Part shown: positions 1-64,000 of the stretch, one piece after another
How the letters are laid out: each line of letters begins with the position of its first letter
Position numbering within the stretch: position 1 is the first letter of the stretch
Origin: Syntrophomonas sp.
Lineage (GTDB): Bacteria; Bacillota; Syntrophomonadia; Syntrophomonadales; Syntrophomonadaceae
DNA length: 64,000 nt
Assembly (NCBI GenBank): GCA_016841425.1
Contig: JAENZE010000003.1
Span: 186,001 to 250,000, forward strand
Direction of reading: 5' to 3'
Made by a program: the position numbers and the translations under genes
Notes under the pieces: model-generated
Seen by the model: only the letters and a program-made list of their open reading frames with translations
Databases searched by the model: none
What the model was told of the DNA's origin: nothing

Positions 1-747
1 AATTTATCAGCAGTAAAAGTTGCTGGTATGAGAAGATTCCAGGAATTCAGGACCGATGAAACTCTGGGAGTAAGGCAGTTCCAGGTGGCACTGCGTAAAC
101 TTCGGCAATTCACCACCCGGCTGGATGGAGCCAGAACTGAATTGGATTTGGATGCAACTATAGATAAAACCTGTGATAATGCCGGGCGTCTGGAACTGAT
201 ATGGAACCGACCGCGTGAAAATGCGATCAAAGTGCTGTTGCTAATGGATTCCGGAGGCTCCATGATTTCATATAGCAGATTATGCAACCAGCTGTTCACA
301 GCAGTCAACCGTACTGCTCATTTTAAAGATTTAAAAGTGTTTTATTTCCATAACTGTGTTTATGATTGGATGTATCATGATACCCACTGCAGTTTGAACA
401 ATTATACCCCCACGGATTATATCCTTAATCACTTATCATCTGATTATCGGGTTATTCTGGTGGGTGATGCCAGTATGGCTATGTATGAGCTGATGAGACC
501 CGGGGGTGTCATAGACTGGGAATTATACAATCAAAAGCCGGGCATTGAATGGCTGAACATGCTAAGACGCAAATTTGAATATTCGGTGTGGTTAAACCCT
601 ATTCCCAGGAAGTACTGGACTTGGATGGATGGATCATATACCATTAAGAAAATTTCAGAAATATTTCCTATGGAAGAATTAACTGTCGATGGGTTGGAAC
701 GGGCTATCAAGAGCTTGAAGACCCGCCAGGCCATAAGCGCTGGTTAG
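1..747 (+). CDS. VWA-domain (CoxE-like) protein, C-terminal part
   Basis: The reading frame is open from the first base, and no ribosome site precedes the Met at 28, so the true start lies before the window. What remains (about 248 codons) carries a von Willebrand A fold. A degenerate MIDAS metal site, DSGGS, sits about 74-78 residues after the Met at 28 and follows the hydrophobic strand KVLLLM; the usual form is DxSxS. The arrangement resembles the COG3825/CoxE family, whose members normally work beside a MoxR-type AAA+ ATPase in metal-centre insertion or complex remodelling. The ATPase would be expected upstream, outside the window. The family is fairly sure; the substrate is unknown. Confidence 0.75.
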   Translation, partial: NLSAVKVAGMRRFQEFRTDETLGVRQFQVALRKLRQFTTRLDGARTELDLDATIDKTCDNAGRLELIWNRPRENAIKVLLLMDSGGSMISYSRLCNQLFTAVNRTAHFKDLKVFYFHNCVYDWMYHDTHCSLNNYTPTDYILNHLSSDYRVILVGDASMAMYELMRPGGVIDWELYNQKPGIEWLNMLRRKFEYSVWLNPIPRKYWTWMDGSYTIKKISEIFPMEELTVDGLERAIKSLKTRQAISAG

Positions 748-945
748 GTTTTATGCTCTTTCAGTTCGGGGGAAGCCACGGAATTACTTTCCGGTTGCAT
801 TGCTCTTAGCCTTTTTTGCTCGCTCTTTTATATACCCTGCATTCAACTTATTTTCTTGGTATGCTGCAGCTCTTTAAACATCCTTCTGGTAAGATATTTG
901 CCTTGATTATTCCATCCTGTACAATTGACTTCGGTATTGTAGTAA

Positions 946-976
946 TGTTAACATGTTATTAGATAACATGTTAACA
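946..976. promoter_or_regulatory. Perfect 14-bp inverted repeat, likely MarR operator
   Basis: Arms TGTTAACATGTTAT (946-959) and its exact complement (963-976) are separated by 3 bases and end 20 bp before the MarR start codon. Each arm contains the smaller palindrome TAACATGTTA. A possible -35 box TTGACT lies at 925-930, which would place the -10 inside the repeat. MarR proteins commonly repress their own gene by binding such a site. The same 10-mer recurs at 1461-1470. Confidence 0.7.
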
Positions 977-996
977 AAAAGGGGCGCATAATATTA

Positions 997-1416
997 ATGG
1001 AAAAATTCACTGACTTCTGGTGCTTCCGTCTGGGAGCCATAACACGCAAGATCAGCCGGGAATACAATACTCGTTATCAGGAATACGGTATTACTATTGG
1101 CCAGTCTTTTGTTTTATTTGATCTGCTTGATAATGATGGGGACGGAGTAAAAGACATTGCTGCTCGAATACAGCTGGATAGTCCTGCAGTTACCGGCTTA
1201 ATAGACCGGCTCTCAAGGGAAGGACTGGTTCAGCGCATTGAAGACCCCTCGGATCGGCGCAGCGTTAAAATATTGTTAACTCCAAAAGGCCGGGATCTGA
1301 CTGAACAGATTCTGCCTATTGCCCAGGAATACAACCAGCATATTAAAGACACCATTGAATCTTTTGATGTACCAGCATTTGAAAAATCTTTAGCTAATTT
1401 GGAAAAAAACTTATAG
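997..1416 (+). CDS. MarR family transcriptional regulator
   Basis: A 139-residue winged-helix regulator of normal family length. The recognition helix lies at about residues 61-73 (DSPAVTGLIDRL) and the wing carries the typical DRR at 86-88. MarR dimers usually bind palindromic DNA and release it on binding a small phenolic or acyl-CoA-like ligand. A perfect palindrome directly upstream suggests autoregulation, and a further half-site before the enoyl-CoA hydratase gene at 1678 suggests that this gene is a target. The ligand is unknown. A second MarR gene lies at 60162, but this one has its own operator. Confidence 0.85.
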   Translation: MEKFTDFWCFRLGAITRKISREYNTRYQEYGITIGQSFVLFDLLDNDGDGVKDIAARIQLDSPAVTGLIDRLSREGLVQRIEDPSDRRSVKILLTPKGRDLTEQILPIAQEYNQHIKDTIESFDVPAFEKSLANLEKNL

Positions 1417-1420
1417 GTTA

Positions 1421-1445
1421 AAAAAATCCCGGTAAGGGATTTTTT
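1421..1445 (+). terminator. Rho-independent terminator after marR
   Basis: AAAAAATCCC (1421-1430) and GGGATTTTTT (1436-1445) form a perfect 10-bp stem around the loop GGTAA, five bases after the stop codon. The A-run and T-run make it potentially bidirectional. Confidence 0.8.
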
Positions 1446-1460
1446 TAATAAATAAAAAGG

Positions 1461-1470
1461 TAACATGTTA
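1461..1470. promoter_or_regulatory. Single TAACATGTTA palindrome, candidate second MarR site
   Basis: This 10-mer is identical to the core found twice in the operator at 946-976. It lies between the marR terminator and the enoyl-CoA hydratase-family gene, about 210 bp before that start codon. Its position would let MarR control transcription of the downstream catabolic genes. Confidence 0.45.
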
Positions 1471-1545
1471 ATAAATAATACATTATGTAAAATGCTGTCA
1501 AGAATAAGGTTATCTTAAGGGAGTGGTAATTATGAGGGTTATTTT

Positions 1546-1614
1546 GGGCCACGGGGACAGGTTCCTTGGCCCTGTCGCGAAGTGACTGAGCCAAGGAACC
1601 TGTCCCCGTGGCCC
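1546..1614. repeat. REP-like inverted repeat, GGGGACAGGTTCCTTGGC type
   Basis: Perfect 25-bp arms (1546-1570 and 1590-1614) flank a 19-base loop. The core GGGGACAGGTTCCTTGGC is a variant of the GGGGACGGTTCTCTTGTC repeats found at 29355-29532, 41007-41077 and 63915-63943. It carries no reading frame of its own. It would form a very stable hairpin in the leader of the hydratase-family mRNA. Confidence 0.8.
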
Positions 1615-1677
1615 TGATAAAGGTAGCTGGAATAAGATGTCCGCGTTTTATGTCTTACAGAATTGGAGGGGAGAAAT

Positions 1678-2469
1678 ATGGTATTTACAATTAATTCGAC
1701 CATAGAGGTAGAGGTAAAGGAGTCGGGGGTGGCAGTTCTTTCGTTGAACCGTCCTGATAGATGGAATGCAGTAAATATTGATATGCTGCATAATCTGGAG
1801 AAAATTCAGGATAACATCTTAAAGGACAAAGCAATAAAAGCGGTGATCATAAATGCCAATGGCATACATTTCTCAGTGGGGATGGATTTAGACACCCTAA
1901 AAAACTTTGACTATCAATACATACTGGAAAAAATTAGCTGGCTGCAATATGTATACAGCCGCTGGCAGGAGACGTCCATTCCCGTTATCGCTGCTGTGCA
2001 AGGTTATTGTGTCGGCTCTGGGGTAGAGATGATATTAGGCTGTGACATCAGGATTGCAGCTGATACTGCTAGATTTCGGCTGCCGGAAGTGTCTTTAGGT
2101 CTGGCACCTGACATGGGTGGTACCACCCGCTTGACCAAGCTCATTGGGGTAGGGCAGGCCAAAAGAATGATAATGGGATGTGAGGAAGCCAACGCAGAAG
2201 AAGCGTATAGGATAGGCCTGGTTGAATTGGTTGTTAAAGAAGAAGAGCTCAACGCCCGGGCTCTCAGTCTTGCTGGGAAAATGGCCGCTTATCCTCCCCT
2301 GGCCGTGGGCTGGGCGAAAAAAGGAATTAACCTGGCTCAGGATAACAGCACTGAAGCAGCCCTGCTGTTTGAACAGGCACAATCGGGGGTCTGTTTTGGT
2401 TCAGAAGATTTAAAGGAAGCTATTGCAGCATTTGTCGAAAAACGCAAACCGACCTTCAGAGGAAGATAA
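1678..2469 (+). CDS. Enoyl-CoA hydratase/isomerase family protein
   Basis: A 263-residue crotonase-fold protein acting on acyl-CoA thioesters. The start is ATG 1678, with GGAGGGG six bases upstream. The first oxyanion-hole segment is near residues 62-70 (GIHFSVGMD). The second is GSGVE with E117, followed by LPEVSLGLAPD with E137 and D145. Classical enoyl-CoA hydratases have two catalytic Glu and Gly where this protein has D145. The Asp, together with the GMDL segment, resembles delta3,5-delta2,4-dienoyl-CoA isomerases, so isomerisation of unsaturated acyl-CoA is a real alternative to hydration. It is followed by a QueG-like Fe-S protein and a DUF169 protein, probably in one transcript. Confidence 0.85.
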   Translation: MVFTINSTIEVEVKESGVAVLSLNRPDRWNAVNIDMLHNLEKIQDNILKDKAIKAVIINANGIHFSVGMDLDTLKNFDYQYILEKISWLQYVYSRWQETSIPVIAAVQGYCVGSGVEMILGCDIRIAADTARFRLPEVSLGLAPDMGGTTRLTKLIGVGQAKRMIMGCEEANAEEAYRIGLVELVVKEEELNARALSLAGKMAAYPPLAVGWAKKGINLAQDNSTEAALLFEQAQSGVCFGSEDLKEAIAAFVEKRKPTFRGR

Positions 2470-2533
2470 AATTTCCCAGATGACAGTAGAACGGTTCCGG
2501 ATGGTCATCTATTTGAGAGGAGGAAGAAGGGAC

Positions 2534-3301
2534 ATGAAACAGAGGATAAAGGATTTTGTATTAGGAATGGGAGTTGACGATGTGGGGTTCACTTCGGTCT
2601 CGGACTATCATAGTCCGAGATCTCCAAAGGTTGATAGTATGATGCCAGGTGCTAGATCAATTATCGTATTGGCTTACCGGGAATTATCAACTTGTGAAAG
2701 CCCAAATATGAGAATAGCTATGAATGGCCGGATGGATGTGATGGATTTTTCAAGATCCTGCAGTTATAAACTGGCCAGGTTTATAGAAAAAGAGCTTGAG
2801 GGGCGTGCTATGACCATAGGAGTATCCTATCCAATGGCTATGGAGCAGGAAACCGGAGGATCGGTAGGAGAGCTTTCCCTGCGCCATGCCGCAGTAGCAG
2901 CCGGACTGGGGGTAATGGGAAGGCATAACCTGGTTATCCACCCGGAGTTGGGCACCCGGGTGTTGTTTACTGCGGTTCTCTGTGATCTGGAATTAGCCTC
3001 TGATCAGCCGGTAACAGCTGAATTATGCATTGACTGTGATATTTGTGTTGAAGCATGTCCAGCCGGGGCTCTCGATGAAGAAGGTTTGACCAATGTAAAC
3101 AAATGTTTAGGACGCTCACAGCCCTGGGGAATCGGCGGAAGCATAAAGTTCTGGAGTAAGTTTGCAGGCAGTACTCCAGAGCAGCAGAAGCAGATGCTTA
3201 TAGATCCACATTACTGGCGACTGTATCAGGCACAACTGATTGGATTTCAGTACAATTGTTTCAATTGTATGAGTTCCTGCCCGGTGGGGCTGAAAAGATA
3301 A
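2534..3301 (+). CDS. QueG-like 4Fe-4S protein
   Basis: A 255-residue protein related to the epoxyqueuosine reductase/COG1600 group. ATG 2534 is chosen because GAGAGGAGG stands ten bases upstream. The N-terminal part (SVSDYHSP, PGARSIIVLAYRE, then AAGLGVMGRHNLVIHPELGT around residues 122-141) matches the family. The C-terminal part has two cluster motifs: Cys165, 168, 171, 175, and Cys242, 245, 249 with Cys191. It lacks the extra C-terminal repeats of true QueG. It is therefore more likely an electron-transfer or reductase partner of the neighbouring acyl-CoA enzyme than a tRNA-modification enzyme. The substrate is unknown. Confidence 0.75.
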   Translation: MKQRIKDFVLGMGVDDVGFTSVSDYHSPRSPKVDSMMPGARSIIVLAYRELSTCESPNMRIAMNGRMDVMDFSRSCSYKLARFIEKELEGRAMTIGVSYPMAMEQETGGSVGELSLRHAAVAAGLGVMGRHNLVIHPELGTRVLFTAVLCDLELASDQPVTAELCIDCDICVEACPAGALDEEGLTNVNKCLGRSQPWGIGGSIKFWSKFAGSTPEQQKQMLIDPHYWRLYQAQLIGFQYNCFNCMSSCPVGLKR

Positions 3302-3349
3302 AAAGCTATTTAGCGTAATATTCTTTATATTGATGAGGGAGGAGATTAT

Positions 3350-4135
3350 ATGGAATTAACCAGGAGATTATCACAAGACATTGAGGAGTTGTTGCGTCCG
3401 GCTACCTATTCCATAGCAATTAAGCTATTGGCTTCAGAAGAGGAGATTCCGCAGAAGGGTATACGTCCGAAGAAAAACCTGGGAGAAAGACTGGCCCTGT
3501 GCCAGGGTTATGGAATCGTGAGAAGGATGGGAAGGACAGTAATATTTGGTCCTGAAGACCACCAATGTCCTCCAGTAGTTATGTGTCTGGGCATAAAACC
3601 CCTGGCAAAAAACTGGGAAGAAGGCTTGATGGCTTATCCTTTCTGTGCTAAGACTATGGAAATAGGAGCTTCCTTAAACAAGGAGCACCTTCCTCGAATG
3701 GAACCTGCCGACAGACAGTATATTATATTAGCTCCCCTGGAACAAGCAGAATTTGTACCTGATACAGTACTGGTTTATTGCAATGCGGCTCAGGCTCATC
3801 GGCTGGTAATGGCCCAGAATTTTCATACCGGCAAAGCTCTAGATGCGAAATTGACAGAAAGGATGGGATGTTTGCGCGCTGTTATAACCGCAATGCAGTC
3901 TGGTACCTGTCAGTTTACCCTTCCCGGGGTCGGGGAAAGAGCTATGGCTTTTTGCGAAGAAGATGCTATAGTCTTTGGTATCCCTTACTGCCGATTCGAA
4001 GAAATTTGTATTGGACTGGAGGAAACCCATAAAAAGGGTGGAGCCAGGTATCCCAGCGTATATCCGGCTCTTATGAGGCAGGCCCAATTTCCGGCCCCTT
4101 TCTATCCGGTACTAGAAGAATTAGGTCTTAAATAG
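3350..4135 (+). CDS. DUF169 family protein
   Basis: A 261-residue soluble protein. Segments such as RLALCQGYGIVRRMG, DHQCPPVVMCLG, GTCQFTLPGVGERAMAF and DAIVFGIPYCRFEEI follow the DUF169 (COG2043) pattern, including several conserved Cys. GAGGGAGGAG precedes the ATG. The biochemical role of the family is not established; members are common in anaerobes. It is the last gene of the probable hydratase/QueG-like/DUF169 group and has the same orientation. I infer a redox or CoA-linked function from context only. Confidence 0.75.
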   Translation: MELTRRLSQDIEELLRPATYSIAIKLLASEEEIPQKGIRPKKNLGERLALCQGYGIVRRMGRTVIFGPEDHQCPPVVMCLGIKPLAKNWEEGLMAYPFCAKTMEIGASLNKEHLPRMEPADRQYIILAPLEQAEFVPDTVLVYCNAAQAHRLVMAQNFHTGKALDAKLTERMGCLRAVITAMQSGTCQFTLPGVGERAMAFCEEDAIVFGIPYCRFEEICIGLEETHKKGGARYPSVYPALMRQAQFPAPFYPVLEELGLK

Positions 4136-4194
4136 GGTTTTCAATTTACTCGAACTAATGTAGTTTAAAGCTGATTCTACTGCAAGAACCCTGT

Positions 4195-4439
4195 TTGGAT
4201 GCATAAAAATGCAGGAGCCGTCGACGGAGCATGGCAGAAACACCCACCCTTCGGGTACAACTTATACTCCCTCTGGTCGTTTTCAATATGATGCTGCGAG
4301 GTGAGCGACGAGCCACATGGACGGGGCGAGAGTGACGCTCCGCACGGATGCGGAATTGGAGCGTCCCCCTGGAGCCGCAAGACGAGCAGTTGGCGTTTCC
4401 CATGCAGGAGTTTTGGGGACGGAATATTCATGCATCCAA
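4195..4439. repeat. GC-rich MITE-like island with terminal inverted repeats
   Basis: A 245-bp segment is bounded by TTGGATGCAT (4195-4204) and its exact complement ATGCATCCAA (4430-4439), and is much richer in G+C than the AT-rich DNA around it. Inside, GACGCTCC (4334-4341) pairs with GGAGCGTC (4358-4365), and a competing hairpin TCCGCA-CGGA-TGCGGA lies within it. ATGCAGGAG occurs near both ends. The right end carries GGGGACGGAATATTC, and GGGGACAGAATATATTCCC follows at about 4500, both reminiscent of the REP-like repeats elsewhere. No coding frame is convincing. It fits a short non-autonomous mobile element or a structured RNA. Confidence 0.55.
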
Positions 4440-4652
4440 GTCAGCACATTATATCTTTTTGCAGTTGAATCAAAGCTAAATTGTATCCCTGGTAAATAGG
4501 GGACAGAATATATTCCCAGTAAAAAAACAACTATAAAATAAACAAACATATGGCATAAGTATTTTAGTTATGATAAACTAAATGCAAATATTACATACGC
4601 GTAATTTACTATAAGAAGAAAATGAAATGATAAATATGGGGAGGTAATGAGA
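4440..4652. promoter_or_regulatory. AT-rich leader of the acyl-CoA dehydrogenase operon with a dyad
   Basis: This stretch holds no gene. TTTAGTT (4563-4569) and AACTAAA (4576-4582) form a 7-bp dyad with a 6-base spacer, about 70 bp before the start codon; this is a candidate operator. Several AT-rich hexamers could serve as a -10 box, but I cannot single out a promoter. A ribosome site GGGGAGG lies at 4638-4644. Confidence 0.35.
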
Positions 4653-5792
4653 ATGGATTTTAGTCTTAGCAAAGAACAATTAATGCTGCAAGGTATGGCC
4701 CGTGACTTTGCGGATAAATTACTTGAGCCAATAGCCAGGCAGATTGATGAGGAGAATAAGATACCGAACGAAATATTCACGGAGATGGGCGAATTAGAAT
4801 TATTTGGCATACCCATATCAGAAGAATACGGAGGAGCAGATGGCGGCTACGATGGATATGTTCTGGTGATGGAACAGATAGCCCGGGTATCCGGAGGCGT
4901 GGCCATGACTCTGGCTGCACATACTCTGGGATTAGGAGCTATTCAAAAGTTTGGAACCGAGGAGCAGAAACAGAAGTATCTACCCGATGCCTGTAAAGGG
5001 AAAACCATAGCTTCATTTGCATTTACTGAGCCGGCTACCGGATCAGATCCAAAACAGCTAACCAGCACCGCGGTAAAAGAAGGTGACTTCTATATTCTTA
5101 ATGGCACCAAGCGGTTTATTTCTAATGCTAACCAGCCCGGTCCCTGCGTAGTCTTTGCCCGGGAAAGTGAAAGCGGGGAAGTTACCGCTTTTATCGTTGA
5201 CAAATGGTGTGAAGGTTATTCCATATCTGAGCCCTGGGCCAAAGTAGGAATGAAGGGCGGGGTACTGGTCGATATATATATGGAAAACATCAAGGTGCCA
5301 GCAGCAAACTTGCTGGGTAAGTTAGGACAGGGTTTTCCCATACTGCTTTATGGTATTGCCCTGGGGAAAGTTGGGACTGCTACCGCAGCCCTGGGCGGGA
5401 CACTGGCAGCCCTGGATGAAGCGGTTAGATATGTTAAGGAGAAAACCCATCGAGGAGCTCCTATTGCCAAGTTCCAGGCTATTCAATTAAAAATTGCTGA
5501 TATAAAAATTAAGTATGAAACGGCGCGCTGGCTGTGTTATCGTCTGGGATGGCTGGCCAATGACATAAAAGACCCGGCCGCGTTTGCAGCAGAAGCAGCA
5601 CTGGCTAAAGCTTACTGCGGCGACAATGTGGTGGATGCAGCCCGGCTTGCCATGGATGCACATGGCTCTTACGGATTAATGAAAGACTATAATATAGAGC
5701 GCATACTCAGGGATGCCCTTATTGGTCCCGAGATTGAGGGGGTAGCAGATATGCAAAAAATGATAGTGGCGGGGTCGGTATTAAAAGGATAA
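4653..5792 (+). CDS. Acyl-CoA dehydrogenase
   Basis: A 379-residue FAD enzyme that forms the alpha,beta double bond of an acyl-CoA and reduces Etf. The second ATG (4653) is chosen because GGGGAGG ends 8 bases before it; the ATG at 4647 would have only 2. The motif FAFTEPATGSDP (about residues 125-136) and the C-terminal helices are typical. The catalytic Glu is expected at E362 in PEIEGVADMQ, where most relatives have YEGTSEIQ, so its surroundings differ from the second copy at 60987. It is followed closely by fixC, fixX, etfB and etfA, which gives a complete route for electrons to the membrane. Chain-length specificity cannot be read from the sequence. Confidence 0.92.
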   Translation: MDFSLSKEQLMLQGMARDFADKLLEPIARQIDEENKIPNEIFTEMGELELFGIPISEEYGGADGGYDGYVLVMEQIARVSGGVAMTLAAHTLGLGAIQKFGTEEQKQKYLPDACKGKTIASFAFTEPATGSDPKQLTSTAVKEGDFYILNGTKRFISNANQPGPCVVFARESESGEVTAFIVDKWCEGYSISEPWAKVGMKGGVLVDIYMENIKVPAANLLGKLGQGFPILLYGIALGKVGTATAALGGTLAALDEAVRYVKEKTHRGAPIAKFQAIQLKIADIKIKYETARWLCYRLGWLANDIKDPAAFAAEAALAKAYCGDNVVDAARLAMDAHGSYGLMKDYNIERILRDALIGPEIEGVADMQKMIVAGSVLKG

Positions 5793-5811
5793 AGCGAGGT
5801 GCAGCTAGCAG

Positions 5812-7101
5812 ATGGAGGAAAAATTTGATGCGATAGTAGTAGGTGCAGGTCTTGCCGGCCTTGGCGCCGCTTATACCCTGGCCCAGGAAGGTTTGGAAGT
5901 GCTTCTGCTGGAAAGGGGAGATTATCCAGGGTCCAAAAATGTAACCGGGGGACGTATATACCTAAACCCCATTAGAGATTTGTTCCCGGATTTATGGAAG
6001 AAAGCTCCTTTTGAGCGGCATATCACCCAGGAAGGGGTCAGTGTTATGGCTGGCCAACGATCCTTGAATATTTCCTACCGGGGAGAAGAGCTAGAGGCGG
6101 AACCCTATCAGAGTTACAGCATACTGAGAGCCAAGTTTGACCGCTGGATATCTAAACAGGCGGAAAGAAAAGGTGTTATGCTGGTCAGCCGAAGCAGGGT
6201 TGACGACCTGATCATTGAAAATGGGCGGGTCGAAGGTGTGTATGCAGGTGGAGATGAACTTCGGTCTCATGTGGTTATTGCCTGTGATGGGGTGCTTTCC
6301 TTAATGGCGGAAAAAGCAGGTTTGAGAAAACCGGGTTCGGCAGGGCAATACGGTGTAGGTTTTAAAGAAATAATTGAATTAGATTCTGCTTTGATAAATG
6401 AAAGGTTTGGCTTAGAGGGAGATGAAGGCGCAGCCCGCCTGTTCATGGGAGAAGTAACCCGGGGAAAATTTGGCGGTGGATTCCTGTACACCAATAAAGA
6501 CAGCATTAGTCTGGGTGTAGTGGTAGGAATTAAAGATCTTATGGAAGGCCCGGCAGCCGTCCAAGCCCCAGTTCTGCTGGATGATTTCAAGCAGCGACCA
6601 GAGATCGCCCGGCTTATTAAAGGCGGGGAAACTGTAGAATACTCAGCTCATGTGATACCAGAAGGGGGGCTTAGAGCCTTGACCAAACTATCCGGGGATG
6701 GGATTCTGGTAGCGGGAGATGCCGCTGGATTTTCTATGAATATTGGAGTAACGGTTAGAGGCATGGAATATGCACTGGCTTCAGGATACTATGCGGCTCA
6801 GGCAGTTATACAAGCAAAAGCTAGAGAAGACTTCAGTGCTGCCGGTTTGGCCAGCTATGAGGCTATGCTGGGAGATAGTTTTGTCATGCAGGACTTCAAG
6901 AATTTTAGTGAAGCTCCCGAAGCGCTGGAAAATCACCGTATCTATAGCTATTATCCAGAACTTATTGGCAATGTTATGCGTGATATGTATAGTGTTCCTG
7001 CAGGCAGCAAGGCTAAACTATTTCCGACCGTGAAGAAATACCTAGGTACAGGTGAACTGTGGGCAATGTTTAAGGACATGCGGAAGGTGATGAAAATATG
7101 A
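5812..7101 (+). CDS. fixC: FixC-type ETF:quinone oxidoreductase flavoprotein
   Basis: A 429-residue FAD-dependent oxidoreductase. The dinucleotide-binding motif VVGAGLAGLGAA (residues 9-20) leads to LLERGDYPGSKN, and a second FAD segment GDGILVAGDAAGFSMNIG lies at about 300-317. Together these match the FixC/ETF-QO family, which passes electrons from Etf to quinone at the membrane. It starts 19 bases after the dehydrogenase stop and overlaps fixX by four bases (ATGA), so the two subunits are translationally coupled. In a syntrophic fatty-acid oxidiser this complex would link acyl-CoA oxidation to the menaquinone pool. The gene name rests on family resemblance. Confidence 0.88.
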   Translation: MEEKFDAIVVGAGLAGLGAAYTLAQEGLEVLLLERGDYPGSKNVTGGRIYLNPIRDLFPDLWKKAPFERHITQEGVSVMAGQRSLNISYRGEELEAEPYQSYSILRAKFDRWISKQAERKGVMLVSRSRVDDLIIENGRVEGVYAGGDELRSHVVIACDGVLSLMAEKAGLRKPGSAGQYGVGFKEIIELDSALINERFGLEGDEGAARLFMGEVTRGKFGGGFLYTNKDSISLGVVVGIKDLMEGPAAVQAPVLLDDFKQRPEIARLIKGGETVEYSAHVIPEGGLRALTKLSGDGILVAGDAAGFSMNIGVTVRGMEYALASGYYAAQAVIQAKAREDFSAAGLASYEAMLGDSFVMQDFKNFSEAPEALENHRIYSYYPELIGNVMRDMYSVPAGSKAKLFPTVKKYLGTGELWAMFKDMRKVMKI

Positions 7102-7382
7102 GCGAAATTATGGGACTGAAAGCGAAACTGGGGTTAGATGTTTTCAAACACGACAAAGAACCGCATATAAAGATTAAACCGGGCATGGAGAAAGATCCTC
7201 GTTTAAAAAGAGCGGTACTGGTATGTCCAGCCGGGCTGTATGAAGAGAACCAGGATGGTGAAGTAGAGCTTACTATTGATGGTTGTCTGGAATGTGGAAC
7301 TTGTAGGATTGCCTGTGGAACCGAGGTACTGGAATGGTATTATCCAACCGGAGGCGCTGGCGTGCAGTTCCGTTTTGGATAA
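7098..7382 (+). CDS. fixX: FixX-type ferredoxin-like protein
   Basis: A 94-residue protein with Cys63, Cys66, Cys69 and Cys73 in CLECGTCRIACG, plus an isolated Cys43 in VCPAGLY. This is the arrangement of FixX and of the cluster domain of eukaryotic ETF-QO, which bind one 4Fe-4S cluster. It overlaps the fixC stop by four bases. It should form the FeS partner of FixC. Its length matches the family. Confidence 0.88.
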   Translation: MSEIMGLKAKLGLDVFKHDKEPHIKIKPGMEKDPRLKRAVLVCPAGLYEENQDGEVELTIDGCLECGTCRIACGTEVLEWYYPTGGAGVQFRFG

Positions 7383-7460
7383 TAAGTCCTATTTATTCAC
7401 GCGGTCAGTGGCTGAATAGATATGTTTACTATTTTAATTTTCTAAGGAGGTTTATTAGGA

Positions 7461-8210
7461 ATGAATATAGTCGTTGCTATGAAACAGATACCGGATTTGC
7501 AGCAGATAAGGATACGTAATCGCAAACCGGTACTGGATGGAGTGCCGGCAGCACTGGGAATAATAGATAAGAATGCCCTTGAGGCCGCGGTGCTTATCAA
7601 AGAAAGTCAGGGTGGCAAAGTAATCGTACTTTCGGCCGGAAACGAAGAAGTAGAAGAAACGGTAAAGGAGGCCCTGGCCGCAGGAGCTGATGAAGCATTT
7701 TTGGTCTTGGATGATGAGTTGGATGGTGCTGATGGAAGTGTCAAAGCCCTGGTTTTAGCTGAAGCGATCAGGAAGATTGAAGATGTAGGATTAATATTAT
7801 TTGGAGAAGGCAGTGGAGATAATTACTCCGGACAGGTGGGTTCAAGAGTGGCAGAACTGCTGGGTTTGCCTCAGGTAGGTTATGCCCGCAGCATAGAGAT
7901 TAATGACAGCAGTGCAGTGATAGTTCGTTCTTTGGAAGATGGCGATGAGATAATCGAAGTAAGTCTGCCAGTTATAGTTAACGTTCTGGGTGATATTAAC
8001 GAGCCCAGAATTCCTTCAGTTACCCAGATACTCAAAGCAGGTAAAAAACTTAAAGAAGTTCTGGAGCTAGAAGACCTGGCAATTGATTTAACCGGCCTGC
8101 CGGAAATAAACATGGTGAGCAACCTGGCGCCGGAGACTGACCGCAAGCAGGTTAAGGTGAGCAGCGTAGATGAGTTGCTGCAGGCACTTAAAACTGAAGG
8201 GGTAATATAG
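7461..8210 (+). CDS. etfB: Electron transfer flavoprotein beta subunit (first copy)
   Basis: A 249-residue EtfB/FixA protein beginning MNIVVAMKQIPD, with an AAGADEAF helix and the loop GEGSGDNYSGQVGSRVAELLG that lines the nucleotide site. AAGGAGG precedes the ATG. It stands 14 bases before etfA and downstream of fixCX, so it is probably the dedicated acceptor for the dehydrogenase at 4653. The paralogue at 62194 has the related loop GEGSSDMYSQQVGPRLAEKLG. Both have GEGS where many bifurcating and mitochondrial forms have GxQA. A bifurcating role cannot be assigned from this. Confidence 0.92.
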   Translation: MNIVVAMKQIPDLQQIRIRNRKPVLDGVPAALGIIDKNALEAAVLIKESQGGKVIVLSAGNEEVEETVKEALAAGADEAFLVLDDELDGADGSVKALVLAEAIRKIEDVGLILFGEGSGDNYSGQVGSRVAELLGLPQVGYARSIEINDSSAVIVRSLEDGDEIIEVSLPVIVNVLGDINEPRIPSVTQILKAGKKLKEVLELEDLAIDLTGLPEINMVSNLAPETDRKQVKVSSVDELLQALKTEGVI

Positions 8211-8223
8211 GAGGGAAAATATT

Positions 8224-9138
8224 ATGGCAGGAGTACTTGTATATAGCACAAAGCAGGGACTGGCTCTGGAGTTAATCAGCGCAGCCAGGAAAATCGATGA
8301 AACAGTTTGGGCTGTTAGCATAAATGATGACAACCTGGCTCAGGCTCTGGCAGCAGCAGGAGCCAGGGTTTTTAAAATAAGCAATCCAGACCTTACAGTA
8401 GCAGACACCGGAGCAGTTGCCGCAGCCATAAAACAGGTGCTGGATAAGGTGAATACAGACGTCGTACTGCTTTCGTCCGATCGTCGGGGGAAGGAGCTGG
8501 CTGGGCGCCTGGCACAGGTCATAGGAGCTGGATGTTTAACTGATGTTACAGCAATAAATGTAGAAGGCAGCAAAATTGAATGTCAGCGCAATGCTCTGGG
8601 TGGAGCAACCATAGCTACCCAGTACATAGAGGGTCCAAAAGTTATAGCTATCAGGCCTCGTGCTTATGAAGCTGCAGGAGCAGGAAATGGCAGCGTTGAA
8701 GAACTGGCAGTAGAAATTAAAGGTGCGGCAATAAAGGTAATCGACTTCAAACCTAAAGCAGCTGACACTGTAAATATTGAAGCAGCAGAGATACTGGTAG
8801 CTGTAGGGCAGGGACTGAGTGACGAAGCTAAACTGACAGATATACAGGACCTGGCGGCCAGACTGGGAGGGGAAGTAGCCTGTTCCAAACCACTGGCTAC
8901 TGATAAGAAATGGCTATCTGAAGAAAGAATTATTGGATTATCGGGCAAAAAATGCAAACCACAACTGGCCCTGTTATTAGGTATCTCCGGGCAAGTACAG
9001 TTCACAGTAGGTATACGGGATGCCCGGGTGATAGCAGCGATAAATACCGACGAAAATGCAGCTATTAACTATATGGCTGATTATATTATGCAGGCAGACC
9101 TGCATGACGTCATAAAAGAACTAAACGAAAAACTCTAA
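8224..9138 (+). CDS. etfA: Electron transfer flavoprotein alpha subunit (first copy, atypical FAD site)
   Basis: A 304-residue EtfA/FixB protein with the usual N-terminal domain and C-terminal FAD domain. Three flavin-contact positions depart from the family and from the paralogue at 62969. The conserved Arg of SRxxV is Lys222 (ACSKPLA). The His of QHLxG next to the isoalloxazine is Phe260 (GQVQFTVG). The usual APIFxxADYGxxxDL segment reads AAINYMADYIMQADL (279-293). These changes should shift the FAD redox potential and semiquinone stability. The protein is full length, so it is not a pseudogene. It ends the first acyl-CoA dehydrogenase operon. Confidence 0.92.
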   Translation: MAGVLVYSTKQGLALELISAARKIDETVWAVSINDDNLAQALAAAGARVFKISNPDLTVADTGAVAAAIKQVLDKVNTDVVLLSSDRRGKELAGRLAQVIGAGCLTDVTAINVEGSKIECQRNALGGATIATQYIEGPKVIAIRPRAYEAAGAGNGSVEELAVEIKGAAIKVIDFKPKAADTVNIEAAEILVAVGQGLSDEAKLTDIQDLAARLGGEVACSKPLATDKKWLSEERIIGLSGKKCKPQLALLLGISGQVQFTVGIRDARVIAAINTDENAAINYMADYIMQADLHDVIKELNEKL

Positions 9139-9243
9139 AAGATGACAGGGGACGAATCCGATTTGTTATGATAAAGCAGCAGGGGCTAGAACCTAATTTA
9201 TCTGCCTTATTTTTATGGTTTTGATTAATTTGCTTAGTAAAAA

Positions 9244-9288
9244 AGAGGCTGTACCTTAAAATCCTTTTTGGGATTTGGGACAGCCTCT
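9244..9288 (-). terminator. Terminator hairpin between convergent genes
   Basis: AGAGGCTGT (9244-9252) pairs with ACAGCCTCT (9280-9288), with inner pairing of AAATCC with GGATTT. The run of A before 9244 reads as a T-run on the minus strand, so it chiefly ends the SMP-30-like gene. A fragment GACAGGGGACGAATCC at about 9145 resembles a decayed half of the REP-like repeat. Confidence 0.65.
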
Positions 9289-9316
9289 CTAATTATGCCC
9301 AGAAGACACTTCTCGA

Positions 9317-10147
9317 TTAAAACCCGGGAATAGGAAGTTTCAAACCGTATAACCCGGTTCTGGCAGTAATAATAAGGGTTTTACCGTCTTCGCCAGCAAA
9401 AGCACAGTTGGCCGGGTGTTGTTCAAGGCTTATAGTCCCCAGGGAGGCTCCTTCCCTTGATACAACTTTTATTCCCTCGCTGCTGGCAATATAGATATTC
9501 CCAGCCAGATCTACCGCCATACCATCTGGATAAGACGCCCTGGCCAATAGTTGTGGATTATTGATAGACCCATTTGGCGCCACATTAAAGGCAATAATCT
9601 TGTGGGCGAAGGTCAAGGCCAGGTATAAGGTTTTTTCATCGGGAGAAAGGGCGACTCCATTGGGATATTGCTGAAATTGTTCCTCTAAGAATATATTTCC
9701 ACCTGGGTCCAGGCGAAATAATCCCATAAAATCCATTTCCGGTTTACGGCTTCCCAGCCCGAAGGGTGGGTCTGTAAAGTAGATGGTACCATCTGAGCGT
9801 ACTGCTAAGTCATTTGGAGAATGCAGCCGCTGATTCATATAGCTGCTGACAATAGTTTGGATAGAACCATCTTTTTGTAGGCGGGTAACACTCCTGCTTC
9901 CATGCTCCGCTGCCAGCAAACAGCCATTAATATCGAACGCCAGGCCATTAGCATTATTACTGGGCTGGCGAAATATATCTATTTTGTCAGGAATAATAAG
10001 TTTGTATATGGTGTCACCTGCGATATCAGAAAAAAGCAGGTAGTTCTCATGTCGGTTCCAAACCGGTCCTTCAGTAAAAAGAAAGCCATCAGCAATTAGA
10101 GCCGGCTTTGCTATTTTGTTAACATCAAGGGGGGGCCAATTTTCCAT
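9317..10147 (-). CDS. SMP-30/gluconolactonase-like beta-propeller protein
   Basis: A 276-residue protein with repeated six-bladed-propeller motifs: ADGFLFTEGPVWN, NDLAVRSDGTIYFTDPPFG, YPNGVALSPDEKTLYLA and YPDGMAVDLAGNIYIASSEG. These fit the SMP-30/LRE family of calcium-dependent lactonases. The EGP, NDL and DG elements that usually hold the metal ion are present. It is transcribed against the etf operon and shares the terminator region with it. The substrate is unknown; a sugar lactone is usual for the family. Confidence 0.82.
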   Translation of the reverse strand: MENWPPLDVNKIAKPALIADGFLFTEGPVWNRHENYLLFSDIAGDTIYKLIIPDKIDIFRQPSNNANGLAFDINGCLLAAEHGSRSVTRLQKDGSIQTIVSSYMNQRLHSPNDLAVRSDGTIYFTDPPFGLGSRKPEMDFMGLFRLDPGGNIFLEEQFQQYPNGVALSPDEKTLYLALTFAHKIIAFNVAPNGSINNPQLLARASYPDGMAVDLAGNIYIASSEGIKVVSREGASLGTISLEQHPANCAFAGEDGKTLIITARTGLYGLKLPIPGF

Positions 10148-10529
10148 CTAATAATCACGTCCCATTACCATGTAATATATTCAGTACTCACTCACAACGG
10201 CTGCAAATCAAATCAAATTATATTATATTTCAGCCCGTAACGGTAATTCAAGCATTTAATGCAACCTTTTGAGGTTACTTCAAACTAATCTCGTTTTGAA
10301 TTTGAATTACTTTAAAAAATGCTGCGACATGGGTTATAATTTGCTAAATGCATTTAGTTGTCTATAATGTATTAATACTAACTATGAATATATTAAGTTG
10401 TTATGCTTTTGAAAAATCAAGAGCCCCTTAACGAGTACTGTTATACGTGATATACAGTGTTCAGGTGGTGGCGGACATATCCAAGAGCAGCCTAAAAACT
10501 AAAGGAATGGTCGGGAAGGTTGTGTATTA
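10148..10529. promoter_or_regulatory. Divergent intergenic region
   Basis: This is 382 bp of AT-rich DNA between a minus-strand and a plus-strand gene. A plus-strand promoter is possible, with TTTGCT at 10340-10345, a 17-base spacer and a consensus TATAAT at 10363-10368; the -35 box is weak. I see no strong hairpin, repeat or small coding frame. Confidence 0.35.
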
Positions 10530-10964
10530 GTGCTTATAGCCCTGGGAATCATGGCGGGTGTGATCTTTTTAATATATGGGATTTATTTTTCTTTAATTTT
10601 AAGGGGAAAACCCCAGGTTTTGGAACTAGATATACTAGAGGCATTTGTGTTCTGGCTGCAAGAAGATAAGGGGTCGGCCCGGATTAGATTGTTGGCCATG
10701 TTGGCCGCGTCTCTAATATTAGAAGTGGTATATTTAGTTCTGGCCTTTCTGCTCCTGCATAATCCGGTAATGACAATTTTGACTCTTATTCTGGCGGGGG
10801 AAGAGCTGCTGCACATAGTGGTGTTCTTTAATTCTTCCTATAAATATTTGCGGGGACATATAGGAGCAGAGAGAATTATTAACTGGATTATCGAAAGGGT
10901 TAGTGCTGCATTTTTCTTTACTCACGCCTTTTTGGTTCTGGTAACTATTTTATTTTACACTTAA
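10530..10964 (+). CDS. Hypothetical integral membrane protein
   Basis: A 144-residue protein starting with GTG, with GGGAAGG ten bases upstream. Hydrophobic segments lie at about residues 2-24, 54-72, 78-95 and 122-143, giving about four membrane passes. I recognise no domain. Its stop codon TAA shares a base with an ATG in the next frame, and the DUF815 ATPase begins immediately after, so the two proteins probably work together at the membrane. Confidence 0.7.
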   Translation: MLIALGIMAGVIFLIYGIYFSLILRGKPQVLELDILEAFVFWLQEDKGSARIRLLAMLAASLILEVVYLVLAFLLLHNPVMTILTLILAGEELLHIVVFFNSSYKYLRGHIGAERIINWIIERVSAAFFFTHAFLVLVTILFYT

Positions 10965-10987
10965 TGAAGCACTGGAGGAGAACAGGT

Positions 10988-12232
10988 TTGTTAAACAAAT
11001 ATCGCGGTGCGCTGGCTGGCTTATGTATCTATAGAGAAATTCTGAATGATCCGTTGATAAAAGCTCTGGTATACGTTCTGGAGCAGGGAACAAATGAAGC
11101 TGGCAATATAGAAGTTATGGATGCCTATTGCGAATTTCTAAACCGGGTATTTAAAACCGGAACATCGTATCAACAGCATTTATTGGAATTAATGCTGTAT
11201 GATGATAATCCTTTCACTCGGGCAGCGGAGAAACAAAGAATTGAAGATCTGGACCCGATGCTGGCGGCAGCTGCTAAATATGATCTTAATTACCTGCAGG
11301 TATTATATCGAATAGATTTTAATAACCTGGAAAAACTGCTGGGAATATCCGGGCCAGCAATAATCATGATGCCGGATAATTTACCCGCCGATAGTATACC
11401 AGCCCGGTTTGACAAGTCTTTGGACTGGCCTGGTGAATTGAAATATCTGGCCGAATATCATAGCAGTCATTCTCGGGGTAGTGCAGCAAAATTCCAAGCT
11501 CTAAGTTATAATAACCGGGAAGGGTTGGTGGGGATCAGAAACCCGGATCTTCCTTATATGGAAGATCTGATAGGCTGCGGCAGACAGAAAGAACAATTGT
11601 GCCATAATACCGAGATATTTCTACAAGGTTACTCGGCCAACAATATTTTACTCTACGGTCCCCGGGGGACAGGAAAATCCAGTATGATCAAATCACTGCT
11701 CAATCAATATGAAAAGCAGAATCTGCGCATGGTTCAAATTAACCGAGACCAGCTAAACGGCCTGCCTGAGCTAATGGATATCCTGGCCGATTATAGCTTG
11801 AAATTCATAATATTTATAGACGACTTATCTTTTGAGGAGTATGAAACAGAGTATAAAGGGCTAAAGGCGGTTTTAGAGGGGAGTCTGGTTCGGCAAAATC
11901 CCAATGTGTTGATATATGCCACCTCCAACCGAAGACACCTGGTAAAGGAGTTTTTTAGCGATAGGGGGAAGGTAGGGGAAGAAGTTCATGGTATGGATAC
12001 CCTGCAGGAAAAATTATCGCTGGCTGACCGTTTTGGTCTGTGTATCAGTTTTGAGACTCCAGATAAAAAGACCTATCTGCAGATGGTTGAGTATATGGCC
12101 CAAAAGCACCAAATTAATATGGACCCCGAACTGCTGCACAGCAGGGCCCTGGAGTGGGAAAGGAATCGACATGGCCCTTCCGGGCGTACCGCCCGACAAT
12201 TCATCGATTCTCTGGGCCAAGGGAGACCGTGA
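10988..12232 (+). CDS. DUF815 family AAA+ ATPase
   Basis: An ATPase of about 414 residues. TTG 10988 is preferred because GGAGGAG (10974-10980) lies 7 bases before it; the ATG at 10964, overlapping the upstream stop, has no ribosome site but would give 422 residues. A Walker A motif GPRGTGKSS lies near residue 225, a Walker B-like FIIFIDDLSFE follows about 50 residues later, and IYATSNRRHLV resembles sensor 1. This matches DUF815 (COG2607), predicted AAA+ ATPases of unknown role. The N-terminal 200 residues are helical and probably bind the partner or substrate. Confidence 0.82.
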   Translation: MLNKYRGALAGLCIYREILNDPLIKALVYVLEQGTNEAGNIEVMDAYCEFLNRVFKTGTSYQQHLLELMLYDDNPFTRAAEKQRIEDLDPMLAAAAKYDLNYLQVLYRIDFNNLEKLLGISGPAIIMMPDNLPADSIPARFDKSLDWPGELKYLAEYHSSHSRGSAAKFQALSYNNREGLVGIRNPDLPYMEDLIGCGRQKEQLCHNTEIFLQGYSANNILLYGPRGTGKSSMIKSLLNQYEKQNLRMVQINRDQLNGLPELMDILADYSLKFIIFIDDLSFEEYETEYKGLKAVLEGSLVRQNPNVLIYATSNRRHLVKEFFSDRGKVGEEVHGMDTLQEKLSLADRFGLCISFETPDKKTYLQMVEYMAQKHQINMDPELLHSRALEWERNRHGPSGRTARQFIDSLGQGRP

Positions 12233-12241
12233 TGCAGCTGA

Positions 12242-12706
12242 TTATTCCAGGCTTCGGGAAAGAAACAAAGGAATAAAGTCTTCTTTCACTTTGATCCCCA
12301 GGACGCCGTAGCTAGCCTGAAAATTTTCAGTTTTAACCTTTTGACCTCCCTGAATATCTTGTGCAGGAATATCCATAATGCGTAAATTAGAATCGTACAG
12401 ACGGATGACTACGTTTTCTTGTTCTGCTTTTAACCCGAATTTTTCCATGGTACTATCCCAGGTATCGCTGCTTATATGCCAGTATAATTGGACATGTTCT
12501 TTATCAGCCTGCAGTCGCAGAACATCTTGTTCAGGTATCTGCTGGGGGTCCAGGAATTTGAATAACTCCTGGGCAGTTTCGAACTGCATGTTGTTACTGG
12601 ACTCAGGTTCATCATTAACAGGCCGTTTTTCAAGACTGGCTAATATCCAGTAGACCAATATTACCAGGACCAGGGTAACGATAGAAATAAAAAGCAGGGG
12701 AGTCAT
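12242..12706 (-). CDS. Membrane-anchored DUF4912-like protein
   Basis: A 154-residue protein with one N-terminal membrane helix (about residues 4-23) and a soluble remainder. The segment VQLYWHISSDTW followed by VVIRLYD, and later SYGVLGIKV, resembles DUF4912, a small beta-rich domain of unknown function. It converges on the DUF815 gene with only a 9-base gap. The assignment is moderate; it may be simply a hypothetical membrane protein. Confidence 0.6.
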   Translation of the reverse strand: MTPLLFISIVTLVLVILVYWILASLEKRPVNDEPESSNNMQFETAQELFKFLDPQQIPEQDVLRLQADKEHVQLYWHISSDTWDSTMEKFGLKAEQENVVIRLYDSNLRIMDIPAQDIQGGQKVKTENFQASYGVLGIKVKEDFIPLFLSRSLE

Positions 12707-12900
12707 TGTTTCACCACCAATTGATATTATTTTTTTGCTTATTATTCCCTTTATATGCGGCTATTATAAAGCAGGGAACCAGGGTGGCCGAATAAGCGAA
12801 AAACATTTTTCTTAAACAATGGGGATCTTCTACTTGATAACGTTAACTATTTTTTATTGTGGACAAACGGTTGGTTACATATTTCTTGCTTAATAAAATT

Positions 12901-12930
12901 TTGCGGTAAATAGAGTAAGCGAGTTATAAT
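12901..12930 (+). promoter_or_regulatory. Candidate promoter of the CPBP protease gene
   Basis: TTGCGG (12901-12906), an 18-base spacer and consensus TATAAT (12925-12930) lie just before the CPBP gene. The rest of the 250-bp gap upstream is AT-rich and holds nothing else I recognise. Confidence 0.5.
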
Positions 12931-12954
12931 AGTAAATTGTAAGGGGTGAAATTA

Positions 12955-13644
12955 TTGCTTAATGCTGCCCTAAGACCTAAATGGGGTTGGATAGATCTAA
13001 TAATAGTGTACATCGGGACACTATTATTAACCCTGCTCGGCACTAATTTGATTTCGCATTATATTGATGATTTGTTCACTTATTTTACGGCTGGTGCGGT
13101 AATACAGTTTTTTATAATTATAGGACTGGTTTTACTATTTACTGTGTATATAAATAAAGCCCGACTGGCTGAGCTGGGTTTTAGAAAAGCATCTGGCCGT
13201 GACCTTTTGATATACGGGCTGATAGGCGGTATTCTATTGATGGTCTTAATGATATTGATTGGCATACCAATATCAAGATTACAGCCTGATGTGCAGCCAC
13301 AAGTTTTTGAGCAGATGTTGCGTTCAGCGGGGGAAGATTGGCAGTTCTTGGTTTTGCTGTTTCTGGGTGCGGTTACGGCTCCTGTATCGGAAGAATTATT
13401 TTACCGGGGCATGCTTTATCCAGTCTTTCGAGGTTATCTGGGGTCCGGGTGGGGGGCGGTAGTTGCCGGTCTGATTTTTGGTCTTGCTCACTGGGATTTA
13501 TGGAGAACGATTCCCCTGGCTATAGGGGGAGCAGTGCTCTGTTATATGTACGAGAAGACCGGTAATATATGGGTAACTATGCTGGCACATGGTACCTGGA
13601 ATGGATTGATGTCCTTGATGGTCTATTTTAGTATTTTGATTTGA
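12955..13644 (+). CDS. CPBP family intramembrane protease
   Basis: A protein of about 229 residues with several membrane helices. TTG 12955 is preferred, because AAGGGGTG lies about six bases upstream; GTG 12946 overlaps that site. All three CPBP (CAAX protease/bacteriocin-processing) motifs are intact: EELFYRG (EExxxR), FGLAHWD (FxxxH) and HGTWNG (HxxxN). These residues form the metal-dependent active site in the membrane. Such proteins cleave prenylated or peptide substrates or confer bacteriocin immunity; no substrate gene is adjacent. It stands alone between terminator-free gaps. Confidence 0.85.
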   Translation: MLNAALRPKWGWIDLIIVYIGTLLLTLLGTNLISHYIDDLFTYFTAGAVIQFFIIIGLVLLFTVYINKARLAELGFRKASGRDLLIYGLIGGILLMVLMILIGIPISRLQPDVQPQVFEQMLRSAGEDWQFLVLLFLGAVTAPVSEELFYRGMLYPVFRGYLGSGWGAVVAGLIFGLAHWDLWRTIPLAIGGAVLCYMYEKTGNIWVTMLAHGTWNGLMSLMVYFSILI

Positions 13645-13710
13645 CATTATTTTGCTGACCCAAAAGGCTTAATATAATAAATCGATTTACCAGAGAGAGG
13701 AGTAAAGGTT

Positions 13711-14022
13711 ATGCCTATTTACGATTACGAGTGCGAGAATTGTGGGCGTTTTGAAAAAATGCAGAAAATCAGCGAAGATGCTATCAACGAGTGCCCCAAG
13801 TGTGGAGGACTGGTTCACAGGTTGATCAGTAAAAATGTGGGGATAGTTTTTAAAGGTGGCGGATTCTACAAGACTGATAGTGAGAATAAAATAAAGGATA
13901 AAGCCCGGGCGATTAATCAGGAAAGACAGAAGGATAACCAGGCTTTATTGGATAAAGATGTAAAAGGCTATGTTAAACAGGCGGAGAGTACTACTCAAAA
14001 AATACAGGAAGCTTCGTCATAA
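13711..14022 (+). CDS. FmdB family zinc-ribbon protein
   Basis: A 103-residue protein starting MPIYDYECENCGRFEKMQ. Two CxxC pairs (Cys9/Cys12 and a CPKCGG pair near residue 30) form the FmdB regulatory-protein zinc ribbon. The C-terminal 50 residues are charged and helical. GAGAGGAG precedes the ATG. FmdB was named from a formamidase locus, but these proteins are widespread and have no settled function. Confidence 0.88.
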   Translation: MPIYDYECENCGRFEKMQKISEDAINECPKCGGLVHRLISKNVGIVFKGGGFYKTDSENKIKDKARAINQERQKDNQALLDKDVKGYVKQAESTTQKIQEASS

Positions 14023-14076
14023 ATGGATTATTAAATGGATAGATCCTGATCCGGGTGCTTATGGGGAGGTAAGCTA

Positions 14077-14784
14077 TTGATCAGAGCAATCACGTTTGAT
14101 TTTTGGAATACCCTTTACAAAGGTCCGGTTGATCGTAGGATATTCGAACTGAGGATGAATGCTGTGACCGAGCTGCTGCAACAGGCAGGTTATGACCTCA
14201 GCTCTGAAGTTGTGGGGATGGCTTTTAAAGCAGCCTGGCAAAAAGCAGATCGTATCCAGCGAGAACATTGCTTTGATCCTTCTCCGAGGGGTCAGATAGA
14301 ATTTGCTCTTCAGGATATGCAGCTGCAAGTCGATGACTATATTAAGAATCAGTTGTACCAGGCGTACACCAGCAAGCTGTTAGAAATACCACCGGATATG
14401 AATGATGGAGTAGCTGAGACTCTACCCCTATTGGCAGAAAAATACCGGCTGGCAGTAATATGCAACACAGGCGTTACACCCGGGGTAACCCTTCGTCAAC
14501 TTATGAAGAAGGATAAGATATTTGATTACTTTCAGTTTCTAGTTTTTTCCGATGAAGTGGCCTGGGCTAAACCAAATAAAGCCATATTCAAGTACACCCT
14601 GGAAAACATTCAAATCACCAGCCAGCAGGCAGCCCACATTGGTGACAATGAGCATACTGATGTAGCAGGTGCAAAAGCGGCCGGCATGACCGCAATATGG
14701 CTGGCACCAGGTAAAACCTATTTGGTACCGGAAGCAGATTATCATATTCAAAGCGTTAGAGAGTTATTAAATATTTTTGATTGA
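14077..14784 (+). CDS. HAD superfamily hydrolase
   Basis: A 235-residue protein with TTG start; GGGGAGG stands 7 bases before it. Motif I is altered: the nucleophile strand reads ITFDFWNTLY, with Asp at position 6 and Trp-Asn where DxDGT is usual. Later come VICNTG (motif II), a Lys in AKPNKAIF (motif III) and HIGDNEHTDVAGAKAAG (motif IV). The FDFWNTL form is common in a HAD subgroup with the expected second Asp missing, so its activity may be modified. It overlaps or abuts the ComFB gene. Confidence 0.85.
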   Translation: MIRAITFDFWNTLYKGPVDRRIFELRMNAVTELLQQAGYDLSSEVVGMAFKAAWQKADRIQREHCFDPSPRGQIEFALQDMQLQVDDYIKNQLYQAYTSKLLEIPPDMNDGVAETLPLLAEKYRLAVICNTGVTPGVTLRQLMKKDKIFDYFQFLVFSDEVAWAKPNKAIFKYTLENIQITSQQAAHIGDNEHTDVAGAKAAGMTAIWLAPGKTYLVPEADYHIQSVRELLNIFD

Positions 14785-14798
14785 GTGGTGAATACAGC

Positions 14799-15074
14799 AT
14801 GGAATACAAAATATCTAACATTGCCGAGCAGCTGGTCTGGCAGGAAATCGATAATGTTCTAGAGCAAAAATCGAATGCCTGTAGATGCGACAAGTGTCGG
14901 GCAGATATTGCTGCTTACGCTCTTAACAAGGTAAAACCTCAATATGTAGTGAGCCGAAAGGGAGAAGTGTTCGCTAGAACTCAGAGCCTGCAAAATTCAT
15001 TTCGGGTGGGGCTTCTGGTAGCCATAACCGAAGCGGTAGAAATAGTAACTGCTTATCCACGCCATGAGTCATGA
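14799..15074 (+). CDS. ComFB family protein
   Basis: A 91-residue protein whose CRCDKCRADIAAYALN segment is the signature of the late-competence ComFB family. ATG 14799 is chosen over TTG 14781 because only the former has a purine-rich site (GGTG) upstream. Conserved Cys in CxCxxC suggest metal binding. In some bacteria ComFB proteins bind cyclic nucleotides and influence DNA uptake or motility; the role in Clostridia is not established. The gene is packed between the HAD gene and rnhA. Confidence 0.8.
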   Translation: MEYKISNIAEQLVWQEIDNVLEQKSNACRCDKCRADIAAYALNKVKPQYVVSRKGEVFARTQSLQNSFRVGLLVAITEAVEIVTAYPRHES

Positions 15075-15088
15075 ATAGGAGTAAGGGA

Positions 15089-15535
15089 ATGAAAGAAATC
15101 GAGATCTACACGGATGGCGCATGCTCTGGTAATCCTGGTCCAGGGGGTTGGGGAGCAGTTCTCTTTCACCAGGATAAGATAAAAGAGATATCAGGAGGAG
15201 AACCAGATACCACCAACCAGCGCATGGAGCTCAAAGCAGTTGTGGAAGCACTAAAAGCTTTAAAGGTTAAGGGATGGGAGGTGACTGTCTATTCTGACAG
15301 CGCCTATTTTGTAAATGCAGTACAGCAGGACTGGTTAGGCAGGTGGCAGCTGAATGGCTGGAAAAACAGCCGGAAAGAGCCGGTGGCCAATCAGGACCTG
15401 TGGCTGGAGCTCATCCGGATGATGAAATTAAACCACGTCCAGGTGGTGAAGGTAAAAGGCCATTCCGGAAACAAGTGGAATGAACGCTGTGACGTACTGG
15501 CTCGTAAAGCGATCCAGAATCCGTCTGGAGATTAA
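15089..15535 (+). CDS. rnhA: Ribonuclease HI
   Basis: A 148-residue RNase HI, which cleaves the RNA strand of RNA-DNA hybrids. The Asp-Glu-Asp-Asp active site is complete: D in YTDGACSGNPGPGGWG near the N-terminus, E in RMELKAV, D in YSDSAY and D in ERCDVLARKA. ATG 15089 follows AGGAGTAAGG; an upstream ATG at 15071 overlaps the previous stop codon and lacks a site. Length is normal for the bacterial single-domain enzyme. Confidence 0.93.
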   Translation: MKEIEIYTDGACSGNPGPGGWGAVLFHQDKIKEISGGEPDTTNQRMELKAVVEALKALKVKGWEVTVYSDSAYFVNAVQQDWLGRWQLNGWKNSRKEPVANQDLWLELIRMMKLNHVQVVKVKGHSGNKWNERCDVLARKAIQNPSGD

Positions 15536-15564
15536 AACCGGAAGATAAAGGAAGTCTTAAGAGA

Positions 15565-16242
15565 ATGTCTAAAGTTGAAGTTTACTATCGAGATAGTGAG
15601 CCGGAACCAGGAGTCAGTCTTAGAATAATAGACCATTCTGCTACCGTGGGAGATCTTTTGGAGGCATGGCAGCCCCTGTGTGATGATGAAACTCTATTCA
15701 AGTCCTTTGCAAAAGGAAATCATTCCATGTGCAGGGGATGTGCAATTAATTGCTGTAATACGGCCTATGTTATACCGGACATAATTTCTTTTAAGAAGAT
15801 GGCCAATGATTTACAGCTGAGCTATGATGAATTCTTAAGAGGTTATTTTCATAAAGAGAAATTGGCATTGGGCCTTCCCAGAATGAAACCGGATCCCTGC
15901 ATATTTTTACAGAATAATATCTGTACCATTTATCCACTGCGGTCTTTGATCTGCAGGTTTTATGTCTGTACACAATTGAGTGGCCCGGTGGAGCAATTTA
16001 TTTATTCCCTGACCTGGACCGGCATTACTGCTACCATTTTATTTGCAGAACAAAAGGGTCTGCTTAAAACTCAAGCAGGGCTTGGAATGAGTAGTTTGGA
16101 TATCCTGTTTAAAGGCTTGATAGAGGAATACCGCGATAACCCTAATGTACAACACTTTATCAATGCTGAAGAATATTCCGACATACCGCTTCTGCCATTT
16201 ATAGATAGTTATACTCAAGAACTGTTGACGCCCAAGCTTTGA
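15565..16242 (+). CDS. YkgJ family cysteine-cluster protein
   Basis: A 225-residue protein with CRGCAINCC in its first third and, further on, PDPCIFLQNNICTIYPLRSLICRFYVC. This pattern of Cys (CxxCxxxCC, then three spaced Cys in CxIYxxRPxxCR-like context) defines the YkgJ/UPF0153 zinc- or iron-chelating family. The function is unknown. It is the last gene before a terminator and is transcribed with rnhA. Confidence 0.82.
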   Translation: MSKVEVYYRDSEPEPGVSLRIIDHSATVGDLLEAWQPLCDDETLFKSFAKGNHSMCRGCAINCCNTAYVIPDIISFKKMANDLQLSYDEFLRGYFHKEKLALGLPRMKPDPCIFLQNNICTIYPLRSLICRFYVCTQLSGPVEQFIYSLTWTGITATILFAEQKGLLKTQAGLGMSSLDILFKGLIEEYRDNPNVQHFINAEEYSDIPLLPFIDSYTQELLTPKL

Positions 16243-16297
16243 GGTGAGGGTAAGAGTACAGTATTAATTCCAAGATTAGACGAAAATATGCCAAATT

Positions 16298-16319
16298 CTG
16301 CCTTCAGGGCAGTTTTTTA
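16298..16319 (+). terminator. Rho-independent terminator
   Basis: CTGCC (16298-16302) pairs with GGCAG (16308-16312), followed by a run of six T. It closes the HAD-comFB-rnhA-ykgJ group. Confidence 0.8.
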
Positions 16320-16340
16320 TTTTTATAGGAGGATTTAAGG

Positions 16341-16421
16341 TTGAAAAAAGGAATATATAATCTGTTATACTTTTTTGAACTGGAGGGAACGGGAAGAGAA
16401 AAATATCTCTGTTCAGACTAG
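16341..16421 (+). CDS. Possible 26-residue leader peptide
   Basis: TTG 16341 has a near-ideal ribosome site (AGGAGG, 16327-16332, spacing 8) and opens a frame of 26 codons ending at 16421, just before the transporter gene. The peptide contains LLYFFEL. A short, well-initiated frame directly upstream of a branched-chain amino-acid transporter could be a leader peptide, but no attenuator hairpin is visible. It may be chance. Confidence 0.3.
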   Translation: MKKGIYNLLYFFELEGTGREKYLCSD

Positions 16422-16452
16422 GAAAATAAGATTGATAAGGAGGAGAAAGGAT

Positions 16453-17643
16453 TTGAGTTCTAAGTTAAAATTCAGACTGGCATTAGTTTTATGTTGTGTT
16501 ATGATGATGTCTATTCTTGCAGGATGCGGCGGAGAAAAGCCTGCAGCGGAGGACCCGAGCAGCGAAGCATCCGGAGAAGTAATCAAGCTGGGGTTTTTGG
16601 GAGCCCTGACCGGATCAGTAGCCAACTATGGTATTCCGGGCAAAAAAGGAATGGAAATGGCTATTGAAGAGATTAACGCTAACGGTGGTATACTGGGCCA
16701 TCAGGTAGAAGGTGTGTATGATGACAATAAAGGGGAAACAACTGATATTTCAGCCATTGCCAAGAAATATATAACCAGAGATAAAGTTGTAGCCATGGTA
16801 GGAGACCCCTGTACGGGACTTACCAAAGTTGCCGGGCAGATAGCTCAGGACAACGAAGTAGTTATAATTTCAGCTGGAGCAACCGGCACCGGGGTAGTCG
16901 AAATAGGAGATTATGTATTCCGCAACACCCTCTTGGATGCATTTGCCGCCCCCGCAGTAGTGGACTGGATGATCACGGAAAAAGGATGGAAGAATATTGC
17001 CATAATCACTTCTCTCAATAATGGTTATAGTACAGCTTTAACCCCGGTATTTAAAGATGCTATCACTGCTAAAGAAGGTAACATTGTACTGGATGAAAGC
17101 ATAAATGACGGTGAAACTGATTTCACGGCGCAGGTTACCAAGCTAAAAAATGCTGGAGCAGACGTACTGGTATTCACCGGCTATTACACGGAAGCTGCCC
17201 TGATAATGAACGAGGTCCAAAAGCAGAATTTTGATATGGTTCTGGTGGGCGGCGATGGACTGTATGGACAGGATTTAGCAGCTCTGGGACAAAGCGCGGT
17301 GGAAGAAAAAGTAATATTCTATTGCGGATTTTCCAGTGACCAGCCCAGTGATGAAACAGCAGCGTTCCTGGAAGCCTACCGGGCAAAATATGACGAAGAC
17401 CCGGATATGTTCTCTGCTCAATACTATGATGCAGTTTATATTTTGAAAAAAGCTATGGAAGATGCTGACAGCATAGATCCCAAAGTATTCAAAACTCAAT
17501 TGGCCAAACTCGCTGACTATCCTGGTGTATCTGGTATTACTACTATAGGCCCGGATCGTGAACCCAGGAAGAGTCCAGTTTGTCTGATTACCATCAAAGA
17601 TGGACAATTTGCTCTATTAGAAAAAATTCCTGTAAATCTATAA
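16453..17643 (+). CDS. Branched-chain amino-acid ABC transporter substrate-binding lipoprotein
   Basis: A 396-residue Liv/LivK-type periplasmic-binding protein anchored as a lipoprotein. TTG 16453 is chosen because AAGGAGGAGAAAGG lies just upstream and the product then begins with a short basic region, a hydrophobic stretch and the lipobox ILAGC (Cys near residue 26). The mature part starts IKLGFLGALTGSVANYG and keeps the family's hinge and ligand segments. It precedes livH, livM and livG, so its product should deliver Leu/Ile/Val or a related acid to that permease. The ligand is inferred from the family. Confidence 0.9.
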   Translation: MSSKLKFRLALVLCCVMMMSILAGCGGEKPAAEDPSSEASGEVIKLGFLGALTGSVANYGIPGKKGMEMAIEEINANGGILGHQVEGVYDDNKGETTDISAIAKKYITRDKVVAMVGDPCTGLTKVAGQIAQDNEVVIISAGATGTGVVEIGDYVFRNTLLDAFAAPAVVDWMITEKGWKNIAIITSLNNGYSTALTPVFKDAITAKEGNIVLDESINDGETDFTAQVTKLKNAGADVLVFTGYYTEAALIMNEVQKQNFDMVLVGGDGLYGQDLAALGQSAVEEKVIFYCGFSSDQPSDETAAFLEAYRAKYDEDPDMFSAQYYDAVYILKKAMEDADSIDPKVFKTQLAKLADYPGVSGITTIGPDREPRKSPVCLITIKDGQFALLEKIPVNL

Positions 17644-17655
17644 TAAATTAGAGCG

Positions 17656-17863
17656 TTTATGGCCCGCCTGATGCAGGCGGGCCCAGATTGTCGACAAAGT
17701 CGGCAAGATGACAGGCCGATGACAGAAGCGAAGATCAAGGCATGAGAAAAGCCTGCGATTGAGGCGTACCTGAGTACTTTGATTGAGCGGGCTTTTTGAA
17801 ATAACGCAGATATTCACTTCTGTCATCGGTCTGGGCCCGCCTGAGGCACGCGGGCGGGCCATA
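17656..17863. repeat. Long palindromic repeat with terminator-like core
   Basis: Between livJ and livH lies an imperfect palindrome about 208 bp long. The ends (TATGGCCCGCC on the left, GGCGGGCCATA on the right) are inverted copies, followed inward by matching GGCGGGCCCAGA and CCGATGACAGAAG elements. The left arm has an extra segment with GTCGACAAAGTCGGCAAG. In the core, AAAAGCCTGC (17747-17756) pairs with GCGGGCTTTT (17787-17796), giving an intrinsic-terminator shape with an inner GTAC-CTGA-GTAC hairpin. A partial relative lies at 53311-53370. It could damp read-through from livJ into livHMG. Confidence 0.65.
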
Positions 17864-17945
17864 TATTATACTGTCCAGAGTTTAGTGCAGGTTTCAGACG
17901 TGTATTAAATTGTGAACAGTTTGGATGGACCAGAGGAGGCAGCTT

Positions 17946-18821
17946 ATGTTTATAGAACAACTTGTCAATGGACTGACCCTGGGCAGTACCTATGCATTAA
18001 TCGCACTGGGTTATACCATGGTCTATGGGATTATTCAGCTTATCAATTTTGCCCATGGGGAAATATATATGTTTGGTGCCTTTGCTGGACTGCTTCTGGT
18101 TAGTGTTTTCGGGGTTAATATTTTTATTGCTCTTATTGGAGCTATGCTCTTTTGTATGCTCCTGGGCATGCTGATAGAAAGAGTAGCTTATCGTCCTATC
18201 AGGGGTAAATCTTCACGATTGTCTGCCTTAATCAGTGCAATCGGGGTATCTATTTTCCTATCTACCTTGATGGCCTTATTTAGAGGAACCAACACCACCC
18301 GTTATCCTGAAATAATAACCATACACACTTATCATCTGGGCTCGTTGGATCTTTCTTCACTGCAGATAATTATTCTGGTAGTGTCAGCTCTGTTGATGGT
18401 GGGATTACAGTTGATGATACACAAGACCAGGATGGGAAAGGCTATGCGTGCATGCTCTCAGGATCTGGATGCGGCTTCCCTTATGGGTATCAATGCTAAT
18501 CGGATTATTTCTTATACATTTGCTATAGGTTCAGCCCTGGCTGCCGCAGGCGGGGTTATGGTCGGAATTTACTACAATGCGGTATGGCCGTATATGGGCA
18601 TGATGGCGGGGCTGAAAGCTTTTTCAGCAGCGGTTCTGGGAGGAATCGGTTCCATACCAGGAGCTATGATAGGTGGCCTCACTCTGGGAGTATTGGAGAT
18701 ACTAGGGGTGGCATATCTGTCATCTTCCTACAAAGATGCCATTGCCTTCGGGATATTAATACTGGTGTTGATTTTAAGACCTCAGGGGATAATGGGCAAA
18801 AAGATTACTAAGAAGGTATAG
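17946..18821 (+). CDS. livH: Branched-chain amino-acid ABC transporter permease
   Basis: A 291-residue permease with about eight membrane helices. ATG 17946 has GAGGAGG six bases upstream. The start FIEQLVNGLTLGSTYALIALGYT, the segment GIIQLINFAHGEI and the coupling loop GKAMRACSQDLDAASLMGIN, with VLGGIGSIPGA later, identify LivH. It pairs with LivM (next gene) to form the channel. The stop is five bases before the livM start. Confidence 0.92.
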   Translation: MFIEQLVNGLTLGSTYALIALGYTMVYGIIQLINFAHGEIYMFGAFAGLLLVSVFGVNIFIALIGAMLFCMLLGMLIERVAYRPIRGKSSRLSALISAIGVSIFLSTLMALFRGTNTTRYPEIITIHTYHLGSLDLSSLQIIILVVSALLMVGLQLMIHKTRMGKAMRACSQDLDAASLMGINANRIISYTFAIGSALAAAGGVMVGIYYNAVWPYMGMMAGLKAFSAAVLGGIGSIPGAMIGGLTLGVLEILGVAYLSSSYKDAIAFGILILVLILRPQGIMGKKITKKV

Positions 18822-18825
18822 GTGA

Positions 18826-19719
18826 ATGGTAATGGACGCAGTATTATCACAGTATATTGATGCATACTATCTCCACATAATGGTATTGATAGGGATTAAT
18901 ATTATTCTGGCTCTTGGCTTGAACATTACCACCGGGGTAACTGGCCAGCTTTCAATGGGGCACGCTGGGTTTATGAGCATAGGGGCCTATACCGCAGCAA
19001 TCATGTCCATACACTTGGGAATGCCGTTCTGGGCTGCATTATTAGGCGGGGCTACAGCCGCAGCCGGGTTTGGTTTTTTGTTAGGATTACCTACCCTGCG
19101 CCTGGAAGGAGATTATTTGGCTATGGTCACTATAGGGTTTGCGGAAATAATACGGGTATTCTTTCTGAATTTTGAGCCGGGCGGCAAGGCGGTAGGACTG
19201 TCAGGTATTCCTGAACACACTACCTTCTCTCTGGTATGGCTGTTGGCTATTATAGTTATAGTGCTTAATGTTAAATTGCTTAATTCTCGGATTGGCAGGT
19301 CTTTTTATGCTATAAGGGAAAATGAGATAGCTGCTGAAGCCGCTGGGATTAACACAACCCGGCTAAAAGTACTTTCTTTTATGGTTGGTTCATTTTTGGC
19401 CGGTCTGGGCGGAGGATTGTATGCTCATTATATGACTTATATAGCCCCCCAGGATTTTGGGTTTATGAAGTCTATTGAATTTCTCAACATGGTAGTACTG
19501 GGTGGTATGGGAAGTATTCCTGGAACTATACTGGGTACGGTAGTTTTAACTATAGCTCCGGAAATGCTCAGGATAGTTGCGGAATACCGGTTGCTGTTCT
19601 ATGGCGGCATGCTGGTATTATTAATGATATTCAGACCTAACGGACTGCTGGGAGATGTTCGATGGTATGATATAAAAAAACGCTGGTTTGGTAAAGAGGT
19701 GAAGACATGGGAATCCTGA
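18826..19719 (+). CDS. livM: Branched-chain amino-acid ABC transporter permease
   Basis: A 297-residue permease. The motifs NITTGVTGQLSMGHAGFMSIGAY, LRLEGDYLAMVTIGFAEIIR and the coupling loop GRSFYAIRENEIAAEAAGIN, followed by VLGGMGSIPGT, are those of LivM. Two ATG codons (18826 and 18832) are both possible starts. It overlaps livG by 13 bases, which implies coupled translation. Confidence 0.92.
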   Translation: MVMDAVLSQYIDAYYLHIMVLIGINIILALGLNITTGVTGQLSMGHAGFMSIGAYTAAIMSIHLGMPFWAALLGGATAAAGFGFLLGLPTLRLEGDYLAMVTIGFAEIIRVFFLNFEPGGKAVGLSGIPEHTTFSLVWLLAIIVIVLNVKLLNSRIGRSFYAIRENEIAAEAAGINTTRLKVLSFMVGSFLAGLGGGLYAHYMTYIAPQDFGFMKSIEFLNMVVLGGMGSIPGTILGTVVLTIAPEMLRIVAEYRLLFYGGMLVLLMIFRPNGLLGDVRWYDIKKRWFGKEVKTWES

Positions 19720-20471
19720 CCCTGGAAGGAGTTAGCCAGGAATTCGGGGGCTTACTTGCCCTGGATGACATCAGCCTGAATGTAGAAGAAGAAAAAATAT
19801 TTGGCATAATCGGTCCCAATGGGGCGGGAAAGACCACTTTGTTTAATATTATTACCGGTATTTATACCCCTACTGCTGGGAAGGTGAAATATAAAGAGAC
19901 TCATATTAATGGTGCGCCACCGTGCGATGTCGCCCGTATGGGTATAGGTCGGACCTTCCAAAATATTCGTCTGTTCAGCAAACTATCAGTTTTGGATAAT
20001 GTTAAGGTAGGGTGCCACGGGGTAACCAGAGCTGGATTTTTCCACGCTTTGCTGGGATTGCCTGCGGAACGCATGGAAGAAAAGGAAATAACCCTCAGGT
20101 CGTGTAAACTCCTGGAGATGGTGGGTTTATACGAGAAAAGGATGGAGTACGCTGATAATCTTGCTTATGGGGAACAGAGGAAACTGGAGATTGCACGTGC
20201 CCTGGCTCTGAAGCCATCCCTGCTTTTATTGGATGAACCGGCCGCGGGGATGAATACGTCTGAAAAGGTAAATCTAATGGAATTTATAAAAGAAATAAGA
20301 GATAACGAAAACCTTACCATTTTGCTGGTTGAACATGATATGAATGTAGTAATGAATATTTGCGAACAGATTGCAGTATTGGACTATGGGAGAAAAATAG
20401 CGGATGGTCCGCCAGAAGAAGTGAAGAATGATGAAAGAGTCATCCAGTCTTATCTGGGTGCTGAAGCATGA
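19707..20471 (+). CDS. livG: Branched-chain amino-acid ABC transporter ATPase
   Basis: A 254-residue ABC ATPase with Walker A GPNGAGKTT (about residues 35-43), a signature region AYGEQRKLEIARALA, Walker B LLLLDEPAAGMN and the LVEHDMNVVM switch. The insert around GRTFQNIRLFSKLSV and the EPAAGMN ending are typical of LivG rather than LivF. A LivF gene normally follows; here the next gene is an EamA permease. Either LivF is encoded elsewhere or LivG works as a homodimer. Confidence 0.9.
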   Translation: MGILTLEGVSQEFGGLLALDDISLNVEEEKIFGIIGPNGAGKTTLFNIITGIYTPTAGKVKYKETHINGAPPCDVARMGIGRTFQNIRLFSKLSVLDNVKVGCHGVTRAGFFHALLGLPAERMEEKEITLRSCKLLEMVGLYEKRMEYADNLAYGEQRKLEIARALALKPSLLLLDEPAAGMNTSEKVNLMEFIKEIRDNENLTILLVEHDMNVVMNICEQIAVLDYGRKIADGPPEEVKNDERVIQSYLGAEA

Positions 20472-21328
20472 ACCGCAGTAAGCTATATTTGGCCATAGCA
20501 TTTTCCATAGCCTGTATGTCTACAGCTTCGATAATGATTCGGATGTGTTCAGCTCCGCCTCTGATAGTTGCCATGTACCGGGTCTTTTTTACGGCTATTC
20601 TAGCTGTTCCCTTTGGGAGGCGAAATTTCGCGGTGGGGTTGAAAAGTATTTCTATCCGCGACCTTATCTACATAGCCGGAGCTGGACTTTTCCTGGCTCT
20701 GCACTTCAGTTTCTGGATCACTTCCCTGGATTACACCAGCGTCTCCAGTTCAGTCCTTTTTACCAATTTGCAGGTCATCTTTGTATTGCTTTTCTCCATC
20801 TTTTTGCTTAGGGAAGAAGTTAACTGGAAAGCTATTGCTGGCATCCTGGTAGCACTGTTAGGCAGTTCTTTTATCGCTCATGGAGATTCACAGAATGGAC
20901 GGCTGCTGGGTGATATGATGGCACTTCTAAGCGGTCTGTTTGTAGCTGTATATATAATGGCCGGGCGGAAAGTGCGAGGACGGGTCGATGCGATGACCTA
21001 TACTTCGCTAGTATCAGGGGTGGCAGGTCTGGTACTCCTGCTAGCGTGTTTAATAAGCGGGCTGGACTTCTTCAGCTATCCGACTCTGGATTGGGTATAT
21101 TTTTTGTTATTAGCTTTGGGGCCTGGAATCGCCGGACATGGGATAATAATCTGGGCTTTAAAATATATAAAGGCTCCCGTGGTAGCTGTTTCCATTCTGG
21201 GGGAATCAGTGGGAGCCAGTATATTAGCCTATTTCATTTTTCACGAAACTCTCCTATGGTATCAATTGATAGGCGGATTACTAATTCTTGCTGGTATATA
21301 TACTGCTGCCATCCATGACAATTCATAA
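20468..21328 (+). CDS. EamA/DMT superfamily permease
   Basis: A 286-residue protein with about ten membrane helices made of two EamA repeats; the second repeat begins near residue 147 (LLGDMMALLSGLFVAVYIMAGRKVRGR). The four-base ATGA overlap with livG puts it in the Liv operon, in the position usually held by livF. EamA carriers often export amino acids and metabolites, so uptake and efflux of related compounds may be co-regulated. The substrate is inferred only from context. Confidence 0.85.
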   Translation: MNRSKLYLAIAFSIACMSTASIMIRMCSAPPLIVAMYRVFFTAILAVPFGRRNFAVGLKSISIRDLIYIAGAGLFLALHFSFWITSLDYTSVSSSVLFTNLQVIFVLLFSIFLLREEVNWKAIAGILVALLGSSFIAHGDSQNGRLLGDMMALLSGLFVAVYIMAGRKVRGRVDAMTYTSLVSGVAGLVLLLACLISGLDFFSYPTLDWVYFLLLALGPGIAGHGIIIWALKYIKAPVVAVSILGESVGASILAYFIFHETLLWYQLIGGLLILAGIYTAAIHDNS

Positions 21329-21370
21329 TGGCAAGAGCTGTTCATTTGGATTACAGGCAATAGTGCTGTT

Positions 21371-22360
21371 TTACTCATAAAGCTTCAGCCAGCTTAGTTT
21401 AGGGAAATAATGAGCAACTATTTCCTGGGCGGTATTGTCCTGTTCAGACATCAGTTTGGCTCCCCATTGTTCCATGCCAACCCCGTGGCCCCAGCCGCTC
21501 CCCTCGAAAACGATATTCTCCCCTTTCGCTTTAATGCTCTTGAAACTAGTGGAATAAAGACGATCAAATCCTACCTCTTCTCTTAGATCTACTGCTGCAA
21601 TTGAAGCTCCTCCAGCAGTTATAGTGAGAGCCCGGCCAGAAGGTCCTTTTTCAGCCACTTTAATATCGTTCAGGTTACCTGCCTGGGCTCCCATGATGCT
21701 TTTTATTTTGCTTTTAGGTACTGTCACCGTCCAGGTGCGATATTTTTGTGGTGCGATACTTATGCCGTTAGTATCTACTGGAACTAAATATCCGGCTTTG
21801 TCTTTTAGCTTAGGAAATCCTTCTGCTATGCTGGCTGTTTTATCAGTGGATACGGAATGAAACAGGGCATAGGCAAACTTACCATTATAGGTCAGCACCT
21901 CACCCCGGGTTTCTTCTACCGCTTTGGATATTCGTTCAGTGATAGCTTTCTCATTATAAGCTTGAAATTCTGTATGCTCGTCACTGGCGTCGGTATTGTG
22001 CTTGCCGCGGGTGCCGTTTTCATATTCGAGCAGGGCTAAAGTATTAGTTCGGGCGACTATGGCTTGTGCCTTGAGAGCTTCCATGGGAAATTTGTCTCCT
22101 ATTTCAGCCGCCACCACTCCTTTAATATATTCCTCCAGCTTAAGCTTCTGCGTGGCACCGCTGCTCTTACGATATAGACTTATAGTTGGTTCTCCCTGCC
22201 GGTATTTTTCTACCTCATCAGCAAGATTGCTTGTATCCTGCTTGGGCAGCTCAGGCTTCTGCTCGGCATTCTTTTGAGTATCACCGCAACCTGCAACAGC
22301 AGTTAATAAAATTATCAAGGTCAGCAGGATAGACCAGTAAATTTTGTATTTATTTATCAA
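21371..22360 (-). CDS. SpoIID/LytB domain lipoprotein
   Basis: A 329-residue protein with TTG start (AGGGGTG eight bases upstream), a lipoprotein signal peptide and lipobox VAGC (Cys near residue 25). The SpoIID domain follows: the catalytic-type segment AAEIGDKFPMEALKAQAIVARTN near residue 90 and the C-terminal GSGWGHGVGMEQWGA. SpoIID enzymes are peptidoglycan lytic transglycosylases acting during spore engulfment; close relatives act in vegetative cells. The lipid anchor differs from the membrane helix of B. subtilis SpoIID. No other sporulation gene adjoins it. Confidence 0.85.
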   Translation of the reverse strand: MINKYKIYWSILLTLIILLTAVAGCGDTQKNAEQKPELPKQDTSNLADEVEKYRQGEPTISLYRKSSGATQKLKLEEYIKGVVAAEIGDKFPMEALKAQAIVARTNTLALLEYENGTRGKHNTDASDEHTEFQAYNEKAITERISKAVEETRGEVLTYNGKFAYALFHSVSTDKTASIAEGFPKLKDKAGYLVPVDTNGISIAPQKYRTWTVTVPKSKIKSIMGAQAGNLNDIKVAEKGPSGRALTITAGGASIAAVDLREEVGFDRLYSTSFKSIKAKGENIVFEGSGWGHGVGMEQWGAKLMSEQDNTAQEIVAHYFPKLSWLKLYE

Positions 22361-22525
22361 CTATTTTCACCCCTATCGTTTTGATTGTAGTTTTTCCTGC
22401 TTTGCTGCTGTTATGTGTAACAGTATAAGGTATATAATATAATTCAAAATGAATATATAGCTGCGGAAGTATTTAGAGCAAACTACGCTAGTAGTTTTAT
22501 GTATAAGAGGGGGTTGTTGTTTTTA

Positions 22526-22984
22526 ATGCATATTGTGCTGGTAGGACCTGAAATACCTCATAATACTGGAAATATAGCTCGTACCTGTGCTCTGACCAGG
22601 ACTAAATTACATTTAGTAAAACCATTGGGTTTTTCTCTGGAGGACCGTTATTTGAAAAGAGCGGGCCTTGATTATTGGGATTTAGTGGATATCAAGGTCT
22701 GGGACGATTTTTTTCAATTCCTAGATACCGTTAAGGCAGGAAATTTGTACCTGGCCACCACTAAAGCTGGCAGGTACTATCACCAGATTAACTATAAGGC
22801 AGATGATGTGATAGTTTTTGGCTGTGAGACCAGAGGTTTGCCAGCCTCCATCCTGGAGCTTTTTCCCGACCACCAAATTCGGGTGCCTATGTTGGATATA
22901 GGTCGATCCTTAAACCTGGCCAATTCTGCAGCAATAATTTTATATGAAGCTTTAAGACAGCTGCAATATATTGGATTAAAATAA
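22526..22984 (+). CDS. trmL: tRNA (cytidine/uridine-34 2'-O)-methyltransferase TrmL
   Basis: A 152-residue SPOUT methyltransferase, which methylates the ribose of the wobble base of tRNA-Leu using S-adenosylmethionine. ATG 22526 gives the standard MHIVLVGPEIPHNTGNIARTC start; an ATG nine codons earlier is less typical. The knot motifs are FGCETRGLP and PMLDIGRSLNLANSAAIILYEALRQ. Length fits the short TrmL class. Confidence 0.92.
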   Translation: MHIVLVGPEIPHNTGNIARTCALTRTKLHLVKPLGFSLEDRYLKRAGLDYWDLVDIKVWDDFFQFLDTVKAGNLYLATTKAGRYYHQINYKADDVIVFGCETRGLPASILELFPDHQIRVPMLDIGRSLNLANSAAIILYEALRQLQYIGLK

Positions 22985-22997
22985 TTCCAGAAAAAAT

Positions 22998-23021
22998 AAA
23001 AACCCGAAAAAACGGGTTTTT
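22998..23021. terminator. Bidirectional terminator
   Basis: AAAAACCCG (22998-23006) and CGGGTTTTT (23013-23021) enclose six A. The hairpin serves both trmL on the plus strand and the ferredoxin gene converging from the minus strand. Confidence 0.85.
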
Positions 23022-23052
23022 GTGTGGGGTAATTGCTCGTTTTTATTTACCT

Positions 23053-23232
23053 TTATTTGTCATCGACAGGCTGAGGTGCTTCGACAGGACAAACATCAGC
23101 GCAGGACCCACAGTCAGTGCAGAGTTCAGGGTCGATTGTATAAATATCGTCTCCTTCACTTATTGCATCAACTGGGCATTCATCAACACATACACCGCAG
23201 GCTATGCATTCGTCATTAATTATGTAGGCCAT
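23053..23232 (-). CDS. Small 2[4Fe-4S] ferredoxin
   Basis: A 59-residue clostridial-type ferredoxin beginning MAYIINDECIACGVC. Two full CxxCxxCxxxCP motifs are present: Cys9, 12, 15, 19 and Cys38, 41, 44, 48. AAAGGAGG lies eight bases before the ATG. The gene is short enough to be missed by automatic calling with a 60-codon cutoff. Such ferredoxins are low-potential electron carriers for hydrogenases and bifurcating enzymes. It converges on trmL and has its own terminator. Confidence 0.95.
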   Translation of the reverse strand: MAYIINDECIACGVCVDECPVDAISEGDDIYTIDPELCTDCGSCADVCPVEAPQPVDDK

Positions 23233-23488
23233 TTAAATATCCTCCTTTGCTACAATTAAGCTAACTAGAATTATAATCAAGTAGATTTTCTTTGTCAATT
23301 TACAGAATTATAATATTTTTAAGTCAGATAAGTCCCTAAACTTCCATTGATTGTTATTTATATCTTTATAGGTTACAGACTTTGGATTACAATTCGATAT
23401 ATATAGAAAAAGAATAAAATATTGTTTGCCACTAATATTACTCTGGTATAGTATTTTATTGGACAAATGATAGAACAGGAGAGTCTAT

Positions 23489-24124
23489 ATGAGGTGTATA
23501 GTTCTTGCCAATGGTGAATACGGCGATCTGACATTTTATAAGAATGTGTTTAAGGACTGTGATATAGTGTTATGCGCTGATGGAGGGGCTAATTATGCTT
23601 ATCAATTAGGGGTCATCCCTGACTGTATTATTGGTGATATGGATTCAATAAATGAAAATATTATAGAATATTACACTTCCCGCGAGGTACCAATTAAGAA
23701 GTATCCACGCCGCAAGGATTTTACAGATATTCAGCTGGCTTTGTCTACAGCAGAAGAAATGGGAGCGCAGGAAATTATACTGCTGGGCACTCAAGGAAAG
23801 AGATTTGATCATAGCCTGAGCAATCTATACAGCGGTTTGGAATATGTAAAAAGAGGCATCAAGATTATTCATTATGGTCCTGAGTGTACAGTATACCTGG
23901 TATGCAACAAGATGTCGTTAGAGGGACGAACAGGAGATTTGGTGTCAGTGCTGCCGTTAGGCGGGGGTGCTGCAGGGGTCTACCTTAAAGACTTTGAATA
24001 TCCTCTGGAAAACGTGGTACTGGAGTGTGATAATCCTTATGCCGTATCAAATGTGCTGGCTGAAGATACCGCTCAGGTACAGTTAGAAAACGGTGTCCTC
24101 GCGGTTTTCCATTATCCAGGCTAA
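23489..24124 (+). CDS. thiN: Thiamine pyrophosphokinase
   Basis: A 211-residue protein that transfers diphosphate from ATP to thiamine. ADGGANYAYQLGVIPDCIIGDMDSI near residues 31-55, KYPRRKDFTDIQLAL (about 70-84) and GTQGKRFDHSLSNL (about 99-112) match the thiamine pyrophosphokinase catalytic domain, including the DxDS and KDxTD acidic residues that hold magnesium. The C-terminal domain (LVSVLPLGG, VLECDNPYAVSN) binds thiamine. A TATAGT element near 23447 may be its -10 box. Confidence 0.92.
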   Translation: MRCIVLANGEYGDLTFYKNVFKDCDIVLCADGGANYAYQLGVIPDCIIGDMDSINENIIEYYTSREVPIKKYPRRKDFTDIQLALSTAEEMGAQEIILLGTQGKRFDHSLSNLYSGLEYVKRGIKIIHYGPECTVYLVCNKMSLEGRTGDLVSVLPLGGGAAGVYLKDFEYPLENVVLECDNPYAVSNVLAEDTAQVQLENGVLAVFHYPG

Positions 24125-24217
24125 AATACCAGCCTTATCAACATCCTGCAGGTTGCGATAACATCAAATATGTTATACAGTTAATTTTAAGTTTACAAAT
24201 GCTTGGAGGCCTTGGAT

Positions 24218-25060
24218 TTGGATTTCAGTTTGCTGTCAGGGGTAATTGCCAGCCCCTGGGATATTATCCGTACTTTAATCGATATATCCATTGTGGCATA
24301 TGTATTTTACCGGATTCTTCGTCTAATAAGCGGGACTAGGGCCGAGCAGCTTCTTAAAGGGTTGGTGCTCCTTCTGGGGTTTTCTGTTATCATAAGTTAC
24401 TTAAATCTAACTATGGTGAAGTGGTTGATGGAGAAACTTTGGATAATTTTTGCTATAACGCTTCCCATAGTATTCCAGCCTGAACTCAGGAGACTTCTGG
24501 AACAGATTGGCAGAGGGAGTTTCTTTTCCACCCGCAAAATGTCAACCCTTCAGAATTCTGATATCATGATCCGCCATATAAGCGATGCTGCTGCAGTCTT
24601 ATCTCGTAATCGGGTTGGAGCTTTAATAATAATAACCCGTGAAACCGGTATAGGTGAGTATATGGAAAGTGGAACTGATCTTGATTCTCTTGTGTCTGCA
24701 GCCCTGCTGATCAATATTTTTGTTCCTAATTCCCCTCTGCACGACGGTGCTGTTGTTATATCCAGTCTTCGAATAGAAAAAGCCGGATGTTTTCTCCCCC
24801 TGAGTGATAATCCTTACCTGGATCCAGAACTTGGTACCCGTCATCGAGCAGGGGTTGGGATAACTGAGGTTTCAGATGCCATCGCGGTGATAGTATCGGA
24901 GGAAACTGGAGCCATATCAATTGCCAAAGAGGGCAAGCTGCAGCGACACCTGGATGATCGTAGTCTCAGGGATAATCTTACCGAGGAACTTGCGGTCGGG
25001 GTAGACTGGCGGACTAACCTTAAGAGGAGGTGGTTCCGTGAAGCAGAATCAGAGGGATAA
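24218..25060 (+). CDS. cdaA: Diadenylate cyclase
   Basis: A 280-residue membrane enzyme making cyclic di-AMP from two ATP. TTG 24218 is best placed (GGAGG eight bases upstream); earlier TTG codons overlap the site. Three N-terminal membrane helices occupy about residues 12-75, followed by the DAC domain with the catalytic DGA (HDGAVVISS) and RHR (GTRHRAGVGI) motifs. It heads the conserved cdaA-cdaR-glmM group that joins c-di-AMP signalling to cell-wall precursor synthesis in Firmicutes. Confidence 0.95.
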   Translation: MDFSLLSGVIASPWDIIRTLIDISIVAYVFYRILRLISGTRAEQLLKGLVLLLGFSVIISYLNLTMVKWLMEKLWIIFAITLPIVFQPELRRLLEQIGRGSFFSTRKMSTLQNSDIMIRHISDAAAVLSRNRVGALIIITRETGIGEYMESGTDLDSLVSAALLINIFVPNSPLHDGAVVISSLRIEKAGCFLPLSDNPYLDPELGTRHRAGVGITEVSDAIAVIVSEETGAISIAKEGKLQRHLDDRSLRDNLTEELAVGVDWRTNLKRRWFREAESEG

Positions 25061-25976
25061 CAGCCGGAAAAAAACCGGTTTCAAGATAATATCAGTGATA
25101 CTGGCCTTGCTGCTTTGGTTTTATGTGGTTAATGAAGGTTCCTATCAGGTAGGCCAAAATAGTGTGCAAGTGAACCTGATGTACGATAATATTCAGGAAG
25201 GAATGCAGGTACAGGGTCCTGAGCAGGTAACTGTCAAGCTCTGGGGTGTATTCCAGGAAACTGGAGATATTCAGGCTTCTGTAGACCTGGCGGGAAAGGA
25301 TACTGGTGTTTATACTCTGCCGGTAAAGCTGCATCCAGTTGTAGGAGTATTATTTACCAGTGTTGAGCCGAAAACGGTTAATGTAACCCTCGAGGAAATA
25401 CAAGAAATTATTGTTCCGGTTAATTACAATATTAGTGTCAATCCCCCGGCTGGATATCAGCTTATGGATCTGCTTACCGAACCTGAGCGTTGTTTGATAA
25501 AAGGTAATCAGGAAGACGCTAATTTGGTAACTTCGGTGGTATGTCAGGTTGATTTATCCAATACCAAATCGATCAATACTTTTGAGCTTAAAGTCGCAGC
25601 ACGGGATAAAGATGGGAATCCGGTTAATGGAGGTCTGGAGATTGTTCCGGCTTCAGTTAAGGTTATTGCCGTGGTGGATGAAATTAAAGCATATAAAGAA
25701 GTGCCAATTGTAGCAGTCAGTGAAGGGGAGCCAGCCGCAGGTTACCGGCTTAAGGATATTAAATTAGATATCAACACCGTGAAAATTGTTGGTAATACAC
25801 TGGCAGTTGAAGCTGTCAATGAGATTAATACCGGAAAAATAGATATAAATGGGGCTGATCAATCATTTACCTTGAATATAGACCTGCAGGCGTCCGAGGA
25901 GATAAAACTGTATCCAGCAAATGTGCTGGCAGAAATTGAGATAGAAAAAATTATTGAAGATGAGGAAGGGCAATGA
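25038..25976 (+). CDS. cdaR: CdaA regulatory protein with YbbR repeats
   Basis: A 312-residue protein with one N-terminal membrane helix (about residues 13-30) and three or so extracytoplasmic YbbR repeats, marked by recurring VTVKLWGV, VNVTLEEI and VKVIAVVDE strands. It starts with GTG inside the end of cdaA (23-base overlap), with AAGAGGAGG seven bases upstream. CdaR binds CdaA and modulates its activity. The next gene overlaps its stop by four bases. Confidence 0.9.
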   Translation: MKQNQRDNSRKKTGFKIISVILALLLWFYVVNEGSYQVGQNSVQVNLMYDNIQEGMQVQGPEQVTVKLWGVFQETGDIQASVDLAGKDTGVYTLPVKLHPVVGVLFTSVEPKTVNVTLEEIQEIIVPVNYNISVNPPAGYQLMDLLTEPERCLIKGNQEDANLVTSVVCQVDLSNTKSINTFELKVAARDKDGNPVNGGLEIVPASVKVIAVVDEIKAYKEVPIVAVSEGEPAAGYRLKDIKLDINTVKIVGNTLAVEAVNEINTGKIDINGADQSFTLNIDLQASEEIKLYPANVLAEIEIEKIIEDEEGQ

Positions 25977-27622
25977 CCATAAGAATTCGGGGTTTGAGGT
26001 TGTCCCTGGACTATACCGATACAGATTTGGTACAGGCAGCAGCAGCCAAACTTAAGGTCCCGGCAGATGAAATCATAGAATGGCAGCTGGTTAAAAGAGC
26101 AGTAGATGCGAGGCGTAATAAAGTGCATTTTACTTGTACGGCAGATATCAGGGTGGAAGATGAAGGGCAGCTGGACCAACAGCTCTGGGCTTCCGTGGAT
26201 ATTATGAAAATTACCAAAAAGAAGATCTGCCAGCCCACCCCAGGGAATAAAGACCTGCCTTACTCTCCGCTCATAATTGGAGCGGGACCGGCAGGGCTTT
26301 TTTGTGGATTATATCTGGCTCAACATGGTTATCAGCCGGTAATCATTGAGCAGGGGCAGGACATGGAGCGTCGGGTCGCAACGGTAGAGAGATTTTGGCA
26401 AAAGGCTGTATTAAACCCTTACTGCAACACTCAATTTGGTGAAGGTGGGGCAGGAACCTTTTCTGATGGGAAACTGACGACTCGAATAGGAGATGAAAGA
26501 ATTTCTTATGTGCTCGACACCTTTATAAAACATGGGGCTGATGAGGAAATAAAATACGTAAAAAAACCGCATGTAGGCACAGATGTCATACGCAAAATTA
26601 TTCAGAATATACGGCAGGAGATATTGGATTTAGGCGGCGAAGTGTACTTCGACAGCAGGATGACAGACATAAGTATTAACCAGAGGTCGATAAAAAGCAT
26701 AATAATAAATAACAGCTCAGAAATATCCTGTGCAGCACTTGTTCTGGCTGTGGGCAACAGTGCTCGGGAAGTATATAGACTTCTCCATTCCAGGGGTATA
26801 GAATTGGTTCCCAAAGCGTTTGCAATCGGAGTCCGGGTAGAGCATCCCCAGCCGCTGATTGACAAAATACAATTTGGAGATTTCGCAGGTCATCCGCGCC
26901 TGGGTCCAGCTGACTATCATCTAACCTATCAGGATCGGGCTAGCGGGCGGGGCCTTTATACTTTTTGTATGTGTCCGGGTGGAAGTGTTATCGCTGCGGC
27001 TTCTGAACCTGGTGGGGTAGTAACTAACGGTATGAGTTATCTGGCCCGGGATAGCGGAATTGCTAATTCTGCTCTGGTGGTAACTGTAAAACCTATGGAC
27101 TGGAATGAAGAGGTTTTGGGTGGTATAATGCTGCAGGATAGATTAGAAAAAAGAGCTTTTGAAATTGGAGGCCAGGATTATAAAGCACCTGCTCAGCGTT
27201 TAACAGATTTTATGGGCAAAAGAGACAGCAAGGATTTACACCAGATCAATACTACTTACCAACCGGGAGTAAAGGCTGCTAATCTCTGGGAGGTTCTGCC
27301 TTCCGAAATAGCTGCTGTACTGTGGAGGGGAATTAAATATTGGGAGAACCGGATGCCTGGATTTGCTGATTCAAGAGCAGTATTAACCGGGGTCGAGACC
27401 CGTACTTCAACGCCGGTAAGGATTATTAGAAATGAGCAGGGATGTTCTCTGAGTATTGACAACCTTTACCCCTGCGGAGAAGGAGCGGGTTATGCAGGCG
27501 GTATAATGAGTTCTGCCGTAGATGGACTTAAAACCGCAGAAAATATTATTAGTAACTATGGAAGACCTCGTGAAAAACTAGAGATATCGAATAAAGAGGC
27601 ACTAAACGCCAGAAAACTATAG
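25973..27622 (+). CDS. NAD(P)/FAD-dependent oxidoreductase (COG2509 type)
   Basis: A 549-residue flavoprotein. An N-terminal domain of about 95 residues precedes the FAD-binding GAGPAGLFCGLYLAQHGYQPVIIEQG. GEGGAGTFSDGKLTTR, VLAVGNSAREVY and a C-terminal GEGAGYAGGIMSSAVDGLKTAENI complete the pattern of the uncharacterised COG2509 dehydrogenases. It sits between cdaR and glmM, overlapping cdaR by ATGA, so it is co-expressed with the c-di-AMP genes. Its substrate is unknown. Confidence 0.88.
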   Translation: MTIRIRGLRLSLDYTDTDLVQAAAAKLKVPADEIIEWQLVKRAVDARRNKVHFTCTADIRVEDEGQLDQQLWASVDIMKITKKKICQPTPGNKDLPYSPLIIGAGPAGLFCGLYLAQHGYQPVIIEQGQDMERRVATVERFWQKAVLNPYCNTQFGEGGAGTFSDGKLTTRIGDERISYVLDTFIKHGADEEIKYVKKPHVGTDVIRKIIQNIRQEILDLGGEVYFDSRMTDISINQRSIKSIIINNSSEISCAALVLAVGNSAREVYRLLHSRGIELVPKAFAIGVRVEHPQPLIDKIQFGDFAGHPRLGPADYHLTYQDRASGRGLYTFCMCPGGSVIAAASEPGGVVTNGMSYLARDSGIANSALVVTVKPMDWNEEVLGGIMLQDRLEKRAFEIGGQDYKAPAQRLTDFMGKRDSKDLHQINTTYQPGVKAANLWEVLPSEIAAVLWRGIKYWENRMPGFADSRAVLTGVETRTSTPVRIIRNEQGCSLSIDNLYPCGEGAGYAGGIMSSAVDGLKTAENIISNYGRPREKLEISNKEALNARKL

Positions 27623-27646
27623 TGTGAAAAACAGGGGGTTTATATA

Positions 27647-29020
27647 ATGGGAAGACTGTTTGGTACTGATGGAGTTAGAGGAATAGCTAATGCTGACCTT
27701 AACGCTGAACTAGCTTTTCGGCTGGGTATGGCAGGCAGCCATGTGCTGGCAAAACATAATACCAGGACCAGGCCACGAATACTGGTAGGAAAAGATACCC
27801 GAATTTCTGGTGATATGCTGGAGGCGGCCTTGATTGCAGGCATATGCTCTACTGGTGCCGATGCACTTATAGCCGGGATTATACCCACTCCGGCAGTAGC
27901 TTTCCTGACCCTCAAATATGAAGCATCATGTGGTATAGTAATATCTGCTTCCCATAATCCGGTAGAGGACAATGGGATAAAATTTTTTGGTGCTGATGGC
28001 TATAAGCTTCCTGATGAAATAGAGGAAGAGATTGAAGAGGTATTGGAAAACCAGGCCTACTTGAGCGGTCTCCCGGTGGGAGGGGATGTAGGCAGAGTTT
28101 ATAACCTGGAAGACGGGCTAAAAAATTATGTCAATTCTGTATGCGACTGTTACACCCTGGACCAGGATTTAAGGAATATAACCATAGTGGTAGATTGTGC
28201 TAACGGAGCCGCTTACGCAGCCGGGCCAATGATGTGGAAAAAGCTGGGAGCCAGAACCATTACCATCGGAGACAAACCTAATGGTCTGAATATTAATGAT
28301 CGATGTGGATCGACCCATATTGATAATTTAAGAAGAGCAGTTTTGGAGAGCAAAGCGGATATCGGTATTGCCTATGATGGTGATGCAGATCGCTGTATAG
28401 CAGTTGATGAATATGGTAAAGAGATTGATGGTGACCATATTATGTGTATCACAGCTCTGGATATGCAGAGGAGAGGACTATTGAAGCCCTCTGAAATAGT
28501 AGCCACAGTTATGAGCAACATCGGGTTGAACATTGCTTTAAGGCGAGAAAACATAGCAGTCAGCAGTTGTAAAGTGGGGGACCGTTATGTATTGGAGAAG
28601 ATGATGCAAAACGGTGCTATGTTAGGTGGAGAACAATCCGGGCATATAATTTTTAAACAGCATGCTACCTCAGGAGATGGATTATTGACTTCACTGAAGT
28701 TGGTAGAGGTAATGCAGAGAACCGGTCTTCCCCTTTCCCGATTGGCGGCAGAAATGGAAAAGCAGCCCCAGATCCTGGTTAATGTAAAGCTGGAGAATAA
28801 AGAACAGGTAATGGCACATGAATTGGTAGTGGAAGCCATTAATAATGCAGAAGAGAAGTTGGGAGAATGGGGAAAACTGGTGGTAAGACCATCAGGAACT
28901 GAACCACTGGTCCGGATTATGGCTCAGGGTCCCGATGAATACCTGCTCAAGGAGGTGATTAATGCCATAAAAGAAAGAGTAGAACAAGTGACCGGAAAGT
29001 ATTCCGGAACATTTGCGTAA
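27647..29020 (+). CDS. glmM: Phosphoglucosamine mutase
   Basis: A 457-residue enzyme converting glucosamine-6-phosphate to glucosamine-1-phosphate for peptidoglycan synthesis. The N-terminal LFGTDGVRGIAN, the phosphoserine loop ISASHNPVEDNGIKFFG (Ser near residue 105), the magnesium loop DGDADR and the C-terminal RPSGTEPLVRIM are all present. Length is standard. The glmS ribozyme begins on the base after its stop codon, and glmS supplies its substrate. Confidence 0.96.
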   Translation: MGRLFGTDGVRGIANADLNAELAFRLGMAGSHVLAKHNTRTRPRILVGKDTRISGDMLEAALIAGICSTGADALIAGIIPTPAVAFLTLKYEASCGIVISASHNPVEDNGIKFFGADGYKLPDEIEEEIEEVLENQAYLSGLPVGGDVGRVYNLEDGLKNYVNSVCDCYTLDQDLRNITIVVDCANGAAYAAGPMMWKKLGARTITIGDKPNGLNINDRCGSTHIDNLRRAVLESKADIGIAYDGDADRCIAVDEYGKEIDGDHIMCITALDMQRRGLLKPSEIVATVMSNIGLNIALRRENIAVSSCKVGDRYVLEKMMQNGAMLGGEQSGHIIFKQHATSGDGLLTSLKLVEVMQRTGLPLSRLAAEMEKQPQILVNVKLENKEQVMAHELVVEAINNAEEKLGEWGKLVVRPSGTEPLVRIMAQGPDEYLLKEVINAIKERVEQVTGKYSGTFA

Positions 29021-29340
29021 AGCGCCAGACCCGGTACAAAAAAGCATACTCAGGGGATGGCCTGCGGCAAGCAGTGCTTGCTATGGCCAGACTTATAGAC
29101 CAGGGAGATATTTCCCAGTTTAAATGTACAGTATGGGATTAACGAGCATTGATCCATTAGTGTAGGATTGGTTTCCGGGGTTGGGGTTTAATCCCATTCA
29201 AGCCAGTTTATGCTCAGTGCAGTTCCGGGTGACGAGGAGAGGGTTAATCGAGATATTCGGCGGATACCCTCCGGTGAACCACCATCGTTAGACTGATTAC
29301 AAAACCGGATAGAGATAACCGGTACAAAAAGTCAGATCAA
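29021..29340 (+). ncRNA. glmS ribozyme with a large P1 expansion
   Basis: A29021-GCGCC begins the cleavage-site segment; cleavage would fall between A29021 and G29022. Core elements match known glmS ribozymes: GACGAGG at 29231-29237, GGGTTAATCGA, ATTCGGCGGAT, ACCCTCCGG, and the peripheral ACCGG/CCGGT pair at about 29310-29332. P1 is closed by ACCCGG (29029-29034) and CCGGGT (29225-29230). About 190 bases lie between these strands, instead of the usual few tens, and hold their own hairpins (GCAAGC/GCTTGC; ATGGGATTAA/TTAATCCCAT). GlcN6P binding should trigger cleavage and lower glmS expression. The 3' boundary is approximate. Confidence 0.88.
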
Positions 29341-29354
29341 GTGGTATACAAAAA

Positions 29355-29532
29355 TGGACGAGGGGACGGTTCTCTTGTCCACTTTTTTGAATCTGTTAGG
29401 AGTAGACACGGGGACGGTTCTCTTGTCTGCTTTTAGAATGCTTTTAGAATATGCTGGGGAGACAGACAAGAGAACCGTCCCCGTGTCTACCCTCGTTAAG
29501 AAAGATGGACAAGAGAACCGTCCCCTCGTCCA
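29355..29532. repeat. Nested double palindrome of REP-like repeats
   Basis: Outer arms 29355-29381 and 29506-29532 are perfect 27-bp inverted copies. Inner arms 29402-29429 and 29463-29490 are perfect 28-bp inverted copies. All four contain GGGGACGGTTCTCTTGTC, arranged forward, forward, reverse, reverse. The array lies between the glmS ribozyme and the glmS ribosome site and ends 16 bases before that site. The frame happens to be open through it, so it can be mistaken for an N-terminal extension of glmS. Confidence 0.9.
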
Positions 29533-29560
29533 CCCTTTGATTATAATTGGAGGTTATATT

Positions 29561-31387
29561 ATGTGTGGAATAATGGGTTATACCGGAAGAGGCAATGCAG
29601 TTCCGGTGATAATAGATGGCCTGGCGAAATTGGAATACCGTGGATATGATTCGTCGGGTATAGCCATGTACAATGATGGAAAAATTGACGTGTGTAAAAA
29701 GAAGGGCCGGCTGGCTGATATGGTGGAAGAACTAGGCAAGGGGAAATGCTGCAGCCTGGGTATTGGGCATACCCGCTGGGCGACCCATGGGGTACCCAGC
29801 GATTCCAATGCTCATCCCCATTGCGATTGCACCGGCAAAATTGCCCTGGTTCACAATGGTATCATAGAAAACTATGCTCAGCTGAGGAAAGAATTGATTA
29901 TTGAAGGCCATGATTTTGTATCTGAGACTGATACCGAAGTGATGGCTCATCTGATAGAAAAATACTATACTGATTCACTGGAAGAGGCAGTCAGAAAAGC
30001 ACTTGCTCAGGTACGGGGTTCATTTGCCATCGTTGTAATATGCAGTGATGAACCAGACAAGATTGTAACTGCCAAAAAGGCCAGCCCGCTCATAATTGGA
30101 TTGGGGCAGGGGGAGAATTATGTAGCTTCAGACATACCAGCAGTACTGGGACTAACCTCTAATGTTTACATTATTGAAGAAAACGAATTTGCAGTCATAA
30201 CCCCGGACAAAGTCGTTATAACAGACTTTGAGGGCCAGCCGATTGATAAAAAGGTATTCGAGGTTACCTGGGATGCAGTATCCGCTGAAAAGGAAGGATA
30301 CGATCATTTTATGCTCAAGGAAATAAATGAACAGCCCCGTGCTATCAAAGATACCCTGGCCGGTAAAACGGTTCAGAATATGGTGGACCTTAGTGGGCTG
30401 GAAATGGATGAAACCTTTAAACAGGTGGGTAAAATATTTATAGTTGCCTGTGGAACAGCCTACCACGCAGGATTGGTAGGCAGAATGGCTATTGAGAAAC
30501 TAGCCCGGGTACCGGTAGAAACAGATATTGCTTCTGAGTTCAGGTATCGGGACGTTCTATGGAATCCTGATGATCTAATGATAGTAGTCAGCCAGTCCGG
30601 TGAAACAGCCGACACCCTGGAGGCTTTAAGAAAAGCCAAACGTCAGGGCATCAAAGTTCTGGCTATAACCAATGTGGTGGGAAGTTCCGTAGCCCGGGAA
30701 GCGGATAAGGTGATTTATACCCATGCCGGGCCTGAAATCGCAGTAGCATCTACGAAAGCTTATATTACCCAGCTGGCTATCATGTACCTAATAGCAATGT
30801 ATATGGGAAAAATCAAAGGAGCTTGTACTGAGTCAGAGCTACAGGAGCTGGGTTCCCAATTATACGGTATAGATTTGCTGGTACAGAAGATACTGAATCG
30901 GGAAAAGGAAAGCGGGAAAATAAAGCAGTTGGCTGAAAAATACAAAGAGGTACAGAGCACCTTTTTCCTGGGACGCGGACTCGATTATGCAGTGGCCATG
31001 GAAGGGGCTTTAAAGCTGAAAGAAATTTCTTATGTCCATGCTGAGGCCTATGCAGCAGGTGAACTGAAACACGGTCCCCTGGCTTTAATACATGATGGGG
31101 TACCAGTTCTGGCTTTAATAAGCCAGGATGATCTGGTAGAAAAGTCTATGTCCAACATCAAAGAAGTAAAAGCCCGCGGTGCAGTGGTAGTGGCAGTATG
31201 TAAAGAAAGCTTGCAGGAAGCATGTCAGGAATGTGATGATCAAATTCTTCTGCCAGATATTAATCCTATACTAGCTCCGATTGTTTCGGTAGTTCCGCTG
31301 CAGTTGTTTTCTTATTATATGGCCATCTATCGGGGAGCAGATGTGGATAAACCAAGGAACCTGGCCAAAAGTGTGACGGTAGAGTAA
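29561..31387 (+). CDS. glmS: Glutamine-fructose-6-phosphate aminotransferase (isomerizing)
   Basis: A 608-residue enzyme making glucosamine-6-phosphate from fructose-6-phosphate and glutamine. ATG 29561 has TTGGAGG about seven bases upstream and gives MCGIMGY, which places the catalytic Cys at position 2. The glutaminase domain shows EYRGYDSSGIA and GHTRWATHG; two SIS domains follow (VACGTAYHAG; VVSQSGETADT), and the protein ends KPRNLAKSVTVE as usual. Control is by the ribozyme upstream, and by whatever the nested palindrome does. Confidence 0.96.
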   Translation: MCGIMGYTGRGNAVPVIIDGLAKLEYRGYDSSGIAMYNDGKIDVCKKKGRLADMVEELGKGKCCSLGIGHTRWATHGVPSDSNAHPHCDCTGKIALVHNGIIENYAQLRKELIIEGHDFVSETDTEVMAHLIEKYYTDSLEEAVRKALAQVRGSFAIVVICSDEPDKIVTAKKASPLIIGLGQGENYVASDIPAVLGLTSNVYIIEENEFAVITPDKVVITDFEGQPIDKKVFEVTWDAVSAEKEGYDHFMLKEINEQPRAIKDTLAGKTVQNMVDLSGLEMDETFKQVGKIFIVACGTAYHAGLVGRMAIEKLARVPVETDIASEFRYRDVLWNPDDLMIVVSQSGETADTLEALRKAKRQGIKVLAITNVVGSSVAREADKVIYTHAGPEIAVASTKAYITQLAIMYLIAMYMGKIKGACTESELQELGSQLYGIDLLVQKILNREKESGKIKQLAEKYKEVQSTFFLGRGLDYAVAMEGALKLKEISYVHAEAYAAGELKHGPLALIHDGVPVLALISQDDLVEKSMSNIKEVKARGAVVVAVCKESLQEACQECDDQILLPDINPILAPIVSVVPLQLFSYYMAIYRGADVDKPRNLAKSVTVE

Positions 31388-31763
31388 GATATTTTTGGGA
31401 AAATAAAACTCTTGTTGTGGTTTTATAATAAAGTAGTGCTTTTTAAAATAATGTTGTGCCTTTAATAAAATCATAAAATCAGGAATGGGATAGAAAAGAG
31501 TTTTTAGATACTGCAGTAATAAGGATTGCGGCCTAAAAATAAATTTACAGTTTATACTCCGTGAAGTATTTGCAGATTTACCTGCAAACACTTCACGGTT
31601 TTTTTTCATACAAATGAGTTGCAGACGTACATTCTGCTCTGATTCCTCTATTACTTTAGTGCTAGCAGTTGGAGTAAGTTCTTGTGATATAAGATTTCCA
31701 AAATTTTGAAATGTATCTAGAATGGTGAATTAGGGTAAGGCCATTAATTTCTTAAAATACATA
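31388..31763. terminator. Gap after glmS containing a strong terminator
   Basis: The only clear element is a long hairpin at 31559-31598 (CCGTGAAGT pairs with ACTTCACGG, TTTGCAG with CTGCAAA), followed by eight T. It is a strong intrinsic terminator about 170 bases after the glmS stop. The rest is AT-rich without features I recognise. Confidence 0.75.
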
Positions 31764-31818
31764 TTTACATATTAAATGTTATAACATATAATAAGAACAT
31801 ACAATTTAAATGTTATAA
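31764..31818 (+). promoter_or_regulatory. paaX-type promoter with overlapping palindrome
   Basis: TTTACA (31764-31769), a 17-base spacer and TATAAT (31787-31792) form a near-consensus promoter. The palindrome ATGTTATAACAT (31776-31787) fills the spacer and touches the -10 box. AAATGTTATAA occurs at 31774-31784 and again at 31808-31818. The arrangement suggests autorepression by the regulator that follows. Confidence 0.7.
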
Positions 31819-31835
31819 AGGTGGAGGTGCATCAA

Positions 31836-32684
31836 ATGGTAATTTTACGAAAGAGTGACAGTGCAACAAGCCTGTTATTGTTTGTTTATAACAACTATGT
31901 TACTCAATACAGCAAAGATACCCTTAGATTATCCAGTCTGCTCGAAATTATGAAGGCCTTTGGTAAGAGCGAATCTGCTATAAGAATGTCGCTATCTAGA
32001 ACTGTAAAAGCAGGTGTACTAACCAATTACAATGTAGGCAGCGAGGTATATTACCAGCTGGCTCCGAATGGTAAAGAGGCGATTATGGCGTGGAATGAAG
32101 GGATGGAGCATTTTTGGAAAAGGTACGCTTTGAGGAATAAACCGTGGGATAGAAAATGGCATTTGCTTAATTTGGAATTCGGAGAGCAACACAGAGAAAA
32201 CAGGGCAGATATCCTGGAGAGATTAAAGCAGATAGGATTCGGTGTTCTAGGCATCAATACATGGATTACCCCCTACTATCAGCCGTATGAGGTTCAGAAG
32301 ATATTGGCTGAATTCGGCATAAACACCAGTGCAGTCGAAATGCATGGTGATTTGATAATTGGCCAAGAAGTCGGATCTTTCTTAGATAATATTTTCGGCC
32401 CCAGGGAACTGGAGAAACTCTATAAAAATTTTATAAATATATTTACTGAAAAATATGAAATAACTAAGAAAATAGCCCGTGAACATTGGTTTATAGAAGA
32501 AGGGAGATCATTGCCATTATTACATGCTATAGGTTGGGAGTTTTTCTATATTGCAACCCAGGATGCTGCACTTCCCAAAGTCTTATATCCAGAATGGGCA
32601 GGGGATAAGGCAGCACAGCTGATGATAGATTTCAGACGTATTTTATTAGCAGCAGCAACTGAGTATCTGGGTAAGTTTGAGTAA
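31836..32684 (+). CDS. PaaX family transcriptional regulator
   Basis: A 282-residue repressor-like protein. ATG 31836 is preferred, with AAGGTGGAGG eight bases upstream; GTG 31821 lies inside that site. The N-terminal winged helix (SLLEIMKAFGKSESAIRMSLSRTVKAGVL) and the long central and C-terminal parts match PaaX, the phenylacetyl-CoA-responsive repressor. No phenylacetate genes are in the window, so the ligand is probably another acyl-CoA or aryl-CoA. The next gene encodes a CPBP-like membrane protein, possibly co-transcribed. Confidence 0.85.
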   Translation: MVILRKSDSATSLLLFVYNNYVTQYSKDTLRLSSLLEIMKAFGKSESAIRMSLSRTVKAGVLTNYNVGSEVYYQLAPNGKEAIMAWNEGMEHFWKRYALRNKPWDRKWHLLNLEFGEQHRENRADILERLKQIGFGVLGINTWITPYYQPYEVQKILAEFGINTSAVEMHGDLIIGQEVGSFLDNIFGPRELEKLYKNFINIFTEKYEITKKIAREHWFIEEGRSLPLLHAIGWEFFYIATQDAALPKVLYPEWAGDKAAQLMIDFRRILLAAATEYLGKFE

Positions 32685-32733
32685 ATACAGTAACTATGAG
32701 TTTATATGTAATATTTGACAAGGAGGGTTTTTT

Positions 32734-33507
32734 ATGACAAAAACAAACTGGTTTAAATTCCAACCCAGCAGGGAGATATGGGTGGTGCTGCTATCATGGA
32801 TAATGGTGGTATCGGCTTTTTATACAGCCTTTCAGGTATTCACAACCCAAAGAGTTGCTGCAAATTTTATTACTTTCGGTATTATTGGAATAACTCTTTG
32901 TGGGGTAATGGTTCCGGTAGTTTGGAATTCGTTGATAATGAAAAGGTCTTTAACAGAAATTGGTATTACCAGGCGGAATCTATTTATCAGTATAGTACTA
33001 GGTACTATTTTGGCCAGTGCCCAGTATATGCTGACCATTAAAAACATTGAGATGCCAGGATTTAATGAATTGTTGCCCCTGCTTACTATGGCTGTAGCCG
33101 TAGGATTTTATGAGAATGTATTTTTCCGTGGCTGGGTCCAATTAAGAATGGAGGCTTACTTTGGCATAATACCTTCCATATTTCTAAGTGGGATTGCCTA
33201 CTCCCTGTATCACATTGGGTATGGAATGGCTGCCGGAGAGATGATAACACTGTTTGTAATAGGTATAGTATATTCAGCTATTTTCAGAATAACCTGCAAT
33301 ATTTTTATTCTTTATCCATTGCTCACTCCTTCCGGAGCGCTGTTTACCATTATTCAGGATGGGTTAAAAATACCATTTGAAGCAACATATGGTTTTGCAG
33401 ACGTTATAGTTCTCATAATTATTGGACTAGTAATAGTTAATAAATTTTCAAAAAGAAATTACTCATATATCTCAACGTATTTATTAAAAAATTTATCATG
33501 TTCATAA
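32734..33507 (+). CDS. CPBP-like membrane protein with altered first motif
   Basis: A 257-residue protein with about seven or eight membrane helices. The CPBP motifs appear as YENVFFRG, where the EExxxR motif has Asn for the second Glu, and SLYHIGYG, where His is kept. The third motif (HxxxN/D) is not clear. It may therefore have lost or changed the protease activity seen in the copy at 12955. AAGGAGGG precedes the ATG. It follows the PaaX gene in the same direction, and its product lies in the membrane. Confidence 0.75.
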   Translation: MTKTNWFKFQPSREIWVVLLSWIMVVSAFYTAFQVFTTQRVAANFITFGIIGITLCGVMVPVVWNSLIMKRSLTEIGITRRNLFISIVLGTILASAQYMLTIKNIEMPGFNELLPLLTMAVAVGFYENVFFRGWVQLRMEAYFGIIPSIFLSGIAYSLYHIGYGMAAGEMITLFVIGIVYSAIFRITCNIFILYPLLTPSGALFTIIQDGLKIPFEATYGFADVIVLIIIGLVIVNKFSKRNYSYISTYLLKNLSCS

Positions 33508-33514
33508 GAAAAAG

Positions 33515-33543
33515 TTGACATTAGTTAATCAAAATATTAAATT
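33515..33543 (+). promoter_or_regulatory. Candidate promoter of the IMP dehydrogenase gene
   Basis: A perfect TTGACA (33515-33520), a 17-base spacer and TAAATT (33538-33543) precede the gene. No purine-riboswitch fold is visible in the 100-base leader. Confidence 0.5.
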
Positions 33544-33608
33544 TAAAAGAATAATTTCGGCAAATCTAATGTAATTATTTATAATTAAATAGCGAGGAGA
33601 TACTGTAT

Positions 33609-35117
33609 ATGGCTTTTTATTATGACGAACCCTCTTACACCTTTAGCGAATACTTACTCGTACCGGGATATTCTTCAAGAGAATGTATGCCATCAAATGT
33701 CAGTCTTAAAACACCTTTGGTTAAATTCAACCAAGGCGAGGAACCAACTATTTCAATGAATATCCCGGTTGTTTCTGCAATAATGCAAGCCGTATCAGAT
33801 GATAAAATGGCAATTGCTCTGGCGCTTGAAGGCGGCGTTTCATTTATATTCTGTTCGCAGACGGTAGAGAACCAAGCTGCAATGGTAAGCAAAGTTAAAA
33901 ATTATAAGGCTGGTTTTGTTATCAGTGACTCAAATATTAAACCAGACCAAACACTAGCTGATATCTTGGAAATGAAAGAAAAAACAGGCCATTCAACCGT
34001 TGCTGTTACTGATGATGGGACTTCAAAGGGGAAACTGCTTGGATTAGTTACAAGCCGTGATTACAGAATCAGCAGATTACCGCTCAATACAAAAGTCCAT
34101 GAATTCATGACTCCGTTTACCTCTCTCATATGTGCCAATCAAGGTATTTCCCTTAAGGAAGCAAACAATTATATATGGGACCATAAACTCAATACACTTC
34201 CTGTTATTGATGAAAATCAAAATCTGGTTTCGCTTGTATTCAGGAAAGACTATGATACTCATAAGGAAAACCCTGATGCATTACTTGATTCATTAAAAAG
34301 GTATGTTGTTGGAGCAGGCATTAATACCAAGGATTATGAGGAAAGAGTACCTGCTCTGGTAGAAGCAGGTGCAGATGTTTTATGTATAGACTCATCAGAG
34401 GGCTTTTCGGAATGGCAGAAGGTAACCATTGATTTCATTCGAAATAGATACGGAGATAAGGTAAAGGTTGGCGCGGGAAATGTGGTTGACCGGGAAGGCT
34501 TTATGTTCTTAGCTGAAGCAGGAGCAGATTTCATAAAGGTTGGCATAGGTGGCGGTTCTATTTGTATTACTCGTGAAGAAAAAGGAATTGGCAGAGGTCA
34601 AGCTACAGCAGTAATAGAAGTTGCTAAAGCCAGAGATGAATATTTTGAGAAGACCGGTGTGTACATTCCCATTTGTTCAGATGGTGGTATCGTTCACGAT
34701 AACCATATAACTCTCGCCCTCGCAATGGGAGCCGATTTTGTCATGCTGGGAAGATACTTTGCTAGATTTGATGAAAGTCCTACCAATAAGTTTAATCTTA
34801 ATGGCAATTTTATGAAAGAATACTGGGGCGAAGGATCAAACAGAGCCAGAAACTGGCAGCGTTATGATATGGGCGGCAAGTCTGAGCTTTCCTTTGAAGA
34901 GGGTGTTGATTCTTTTGTTCCTTATGCAGGCGAGCTTAGACCCAATGTTCAGATTACTCTTAACAAAGTAAAATCAACCATGTGCAACTGCGGTGTAATA
35001 ACCATACCTGAATTGCAGAAAAAGGCAAAGTTAACCCGCGTTTCATCAACCAGTATAATAGAAGGTGGAGCACATGATGTAGTACTTAAAGATAATAACA
35101 TTCTGGCAGTAAAATAG
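33609..35117 (+). CDS. guaB: IMP dehydrogenase, Tritrichomonas type
   Basis: A 502-residue enzyme oxidising IMP to XMP with NAD, the first step to GMP. The catalytic Cys319 ([13 protein letters not shown]), Lys310, Arg382 and the flap Arg418-Tyr419 (NWQRYD) fall at exactly the residue numbers used for the Tritrichomonas foetus enzyme. Long stretches, such as [20 protein letters not shown], also resemble that protein as I remember it. A CBS pair is inserted at about residues 110-220. Common bacterial GuaB proteins differ in the flap and C-terminus. The gene is AT-rich relative to its neighbours, which is consistent with transfer. Confidence 0.93.
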
Positions 35118-35150
35118 GTCGTATCTCGTGAAATAGTATAGTGTTGCTTT

Positions 35151-35180
35151 AGCCCCTCCTGATTTGGAGGGGTTGTTTAT
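35151..35180 (+). terminator. Terminator after guaB
   Basis: CCCCTCC (35153-35159) pairs with GGAGGGG (35166-35172) around a TGATTT loop, followed by TTGTTTATT. It is a stable stem with an imperfect T-run. Confidence 0.7.
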
Positions 35181-35308
35181 TGGCCTTAAATGCTTTCTTT
35201 GTAAAGGGGAATTTTGACTAGCCTGGAAACTGTATTATATAACATGTTCTTAACCAGAAAAACTAATGTATCAAAGAACATTTAATTTTAATAAGGAGGG
35301 TTTTCACC

Positions 35309-35764
35309 ATGAAGAATATCCTGATACGATGTGCTGCGGAAAGCGACCTGGAAGCAGTTTTGTCCCTATATGCTCAGCCGGTACTGGATGATGGTAAAGT
35401 GCTTACGGGTGAGCAAGCTCTAGAAATATATAATAAAATGAAGTGTTATCCTGACTACCGGCTTTATGTAGCGTTATCCGACAGCACGGTGGTAGGGACC
35501 TTTGCATTACTCATAATGGATAACCTTGGTCATTTGGGGGCTCCATCCGGGGTGATCGAGGACGTTGCAGTACACCCTCGATGGCAGAGGCAAGGAATTG
35601 GGACACAGATGATGCAATTCGCAGTAGAAATCTGTCAAGATAGTGGATGCTACAAGGTTGCTCTGTCCAGCAATATTAGGCGAGAGAACGCTCACCGTTT
35701 CTATGAATCGCTGGGGTTTGAACATCACGGATACAGTTTCCTGCTTGACTTGATTCAATCATAA
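35309..35764 (+). CDS. GNAT family N-acetyltransferase
   Basis: A 151-residue protein of one GNAT domain. The acetyl-CoA pyrophosphate loop RWQRQGIGTQMMQFA (about residues 91-105) and the C-terminal NAHRFYESLGFEHHGYSF are typical. AAGGAGGG precedes the ATG. The substrate is unknown. Its stop codon is contained in the left arm of a small palindrome of the REP-like type. Confidence 0.88.
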   Translation: MKNILIRCAAESDLEAVLSLYAQPVLDDGKVLTGEQALEIYNKMKCYPDYRLYVALSDSTVVGTFALLIMDNLGHLGAPSGVIEDVAVHPRWQRQGIGTQMMQFAVEICQDSGCYKVALSSNIRRENAHRFYESLGFEHHGYSFLLDLIQS

Positions 35765-35794
35765 GGTGACAAAAGGACCGTCCCCTTGTCACCT
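35764..35794. repeat. Short REP-like palindrome at the GNAT stop codon
   Basis: AGGTGACAA (35764-35772) and TTGTCACCT (35786-35794) are perfect 9-bp arms enclosing AAGGACCGTCCCC, which contains the complement of the GGGGACGG core. It lies at a convergent gene end and could act as a transcription stop. Confidence 0.65.
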
Positions 35795-37376
35795 AGAAGT
35801 CGAACAGATAGGGCTCATCGACCTGATATTTCTCGACCCGGTTTCTTCCGCTATTTTTAGCTTTATACAATGCCTGGTCAACTTTTTCTATGATTGCATC
35901 GAGGTTTTCATCACTGGTTTCCAGTTCTGCCACCCCGAAGCTGGCTGTAACCTGGTGGCATTTATCGAAATTATAATCAAAAAGTGCTTTCCGCAATCTC
36001 TCCGCAACTGCCAGGGCTTCCTGCAACGAGGTTTCCGGCAGCAACAGGATAAACTCTTCGCCTCCCCAGCGCGCAAAAAGATCGGCGCTGCGTTTATTCT
36101 GGTTGATGATTTGAGCTACGGTTTTTAGCACATAGTCTCCAGTAGCGTGTCCATGGTTGTCGTTTACTTTTTTGAATAAATCAAGGTCGAAGAGAATAAT
36201 GCTTAAGGGACGGCCATATCGTCTGAATTTTTCTATCTCCATGCTGGCCATTTCCAAGAACTTATAACGGTTGAAAATAAGGGTCAGGGGATCGATATTG
36301 GCCTGCATTTCTAGTTTTAAACGGCTTTTTATGAAGTACCAGGATACAACTGCGAAAATTAAGTATAGTAAAGTCAGCAGCAGTATATTAAGGGAATAGG
36401 CAGAGCGGACAGCAGGAAGTTGCTGGTTCGCCGAGTAAGAGATAAAATAGGCTGTCGGGTCACCTTGGTAGTTATTGATAGTAGCAAAGGATATCAGGTA
36501 ATTCACGTGATCTACTTCTTCTTCCACTGCAAAATCATTCATTTCCTGCAGGTTCTCTACCAGCAGGGGATCCTTTTTTATTTTATAAATTAATTCATGT
36601 ATGAGTTCTGATTCTGACTTATCCCAATACCTGGTATTGGCCAGGTAAGCATTCTGGTCATAATAAAAGGCGTCATTTAATAAAGAAATCATATAGTTCG
36701 ATTTTGCGGAGTCATGAGTAACTCTATCAACGATGTCTTTTTTCACAATAAATTCATGAAATTCATCAGGGAAAGTATCATTTAACATTATTAGTATAGT
36801 TTCCGGTAATACACCCATCTCCACGGTACCTATATGATCATTTCTATAGAAAAGCGGATAGACAAAGCGATAACCACTGTTAACCCGGCCTACTTCAAAA
36901 CCCGAAACACTTTTTTGCTCCATATTGGCCTGTTTAACAATTACCCGGATCTCGAATAACTGGTCCCCGAAAAGTTCAGGTCGTTGCATGCGCAGAAAAC
37001 TTATCCCGTCTTTAAAATGAAAATGCATCTGTTTAAATCCATAATGGCTTATACTTGCGTAATCATCATGGAGAAAATCATACAATTGATATCTTAGTTG
37101 AGACTGCTGCTGTCTATCAAGTGTATTTGAAGCGGCTGACATGGGTTTTAATACCTGGGGCTGATTAATCTTTTCGTTAAAAATATATAGGGATAGCTGT
37201 TCATGCAGCATGATGGAGGAGTTAACTTCATTGCGGAGGGAGTTTATGCTGGCTATTTTTATATCAGAAGTTTTCTTATGAAGTTCTATAGAAAGCTGGT
37301 ACACGATTACGGAATATATTAATCCCGTAATTAATATGATAGACAGCCAGGTAAGATACATACTGCGTCTACTCAA
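35793..37376 (-). CDS. Membrane diguanylate cyclase with extracytoplasmic sensor domain
   Basis: A 527-residue protein. An N-terminal membrane helix (about 8-28) leads to an extracytoplasmic domain of about 290 residues, probably of the Cache class, then a second helix (about 330-350) and a GGDEF domain. The catalytic motif GGEEF lies at 438-442 and an intact RxxD inhibitory site (RSAD) stands five residues before it. It should make c-di-GMP with product inhibition in response to an external ligand. The start is TTG 37376, 11 bases after AGGAGG; ATG 37361 is an alternative. Confidence 0.88.
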   Translation of the reverse strand: MSRRSMYLTWLSIILITGLIYSVIVYQLSIELHKKTSDIKIASINSLRNEVNSSIMLHEQLSLYIFNEKINQPQVLKPMSAASNTLDRQQQSQLRYQLYDFLHDDYASISHYGFKQMHFHFKDGISFLRMQRPELFGDQLFEIRVIVKQANMEQKSVSGFEVGRVNSGYRFVYPLFYRNDHIGTVEMGVLPETILIMLNDTFPDEFHEFIVKKDIVDRVTHDSAKSNYMISLLNDAFYYDQNAYLANTRYWDKSESELIHELIYKIKKDPLLVENLQEMNDFAVEEEVDHVNYLISFATINNYQGDPTAYFISYSANQQLPAVRSAYSLNILLLTLLYLIFAVVSWYFIKSRLKLEMQANIDPLTLIFNRYKFLEMASMEIEKFRRYGRPLSIILFDLDLFKKVNDNHGHATGDYVLKTVAQIINQNKRSADLFARWGGEEFILLLPETSLQEALAVAERLRKALFDYNFDKCHQVTASFGVAELETSDENLDAIIEKVDQALYKAKNSGRNRVEKYQVDEPYLFDF

Positions 37377-37796
37377 CAGGCCCCCACCTCCTATGGACCA
37401 TATCGTCCAGATTGAATACTGAAAAAATGTCGTTATTATTAATATATTATCGTTTTTAGGGAGAAAAGGGTGAAGTATTTTCGTGCTCTGAAATTTCTAA
37501 TGTTAAACTTGTCATCCAAGTTCTGACCTGGATAAATTACCTAATGGGCAGCGTATGCACTATTGTTTTCGCCGTTTCCGTGATATACACTATAAGCAAA
37601 GCAGCTTGATGAACTAATATTGATGATACGTTTATATTTTCAGCGGCTTTGGTTTATGGTCTTAATGGCCGCGCTAACAGTAAGTTATTTGGCTTCTCTC
37701 AATACTATACGAACATTTCCGGCCAGAGAATGGGGCAGTATTGTATAGTACAGCAGAAGAGGACTTCTTGTTAAGAAGAAAGGAGGTTGGGACCAG
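37377..37796. other. Intergenic region with a possible 41-residue membrane peptide
   Basis: This gap separates divergent genes. A plus-strand frame 37623-37748 encodes 41 residues with a basic start, a hydrophobic stretch (FMVLMAALTVSYLASL) and a polar end, like a single-pass small protein, but it has no good ribosome site. A small hairpin CTTCTT-GTT-AAGAAG lies just before the AAAGGAGG of the next gene. I see no other structure. Confidence 0.35.
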
Positions 37797-38081
37797 GTGT
37801 TTAAACGCAGTAAGATAGAAAATGAAATGGGAAAGCTGGCCAGACAATCAGGTATTTTATTTGAAACAGGTAAGTTAAAACTTCAGATCACCCAGCTGGA
37901 AAATGATTTGTATAATTTAAAAGCAGAATTAGGTGATATCGTATATAAAGCATTTCAAAATCAGGCCTTGCGAGGAGAAGATGAAGGCCGAGAGATAGAA
38001 GCCGTGTGTATAAAAATTACTGAACTGGATATTTCGATTAATAATCTCAGGCAAGAGGTGGATAGAATTAACCAGACTTGA
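37797..38081 (+). CDS. Small coiled-coil protein (paralogue of 43733)
   Basis: A 94-residue protein starting with GTG ten bases after AAAGGAGG. It is predicted to be almost wholly helical with heptads. It shares a pattern with the protein at 43733: a basic start, QSG, E-T/S-GK-L/I-KL, IT-LE, LK-A/S-ELG, Y-AF and a single Cys in an A-V/I-C-x-KI context. The N-terminus resembles Firmicute proteins that carry C-terminal zinc ribbons, but no ribbon is present here. Function is unknown. A terminator separates it from the RecA-like/PPDK fusion gene. Confidence 0.7.
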   Translation: MFKRSKIENEMGKLARQSGILFETGKLKLQITQLENDLYNLKAELGDIVYKAFQNQALRGEDEGREIEAVCIKITELDISINNLRQEVDRINQT

Positions 38082-38242
38082 GAATCACCCCATTTTATAG
38101 CATCAAAGTGAATATTTCTCGTTCCATCCCTTTTGTATACAGTGACTGGCTGAGTGGAATCTGCTAATATTTATTAACAAGGAAAAAATATTTATAAGAT
38201 TATAGTAATTCATTGGAAGTGAATAAAAGTTATGGGCAAAGG

Positions 38243-38291
38243 CGTCCTAAAATCCTGCCGAATACTGGTATGGGTTTTGGGGCGTTTTTTT
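38243..38291 (+). terminator. Rho-independent terminator
   Basis: CGTCCTAAAATCC (38243-38255) pairs over 13 bases, using G-U pairs, with GGGTTTTGGGGCG (38272-38284), followed by seven T. Confidence 0.8.
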
Positions 38292-38353
38292 ATTGCAGTT
38301 GAAATGGCGGACAGCAGGAAGTCCCCTTTTCATCTGGACTCTTAAAGGGGGTT

Positions 38354-40963
38354 ATGACATTGAGTGAGGTACAACGAGCTTCGACTGGCTTAAGTGGGCT
38401 GGATGATGTCCTGCACGGTCTTCGATTAGGAGATAATGTGGTATGGCAGGTTGACTCCATAAAGGATTATTGTGAATTCGTTCGTGCTTTTGTGAAGCAG
38501 GCTCTGATGGAAGAACGGCGGGTAGTTTATATGAGGTTTGGGCAGCATGACCCCATATTTGACGAAAGTAATGGGGTTATGGTTTACCATCTAGATGCAG
38601 AAGAGGGTTTTGAGAGCTTTTCCAGTCAAGTACACAGGATAGTGAGTGAAGAAGGTTACCAGGTTTACTATGTATTTGACTGTTTATCTGACCTGTTAAC
38701 CTCCTGGGCCACCGACCTTATGACCGGAAATTTTTTCCGAGTGACCTGTCCATACTTGTATGAACTTGAGACTATTGCCTATTTTGCTATTTTACGGAAC
38801 CGGATTTCTAATAATACCATTGCTCGTATAAGAGAGACTACCCAGCTTTTTCTGGATGTTCATCGGCAGGAAAACGAAATCTTTGTCCACCCTATAAAGG
38901 TGTTTGATCGCTATTCACCAACTATGTATCTTCCTCACCTCCGTATTGCAGGAGGGAGCTTCGTGCCGGTGACCAGCAGCGTACAGGCGGCTACCCTCTT
39001 TTCGCGTTTTAAGGGACCTGGATATGTGGAAAGCAAACTGGATTTTGGTGATAGACTGTTTTTACAGGCCCGGGAGCTGATTACTAAAGATGGTTCGGAA
39101 ATACAAGAAGAAAAGCGAGCTATGCTGATACAACTCTGTAAAATGATGATCGGCCGTGATCCAGAAATTCTGGAACTGGCGGAGCGATATTTCACTCTGG
39201 AAGATTTGCTGGAGATACGTACCCGGGTTATAGGTTCCGGTTTTGTGGGAGGTAAGACCGTAGGTATGCTGCTGGCAAGGAAGATACTTACTTCCCAGGC
39301 AGACAGTCCCTGGACTGAATGGCTGGAAACCCATGACTCCTTTTATATTGGATCCGATTTATATTACACTTATCTGGTTGAAAACGGATGCTGGAAACTA
39401 AGAATGGAACAAAAGAAAGAGAAATATTTCTTTAGCTATGCTCCCGAGCTTAAAAAAGGAATTTTGCAGGGCGTTTTCCCTAATTTTATCAAAGAGCAAT
39501 TCTATCAAATGCTGGATTATTTTGGTCAGGCACCCATAATCGTACGCTCCAGCAGTCTTCTGGAGGATGGGTTCGGAAACGCATTTGCCGGTAAATACGA
39601 GAGTGTATTCTGTGTTAACCAGGGCACGTTAACGGAACGTTATGAAGCTTTTGAAAGAGCTCTGAAGACAGTATATGCCAGTACCATGAGTGAAGATGCC
39701 CTGGCTTATCGTATGCAAAGGGGCCTGGTGGCTCGGGATGAACAAATGGCATTACTGGTGCAGAGGGTTTCCGGTTCCCACCATTCACAGTATTTCTTCC
39801 CGGATCTTGCCGGAGTAGCCATGTCCTTTAATCCTTATGTATGGAGGGAAGACATGAATGCTGAGGCGGGGATGATGCGCCTGGTACTTGGCCTGGGAAC
39901 CCGGGCAGTAGACCGGGTAGATGACGATTATCCGCGAGTCTTTGCCATGGATCGGCCGAATCTTAGACCGGATGCTTCATTAGAGGGTTTGAGAGTGTTC
40001 TCCCAACATCAAGTTGATGTACTTGACAGCCAGACTAATGAGTGGGGGAACATAGCATTAAATAAGATACCTGAACTCAAACCAGGTATGCTGAACTGGA
40101 ATCTTATGGCCATCCGGGATCATGAGACCAGTCGGCGGATGAGAGAAATGGGATTAAATTCGGAAGAATGGCTGCTTAGTTTTGATGGACTTATAAACCA
40201 TACTCCTTTCATCGAAAGGATGAAAGTAATGATGCAGCAGCTTCAAGAAGCTTATAAATATCCGGTTGATACTGAATTTGCCTGTAATTTCGTATCTGAC
40301 ACCGAGATGCGAATTAATTTATTACAGTGCCGTCCTCTGCAAACCTTAATACAACAAGAAGGGAGAGAGGCAGAGTGTGGAAGAATCAGCGGTGATTTGC
40401 TGTTTGCTTCCCGCGGACGGTTTATGGGATATGGTGTAACCGGGTATCCAGAGAAAATAGTTCTGGTTGATCCGTTTGAATATATTGCCTTATCACAACA
40501 GGGCAAATACCAGGTGGCCCGTCTGATAGGAAATATAAACCGGCTGTTCAAGGATGGGAAGTTCGGACCTTTTGCTTTAATAGGACCGGGTAGATGGGGG
40601 ACCAGTATACCCTCGCTGGGAGTTCCAGTATCATTCAGTGAAATTTGTAACTGCAGCGTATTAGTAGAGGTAGCAGTTAAAGAAAAAGGATTTATGCCGG
40701 AGCTGTCATTCGGAACGCATTTTTTTCAAGACCTGGTAGAGACCGGGATATTCTACACCGCTTTGTTCCCCGGGGAAGATGGAGTAATGTATTATCCAGA
40801 ATTATTGCATAAGGAAGAAAATATTCTGGATCAATTAATTCCTAACTATGCCCGGTACAGCAATGTAATTAAAGTAATAGACCTGTCACCTACTGGCAGG
40901 AAGCTGCTGGTAGATGTGGACATAAAAAATCGCCATGTAGCAGCATTCTTTAGCTGCCCATAA
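38354..40963 (+). CDS. RecA/KaiC-like domain fused to a PPDK-type ATP-binding domain
   Basis: An 869-residue cytoplasmic protein. Residues 1-230 resemble a KaiC/RecA fold (STGLSGLDDVLHGLRLGD, later VYYVFDCLSDLL), but the Walker A GxxxxGKT is missing (GDNVVWQVDSI). From about 390 to 680 comes the pyruvate-phosphate-dikinase N-terminal ATP-grasp: PIIVRSSSLLEDGFGNAFAGKYESVF and the closing LLQCRPLQT. A C-terminal domain contains GPGRWGTSIPSLGVPVSF. The swivelling His domain and the PEP/pyruvate barrel of PPDK are absent, so it is not a normal dikinase. ATG 38354 is very close to AGGGGG; TTG 38360 is a likely alternative start. Confidence 0.82.
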   Translation: MTLSEVQRASTGLSGLDDVLHGLRLGDNVVWQVDSIKDYCEFVRAFVKQALMEERRVVYMRFGQHDPIFDESNGVMVYHLDAEEGFESFSSQVHRIVSEEGYQVYYVFDCLSDLLTSWATDLMTGNFFRVTCPYLYELETIAYFAILRNRISNNTIARIRETTQLFLDVHRQENEIFVHPIKVFDRYSPTMYLPHLRIAGGSFVPVTSSVQAATLFSRFKGPGYVESKLDFGDRLFLQARELITKDGSEIQEEKRAMLIQLCKMMIGRDPEILELAERYFTLEDLLEIRTRVIGSGFVGGKTVGMLLARKILTSQADSPWTEWLETHDSFYIGSDLYYTYLVENGCWKLRMEQKKEKYFFSYAPELKKGILQGVFPNFIKEQFYQMLDYFGQAPIIVRSSSLLEDGFGNAFAGKYESVFCVNQGTLTERYEAFERALKTVYASTMSEDALAYRMQRGLVARDEQMALLVQRVSGSHHSQYFFPDLAGVAMSFNPYVWREDMNAEAGMMRLVLGLGTRAVDRVDDDYPRVFAMDRPNLRPDASLEGLRVFSQHQVDVLDSQTNEWGNIALNKIPELKPGMLNWNLMAIRDHETSRRMREMGLNSEEWLLSFDGLINHTPFIERMKVMMQQLQEAYKYPVDTEFACNFVSDTEMRINLLQCRPLQTLIQQEGREAECGRISGDLLFASRGRFMGYGVTGYPEKIVLVDPFEYIALSQQGKYQVARLIGNINRLFKDGKFGPFALIGPGRWGTSIPSLGVPVSFSEICNCSVLVEVAVKEKGFMPELSFGTHFFQDLVETGIFYTALFPGEDGVMYYPELLHKEENILDQLIPNYARYSNVIKVIDLSPTGRKLLVDVDIKNRHVAAFFSCP

Positions 40964-40965
40964 GG

Positions 40966-41000
40966 GGCCACAAGGGGGCACTTTTTACTGTGGCCTTTTT
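40966..41000 (+). terminator. Terminator after the RecA-like/PPDK fusion gene
   Basis: GGCCACA (40966-40972) pairs with TGTGGCC (40989-40995), followed by five T, three bases after the stop codon. Confidence 0.8.
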
Positions 41001-41006
41001 GGACAC

Positions 41007-41077
41007 AGTGGACACAGGGGACGGTTCTCTTGTCCACCTTGAAAAAGTGGACAAGAGAACCGTCCCCTGTGTCCACT
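41007..41077. repeat. REP-like inverted repeat, perfect 31-bp arms
   Basis: Arms 41007-41037 and 41047-41077 are exact complements around a 9-base loop. They contain GGGGACGGTTCTCTTGTC, the same core as in the array before glmS. It lies just after a terminator and before the aminotransferase gene. Confidence 0.9.
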
Positions 41078-41152
41078 TTCTGGGTGGACTTGTGTATAAA
41101 GATTCATTAGAGTAAAATTTATTAGATTAAGACTTTTCAGGAGGGAATAGAT

Positions 41153-42223
41153 ATGCACAAGAAGTTATTTATACCTGGACCGGTTGAGGTTAGAAGTGAT
41201 GTGCTTGAAAAAATGGCTACTCCTATGATAGGGCATCGCGGTAAAGATGCATCTATGCTGCAGCATAATATAAGCGATAAGCTGAGGAAGATGTTTTATA
41301 CCCATAATGACATACTGCTGTCTACTACTTCTGGCAGTGGACTTATGGAAGGAGCTGTCCGTTCCTGCACCTTAAAAGGAGCAGCAGTTTTCTCGGTAGG
41401 AGCATTCGGCAGAAGATGGTTTGAGATGGCTCAAAGCAATAATATCCCTTCCGATATCTTTGAAGTTGAGTGGGGGCAGGCGAATCAGGATGAACAGGTT
41501 GACCAGGTGCTGGCCAGCGGAAAATATGATCTGCTTACTGTTACTCATAATGAAACATCTACTGGTATTATGAACCCGATAGAAGAGATTGCCCAGGTAG
41601 TAAAAAAATACCCCGAGGTAATATTCTGCGTAGATGCAGTAAGTTCCGCCGGGGGCAGTAAGATAGAAGTAGATAAACTGGGGATTGACGTTTGTATTAC
41701 TTCTACCCAGAAGGCACTCGGATTACCTCCAGGTTTGGCTATTTGTACTTTTTCTGAAAAAGCACGCCAACGAGCCGAAAAAGTACCTTTCCGGGGTTAT
41801 TACCTGGATCTGATGCAGCTGTACAAATACATAATAGAAAAGGATTATCAGTATCCATCCACTCCTTCGTTACCGCATATGTTTGCGTTGGACTACCAGC
41901 TTGATAATATATTGCAAGAGGGATTGGACAACCGATTTAATCGTCATATAGAAATGGCCGAGTATGTACGAAGTTGGGCCCGAAAGAATTTTGCTATTTT
42001 TGCTGATGAGAGATATATGTCTAATACCCTTACTACCATTACTAATACTAGAGATATTGACGTAGGTGCTTTAAACAAGGAACTGGGTCTAAGGGGGTTC
42101 CAGATTTCAAATGGTTATGGCAAGATGAAAGAAAAGACTTTCCGTATCGCCCATATGGCTGACTGTCGTTTGGATGATATCAAGGAACTTATCGGTAATA
42201 TCGATGAAATCCTGGGTTTATAA
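41153..42223 (+). CDS. Class V aminotransferase (serine/alanine-glyoxylate type)
   Basis: A 356-residue PLP enzyme. The start FIPGPVEVRSDVLEKMATPMIGHRG, the substrate segment TTSGSGLMEGAVRS, FCVDAVSSAGG and the PLP lysine in STQKALGLPPG (near residue 186) are characteristic of the alanine-glyoxylate/serine-pyruvate aminotransferase group, often used for phosphoserine or serine metabolism in anaerobes. CAGGAGGG precedes the ATG. DUF1015 follows; in related genomes such a pair often sits beside a phosphoglycerate dehydrogenase gene, absent here. Exact substrates are inference. Confidence 0.88.
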   Translation: MHKKLFIPGPVEVRSDVLEKMATPMIGHRGKDASMLQHNISDKLRKMFYTHNDILLSTTSGSGLMEGAVRSCTLKGAAVFSVGAFGRRWFEMAQSNNIPSDIFEVEWGQANQDEQVDQVLASGKYDLLTVTHNETSTGIMNPIEEIAQVVKKYPEVIFCVDAVSSAGGSKIEVDKLGIDVCITSTQKALGLPPGLAICTFSEKARQRAEKVPFRGYYLDLMQLYKYIIEKDYQYPSTPSLPHMFALDYQLDNILQEGLDNRFNRHIEMAEYVRSWARKNFAIFADERYMSNTLTTITNTRDIDVGALNKELGLRGFQISNGYGKMKEKTFRIAHMADCRLDDIKELIGNIDEILGL

Positions 42224-42364
42224 AGTAGTTCTGGGAACAAGAGAAAATGGAGGTAATGTTCGGCGTTATATTTCAAACGCCGGATTAAGGTTCAACGATG
42301 GGAGAACTTAAATAGGCCAGGCCTCTTTGGCGGGCGTAATATAGAAGTTGCAGGAGGGTATATT

Positions 42365-43612
42365 ATGGCAATAGTGAAACCATTTAGGGCGGTTCGGCCG
42401 GCAGCAGAATTAGTTGACAGAGTAGCGGCTCTTCCCTATGATGTTATGAGCAGCGATGAAGCCCGAGAGATGGTTAAGGGGAATCCGTATTCTTTTTTAC
42501 ATGTTGACAAAGCCGAGATTGATCTGGATACAACTATAGATCTTTATGACCGCAGGGTTTATGAAAAAGCACGGGATAACCTTAAGCTAATGATTGATCA
42601 GGGTGTGTTTATTAAAGAAAGCCGGGATTGTCTCTACATTTATCGGCAGAAGATGGGGGACCGATATCAGACCGGAGTGGTAGGCTGTACCTCGATTGAT
42701 GAGTATATGGATAACTTGATTAAAAAACACGAATTAACCAGGGCCGACAAGGAACAGGACCGCATCAAGCATGTTGATTACTGTGATGCCAATACCGGTC
42801 CCATTTTTCTAACTTATCGGGCTCAGAGTGAAATAGATGAGGTTATCAATACCTGGATGGATAGTCATAGTCCAGTTTATGATTTTGCGTCTGACGATAA
42901 TATCGGTCATACCATCTGGGTCATCGATGATGAGAAGGTGATAAGGAGGCTGACAGGCTTGTTCAGCAAAGTTGAATGTCTGTATATAGCTGATGGACAC
43001 CACCGTTCTGCTTCAGCCGTAAGAGTAGGGCAAATGAGAAGAACGGAATACCCCGATTATAATGGAGAGGAAGAATTTAATTATTTTCTATCCGTAATAT
43101 TTCCCGATAACCAGCTGCACATCATGGACTATAATCGGGTGGTAAAAGATTTAAACGGCTTGCCAAGAGAAGAATTCATGCAAATGCTGAGCTTGAATTT
43201 TGATATAGAACCATATATCGGGGCAGGACCTTATGAACCGGAGGCCCAGCGGACTTTCGGTATGTTCCTGGATGGACGATGGTATATTCTCAGAGCTAAA
43301 GCAGGCACTTATGATGAAAGTGATCCAGTTAAAAGATTGGATGTATCAATACTGCAGTATAATCTGCTGGGACCTATCCTGGGCATCGAAGACCCCCGGA
43401 TAGATAAAAGAATTGACTTTGTGGGGGGCATACGGGGATTAAAAGAACTGGAAAGAAGAGTGGAAGAGGGTATGAAAGTAGCCTTTTCTATGCACCCAAC
43501 TACCGTGAAGGACCTGATGGATATAGCTGATGCTGATAAAATTATGCCGCCCAAATCTACCTGGTTTGAACCCAAATTAAGAAGCGGCATATTTGTTCAC
43601 CAGCTGAAATAA
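42365..43612 (+). CDS. DUF1015 family protein
   Basis: A 415-residue protein. KPFRAVRPAAELVDRVAALPYDVMS at the start, NPYSFLHVDKAEID, LYIADGHHRSASAVR and a C-terminal MPPKSTWFEPKLRSGIFVHQL are the conserved blocks of DUF1015 (COG4198). The DGHHR block suggests a phosphate- or nucleotide-binding site. Biochemical function is not established to my knowledge. The 141-base gap from the aminotransferase gene holds a hairpin CGGCGTT/AACGCCG without a T-run. Confidence 0.88.
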   Translation: MAIVKPFRAVRPAAELVDRVAALPYDVMSSDEAREMVKGNPYSFLHVDKAEIDLDTTIDLYDRRVYEKARDNLKLMIDQGVFIKESRDCLYIYRQKMGDRYQTGVVGCTSIDEYMDNLIKKHELTRADKEQDRIKHVDYCDANTGPIFLTYRAQSEIDEVINTWMDSHSPVYDFASDDNIGHTIWVIDDEKVIRRLTGLFSKVECLYIADGHHRSASAVRVGQMRRTEYPDYNGEEEFNYFLSVIFPDNQLHIMDYNRVVKDLNGLPREEFMQMLSLNFDIEPYIGAGPYEPEAQRTFGMFLDGRWYILRAKAGTYDESDPVKRLDVSILQYNLLGPILGIEDPRIDKRIDFVGGIRGLKELERRVEEGMKVAFSMHPTTVKDLMDIADADKIMPPKSTWFEPKLRSGIFVHQLK

Positions 43613-43615
43613 ATT

Positions 43616-43715
43616 TGTATTAGTATAAATATGGGTTAGAATACTAATACAGGGGGTCAGACTTAACCTGCCAGAAGGTCGAGCGAGGAAAGGTAAGCCT
43701 TTTACCCCCACCTAT
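43616..43715 (+). promoter_or_regulatory. Structured leader before the second coiled-coil gene
   Basis: TGTATTAGTAT (43616-43626) and ATACTAATACA (43641-43651) form a perfect 11-bp dyad. Immediately after, GGGGGT pairs with ACCCCC and CTTAACCT with AGGTAAG to make a bulged stem of about 60 bases that ends shortly before the ribosome site GGGGAGGCGG. There is no T-run. It may be an operator followed by a translation-controlling RNA fold. I recognise no known riboswitch. Confidence 0.45.
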
Positions 43716-43732
43716 TAAGGGGAGGCGGTAGG

Positions 43733-44014
43733 ATGTTCAAATTTGATAAAAGCAAACTGGAGCAGAAGGCCAGCAAAATTGTTCAAAAATCCGGTGATAT
43801 GGTCGAAAGCGGGAAAATAAAGCTGAATATTACTAACCTGGAAAAAGAGATCAATTCGCTTAAATCCGAATTGGGCAATACTCTTTACAATGCCTTTAAA
43901 GCAGGTAACAACGCTGAATCAGAATTGACTGCCATATGCAACAAGATCGATGAAAAGTATCAGGAAATAGATGTATTACAGAAGCAGTTAGAGGAATTAA
44001 AGACCAAAGAGTAA
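43733..44014 (+). CDS. Small coiled-coil protein (paralogue of 37797)
   Basis: A 93-residue, almost wholly helical protein. It matches the protein at 37797 along the first two thirds (KSGDMVESGKIKLNITNLE and SLKSELGNTLYNAF against the equivalent segments there) and keeps one Cys (LTAICNKI). GGGGAGGCGG stands just before the ATG. Two paralogues bracketing the RecA-like/PPDK, aminotransferase and DUF1015 genes suggest duplication and perhaps a shared scaffolding role. Function is unknown. Confidence 0.7.
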   Translation: MFKFDKSKLEQKASKIVQKSGDMVESGKIKLNITNLEKEINSLKSELGNTLYNAFKAGNNAESELTAICNKIDEKYQEIDVLQKQLEELKTKE

Positions 44015-44060
44015 AGATAGTGTGCTTGGCAGCAGATTACAAGAGAATAGGAAAGCCATT

Positions 44061-44090
44061 TTAAGCAGCTATACGCTGCTTAAAACTTTT
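44061..44090 (+). terminator. Rho-independent terminator
   Basis: TTAAGCAGC (44061-44069) and GCTGCTTAA (44075-44083) enclose TATAC, then AACTTTTT follows. It ends the coiled-coil gene and isolates the lar genes. Confidence 0.75.
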
Positions 44091-44214
44091 TGAGGAAAAC
44101 ATGGCGCTTGATAGATAGAGGGGCAAATGCTAAATTTGTTATGTAATAACATGAATTAAAGAACTATTGCCAGCGGTATCAATAGTAAATTAAGGTTGAT
44201 AACGGGAGTTTTAT

Positions 44215-45018
44215 ATGACCATAGAAAAGAAACTCGAACTGCTTCGGGAAGAAATTCGAACCGCAGGGAAAATAATACTAGCTTTTTCCGGGGGAGTGGA
44301 CAGTACCCTGCTGGCCTATCTGGGGCAGGAAGAACTGGGCGGAAATTTCCAGGCTGTTACTGTAGACAATGGAATGCAGAGCAGATATGACCTGAATAAT
44401 GCCTGCCAAATTGCAGCCTGCCTGGGGATAAGTCATAGGATAGTGGAAGTTGACTCCTTACAGCATGAAGAAGTGAGAGGCAACACTCTAAGACGCTGCT
44501 ACTTCTGTAAAAAGAAACTGCTGGAAAATTTGCTAATGTTGGCGGCAGAAGAGGGCTGCCAGGTGCTGGAAGGTTCTCATGTTGAAGATACCAAGCAACA
44601 TCGGCCGGGGCAGCAGGCCATATTGGAGCTGGGTATCATAAGTCCCCTGCAGAGAGTCGCTTTGAACAAGAGTGAAATCAGGCAGCTGGCCCGTGACCTG
44701 GGAATGCCTAACTGGAATGCAGCAGCGACACCCTGTCTGGCTACCCGCTTTCCTTATGGAGAAACCCTTACTGCAAGTCTTCTGAGGCGGGTCGAGGTAG
44801 CAGAAGAAATAATCAGACAGGCCGGATTCCAGCAATTCCGGGTTCGTTCCCACCGGAATCTGGCCAGGATTGAGGTGGGGCCAGCGGAACGGGTGCGGTT
44901 TTTTAATACGGACTTCATGGATGAAATTGATCAGGCATTGCGCAGGATAGGTTTTATTCATGTCAGCCTGGATCTGTGCGGATATCGAATGGGCAGCATG
45001 GATAATGGGATAAGATAG
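44215..45018 (+). CDS. larE: ATP-dependent sulfur transferase LarE, three-cysteine type
   Basis: A 267-residue enzyme that adenylates and sulfurates the pyridinium precursor of the nickel-pincer cofactor. The PP-loop SGGVDS occupies residues 25-30. The cysteine equivalent to the sacrificial Cys176 of Lactobacillus plantarum is Cys174 (ATPCLATRFPYG). Cys95 and Cys98 (RCYFCKK) are additional; the L. plantarum enzyme has no cysteines there. Three such cysteines are known in LarE proteins that hold a 4Fe-4S cluster and can work catalytically. CGGGAG precedes the ATG. larB follows after 10 bases. Confidence 0.92.
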   Translation: MTIEKKLELLREEIRTAGKIILAFSGGVDSTLLAYLGQEELGGNFQAVTVDNGMQSRYDLNNACQIAACLGISHRIVEVDSLQHEEVRGNTLRRCYFCKKKLLENLLMLAAEEGCQVLEGSHVEDTKQHRPGQQAILELGIISPLQRVALNKSEIRQLARDLGMPNWNAAATPCLATRFPYGETLTASLLRRVEVAEEIIRQAGFQQFRVRSHRNLARIEVGPAERVRFFNTDFMDEIDQALRRIGFIHVSLDLCGYRMGSMDNGIR

Positions 45019-45028
45019 GAGGATAAAT

Positions 45029-45811
45029 GTGGAAAAAGATGAGCTGCGTAACATACTGAAAAATATCCAGGATGGGAAAATTGATCCAGACACTGCCATG
45101 ATGCGGCTTCAGAATCTGCCTTTTGAGAATCTGGGCTATGCCCGGGTTGATCATCATCGAAACCTGCGTACAGGGTATCCGGAGGTCATATACTGTACTG
45201 GCAAAGAGCTTGAACAAGTGACTGGAATCGCCTCTGCTATCTTGTCTCAGGGCAGCAATCTCTTGGCTACCAGGGCCAACCCTGAAATTTTTGAAGCAAT
45301 AAAAAAGATTCATTCGGCGGCTGTCTATCATCAACTGGCTCGGCTGGTTGTAGTAGAACAGCAGCAGATCAAGCAAATCACTGGCACCATTCTAGTTATC
45401 ACCGCTGGTACTTCAGACCTTCCTGTAGCAGAAGAAGCGGCAGTCGTTTCTGAAACATTCGGTAATCAGGTAGAGCGTCTTTATGATGTAGGCGTGGCAG
45501 GGATTCATCGATTGCTGGCTGGTATGGAATCATTGAAAAAAGCCCGGGTCATCATAGCTGTGGCTGGTATGGAGGGAGCTCTGGCCAGCGTAGTTGGTGG
45601 TCTGGTGGATAAGCCGGTTATAGCAGTACCCACCAGCACTGGTTATGGGGCCAGCTTTGGAGGCCTGGCAGCCTTGCTGGCTATGTTGAACAGCTGTGCA
45701 TCTGGGGTAAGTGTAGTGAATATCGATAATGGTTTTGGGGCCGGCTGCCTGGCCAGCATTATTAACCGTCAGGTAGACCAGGCATTACACAGTAATATAG
45801 AGCAGGGGTAA
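45029..45811 (+). CDS. larB: Nickel-pincer cofactor biosynthesis protein LarB
   Basis: A 260-residue carboxylase/hydrolase that converts nicotinic acid adenine dinucleotide to the dicarboxylated mononucleotide. GTG 45029 follows AGGAGG by six bases. The N-terminal helical part is followed by an AIR-carboxylase-like (PurE) fold with TAGTSDLPVAEEA, YDVGVAGIHRLL, VAGMEGALASVVGGL and PVIAVPTSTGYGASFGG. It lies between larE and larC, as in other lar operons. Confidence 0.93.
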   Translation: MEKDELRNILKNIQDGKIDPDTAMMRLQNLPFENLGYARVDHHRNLRTGYPEVIYCTGKELEQVTGIASAILSQGSNLLATRANPEIFEAIKKIHSAAVYHQLARLVVVEQQQIKQITGTILVITAGTSDLPVAEEAAVVSETFGNQVERLYDVGVAGIHRLLAGMESLKKARVIIAVAGMEGALASVVGGLVDKPVIAVPTSTGYGASFGGLAALLAMLNSCASGVSVVNIDNGFGAGCLASIINRQVDQALHSNIEQG

Positions 45812-45836
45812 TATGGAGTAGGTGAGGAGATAAATT

Positions 45837-47060
45837 ATGGATAAGGTACTTTATTTCGACTGTTTTGCAGGAATTAGCGGTGATATGATTGTAGGCGCCC
45901 TCCTTGATCTGGGAGCTAGAGAGGAGTTTTTGTATCAGCAGTTAAGAGAGCTTAATCTGCCAGGATACAGTTTGCGTATTGAAAAAAACCACAAATTGGG
46001 TGTCTGGGGAATAGACTTTGGTGTATTGCTGGAGGAAAGCGGCTCTCATCACGAACATCATCACTCACACCGGGGTCTCTCTGATATAATTTCCATCATA
46101 GGAGATAGTGCACTGTCGGAAAATGTGAAATCACGATGTCAGGATATATTCAAACATCTTGCCGAGGCAGAAGCTCGAATTCACGGTATTACACCGAACG
46201 AAGTCCATTTTCACGAGGTCGGAGCCATAGATTCTATTGTGGATGTAACAGCATCCTTAATCTGTATGGAGGATCTCAATATTAATAAGGTGTACTCCTC
46301 CCCCCTGCACATGGGAGAAGGCTTCGTGAACTGTTCTCACGGCTTGCTTCCCGTACCAGCCCCTGCCGTATTGGAAATACTCAAGGGGATACCGGTATAT
46401 ACAACGGGACTTCGGTCAGAACTGGTAACCCCGACCGGTGCGGCACTCATTTCTAATCTGGCCGAATATTTTGGGCCTTTTCCTGAGATGATAGTTGAGG
46501 CCGTAGGATACGGTCTGGGAGATAAGGACCTGGAAATTCCTAACCTGCTGAGAGTTATCCAGGCCAGACAGAACCACAGTCTGCAGCGTATTTGGATGCT
46601 GGAATGTAATATTGACGATATGAATACCCAGTTGTATTCTTATCTATTTCCCCTGCTGATGGCAAGAGGAGCACTGGATGTCTACCTGACTCCATTGATC
46701 ATGAAAAAAAACCGACCGGGAAATTGTCTGACCATACTATGTGAGGAAGGCATTATTGATGAATTGGAGGAAATCCTGTGGCAAGAGACCACCACTCTGG
46801 GTGTGCGCAGGCTGCAGGTACAGCGCCGCATATTGGAGCGCAAGCTGATTTCCGTGCCTACCTTGTGGGGGCCGGTTACCGTTAAAATAGCTTATCACAA
46901 TGGGTTGCTGCTCAAATTTGCTCCTGAATACGAGGATTTGAGCCGTATAGCCGGGGAGGTGGGTATGCCTTTGCAGGATCTCCAGGCTAAGGTACAGCAA
47001 ACCGCTGCGAAATGGCTGGAGGAGCAAGGATTGCTTAAATCTGTACATGGCAAGATATGA
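45837..47060 (+). CDS. larC: Nickel insertion protein LarC
   Basis: A 407-residue CTP-dependent nickel insertase for the pincer cofactor. The start LYFDCFAGISGDMIVGALLDLGA is diagnostic. A His-rich stretch SHHEHHHSH (about residues 71-79) could gather nickel, and NEVHFHEVGAIDSIVD follows. It is one uninterrupted frame, unlike L. plantarum, where larC1 and larC2 are joined by frameshifting. GTGAGGAG precedes the ATG. No larA (lactate racemase) or nickel transporter gene is in the window, so the cofactor user lies elsewhere. Confidence 0.93.
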   Translation: MDKVLYFDCFAGISGDMIVGALLDLGAREEFLYQQLRELNLPGYSLRIEKNHKLGVWGIDFGVLLEESGSHHEHHHSHRGLSDIISIIGDSALSENVKSRCQDIFKHLAEAEARIHGITPNEVHFHEVGAIDSIVDVTASLICMEDLNINKVYSSPLHMGEGFVNCSHGLLPVPAPAVLEILKGIPVYTTGLRSELVTPTGAALISNLAEYFGPFPEMIVEAVGYGLGDKDLEIPNLLRVIQARQNHSLQRIWMLECNIDDMNTQLYSYLFPLLMARGALDVYLTPLIMKKNRPGNCLTILCEEGIIDELEEILWQETTTLGVRRLQVQRRILERKLISVPTLWGPVTVKIAYHNGLLLKFAPEYEDLSRIAGEVGMPLQDLQAKVQQTAAKWLEEQGLLKSVHGKI

Positions 47061-47422
47061 AGAGGTCAGCATTATATGTATTCCACGTTATTTTTTTACA
47101 ATATCACATAATTAGGGCAGTATTTATCCCATATTTATAGCCTAAAGTAATAACATACAAAGTAAATATATGCTGTTGCATTTTAGGAGGTGGGAAAACC
47201 AAGAACATGAATTATTGTTCGGTAGGGATATAGATGTTATTATCCCTGGAGCTGCAGACGATCCTGACCCGGCAAGCTTCTTTCCCCAGATATCTTTAGT
47301 CGGGAAATAAAAGGGCTGTAGTACATTTATCGAACAATACAAATTTGATAAAATATAATTCAGATACCCTTCCTCTTATACTAAGTTAAGCTAGAGCATT
47401 AAACAAACCAGGAGGACAGATA
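47061..47422. other. Intergenic region with a possible 46-residue frame
   Basis: This gap before the two-component genes is AT-rich. A plus-strand frame 47170-47310 encodes 46 residues whose second half (GRDIDVIIPGAADDPDPASF) looks protein-like, but it lacks a good ribosome site; AGGAGGTG at 47186-47193 lies inside the frame. It may be a gene remnant. ATTGTTCG and CGAACAAT lie 109 bases apart around it. I see no promoter I would trust. Confidence 0.3.
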
Positions 47423-48094
47423 ATGTCTTACAAAATCTACCTGGTAGAAGACGAAGAAAACCTGAACGAACTCTTATCCTCTTATCTCTCCAAAGAGGGC
47501 TGGCATGTCCAGCCCTTTTTGTGTGGAGAAAAGGCTATGCAGGCTGTTGCTGAGCGACCCGATTTATGGATATTGGATATTATGCTCCCCGACATTGACG
47601 GATACAGACTACTTCAGTATATAAAGGCCAATGATCCTTCTATCCCGGTTATCTACATATCCGCCCGGGATGCTGAACTGGATCGGGTTTTGGGTTTAGA
47701 AATGGGAAGTGACGATTATCTTCCCAAGCCATTTTTGCCGCGAGAACTGGTAATAAGGACTCGTAAACTATTGGAGAGAGTCTATGGTGAACAGCATGAT
47801 GAAAGTAGCCTGATTAAGGTTCATCCTTATTTAATAGATGAAAGAAGACGTAAATTAACCCAGGACGGTCAGGAAATTGATCTGACATCTAAGGAATTTG
47901 ATTTAATGGTCATACTGGCCAGAAATCAGGGACTGGCATTTTCCCGCGAGCAGGTTTTGGATCATGTCTGGGGCCAGGATTACGTGGGTTCTGACCGGGT
48001 GGTGGATGACCTGGTTAGAAGACTGCGCAAGAAACTCCCGGAGTTTAGAGTAGAGACTATATACGGTTATGGCTACCGACTGGTGAAATCATGA
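47423..48094 (+). CDS. OmpR/PhoB family response regulator
   Basis: A 223-residue regulator. The receiver domain has the acidic pair (VEDEE), the phosphorylation Asp in LWILDIMLPDIDG (near residue 53) and the Lys in LPKPF (near residue 102). The winged-helix domain ends with DLVRRLRKKLPEFRVETIYGYGYRLV. It overlaps the sensor kinase gene by four bases, so the pair is co-translated. No target gene is obvious nearby. Confidence 0.93.
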   Translation: MSYKIYLVEDEENLNELLSSYLSKEGWHVQPFLCGEKAMQAVAERPDLWILDIMLPDIDGYRLLQYIKANDPSIPVIYISARDAELDRVLGLEMGSDDYLPKPFLPRELVIRTRKLLERVYGEQHDESSLIKVHPYLIDERRRKLTQDGQEIDLTSKEFDLMVILARNQGLAFSREQVLDHVWGQDYVGSDRVVDDLVRRLRKKLPEFRVETIYGYGYRLVKS

Positions 48095-49452
48095 AAAATA
48101 GTCCTCTGGCGTTACAAATATGGATGATTTTTGTGATCATTACTATTGGCATTTCAACCTTGTTCATGCTGCTGGTTCCCTGGGCATTAAGAGATTTTTT
48201 CACCCAGCAAAGCTATATCACTATAAGAGAAGCTCAGTCTATATACCTTTCCAATGGTAAGACGCTTACCGATATACATGATATAGCTGAATGGGATCAA
48301 ATAAGTCAACAGTACCAGACGGTTAAACATATTGTCTTTTTAGAAGATGGGGAGGTAATAGCAGGTTCCACTTCACTTCTGATATTCAACAATTTTGATT
48401 TTATTATGCAGGAATCACGTGAGCAACAGATAGCGGCTCAGCAGTACTCCCGGGATATCAACGGGGAAAAAATGTATTATATTATTCGCAAGGGGGAACT
48501 GGCCAATGTTCCCGTGTACCTATTTTCATACACCTGGGAATCCTATCAGAATGATCTGGTGGAAAACCTTTTCAGCCAATTATTATGGTTGATCGCGATT
48601 ATATTGCTCTTAAGCTGGATACCCTCATTCCTAATGTCCCGATATATAACCAAACCAATCATAAAAATGGAAAATCATGTGCGCAGTATTGCTAACCGGG
48701 ACTGGTATGAATCCATCGATGTGGACCGCGATGATGAAATAGGCAAATTGGGACAATCAATCGAAAGGATGAGACAGCGACTGGTCGAACAGGAAGATAT
48801 GCAGCGTACTTTTTTGCAGCATATATCTCACGAATTAAAGACTCCAGTTATGGTTATTCGTAGTTATGCTCAGGCCATTGCCGATGGGATATTCCCTAAA
48901 GGCGGCCTGGAAGGGTCAATAGAAGTAATAGATAAAGAAGCCGCACGTATGGAAAAAAGGGTCAGGGATCTCTTGTACCTTACCAAGTTAGATTATTTAT
49001 TCAGTAAACGTTCATCCGATGACCTTATAGATATGGCAGAACTGGTTGAAAACATAGTGGAACTTTTACGATGGCAGCGTTTGGAGCTCAGCTGGCAGCT
49101 GGAAATGGAAGATATATCATTTAAAGGTGGTCAGGAACAGTGGCAGGTAGCTATTGAAAACCTGTTAGATAACCAGATCCGTTATGCAGAGTCTTTGATC
49201 AGTATAACAGTTAGTGAGCATTATATAAATAAACAGCCGTATATGTTTATTCGCATATTCAATGATGGTCCTGCGCTGGAAGCAGGTCTTATTGATAAAT
49301 TGTTTGAAGAGTATCAGCAGGGATATAAAGGTGAGTTTGGATTAGGTCTGGCCATTGTCAGGGAGATAGCTGTATACCATGGGGGTAAAATATGGGCCAG
49401 CAATGAAGAAGACGGAGTTGCTTTCTATCTGGATATACCCATACGTGAGTAG
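48091..49452 (+). CDS. Sensor histidine kinase
   Basis: A 453-residue membrane kinase. Helices at about residues 8-32 and 162-185 enclose an extracytoplasmic sensor of about 130 residues. A HAMP-like segment (SRYITKPIIKMENHVRSIANRDW) leads to the H-box FLQHISHELKTPVMVIRSYAQ with the phosphoacceptor His near residue 248. N (IENLLDNQIRYA) and G (FGLGLAIVREIAVYHGG) boxes follow. It is the partner of the preceding regulator. The signal is unknown. Confidence 0.92.
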   Translation: MKNSPLALQIWMIFVIITIGISTLFMLLVPWALRDFFTQQSYITIREAQSIYLSNGKTLTDIHDIAEWDQISQQYQTVKHIVFLEDGEVIAGSTSLLIFNNFDFIMQESREQQIAAQQYSRDINGEKMYYIIRKGELANVPVYLFSYTWESYQNDLVENLFSQLLWLIAIILLLSWIPSFLMSRYITKPIIKMENHVRSIANRDWYESIDVDRDDEIGKLGQSIERMRQRLVEQEDMQRTFLQHISHELKTPVMVIRSYAQAIADGIFPKGGLEGSIEVIDKEAARMEKRVRDLLYLTKLDYLFSKRSSDDLIDMAELVENIVELLRWQRLELSWQLEMEDISFKGGQEQWQVAIENLLDNQIRYAESLISITVSEHYINKQPYMFIRIFNDGPALEAGLIDKLFEEYQQGYKGEFGLGLAIVREIAVYHGGKIWASNEEDGVAFYLDIPIRE

Positions 49453-50047
49453 TGCACAGGCTACGGGTACCCGTTCCCGGGCCTGCTTTTTGTTTAATAG
49501 GGTGGTCCAAGGAACCTGTCCCCGAGGCCTGTGTACATATGTGTGTATAATTTGTTCCATTGTGATACAAATGGACAACTAGATGATACACTTATATTTC
49601 TTAGGTAATGTCAAAAGACCTTTAAATCAGGAGTTTGGGTTAATGCCCCATGTTCACCTGAGGTTGGCAAGAAAATTGCATCTGGAATCATTAGGGGAAA
49701 TAGTATGGGATTATTTTTTATCGAACATATAATTTTTTGCCACTATGTTAATTCCAATTAACAACAGTCGGATTTCTGACGCTTTAAGCGAAGTTATGTC
49801 AACAAATGGTCATAAAGTGAAAGGATTCACTTTCGGATTAACTTTATGGGTATTTCGGGTTCGCAGGACATCATTGGTTCCCAAGCAGCCTTTAAGTCTG
49901 ATAGGATGTTCCAGAATTGAATCGATTTTTCAGAATTGACTGCGCGTGTGAGCTGACCATTAGCGGAAAATTGGCAATATGTAAAACATTATGAACTGGC
50001 ATGATATTTGCAACAATAATAAATAAATATGACAGGGGGGGGAGAAT
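49453..50047. other. Intergenic region with a REP-like half and doubtful short frames
   Basis: At about 49504-49525 lies a single half of the REP-like family (CCAAGGAACCTGTCCCC) without its partner. A 49-codon frame at 49583-49732 and a 64-codon frame at 49745-49939 lack ribosome sites and family resemblance; they may be chance or gene remnants. The last 40 bases lead into the GGGGGGGGAG site of the next gene. Confidence 0.4.
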
Positions 50048-50431
50048 ATGATTCCTATTAGAATAGCAGAGCCTAATGTTTTAATCGTATCAGGGCGCAA
50101 TAAACGCATAAGCCGTAATGTAGGAAGACATTACACCAACCTGGGTGCCATTGTGATGATTGTAGATATTAATTTGCAGCAAAATAGGCTGATCATTGAA
50201 AATCTCAACGAAAAAGGCGTTAAATATGCATCAATTACCAGGGAAGTAAGCGATGAAAATGAAGCCCGGGAAGTGCTGCATAACTATCTGGATGACTGCA
50301 CCAAATTCTCGGTGGTGTTTAATTTAGCTGGAGAGGAAAGTGCTGCTGCGAGCCGACTCATAGATATGCTGGACCCGGAAGGCGGTGTCCTGTACACAGA
50401 TGTAATGGGCTGTTGCAACAAATGTCCCTAA
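50048..50431 (+). CDS. Short Rossmann-like (truncated SDR-type) protein
   Basis: A 127-residue protein with strand NVLIVSG, then GRNKRISRNVGRHYTNLGAIVMIVDIN, an acidic residue at the end of the second strand, and FNLAG where short-chain dehydrogenases have NNAG. It stops at about half the usual SDR length and lacks the YxxxK catalytic pair. It ends GCCNKCP, with three Cys that could bind metal. GGGGGGGGAG precedes the ATG. I infer an NAD(P)-binding or decayed SDR domain; function is unknown. It converges on the small gene of the parA operon. Confidence 0.6.
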   Translation: MIPIRIAEPNVLIVSGRNKRISRNVGRHYTNLGAIVMIVDINLQQNRLIIENLNEKGVKYASITREVSDENEAREVLHNYLDDCTKFSVVFNLAGEESAAASRLIDMLDPEGGVLYTDVMGCCNKCP

Positions 50432-50436
50432 AAAGT

Positions 50437-50841
50437 CTACCTGGGTCCGAAAACCTTACCTTTATTGCTCAAAGCCTTAACTCTGTCAACAATAAAAGAT
50501 GATAGGCGTTCGTGCTTTCTCCAGCGGGAATATGTACGAGCAGGATCCAGGCCGTATTCTGAAATAATGTACTTTAACGTGGTGGTATCCATATTCTGTA
50601 AAGAAGCCAGCAATCCTACACCCCCCTTTTCATAATAGGTTTTAAACGGATCAAAGCCTTCAGGAATTGAAGGCTTTTGGGTTTTTCTGATCCGGGAGCC
50701 CTGGTCCTTTAGCTCGTTAGAGTTTAGGTATTCTATGAGGGGAGCCGACAAACGTTTGGCCAGGGCTTTGTTAGTCTCTAATTCAGAAGCTAGCAGTCTC
50801 AAAAATTCTGATATATAAGGAGTAGGATCAAGCTTGGACAT
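50437..50841 (-). CDS. Small partner gene of ParA
   Basis: A 134-residue, mostly helical and strongly charged protein of no family I recognise. It starts inside the end of the parA-like gene (14-base overlap), with AGGAGGT upstream, so the two are translationally coupled. Genes in this position beside an orphan ParA often encode the cargo adaptor or ParB substitute. The segment EGFDPFKTYYEKGGVGLLASLQNMD followed by YSRWRKHERL could include a DNA- or protein-binding helix. The role is inferred from context only. Confidence 0.65.
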   Translation of the reverse strand: MSKLDPTPYISEFLRLLASELETNKALAKRLSAPLIEYLNSNELKDQGSRIRKTQKPSIPEGFDPFKTYYEKGGVGLLASLQNMDTTTLKYIISEYGLDPARTYSRWRKHERLSSFIVDRVKALSNKGKVFGPR

Positions 50842-51691
50842 ATTTTAATACCTCCTCAGTTAATGCGGTATACATGGTATAAGGAATTTCGTAACCATAC
50901 TTGTGGTGCAGATTCATGCATACGGCAGTAAAATCCATAGCAGCAGCCGCACGAGAAGTTTCCGGGATTACGGTATTGAACAATCTATGATAACCCCCTT
51001 CAGCTTCGCTCAGTTTTAGCAGGGTGAGCTGGTTAGTATGGTGTATGTTTTGTTTGCGGAATTTGTTAGCGACTACGCCCAGGGGGTGGATAGCTATTCC
51101 GGTGCTAGCTGATAATCGTTTAATACGGCTTACAATCTGGGGGATGCCATAGGTAGATAGGACATCAGGAATAACTGGAATTAAATAATGCTGACTGATA
51201 ATGAGACCGTTCTGGGTAATTAAACCCAGGTTGGGCGGACAATCTATCAGTATCACATCATAGCCGGGAAGGTGATCTACTACTGCCTCCGCCAACACCG
51301 TAACTGGTTTGAAGGGTAAAAATCTGCTGACTGGTATGTTAATAATCAGATCCTGCAATTCGATTAGGTCCAGGCTGGATGGAAGCAGATCGAGACCATT
51401 AATGCCCCCTCCGACATTGGATACATTCTTAATAATAGCCTCTTCGGCCGAAAAGATACTGGTATTTTCGAGTTTGTCCCGGAAAAGCTGCATTAACGTC
51501 TGCCCCCGAATATTTCTCCTGGCCCATACATCTTCTCCTATTAGAGCAACCGTAGCATTAGTTTGTGGGTCCAGATCTATTATCAGTACCTTCAGATTAT
51601 GGTTGAAGGCCATAATTTCTCCTAGAGCTATGGTGATAGTAGTCTTTCCTACCCCACCTTTCAAATTTATAATACTTATTACTTTCGGCAT
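50828..51691 (-). CDS. ParA family ATPase
   Basis: A 287-residue P-loop ATPase. Start 51691 is chosen because GGGAAGTG lies just upstream and the product then begins MPKVISIINLKGGVGKTT, the deviant Walker A with its signature Lys. Walker A' (LIIDLDPQTNAT) and Walker B (VILIDCPPNLG) follow. An extra segment RRNIRGQTLMQLFRDKLENT lies between them. A chromosomal ParA-ParB pair with parS sites is not seen; the partner is the 134-residue protein. It may position a cellular cargo or be left from a plasmid or integrated element. Tandem repeats lie just upstream. Confidence 0.88.
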   Translation of the reverse strand: MPKVISIINLKGGVGKTTITIALGEIMAFNHNLKVLIIDLDPQTNATVALIGEDVWARRNIRGQTLMQLFRDKLENTSIFSAEEAIIKNVSNVGGGINGLDLLPSSLDLIELQDLIINIPVSRFLPFKPVTVLAEAVVDHLPGYDVILIDCPPNLGLITQNGLIISQHYLIPVIPDVLSTYGIPQIVSRIKRLSASTGIAIHPLGVVANKFRKQNIHHTNQLTLLKLSEAEGGYHRLFNTVIPETSRAAAAMDFTAVCMNLHHKYGYEIPYTMYTALTEEVLKYVQA

Positions 51692-51826
51692 AAAGCACTT
51701 CCCAATCGCTGTTATATTTAACATTATTTCTGTACCTGGACCAGTTAATCCTGCATGGTTATAGACGAGGTCAGGCACTAACTTACTTTATTTATACTCT
51801 TAGCAAACCAGGAATAAGTTTAGTAG

Positions 51827-52173
51827 CTCAAGCAAACATGTCTTTATGACACAAGTGCAGACGAAAATTTACGGATGAATGCTTAAGAGCGCTTGGGCCC
51901 GGTCTTACTATCTCCATATAAGTTAGCTAGTGCTGCTTTAGCTTGATGGGTTAAAACAAGTTGTGTTCCCCGCTCAATGAATCGCCTTTATCCCCCTGCG
52001 CTAACCTTAAGCATTCATTCCCAAGAAGCTATTTTAGTACTAAGCAAACATGTCTTTATGACACAAGTGCAGACGAAAATTTACGGATGAATGCTTAAGA
52101 GCGCTTGGGCCCGGTCTTACTATCTCCATATAAGTTAGCTAGTGCTGCTTTAGCTTGATGGGTTAAAACAAGT
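51827..52173. repeat. 1.6 tandem copies of a 212-bp repeat
   Basis: Segment 51830-51961 (132 bp) recurs without visible change at 52042-52173, a period of 212 bp. The part between (51962-52041) completes one unit. Inside the unit, ATGAATGCTTAAG (51875-51887) pairs with CTTAAGCATTCAT (52006-52018), so a full unit can fold into a long hairpin of about 145 bp. A diverged full copy lies at 60601-60815. The unit has no convincing coding frame. Confidence 0.85.
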
Positions 52174-52191
52174 GCCTGATCTCGTTATAAT
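52163..52191 (+). promoter_or_regulatory. Candidate promoter using the end of the tandem repeat
   Basis: TTAAAA (52163-52168), a 17-base spacer and consensus TATAAT (52186-52191) precede the DUF4349 gene by about 80 bases. The -35 element lies within the second repeat copy, which ends at 52173. Confidence 0.45.
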
Positions 52192-52272
52192 GTAAGAAAA
52201 GGCAGGATTTATCATATACCTGTTAGAAGGAATAATAAACTGCAAGCTTATAACAATAGAGGAGGTGCTGTT

Positions 52273-53247
52273 TTGATAAGTTATTCGAAAAGGAATAGTA
52301 TAAAATATACTGGTATTATGCTCCTGCTGATATTTCTTCTTCTGTTTTCAACCAGCATAACTGGTTGTGGCAAATCATCCTACTTAGAAACACGGCAGTC
52401 AGATACAGCAGATCAGGTTTCTCCTGGTTATTCGAGTTCAAATGAGTCCAGTGTTGACGGTGAGGCTGCTGAATCCAGCCCGGATTATGATAAGATGGTC
52501 CAGGCTAGTCCTGAGCAGGAACGAAAAGTAATACAAAATGCAGGTTTGGTTCTAACGGTAAGAGACGTAAGTCAAGTTGTGGATAAGATCATTAAAATCG
52601 GGCAGGACAATCAGGGATATACGGTAAGCAGTAACTTATCCCGGGGGGATGACTGGGTGCGCGGTGAGGTGAACATAAAAGTGCCTTCCGCCAAATTAAA
52701 CAGTGTTATGGATGAAATCGCTGCGCTGGGTGAAATAAAAGATGAAAGTATTTCTACTCAGGATGTAAGCGAAGAATATTATGATTCCCAGGCCCGGCTG
52801 GCGGTCTTGAAGAAGAAAGAAGAGCGGCTGCTGGCCTTAATTGATCAGGCTAAAACGATTGAAGAGATAATAAGTGTTGAAAATGAATTGACCCGGGCTA
52901 GAAGTGATATAGAAGTCCTGCAGGGGCGACTTAATTATTTGGAAAATGCCACGAGCTACAGTTCTATTTCGATTTCTTTAAGCCAAACGACAGCTGCCAA
53001 GGTGGAAGTGCCTGAAGGTATACTGGCTAAGGCTGTGCAGGGGTTTATTGACAGCGCCAATGGAGTTGCAGGGTTCTTGAGTGGTTTCTTTATTTTCCTA
53101 ATAGCCTTTATACCCTGGGCTATTCTTATTGCCATAATCATCCTGGTGCTGCGAGCATTAAAGCGAAAATACAATTGGGGCTTCAAGAAACAAAAGAAGC
53201 ATGCTGTCTTAACTAGAGAAGAACCAGAGCTTGAAAAACGAGAGTAG
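52273..53247 (+). CDS. DUF4349 domain lipoprotein
   Basis: A 324-residue protein starting with TTG, with GGAGGTG six bases upstream. A lipoprotein signal ends in SITGC (Cys near residue 32). DUF4349 follows, with QNAGLVLTVRDVSQVVDKI, VRGEVNIKVPSAKLNSVMDEI and the coiled-coil segment VSEEYYDSQARLAVLKKKEERLLALI. A C-terminal membrane helix (about 275-297) precedes a basic tail. Proteins of this family are cell-envelope proteins of unknown role. Confidence 0.85.
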   Translation: MISYSKRNSIKYTGIMLLLIFLLLFSTSITGCGKSSYLETRQSDTADQVSPGYSSSNESSVDGEAAESSPDYDKMVQASPEQERKVIQNAGLVLTVRDVSQVVDKIIKIGQDNQGYTVSSNLSRGDDWVRGEVNIKVPSAKLNSVMDEIAALGEIKDESISTQDVSEEYYDSQARLAVLKKKEERLLALIDQAKTIEEIISVENELTRARSDIEVLQGRLNYLENATSYSSISISLSQTTAAKVEVPEGILAKAVQGFIDSANGVAGFLSGFFIFLIAFIPWAILIAIIILVLRALKRKYNWGFKKQKKHAVLTREEPELEKRE

Positions 53248-53279
53248 GTCTACATAAATTTAACAATAATTATTTAAGG

Positions 53280-53306
53280 AGGAAGCCGGGACAGGTCCGG
53301 CTTCCT
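53280..53306 (+). terminator. Terminator-like hairpin after the DUF4349 gene
   Basis: AGGAAGCCGG (53280-53289) pairs perfectly with CCGGCTTCCT (53297-53306) around GACAGGT. The T-run is weak (GTTC). Confidence 0.6.
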
Positions 53307-53310
53307 GTTC

Positions 53311-53370
53311 AGCTTGCCGACCTTGTCGACAAGATGCCAGACTGATGACTAAAGCGAATCTCTAGGCAGG
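53311..53370. repeat. Partial copy of the long palindromic repeat of 17656-17863
   Basis: CTTGTCGACAAG, ATGCCAGACTGATGAC and AAAGCGAATC parallel the left arm of the element at 17656-17863 (TTGTCGACAA, GATGACAGGCCGATGAC, GAAGCGAAGATC). The copy runs into the 3' end of the minus-strand GGDEF/HD-GYP gene and supplies its stop codon at 53362-53364. Confidence 0.5.
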
Positions 53371-55851
53371 GTGATCTGAAATTCTAATTACACCGCTAGA
53401 ATACTCATCCAGTTTAAAATCCTGACTGGATATAAAAATATCTACCAGATCTGGATCGAACTGCAGGTTAGAACATCTCCTCAGTTCCTGTACCGCTTCC
53501 TGGATAGAAAGTTTGTCTTTATATGGCCGTCCCTGAATCATAACATCAAAAGCATCTGTTATTGCCAGCATACGGGCATGCAAAGGGATAGCATCTCCCT
53601 TCAGCCCCAGAGGATAGCCGGTACCATTCCAGCATTCATGGTGATACAGAATAGATTCTGCTACTGGTGCCATCTCTGGTGATGATTTAGCAATCCGATA
53701 TCCTATTTCGCTATGCTTTTTCAAAATATCCCATTCGGCACTGGTGAGCTGCGAACTTTTGTTTAGAATACTGTTGGGAACCGTTATCTTACCTATATCA
53801 TGCAGAACTGCCAGCAATATAAGTTCGTCTATCTCACTTTCCGGCAGATGCATATATTTACCCATCTTGGTCAGCATATTTTTTAACCGCTGGGTATGTT
53901 CCTCAGTTTCATGACTCTTGGTCAGAAGAGTCCTGACCAGCGAGGTTATAACTGCATTGCGATTGCTGGTGTGCTGCAGGAGTTTGTTGCGGTACATTTT
54001 TTCTTCCGCCCGGCGCAATATCTCCCTAATATCTTGATCAGGATCATTTTTTGTCATCATGCCGAAACTGGCACTTACCTGTAAGCCTTGTATTTCAATT
54101 TGTTCAATGGCTGCTTTAATTCTTTCACAGATCACTGAGGCAATAGCACTGCTGGTGGAAGGAAACAAAAGCATATATTCATCCCCTCCCCAGCGGCAGG
54201 TAATGTCATCTCTGCGGCAGGAATGCTTTATAACCCGAGCTACCTTGATCAGCAGTTCGTCACCTCGATCGTGTCCAAGAGCATCATTTATCAGTTTTAA
54301 TCCATTGACATCTATAACTACCAGACTCAAGGGCAGATTACCCGATGTATTGAAGCGCTCTAATCTATCCTCAAAATAAGAACGGTTATAAAGGCCGGTA
54401 AGTTTATCGTGAAAACTCAAATATCTAACCTTGTCTTCAGCCTGCTTACGCTCCGAGATATCTATCATATACCCCTGAATTTGGATTAATTCACCTTCAT
54501 CATTAAAAATGCCAGCTATATTTTCCAATATAGTAATTGGTCTGCCCTTAATATCATAAATAATTCGTTCTGAATTAGTAATCATTTTTTCCTGCTGTAA
54601 TTTTATCAATATGGCGTTCTTATTTGCCGAATGGAAAAGATTCCAGGCATTGGTTAAAGAGGCTTCCTCAAAGGATTTATAACCCAGCAGGTTAAGAAAG
54701 CTGGGGTTGCAGAGCAGTATATTACCTTCTGGGGTACATATGTAATTGGCCGATAATGCTTCCTCAAATAACTGCTGATATTGCTGTTGGCTTGCTGACA
54801 ACTGCTGATGGGCGGATTCAATCTCAGCCAGCATAAGATTAATATTATTAGTTAGACCGGCAACCTCATCTCTACCGATTACTGGAATCCTGGTGGAAAG
54901 ATCTTTGTTATAGCTTATTTGACTAACCTTGCATGACAGGAGTCTAACCCGGTTCAATATTAATTTGCTAAAAAGAATAATAATAAGAACAGTTATGAGC
55001 ATTATTATCAGGATAATGGCATATTCAAAATAGTTTAAAGAGGTTCGGGCCTGCTGGTATATATCTCGGGGCAGATTGACTTCCAGCATCACAGCGGGAT
55101 TATCATAGATATCCTTTAACAGGGTATGACCTGTTATTATGTGTTCATCCACTACTTCACAAATGATATCCTCGCTGTCCCTGCTTTCGTTTATAGAGCT
55201 ATCTTCCGATACCGGATGAGCATTATAATCGGCTGCAGAAAAAGCGATATGTGTGGTTGCGACTAATTTGCTTATCAGGCTCTTATTCAGCAATCGACCC
55301 ATAAACATGGTGCCAGCTGCGGGTCCTTCCCCATCGCTGGTGAGTATCGGATGAGCACTAAATAAGAGTATCCCTTCTGGCAGCTTAAGTAAACCCTTCA
55401 TATTACCTTCTGCGGTGGTGGTAGTGAGAATAGTATTATCTGGCTTAAAATGCTGCAGCAGGCTCAACGGAGGGGATATGTATTCATTTCGGTCCTGATT
55501 GTAGGCACTGCCTGCAGCTACCTCGCCATTATTATCGATTAATAGAATAGTATACAAATTAAGAGAGGAACAAATATCTTCCGTCAGGCAGCTTTCAAGA
55601 TATTCTTGATTGTGATCGGACATAAATTGGTAAGAGTCATCCCAGACGGCCCAGTCCTGGCAAAGAATGCCGAGGGAATTAAGCTGTCCGTCTATGGCAC
55701 CTGATACTTGTTCTACTTTTAATGAGGTATATGTATTTTCTAATTGCAGGTAGTTGTCCATAAATATCACATTGGAGATTTGATACAGTGAAAATAATAG
55801 TAAAATGCTTACTGCGACAAGGATGACCACCGTTTTCCGAATTAAAGTCAT
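53362..55851 (-). CDS. Sensor with CHASE4-like, HAMP, PAS, GGDEF and HD-GYP domains
   Basis: An 829-residue c-di-GMP protein with both synthesis and breakdown domains. Order: membrane helix (about 8-28), CHASE4-like extracytoplasmic domain (QDWAVWDDSYQFM), second helix (about 278-300), HAMP, PAS (about 350-470), GGDEF with CRWGGDEYMLLFP and an RxxD site (RRDD) five residues before it, then HD-GYP with VLHDIGKITVP and HHECWNGTGYP. All key HD-GYP residues are present. The net effect on c-di-GMP cannot be read from sequence. GGAGGGAG precedes the ATG. Confidence 0.9.
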   Translation of the reverse strand: MTLIRKTVVILVAVSILLLFSLYQISNVIFMDNYLQLENTYTSLKVEQVSGAIDGQLNSLGILCQDWAVWDDSYQFMSDHNQEYLESCLTEDICSSLNLYTILLIDNNGEVAAGSAYNQDRNEYISPPLSLLQHFKPDNTILTTTTAEGNMKGLLKLPEGILLFSAHPILTSDGEGPAAGTMFMGRLLNKSLISKLVATTHIAFSAADYNAHPVSEDSSINESRDSEDIICEVVDEHIITGHTLLKDIYDNPAVMLEVNLPRDIYQQARTSLNYFEYAIILIIMLITVLIIILFSKLILNRVRLLSCKVSQISYNKDLSTRIPVIGRDEVAGLTNNINLMLAEIESAHQQLSASQQQYQQLFEEALSANYICTPEGNILLCNPSFLNLLGYKSFEEASLTNAWNLFHSANKNAILIKLQQEKMITNSERIIYDIKGRPITILENIAGIFNDEGELIQIQGYMIDISERKQAEDKVRYLSFHDKLTGLYNRSYFEDRLERFNTSGNLPLSLVVIDVNGLKLINDALGHDRGDELLIKVARVIKHSCRRDDITCRWGGDEYMLLFPSTSSAIASVICERIKAAIEQIEIQGLQVSASFGMMTKNDPDQDIREILRRAEEKMYRNKLLQHTSNRNAVITSLVRTLLTKSHETEEHTQRLKNMLTKMGKYMHLPESEIDELILLAVLHDIGKITVPNSILNKSSQLTSAEWDILKKHSEIGYRIAKSSPEMAPVAESILYHHECWNGTGYPLGLKGDAIPLHARMLAITDAFDVMIQGRPYKDKLSIQEAVQELRRCSNLQFDPDLVDIFISSQDFKLDEYSSGVIRISDHPA

Positions 55852-56019
55852 AACTCCCTCCGGAATATTCTCATGAATTCATCCAATAATTATTCCACGA
55901 ATTGGTGAAAAAATCCTCTTTTATTAGGAAAAAAATCATAAAATATTATTTAAATGGGACGTAAAAATTATATTATGGGAAATCCCAGGCTATAACTCGG
56001 AATAGGTAAAATTTGAGAA

Positions 56020-56709
56020 TTAATTAATCCACATGCCTTTTAGGTTAAGAATACCATTTTCTATGGTTAGCGAATTTATAACTACTGAAAGATTACTATT
56101 CAATTCTTGTTCTAACCAGGGGGTAATAAGATTCTGAACCATGGCTATTTCATCAGCTGGCATAGAAATCTTGCCGAGTATTAGACTGCTGATATTCAGG
56201 CTAAGCTGCTGCTGGCTGATGGAAATGTTGCCCTGGATGTAGAAGGGTATGTTGTGGGTAAGACCAATATAATCCATGCCCTGCAATGCTTTTTGCTTTT
56301 TTATACCCAGATGTGAAGCGAAGGAGGAAACCTTATCTGTCAATAAGATACCTGATACCTCGGCAGTACCGAGTGAGTTAAGCTTGATTTGGGTTTCAGA
56401 AAAAGGCAGAGGGGATTGGGGGCGGAATACCAGGGCAGTAAGTTCTTCTGAGGTAAAGGTGATGTTAACTGGCACAGTTCTATTTGAGACAAGGAGATCT
56501 GCAGCACAACCATTGCTCGACTGCAATTTAAGCATTTTTTCACCAGCCCGCTTTGCATCCTGCGGAGTAGGATATACTCCTAGATCCAACGGCTCGATAT
56601 CAGCTGAAGTATCTTGATCTGCAGAATATGAGATCAGGTAAGCACATACCGGTATCATAAGCAGCAGGGCCAAAAATAAATAAACAGAGCTTTTCAATCT
56701 TCTCGTCAT
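56020..56709 (-). CDS. Secreted or membrane-anchored hypothetical protein
   Basis: A protein of about 229 residues with one N-terminal membrane helix (RRLKSSVYLFLALLLMIPVCAYLI) and an outer beta-rich domain. Repeated amphipathic strands (TQIKLNSLGTAEVSGILL, IPFYIQGNISISQQQLSLNISSLILGKI, VVINSLTIENGILNLKG) suggest an elongated lipid-binding-like fold, as in YpmS or LmeA proteins, but I cannot assign a family. The start is uncertain: ATG 56709 is very close to GGAAGG, and a TTG at 56766 has no site. Confidence 0.6.
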   Translation of the reverse strand: MTRRLKSSVYLFLALLLMIPVCAYLISYSADQDTSADIEPLDLGVYPTPQDAKRAGEKMLKLQSSNGCAADLLVSNRTVPVNITFTSEELTALVFRPQSPLPFSETQIKLNSLGTAEVSGILLTDKVSSFASHLGIKKQKALQGMDYIGLTHNIPFYIQGNISISQQQLSLNISSLILGKISMPADEIAMVQNLITPWLEQELNSNLSVVINSLTIENGILNLKGMWIN

Positions 56710-56828
56710 CCTTCCGGGATAAAATACTTTATCACCTAAAAAACAGTATATCCGCAAATATCTCAATATTTATTTTATAATATAATTAATATTTTTATAT
56801 AAGGAAATCAGGGAAGAGGTGGAGCAGA

Positions 56829-58016
56829 ATGAATATAAGCGGAAGAGCTGCTGTATCTGGTATGGCAGAACTGAAACCTGAAATAGATGCAGGCGGCAGG
56901 AGCAGTCTGGAACTGTTGAGTGAAGTTGCCAGCCGGGCGATTAAGGATGCTGGGTTAAGGAAGAGTGATCTTGATGGGCTCTTGGTAACTCCTCCGGCAG
57001 AAGACAGCTGTTTTATGTGGCCAGCCCAGGTAGCTGAGTACCTGAAGATGAGTCCCAGCTATATAAATATGGTAGAATTAGGCGGCGCTAGTGCCTGCGC
57101 AGCAATAACAAGAGCTGCTCTAGCAGTGACCGCGGGTTTATGCAGGCACTGTCTGTGTTTGAGTGGAGGAATATGGGACAGTCAGGTATTTAACAGCCAG
57201 GAGGGAAAGATGGCAGTAATGTCCCGGGCGGAAATAGATTTTGAACTTCCTTATGGCCCTATGGGATTTAATTCTGGTTATGCATTGATTGCCCAACGAC
57301 ATATGTATGAATTTGGAACTACCGTTGAGCAGATGGCAAAAATAGCGGTAGATCAGAGGCAAAATGCTCTGGCCAATCCGGATGCCCTTTTTAATAAACA
57401 AGCTATCAGCATTGAGGATGTTTTGAATTCTCCCCTTATTGTTGATCCAATACACCTGCTGGAGATAGTGAGACCATGCAGCGGTGCTGCAGCAGTTATA
57501 ATCAGCAGGTCAGAAGAGGCGATCGACATGCCAAATGTGCCTGTATATCTGCTGGGGATGGGTGAGGCCTGTACTCATAATTCTATTATATATTCGGACA
57601 GCATAACTGTTAGTCCGGTAAAATGGTCAGCTGCCCGGGCCTTTGCTATGGCAGGACTTAAGCCAGTTGACATGGACCTGCTATCCCTTTATGACTGTTA
57701 CCCTATTACCGTAATTGTAACTCTTGAAGATGCAGGATTTTGTGATAAGGGAGCAGGAGGATTTTTTGTGCAGAGTCATGATTTAACTTATCGGGGAGAT
57801 TTACCTCTTAATACTCACGGAGGACAGTTGTCTTTTGGGCAGCCTTCCTATGCTGGAGGAATGTCGCATGTAACTGAGGCTGTTCGGCAGCTAAGAGGGG
57901 AAGCGGAAAAAAGACAGATAAAAAATAACCGCTTGGCTTTTGTGAACGGGAATGGAGGGGTTATGAGTACCCAATCCAGTTTAATACTAGGGAGGGATAA
58001 GCATGACGTTAGATAA
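56829..58016 (+). CDS. Thiolase-family protein (SCP-x type)
   Basis: A 395-residue thiolase-fold protein. The N-terminal ISGRAAVSGMAE, the segment VELGGASACAAITRA where classical thiolases carry their nucleophilic Cys, and the C-terminal NTHGGQLSFGQPSYAGG match the SCP-x/acetyl-CoA acetyltransferase-like group. GGEALG-type Cys-His chemistry at the C-terminus is altered, so it may catalyse a different Claisen step or be a subunit. It overlaps a DUF35 gene by 14 bases; thiolase-DUF35 pairs form complexes in archaea and many bacteria. GGAAGAGGTGGAG precedes the ATG. Confidence 0.88.
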   Translation: MNISGRAAVSGMAELKPEIDAGGRSSLELLSEVASRAIKDAGLRKSDLDGLLVTPPAEDSCFMWPAQVAEYLKMSPSYINMVELGGASACAAITRAALAVTAGLCRHCLCLSGGIWDSQVFNSQEGKMAVMSRAEIDFELPYGPMGFNSGYALIAQRHMYEFGTTVEQMAKIAVDQRQNALANPDALFNKQAISIEDVLNSPLIVDPIHLLEIVRPCSGAAAVIISRSEEAIDMPNVPVYLLGMGEACTHNSIIYSDSITVSPVKWSAARAFAMAGLKPVDMDLLSLYDCYPITVIVTLEDAGFCDKGAGGFFVQSHDLTYRGDLPLNTHGGQLSFGQPSYAGGMSHVTEAVRQLRGEAEKRQIKNNRLAFVNGNGGVMSTQSSLILGRDKHDVR

Positions 58017-58380
58017 TGGTGAAAAATGGTTCAAAAAAGGACGTACCGCCCTCAAAATACAATATTGTCCAGCCTGTGAAAAATACATATTCTTTCCCAG
58101 AGAAATGTGCCCGTACTGTCTGGAGGTTAAACCTGAGTGGAAAGAGACCACCGGCCGAGGAATAATTTATAGCTATACCACAGTGAGAAGGAGTTCGCTG
58201 TCGGAATTCCAAGACCGGGTGCCCTACACCTATGCAATGGTTGAACTACATGAGGGCATACGTATTCCTACCAATATCATCAATTGCCCGGTTGACCGGG
58301 TTAGAATAGGTATGCCGGTAGAACTGGCCTGGATTGAGGAATCAAAAGAGACCATACCCGTGTTTCGTCCTGCACCATAG
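58003..58380 (+). CDS. Zn-ribbon/OB-fold DUF35 protein
   Basis: A 125-residue protein with a rubredoxin-like zinc ribbon (CPACEKYIFFPREMCPYC, near residues 23-40) and an OB fold (GRGIIYSYTTVRRSS). This is DUF35, the partner of thiolase-like and HMG-CoA synthase-like enzymes, thought to hold or channel acyl-CoA. The overlap with the thiolase-like gene implies a fixed complex. Confidence 0.9.
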   Translation: MTLDNGEKWFKKGRTALKIQYCPACEKYIFFPREMCPYCLEVKPEWKETTGRGIIYSYTTVRRSSLSEFQDRVPYTYAMVELHEGIRIPTNIINCPVDRVRIGMPVELAWIEESKETIPVFRPAP

Positions 58381-58384
58381 CAGG

Positions 58385-59140
58385 TTATTCCTGGTGCAAA
58401 AATTTCTTGACCCGCCGCCGGTAATTTTCGGTGTCCAGCATTTCAAAAAGATAGCTGGATTCCAACTTTAACGCCTGACCCAGTTCCATATCTAATCCCT
58501 GGTTAACCGCCTTCTTAATAGATTGCAGGTTGTAGACGTTTTTTGATGCAATGACTGCGGCTATCTCCTGGGCTTTGGCCAGTGCCAGGCCTGCTGGGGT
58601 AACATATTCGACTATACCCAGTGCCAGTGCCTCTCTGGCAGGGAGGCGCCTGCCGGTAAAGAGCATTTCTTTAGCCTTGCCATATCCTATCAGGCGAGGC
58701 AGTCTCTGAGTGCTGAATACTAAGCCAAGATTGACCCCCACTGCACCCATAACTGCAGTTTCATCCATTATGCGAATATCACTGCTTAAAGCAAGCTCAA
58801 ATCCGGCTCCCAGGGCATAACCGTTTATGGCAGATATAACCGGGCAGGGCAGAGCAGTAATATTTTCCAGCATATGGTATAATTCGAGGAAGTAATGTTT
58901 ATTTTCCTCTGTTGAGTTATGACCTTGTTCTTTGATGCTGGCTCCGGTACTGAAAGAGTGATTTCCCATACCGGTTATAATTACGACAGCCGTAGTGTCA
59001 GATAAGTTCTTACAGGCCTGCTGTAATTCCTTTATCATTGGTGATGATATCACATTGGCCGGTGGAGAATTTAACGTCAGAGTAGCAACTTGCTGGTCAA
59101 TTTGAATATCGATCAGCGGTTGATTTTGTAACTGGAACAC
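58385..59140 (-). CDS. Crotonase-family protein lacking the second catalytic Glu
   Basis: A 251-residue enoyl-CoA hydratase/isomerase-fold protein. GTG 59140 is preferred, about eight bases after GGGGGG; the ATG at 59158 has no site. The oxyanion-hole segment GYALGAGFELALSSDIRIM keeps the first Glu. Where hydratases have PExxLG the protein reads GAVGVNLGLVFSTQRL, so the second Glu is gone. A plain hydratase is therefore unlikely; isomerase, decarboxylase or hydrolase chemistry is more plausible. It converges on the thiolase-DUF35 pair with a 4-base gap. Confidence 0.85.
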   Translation of the reverse strand: MFQLQNQPLIDIQIDQQVATLTLNSPPANVISSPMIKELQQACKNLSDTTAVVIITGMGNHSFSTGASIKEQGHNSTEENKHYFLELYHMLENITALPCPVISAINGYALGAGFELALSSDIRIMDETAVMGAVGVNLGLVFSTQRLPRLIGYGKAKEMLFTGRRLPAREALALGIVEYVTPAGLALAKAQEIAAVIASKNVYNLQSIKKAVNQGLDMELGQALKLESSYLFEMLDTENYRRRVKKFLHQE

Positions 59141-59420
59141 TTGAATATCCCCCCTCATAATAAACCTGATAAAAATATAATAGTATAAATGTAATATTAT
59201 GTAAGCTAATTGCAGATATTTTATATATAATAATTATATTCCTTTAATGGATTTAAGGTTAGCAAAATAATGGCAGCATTTGGAACATCTAACCCAAAAC
59301 ATTGTTGGCCTGATGATTTGTCATATGCGGGAAGTTTAATTACAAAATATTTAGCCAGAACGATGGATTCTCATATCCATCCGGGTTTATAAAACGCTGG
59401 CATTTAACGGGAGGAATTCC

Positions 59421-60092
59421 ATGAAATTAGCTATCTTTGATTTTGATGGCACCCTTTTTATGAGAGATACCCTGCCTTTTCTTGGGGAAGAATGGGTGCG
59501 GCAGGGCAGGCCCAGGAGTAGATATATAAAAACCTATCTTTCTATTATGCCGATTTTGATTCTATATAAGGTAGGAATAGTGTCCAGAGCTAGGATGAAA
59601 TATGGAGCCATGAAGAAGTTTCAGAAGATGTTCGATAAAATGAGTGAAGTGCAGGTGATGGAATTTTTCCGGCAATCCTACCCGGCTCTGACCAAATATT
59701 ATAATCCAGAAGTACTGGACGAAATAAAAAGGGCTAAATCAGATGGATTCCATCTGGTTCTGTTATCCGGAGCTTATGCTTTCCTCTTGAATCTGGTAGC
59801 AGAAGATCTGGTGATAGATACCGTGATAGGAGCAGAGCTTTATTTTGAAAACGACACTATTAATTTCAATAGGGAGATATCTTTTGTTGATGGAGAAAAC
59901 AAGCTAGCCCTGCTGCAGGAAGTCTTTTCCGGGCAGGAAGTGGATTGGAAGTTGAGCAGATCCTATGGGGACAGCTATGACGACCTCCGGGTACTGGAAA
60001 TTGCTGGTGAAGCAGTGGCAGTGAACCCGGAAAATAAACTTCTGGACCATGCCCAGGATAATGATTGGCGAGTTATTAAATTTAGTTGTTAG
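59421..60092 (+). CDS. HAD-IB family phosphatase-like hydrolase
   Basis: A 223-residue HAD hydrolase. Motif I is FDFDGTLF (Asp9 and Asp11), motif II LVLLSGAY and motif IV YGDSYDDLRVLEIAG. A helical cap (about residues 20-85) places it in subfamily IB with phosphoserine phosphatase-like and lysophosphatidate-phosphatase-like enzymes. GGGAGGAATTCC precedes the ATG. The substrate is unknown. The 262-bp gap upstream is AT-rich and holds no clear element. Confidence 0.87.
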   Translation: MKLAIFDFDGTLFMRDTLPFLGEEWVRQGRPRSRYIKTYLSIMPILILYKVGIVSRARMKYGAMKKFQKMFDKMSEVQVMEFFRQSYPALTKYYNPEVLDEIKRAKSDGFHLVLLSGAYAFLLNLVAEDLVIDTVIGAELYFENDTINFNREISFVDGENKLALLQEVFSGQEVDWKLSRSYGDSYDDLRVLEIAGEAVAVNPENKLLDHAQDNDWRVIKFSC

Positions 60093-60161
60093 TCTCTTCA
60101 TGGATTTCATGGGGAATGATGTTTTAATGTATTTTTAGTTATCAGAGAAGAGGAGAATGAT

Positions 60162-60578
60162 ATGGAACTTGAACAATGTGTAAATTTCGTTCTAACCAAA
60201 GCACAAAATTCTGTACAACAACTGTTTAAAGCTGAACTATCACCCTACGGAATAACTCCCGGTCAGTATGGGGTCTTGAAGTGTCTCTGGGATCAAAATG
60301 GACTTACTGCCAAACAGCTGGCGGAGAGGCTTTGTCTTGATAGCTCTACCATTACCGGTATATTGGATCGGATGGAAAACAAGGGCCTGATTAACCGCTA
60401 CCATGACGTCAGAGATCGGAGAGCATTGTGTGTTATGATCAGCAAGGCCGGACTGGCTTTGCAGGAACCGGTAACAGAGGCCATAGTAAATGCTAATAAA
60501 AAAGCACTGCACAATTTCAATGAAGAACAGTCAGAAGTTCTGAAAAAAATGCTTACAGAACTTAATTCGCATTTATAG
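60162..60578 (+). CDS. MarR family transcriptional regulator
   Basis: A 138-residue winged-helix regulator. LTAKQLAERLCLDSSTITGILDRMENKGLINRYHDVRDRRALCVMI contains the recognition helix and the DRR wing. AGAAGAGGAGA precedes the ATG. It lies upstream of the second acyl-CoA dehydrogenase operon in the same direction, separated by a repeat; a near-palindrome just before that operon's promoter is a possible binding site. It differs from the MarR at 997 in sequence. Confidence 0.88.
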   Translation: MELEQCVNFVLTKAQNSVQQLFKAELSPYGITPGQYGVLKCLWDQNGLTAKQLAERLCLDSSTITGILDRMENKGLINRYHDVRDRRALCVMISKAGLALQEPVTEAIVNANKKALHNFNEEQSEVLKKMLTELNSHL

Positions 60579-60600
60579 CTAACCGGATCTTTATTTGTTA

Positions 60601-60815
60601 CTCAAGCAAAGATGTTCGTATTACACAAGTGCAGACGAAATTTGTACAGATGAATGCTTAAGACCGCTTGGGTCCGGTCTTACTATCTCCATATAAGTTA
60701 GCTGGTGATGCTTTAGATTGATGGGCCGAAACAAATTATGTTCCCGTTCAACGAATCGCTTTTATCCCCCGGCGCTAACCTTAAGCTTTCATCCACAAGA
60801 AGCTATTTCGTACCA
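60601..60815. repeat. Dispersed diverged copy of the 212-bp repeat
   Basis: A full-length relative of the unit at 51827-52041, with the same order of blocks (ACACAAGTGCAGACGAAA, TCTTACTATCTCCATATAAG, then CGCTAACCTTAAG). ATGAATGCTTAAG (60650-60662) faces CTTAAGCTTTCAT (60780-60792), so the long hairpin is kept with one mismatch. It lies between marR and the acyl-CoA dehydrogenase operon. Confidence 0.85.
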
Positions 60816-60856
60816 AGTTGTTATTAAAAGGAGAAAAATATCGAAATTACTAAAAT

Positions 60857-60906
60857 ATTTGGTATACAAATTAATAGTTGACAAAATAAATTGCTATCCT
60901 TAGAAT
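60857..60906 (+). promoter_or_regulatory. Strong sigma-A type promoter with adjacent near-palindrome
   Basis: TTGACA (60878-60883), a 17-base spacer and TAGAAT (60901-60906) form a near-consensus promoter about 80 bp before the acyl-CoA dehydrogenase gene. The near-palindrome TTTGGTATACAAA lies just upstream of the -35 box and is a candidate regulator site. Confidence 0.7.
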
Positions 60907-60986
60907 CAAAGTAAGCAACTTTAATCCTGACAGGCTATTTTTCGGGTATATTTGTGTCGTGCAGGAATAGAAAAGGAGAGGAAAAT

Positions 60987-62126
60987 ATGAATTTTAAACT
61001 GACTGAAGAGCAGGAACTGATCAGGGACAATATGCGGGAATTTGCCAGGACCTATGTGGACCCCGTAGCAGTGGAAATAGACGAGAACAGCCGTTATCCG
61101 GAAGAAGTTATTAAGAAACTGGCTGAGGGCGGCTGGATGGGAATGCCCTTTCCTGCGGAATACGGCGGAGCCGGGGTAGATTACCTGACCTATGCTATTG
61201 CGGTAGAAGAACTTTCCCGCTCTTGCGCTGCAACCGGGTTTACCATGTCAGTACATACTGGATTAGCCTGCGGTCCTATAGCTCTTTATGGAAATGATGA
61301 CCAAAAGAAAAAGTACTTGACTCCCATGGCCAAGGGAGAACACCTGGGTGCTTTTGCTTTAACTGAGCCGGGAGCAGGTACCGACGTGGGAGCAGCTACT
61401 AGCACTGCGGTATTGGATGGGGATGAGTATGTACTTAACGGGGTAAAAACTTTTACTTCTAATGGTCCGGTTGCCAATACCTATGTTACTTTTGCCTGGA
61501 CTGATAAAAATGACAAAAGGAATGGCATGAGTGCTTTTATCGTTCCCCGTGAGACTCCAGGATTAAGTGTGGGAGAACACTTCATGAAGATGGGAATTCG
61601 TGCTTCACAGACTTCCGAGATAATTTTTAAGGATTGTCGGATACCTAAAGAAAACCTGCTGGGTAAGGTAGGAGATGGGATGAAAATAGCTATGAACTGT
61701 TTTGATCATGGCAGGATTGGAATTGCCGCCCAGGCTGTGGGTATTGCGCAGGCAGCTTTGGATGAGTCCATCAGCTATTCTAAACAGAGAATACAGTTTG
61801 GCAAACCGATTTCCAAGAACCAGGCTATACAGTGGATGATTGCCGATATGTATACCGATATCACCGCAGGCCGATTTTTGTATTATTATGCTGCATCTCT
61901 TAAAGACCAGGGGCTGCCTTTTAGTAAGGAAGCAGCCATGGCCAAAGTATTTTGCGCTGAAATGTGTTCCAAACATGCCTCCAAAGCAGTACAGATTCAT
62001 GGTGGATATGGTTACTGTAAAGGGCAGAAAGTGGAGCGGCTGATGCGAGATGCCAAGATAACTGAAATCTATGAAGGAACCTCTGAAGCTCAAAGAATGG
62101 TTATAGCTGGCAATGTATTGAGATAG
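60987..62126 (+). CDS. Acyl-CoA dehydrogenase (second copy)
   Basis: A 379-residue FAD enzyme. ATG 60987 follows AAAGGAGAGG and gives MNFKLTEEQELIRDNMREFA. FALTEPGAGTDVG, the substrate-helix segment YSKQRIQFGKPISKNQAIQ and the catalytic Glu363 in IYEGTSEAQRMVIA are all classical, as in short-chain (butyryl-CoA) dehydrogenases. It differs from the copy at 4653 around the catalytic Glu. It is followed by its own etfB and etfA but no fixCX, so electrons may go to another acceptor. Chain length is inference. Confidence 0.94.
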   Translation: MNFKLTEEQELIRDNMREFARTYVDPVAVEIDENSRYPEEVIKKLAEGGWMGMPFPAEYGGAGVDYLTYAIAVEELSRSCAATGFTMSVHTGLACGPIALYGNDDQKKKYLTPMAKGEHLGAFALTEPGAGTDVGAATSTAVLDGDEYVLNGVKTFTSNGPVANTYVTFAWTDKNDKRNGMSAFIVPRETPGLSVGEHFMKMGIRASQTSEIIFKDCRIPKENLLGKVGDGMKIAMNCFDHGRIGIAAQAVGIAQAALDESISYSKQRIQFGKPISKNQAIQWMIADMYTDITAGRFLYYYAASLKDQGLPFSKEAAMAKVFCAEMCSKHASKAVQIHGGYGYCKGQKVERLMRDAKITEIYEGTSEAQRMVIAGNVLR

Positions 62127-62131
62127 AGATG

Positions 62132-62173
62132 AGGCAGGCGAAGATGATGTCTTCTCCTGCCTGTATTATTTTT
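62132..62173 (+). terminator. Hairpin between acyl-CoA dehydrogenase and etfB
   Basis: AGGCAGG (62132-62138) pairs with CCTGCCT (62156-62162), and AAGA with TCTT inside, followed by GTATTATTTTT. As the etf genes follow at once, it probably acts as a partial terminator or an mRNA-stabilising hairpin that sets the ratio of dehydrogenase to Etf. Confidence 0.6.
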
Positions 62174-62193
62174 AATAAAGCGAGGTGTGAGCC

Positions 62194-62964
62194 ATGCCCA
62201 ATATAGTCTGTTGTTTTAAATGGGTGGTGGATGAAGCCTATATTAAACCATCCAGCTCTGGAAAAATTGATTTGGAATGGGCAGAGTACAAATTGAGTGA
62301 TTATGACCGTAATGCTATTGAAGAAGCGGTACGACTGCAGGAAATTTATGGCGGTGGTGTAACTGCAGTTACAGTTGCCTCCAGCGATGCTACCAAAGGG
62401 ATCAAAGATGCACTTTCCCGGGGGCCGGAAAAGGCATATTTCATTAATGATGATCAATTTGAAAACCTGGAACCTTCACAAACTTCAGCCATATTGGCTC
62501 AGGTAATTGCTGACCAGATAGACTATGATGTGATTATCTGCGGAGAAGGGTCGAGTGATATGTATTCCCAGCAAGTAGGACCAAGACTGGCTGAGAAACT
62601 CGGTATTCCCTGCATAGCATTTGTTAACCAACTGAGTATAGAAGATAAGCAGATTATTGCTGAACGTAAAACCGACGAGGGAATGGAAGTTATTTCGGCT
62701 CCCATGCCGGTTCTGGTGACAGTGCTGCCCGACATTAACAACCCACGGGTGCCTGGACTTAAGGATACCCTGGCAGCTTCCAAAAAACCGGTTATTAACA
62801 TAGAACTTGAAGATTTGGCATCTGAGTATAAAAGGCTGCTGATAGATAAAGGTCTCAAAGCGGCCAGTATAGAGAGAAACTGCACCCATTTTGGGGCTGG
62901 CCCAGAGGATATCAAAGCGTTTGTAGAGGCTATTCGTAAAACCGGCGTGATAGACAGGGGGTGA
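62194..62964 (+). CDS. etfB: Electron transfer flavoprotein beta subunit (second copy)
   Basis: A 256-residue EtfB. It starts MPNIVCCFKWVVDEAY, with a segment SDYDRNAIEEAVRLQE typical of the family and the loop GEGSSDMYSQQVGPRLAEKLG. GCGAGGTGTGAG precedes the ATG. The four-base gap to etfA implies coupled translation. It pairs with the EtfA that follows and accepts electrons from the dehydrogenase at 60987. Confidence 0.93.
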   Translation: MPNIVCCFKWVVDEAYIKPSSSGKIDLEWAEYKLSDYDRNAIEEAVRLQEIYGGGVTAVTVASSDATKGIKDALSRGPEKAYFINDDQFENLEPSQTSAILAQVIADQIDYDVIICGEGSSDMYSQQVGPRLAEKLGIPCIAFVNQLSIEDKQIIAERKTDEGMEVISAPMPVLVTVLPDINNPRVPGLKDTLAASKKPVINIELEDLASEYKRLLIDKGLKAASIERNCTHFGAGPEDIKAFVEAIRKTGVIDRG

Positions 62965-62968
62965 TAAA

Positions 62969-63913
62969 ATGTCTGGAGTTTGGATTTATGCAGATAAATA
63001 TGAACAGGTATTTGAACTGCTTACTGCCGGCCGTGGTCTGGCTGACAGTCTGGGCACTAAACTTACAGCATTGGTTTCTGGAGATAATGATACAGCCCAG
63101 GATTTAATAGCCCGGGGGGCGGATGAGGTATTATTATTTCCTCCTCTGGCAGAAGATCAGCCGGTGCAGGATTATGTTCCGCTTATGGCAGATGAGGCCA
63201 GAGAGGCAGATCCAGATATTTTTTTAATAGCTGCCAGTCTAAAGGGAAAAGAGATGGGTGCCCGAATAGCAGCCAGGTTAGATACCGCGTTATGCAGCGA
63301 GTGCATTACTATGAATATTGATGATAAGGGGAAGCTGCAGATGGAACGACTGATGTATGGAGGTTCAGCCATACAGACGGTGAGCATCAACAGTCGACCA
63401 CAGATGGCCACCATTCCTCCTCGAGCCTATGAACCTGCTCAGGTTATAGATAGTCGTCAGGGGAGTGTTAGAACCTTAAAGAAACCAGAACCCTCCGGTA
63501 TGAAAGTGATCGATCGGAAAGGTAAAGCACAGTCTTCTGGTGATATCTCCGCCGCCAGGGTAATTGTATGTGCAGGGCGGGGACTAGAAAAACAAGAAGA
63601 TCTGGATTTGGTCAGAGAATTGGCCGGGGTTCTGGGTGCAGAAGTAGCATGTACCCGTCCTATATCTGAAGAGAAACATTGGATGACTGAAGAATCCTGC
63701 ATAGGATTATCAGCTAAAGAGGTAAAACCTGCCCTGTATTTAGGAATTGGTGTATCCGGGCAGATCCAGCATTTGGTTGGAATCCGCGAAGCTGGAATAA
63801 TCTGCGCGGTGAATTCAGATGAAAATGCACCCATATTCGAATCTGCTGACTATGGGATAACCGGGGATCTATACAAGATTGTCCCAGCCTTAATAGAAGA
63901 ATTCAAGAAATAA
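62969..63913 (+). CDS. etfA: Electron transfer flavoprotein alpha subunit (second copy)
   Basis: A 314-residue EtfA. The FAD domain is canonical: Arg230 in ACTRPISEEKHW, His268 in SGQIQHLVG, and APIFESADYGITGDLYKI (287-304). It thus contrasts with the copy at 8224, where these positions are changed. It is the last gene of the operon, and a hairpin of the REP-like type follows directly. Confidence 0.93.
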   Translation: MSGVWIYADKYEQVFELLTAGRGLADSLGTKLTALVSGDNDTAQDLIARGADEVLLFPPLAEDQPVQDYVPLMADEAREADPDIFLIAASLKGKEMGARIAARLDTALCSECITMNIDDKGKLQMERLMYGGSAIQTVSINSRPQMATIPPRAYEPAQVIDSRQGSVRTLKKPEPSGMKVIDRKGKAQSSGDISAARVIVCAGRGLEKQEDLDLVRELAGVLGAEVACTRPISEEKHWMTEESCIGLSAKEVKPALYLGIGVSGQIQHLVGIREAGIICAVNSDENAPIFESADYGITGDLYKIVPALIEEFKK

Positions 63914-63914
63914 A

Positions 63915-63950
63915 AGGGACACGGGGACGGTCCTTATGTCCCTCTTTTTT
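63915..63950 (+). terminator. REP-like hairpin serving as terminator after etfA
   Basis: AGGGACA (63915-63921) pairs with TGTCCCT (63937-63943), enclosing CGGGGACGGTCCT, and six T follow at 63945-63950. The hairpin begins two bases after the stop codon and contains the GGGGACGG core of the dispersed repeat. Confidence 0.75.
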
Positions 63951-64000
63951 GGATGATTAAGAGTCTAGATGTGATGATTTAAACTTAAAACCATGAGTCC

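Follow-up and report, generated by a model that had tools for sequence, protein, structure and literature searches.

The window, that is, the whole stretch of 64,000 nucleotides of Syntrophomonas sp. analyzed here, carries on its forward strand the gene glmM (phosphoglucosamine mutase, 27647–29020; an open reading frame with 568 bits against TIGR01455) followed by glmS (glutamine--fructose-6-phosphate transaminase, 29561–31387; TIGR01135, 828 bits over 2–608). A mechanically called reading frame opens at an upstream ATG at 29354 and makes glmS too long. Because the start is conserved in the relatives, we place the true start at ATG 29561, shortly behind a GGAGG motif (29549–29553) that, judging from the sequence, is likely the ribosome-binding site. 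The closest GlmS proteins, those of L045 and L046, are 93% identical to the GlmS of the window. In the glmM–glmS intergenic region, upstream of the putatively regulated glmS and on the same strand, we find a glmS ribozyme whose stem P1 is expanded by 190 nt. Its cleavage segment AGCGCC (29021–29026), identified in the Rfam alignment, lies directly 3' of the glmM stop codon TAA (29018–29020); cleavage is presumably between A29021 and G29022, the position we take from established glmS ribozymes. It continues with the 5' strand of P1, ACCCGG (29029–29034), the insert (29035–29224), the 3' strand of P1, CCGGGT (29225–29230), and finally the conserved core together with the 3' peripheral domain (29231–29347; segments GACGAGG, TTCGGCGGAT and ACAAAA in the alignment).

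The initial annotation had recognized the ribozyme core and two P1 strands about 190 nt apart, and both assignments are borne out. The glmS ribozyme model RF00234 matches 29010–29347 on the forward strand with 81.1 bits (gathering score 37, E = 1e-18). The match is complete (model positions 1–167), with 182 nt passed over in P1, and the model aligns and pairs both P1 strands across the insertion; all six of the six base pairs between them are complementary. The core segments GCGCC, GACGAGG, CGGCGGAU and ACAAA are all intact in the alignment and conserved in the five congeners. The locus resembles other RF00234 members in its core segments, GCGCC, P1, P2, the 3' domain and the place upstream of glmS, and differs from them by a distal P1 loop enlarged to about 190 nt. 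It belongs to a known ribozyme class, a self-cleaving riboswitch that governs the synthesis of cell-wall sugars, and its P1 expansion makes it an architectural variant specific to this lineage.

The spacer that follows the ribozyme and precedes glmS contains REP-like nested palindromes (GGGGACGGTTCTCTTGTC, 29355–29533, forward strand), which lie outside the ribozyme and include one inverted repeat of 37 nt (89%) and another of 28 nt (100%). They have 36 matches in the genome of the window, and a long hairpin is predicted for them in the spacer. Matches of miRNA models at 29395–29499, all below their gathering scores, were rejected, since such hairpin models hit this palindrome by chance. The palindrome arm at 29516–29530 is 87% complementary to the core strand 29231–29245, probably by chance. 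In the relatives the same spacer holds a related palindrome (G001 and G003) or a different insertion (G002); the latter is palindromic, with TTTCGCAG/CTGCGAAA ends (L047:4640–4900). A simple scan for a promoter inside the P1 insert, which could be a source of glmS mRNA lacking the ribozyme, gave none, and the terminator-like hits of the same scan sit in the REP-like palindromes.

The P1 segment of 204 nt folds at −74.6 kcal/mol compared to −57.4 ± 4.1 kcal/mol for dinucleotide shuffles (z = −4.2) and is more stable than all 200 of 200 shuffles. For 29021–29347, computed with programs that leave out the ribozyme pseudoknots, the predicted fold consists of P1 (ACCCGG/CCGGGT followed by AC/GT), an inner helix of AGCATA/TATGCT (29043–29048/29209–29214, mean pairing probability 0.70) and a junction with four hairpins, and P1 would be closed with a mean pairing probability of 0.97. 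Most helices of the four-hairpin insert have predicted probabilities of 0.8–1.0. Hairpin A (29053–29094) is formed by GCAAGC/GCTTGC and TGGCC/GGCCA (0.87–1.0), hairpin B (29096–29122) by TAGAC/GTTTA and GGGAG/TTCCC (0.83–0.90), hairpin C (29127–29164) by TACA/TGTA and GGATTAA/TTGATCC (0.96–0.98), and hairpin D (29166–29208) by GATTGGTTT/AAGCCAGTT (0.94) and an inner GGGGTTG/TAATCCC helix (0.49). Of the two hairpins that had been proposed from the sequence at first, GCAAGC/GCTTGC (29067–29072/29076–29081) is recovered with a probability of about 1.0, while ATGGGATTAA/TTAATCCCAT (29133–29142/29188–29197) is not: it is a true inverted repeat, yet its arms are engaged in the helices of hairpins C and D, which leaves a probability of 0.0 for their pairing with each other.

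In all five congeners the interiors fold better than their shuffles (z −2.6 to −5.7). The predicted closure of P1 around the native inserts is 0.97, 0.73, 0.51, 0.93 and 0.98 for G000, G001, G003, G002 and G004, of which G001 and G003 are not independent cases. With dinucleotide-shuffled interiors the means, in the same order, fall to 0.41, 0.23, 0.04, 0.02 and 0.01. A stricter shuffle that keeps 15–16 nt per side fixed gives means of 0.69, 0.59, 0.19, 0.18 and 0.44, and here 11, 106, 37, 6 and 10 of 200 shuffles reach at least the native closure, showing that, taken one by one, just some of the five cases stand out. Because native closure exceeds the closure obtained with shuffled interiors, the models suggest that natural inserts tend to fold upon themselves so that P1 stays intact, an effect that appears modest.

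We next turn to the length of P1 among relatives, expressed as the P1 span, that is, the distance between GCGCC and GACGAGG. All five of the five genomes examined in the genus have a long P1, with spans of 204 nt (window), 149, 149, 168 and 246 nt. The 41 ribozymes of the host family range from 19 to 377 nt with a median of 33 nt, and 11 of them reach at least 90 nt. For 19 ribozymes from outside the host family, fetched via the GlmS protein and therefore not picked by their P1 length, the span is 15–40 nt. That the P1 loop is short in known examples, as had been stated earlier, holds only in general: a long P1 recurs in the host family and appears sporadically elsewhere. Further long P1 stems are rare in the phylum sample; one is found in another lineage of the phylum (G409, L126:512–850), where a P1 of 208 nt is made of repeated hairpin units. 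An assembly artefact, which had been considered as a possible source of the long P1, now has a practically negligible probability: the locus lies inside a 284-kb contig of a genome of 27 contigs, and the same architecture is present in independent genomes of the genus.

Several long-P1 ribozymes received a wrong 5' end from Rfam/Infernal in whole-genome scans, so that true spans of 99–377 nt appeared near-normal. Mis-anchored in this way were the ribozymes of G025 (99 nt), G009 (114 nt), G038 and G040 (108–109 nt) and G071 (377 nt), and false 5' ends were found at the loci L038, L039, L040, L041, L048 and L135. For the 246-nt congener the reported 5' end was wrong as well, giving a total of only 169 nt; its true AGCGCC is at L048:4591, immediately behind the stop codon of glmM. 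Under permissive settings the G025 ribozyme was aligned properly by the glmS model. Because such false 5' ends hide the expansion, long-P1 glmS variants are likely under-counted.

The core is 84–94% identical among the five congeners. Additionally, compensatory changes occur in P1 across the host family: pair 5 is G-C, C-G, A-T, T-A or G-T in 40 of the 41 ribozymes and in 10 of the 11 in the long-P1 subset. From this covariation we can conclude that the P1 helix is under selection, the long-P1 cases included. These data also bear on the idea that the insertion damaged the ribozyme, which then no longer works. The Rfam score of 81 bits is indeed lower than the scores of short-P1 relatives in the host family, which reach up to 116 bits, with the deficit coming mostly from the cost of the insertion and from the 3' domain. 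The core, however, is essentially intact and highly conserved over five long-P1 species, and P1 is kept by compensatory change. A damaged ribozyme is therefore very improbable.

The interior of P1 behaves differently. In alignments judged against shuffled controls, G001/G003 was the one pair of congeners with similar interiors, besides a weak signal for G000/G001 (2 of 500 shuffles). Between G001 and G003 the interior is 85% identical in a gapped alignment, compared to 93% for the core and 74–79% for the 4-fold degenerate sites of glmM and glmS; in these alignments the interior is somewhat more conserved than the 4-fold sites, which points to possible constraint that would be weak at most. Between G002 and G004, with 61–66% at the 4-fold sites, the interior has no remaining similarity. 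An interior that can no longer be aligned between most congeners while core and P1 are kept argues against a conserved second sensor.

This brings us to the two readings that the initial annotation had offered, namely that a variable loop tolerates an inserted element or that a regulatory domain has been added. In the second, the insert would be an aptamer or a protein-binding RNA that turns the ribozyme into a two-input switch. The strong self-folding and P1 closure in five of five congeners, the long P1 kept genus-wide and a hairpin that G001 and G003 both preserve through alternative pairings would fit such a domain. A ligand-binding domain should, however, conserve sequence, and there is no motif conserved across the genus; P1 lengths vary from 149 to 246 nt, and a search against 4227 Rfam families at E values up to 5 gave no match to a known RNA class in the insert. 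Because the interior is unconserved and matches no RNA family, a second aptamer is unlikely, and we consider an added domain of either kind decidedly unlikely, its positive support being the stable folding. The tolerated insertion is favored because the interior is unconserved and belongs to no known RNA class, because P1 spans range from 19 to 377 nt, and because a mobile repeat is present in the P1 of G071.

The G071 ribozyme (L135:71–447; L173) has, like that of the window, a giant P1 (377 nt) on a conserved core. Its P1 loop contains a 270-nt MITE-like multicopy element with the inverted ends GACTCCACTGCGAAAAC / GATTCTACTGCAAAAAG, of which 14 copies were read from the genome, nearly all 99% identical, and most of these have short direct duplications, some 6–8 bp long, at their flanks. 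For the P1 copy the duplicated target is TGGATATG, the last G of which may be part of the element. The empty site is represented by uninterrupted sequence in the related genome G025 (L038). Together, element and empty site show directly that mobile repeats do land in P1 and that alleles carrying them are retained. G029, G009 and G022 have AT-rich palindromic P1 inserts that look comparable; those of G029 and G009 match each other at 88%.

In G071 the insert can be recognized as a recent multicopy element with a target duplication, whereas the insert of the window is single-copy. Its own genome contained no second copy that would mark it as a MITE or REP insertion, and searches of 40 other host-family genomes, 299 other phylum genomes, plasmids and phages returned only short weak matches. 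Likewise, the inserts of the congeners, searched in the five genus genomes, were recovered only at the glmS loci themselves besides short weak matches. No terminal inverted repeats were found at the insert of the window. A candidate target duplication, ATACTCAG (29046–29053) versus ATGCTCAG (29212–29219), was noticed by eye and agrees at 7 of 8 positions, with a roughly estimated chance of about 6%. Since the insert shows neither a further copy nor inverted ends nor a convincing target duplication, its origin by insertion followed by decay is presumed. The G025 ribozyme, of the same host family, also has a long P1, and the interior differs from that of the window; the insert has only a 35-nt weak match in that genome, located elsewhere.

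We think that the P1 insert is quite probably a tolerated, largely passive expansion on a working glmS ribozyme, and our best reading of the sequences is an expansion that turns over rapidly. In this scenario the hairpin loop of P1 would have grown into the 190-nt, four-hairpin domain. Sequences including mobile repeats would land in the permissive P1 loop, decay and get replaced, while selection would maintain local self-folding as well as the core and the base of P1. The self-folding insert would let the two P1 strands meet and the core form; in glmS ribozymes the distal end of P1 points away from the catalytic core. Catalytic activity is expected by homology with other glmS ribozymes: binding of GlcN6P would lead to cleavage just 3' of the glmM stop, decay of the downstream glmS RNA and lower glmS expression. 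The insert itself would remain passive in this process. These cases reveal the P1 end of the glmS ribozyme as an evolutionarily open site, which can take up hundreds of nucleotides including mobile repeats while the conserved core is kept.

Natural architectural variation is not new to this class. The glmS variants of Deinococcus-Thermus reportedly add stems within the core, whereas the window enlarges the peripheral P1 loop instead. In engineered glmS ribozymes a U1A hairpin is reported to have been placed in P1. Such a foreign hairpin is likewise tolerated, and it is man-made and about 12 nt long compared to the natural 190 nt of the window. A passage in PMC10004510, citing Cochrane 2007, mentions engineered glmS ribozymes with a U1A protein-binding hairpin for crystallization. 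For the structural variants of Deinococcus-Thermus the reference is McCown, Roth and Breaker 2011 (RNA 17:728), which PMC11602151 cites. The P1 expansions may be regarded as the natural counterpart of engineered insertions and as a ready place of attachment for sensor modules. In the papers that we searched, there was no report on long-P1 glmS ribozymes or on Syntrophomonas glmS ribozymes.

Besides the possible constraint on the G001/G003 interior, another observation counts against a passive insert. The long P1 is kept in every congener, which hints that its length or bulk could be useful. A kinetic role would be one form of this: a long P1 would delay the synthesis of the 3' P1 strand and the core once the 5' strand has emerged, while ribosomes terminating on glmM would mask the 5' P1 strand, so that cleavage would be coupled to glmM translation and length would matter while sequence would not. 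Indeed, length is kept and sequence is not, and in five of five genus genomes the offset of the glmM stop from the cleavage segment is −3 or −1. Against this, a short P1 occurs despite a close stop in the host family (L158: offset −3, 35 nt), long P1 stems also occur with distant stops, and on inspection we saw no host-family-wide link between a close glmM stop and a long P1. We rate the kinetic role as quite unlikely. That the expanded P1 is a selected regulatory feature, whether as a timer set by its length or as a docking domain tied to glmM translation, is unlikely as well; if true, it would make this a metabolite-sensing ribozyme with a second, sequence-relaxed input.

At 29018–29022 the window reads TAAA^GCGCC, with the glmM stop one base before the expected cleavage, a spacing common to four of the five genus genomes; with the stop in this place, the 5' P1 strand should lie under a ribosome that terminates there. 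In G001 (L045:4610–4630) the glmM stop TAG overlaps the cleavage site (TA^GCGCC), so that cleavage of a glmM–glmS transcript would sever the stop codon itself and turn the glmM message into a non-stop one.
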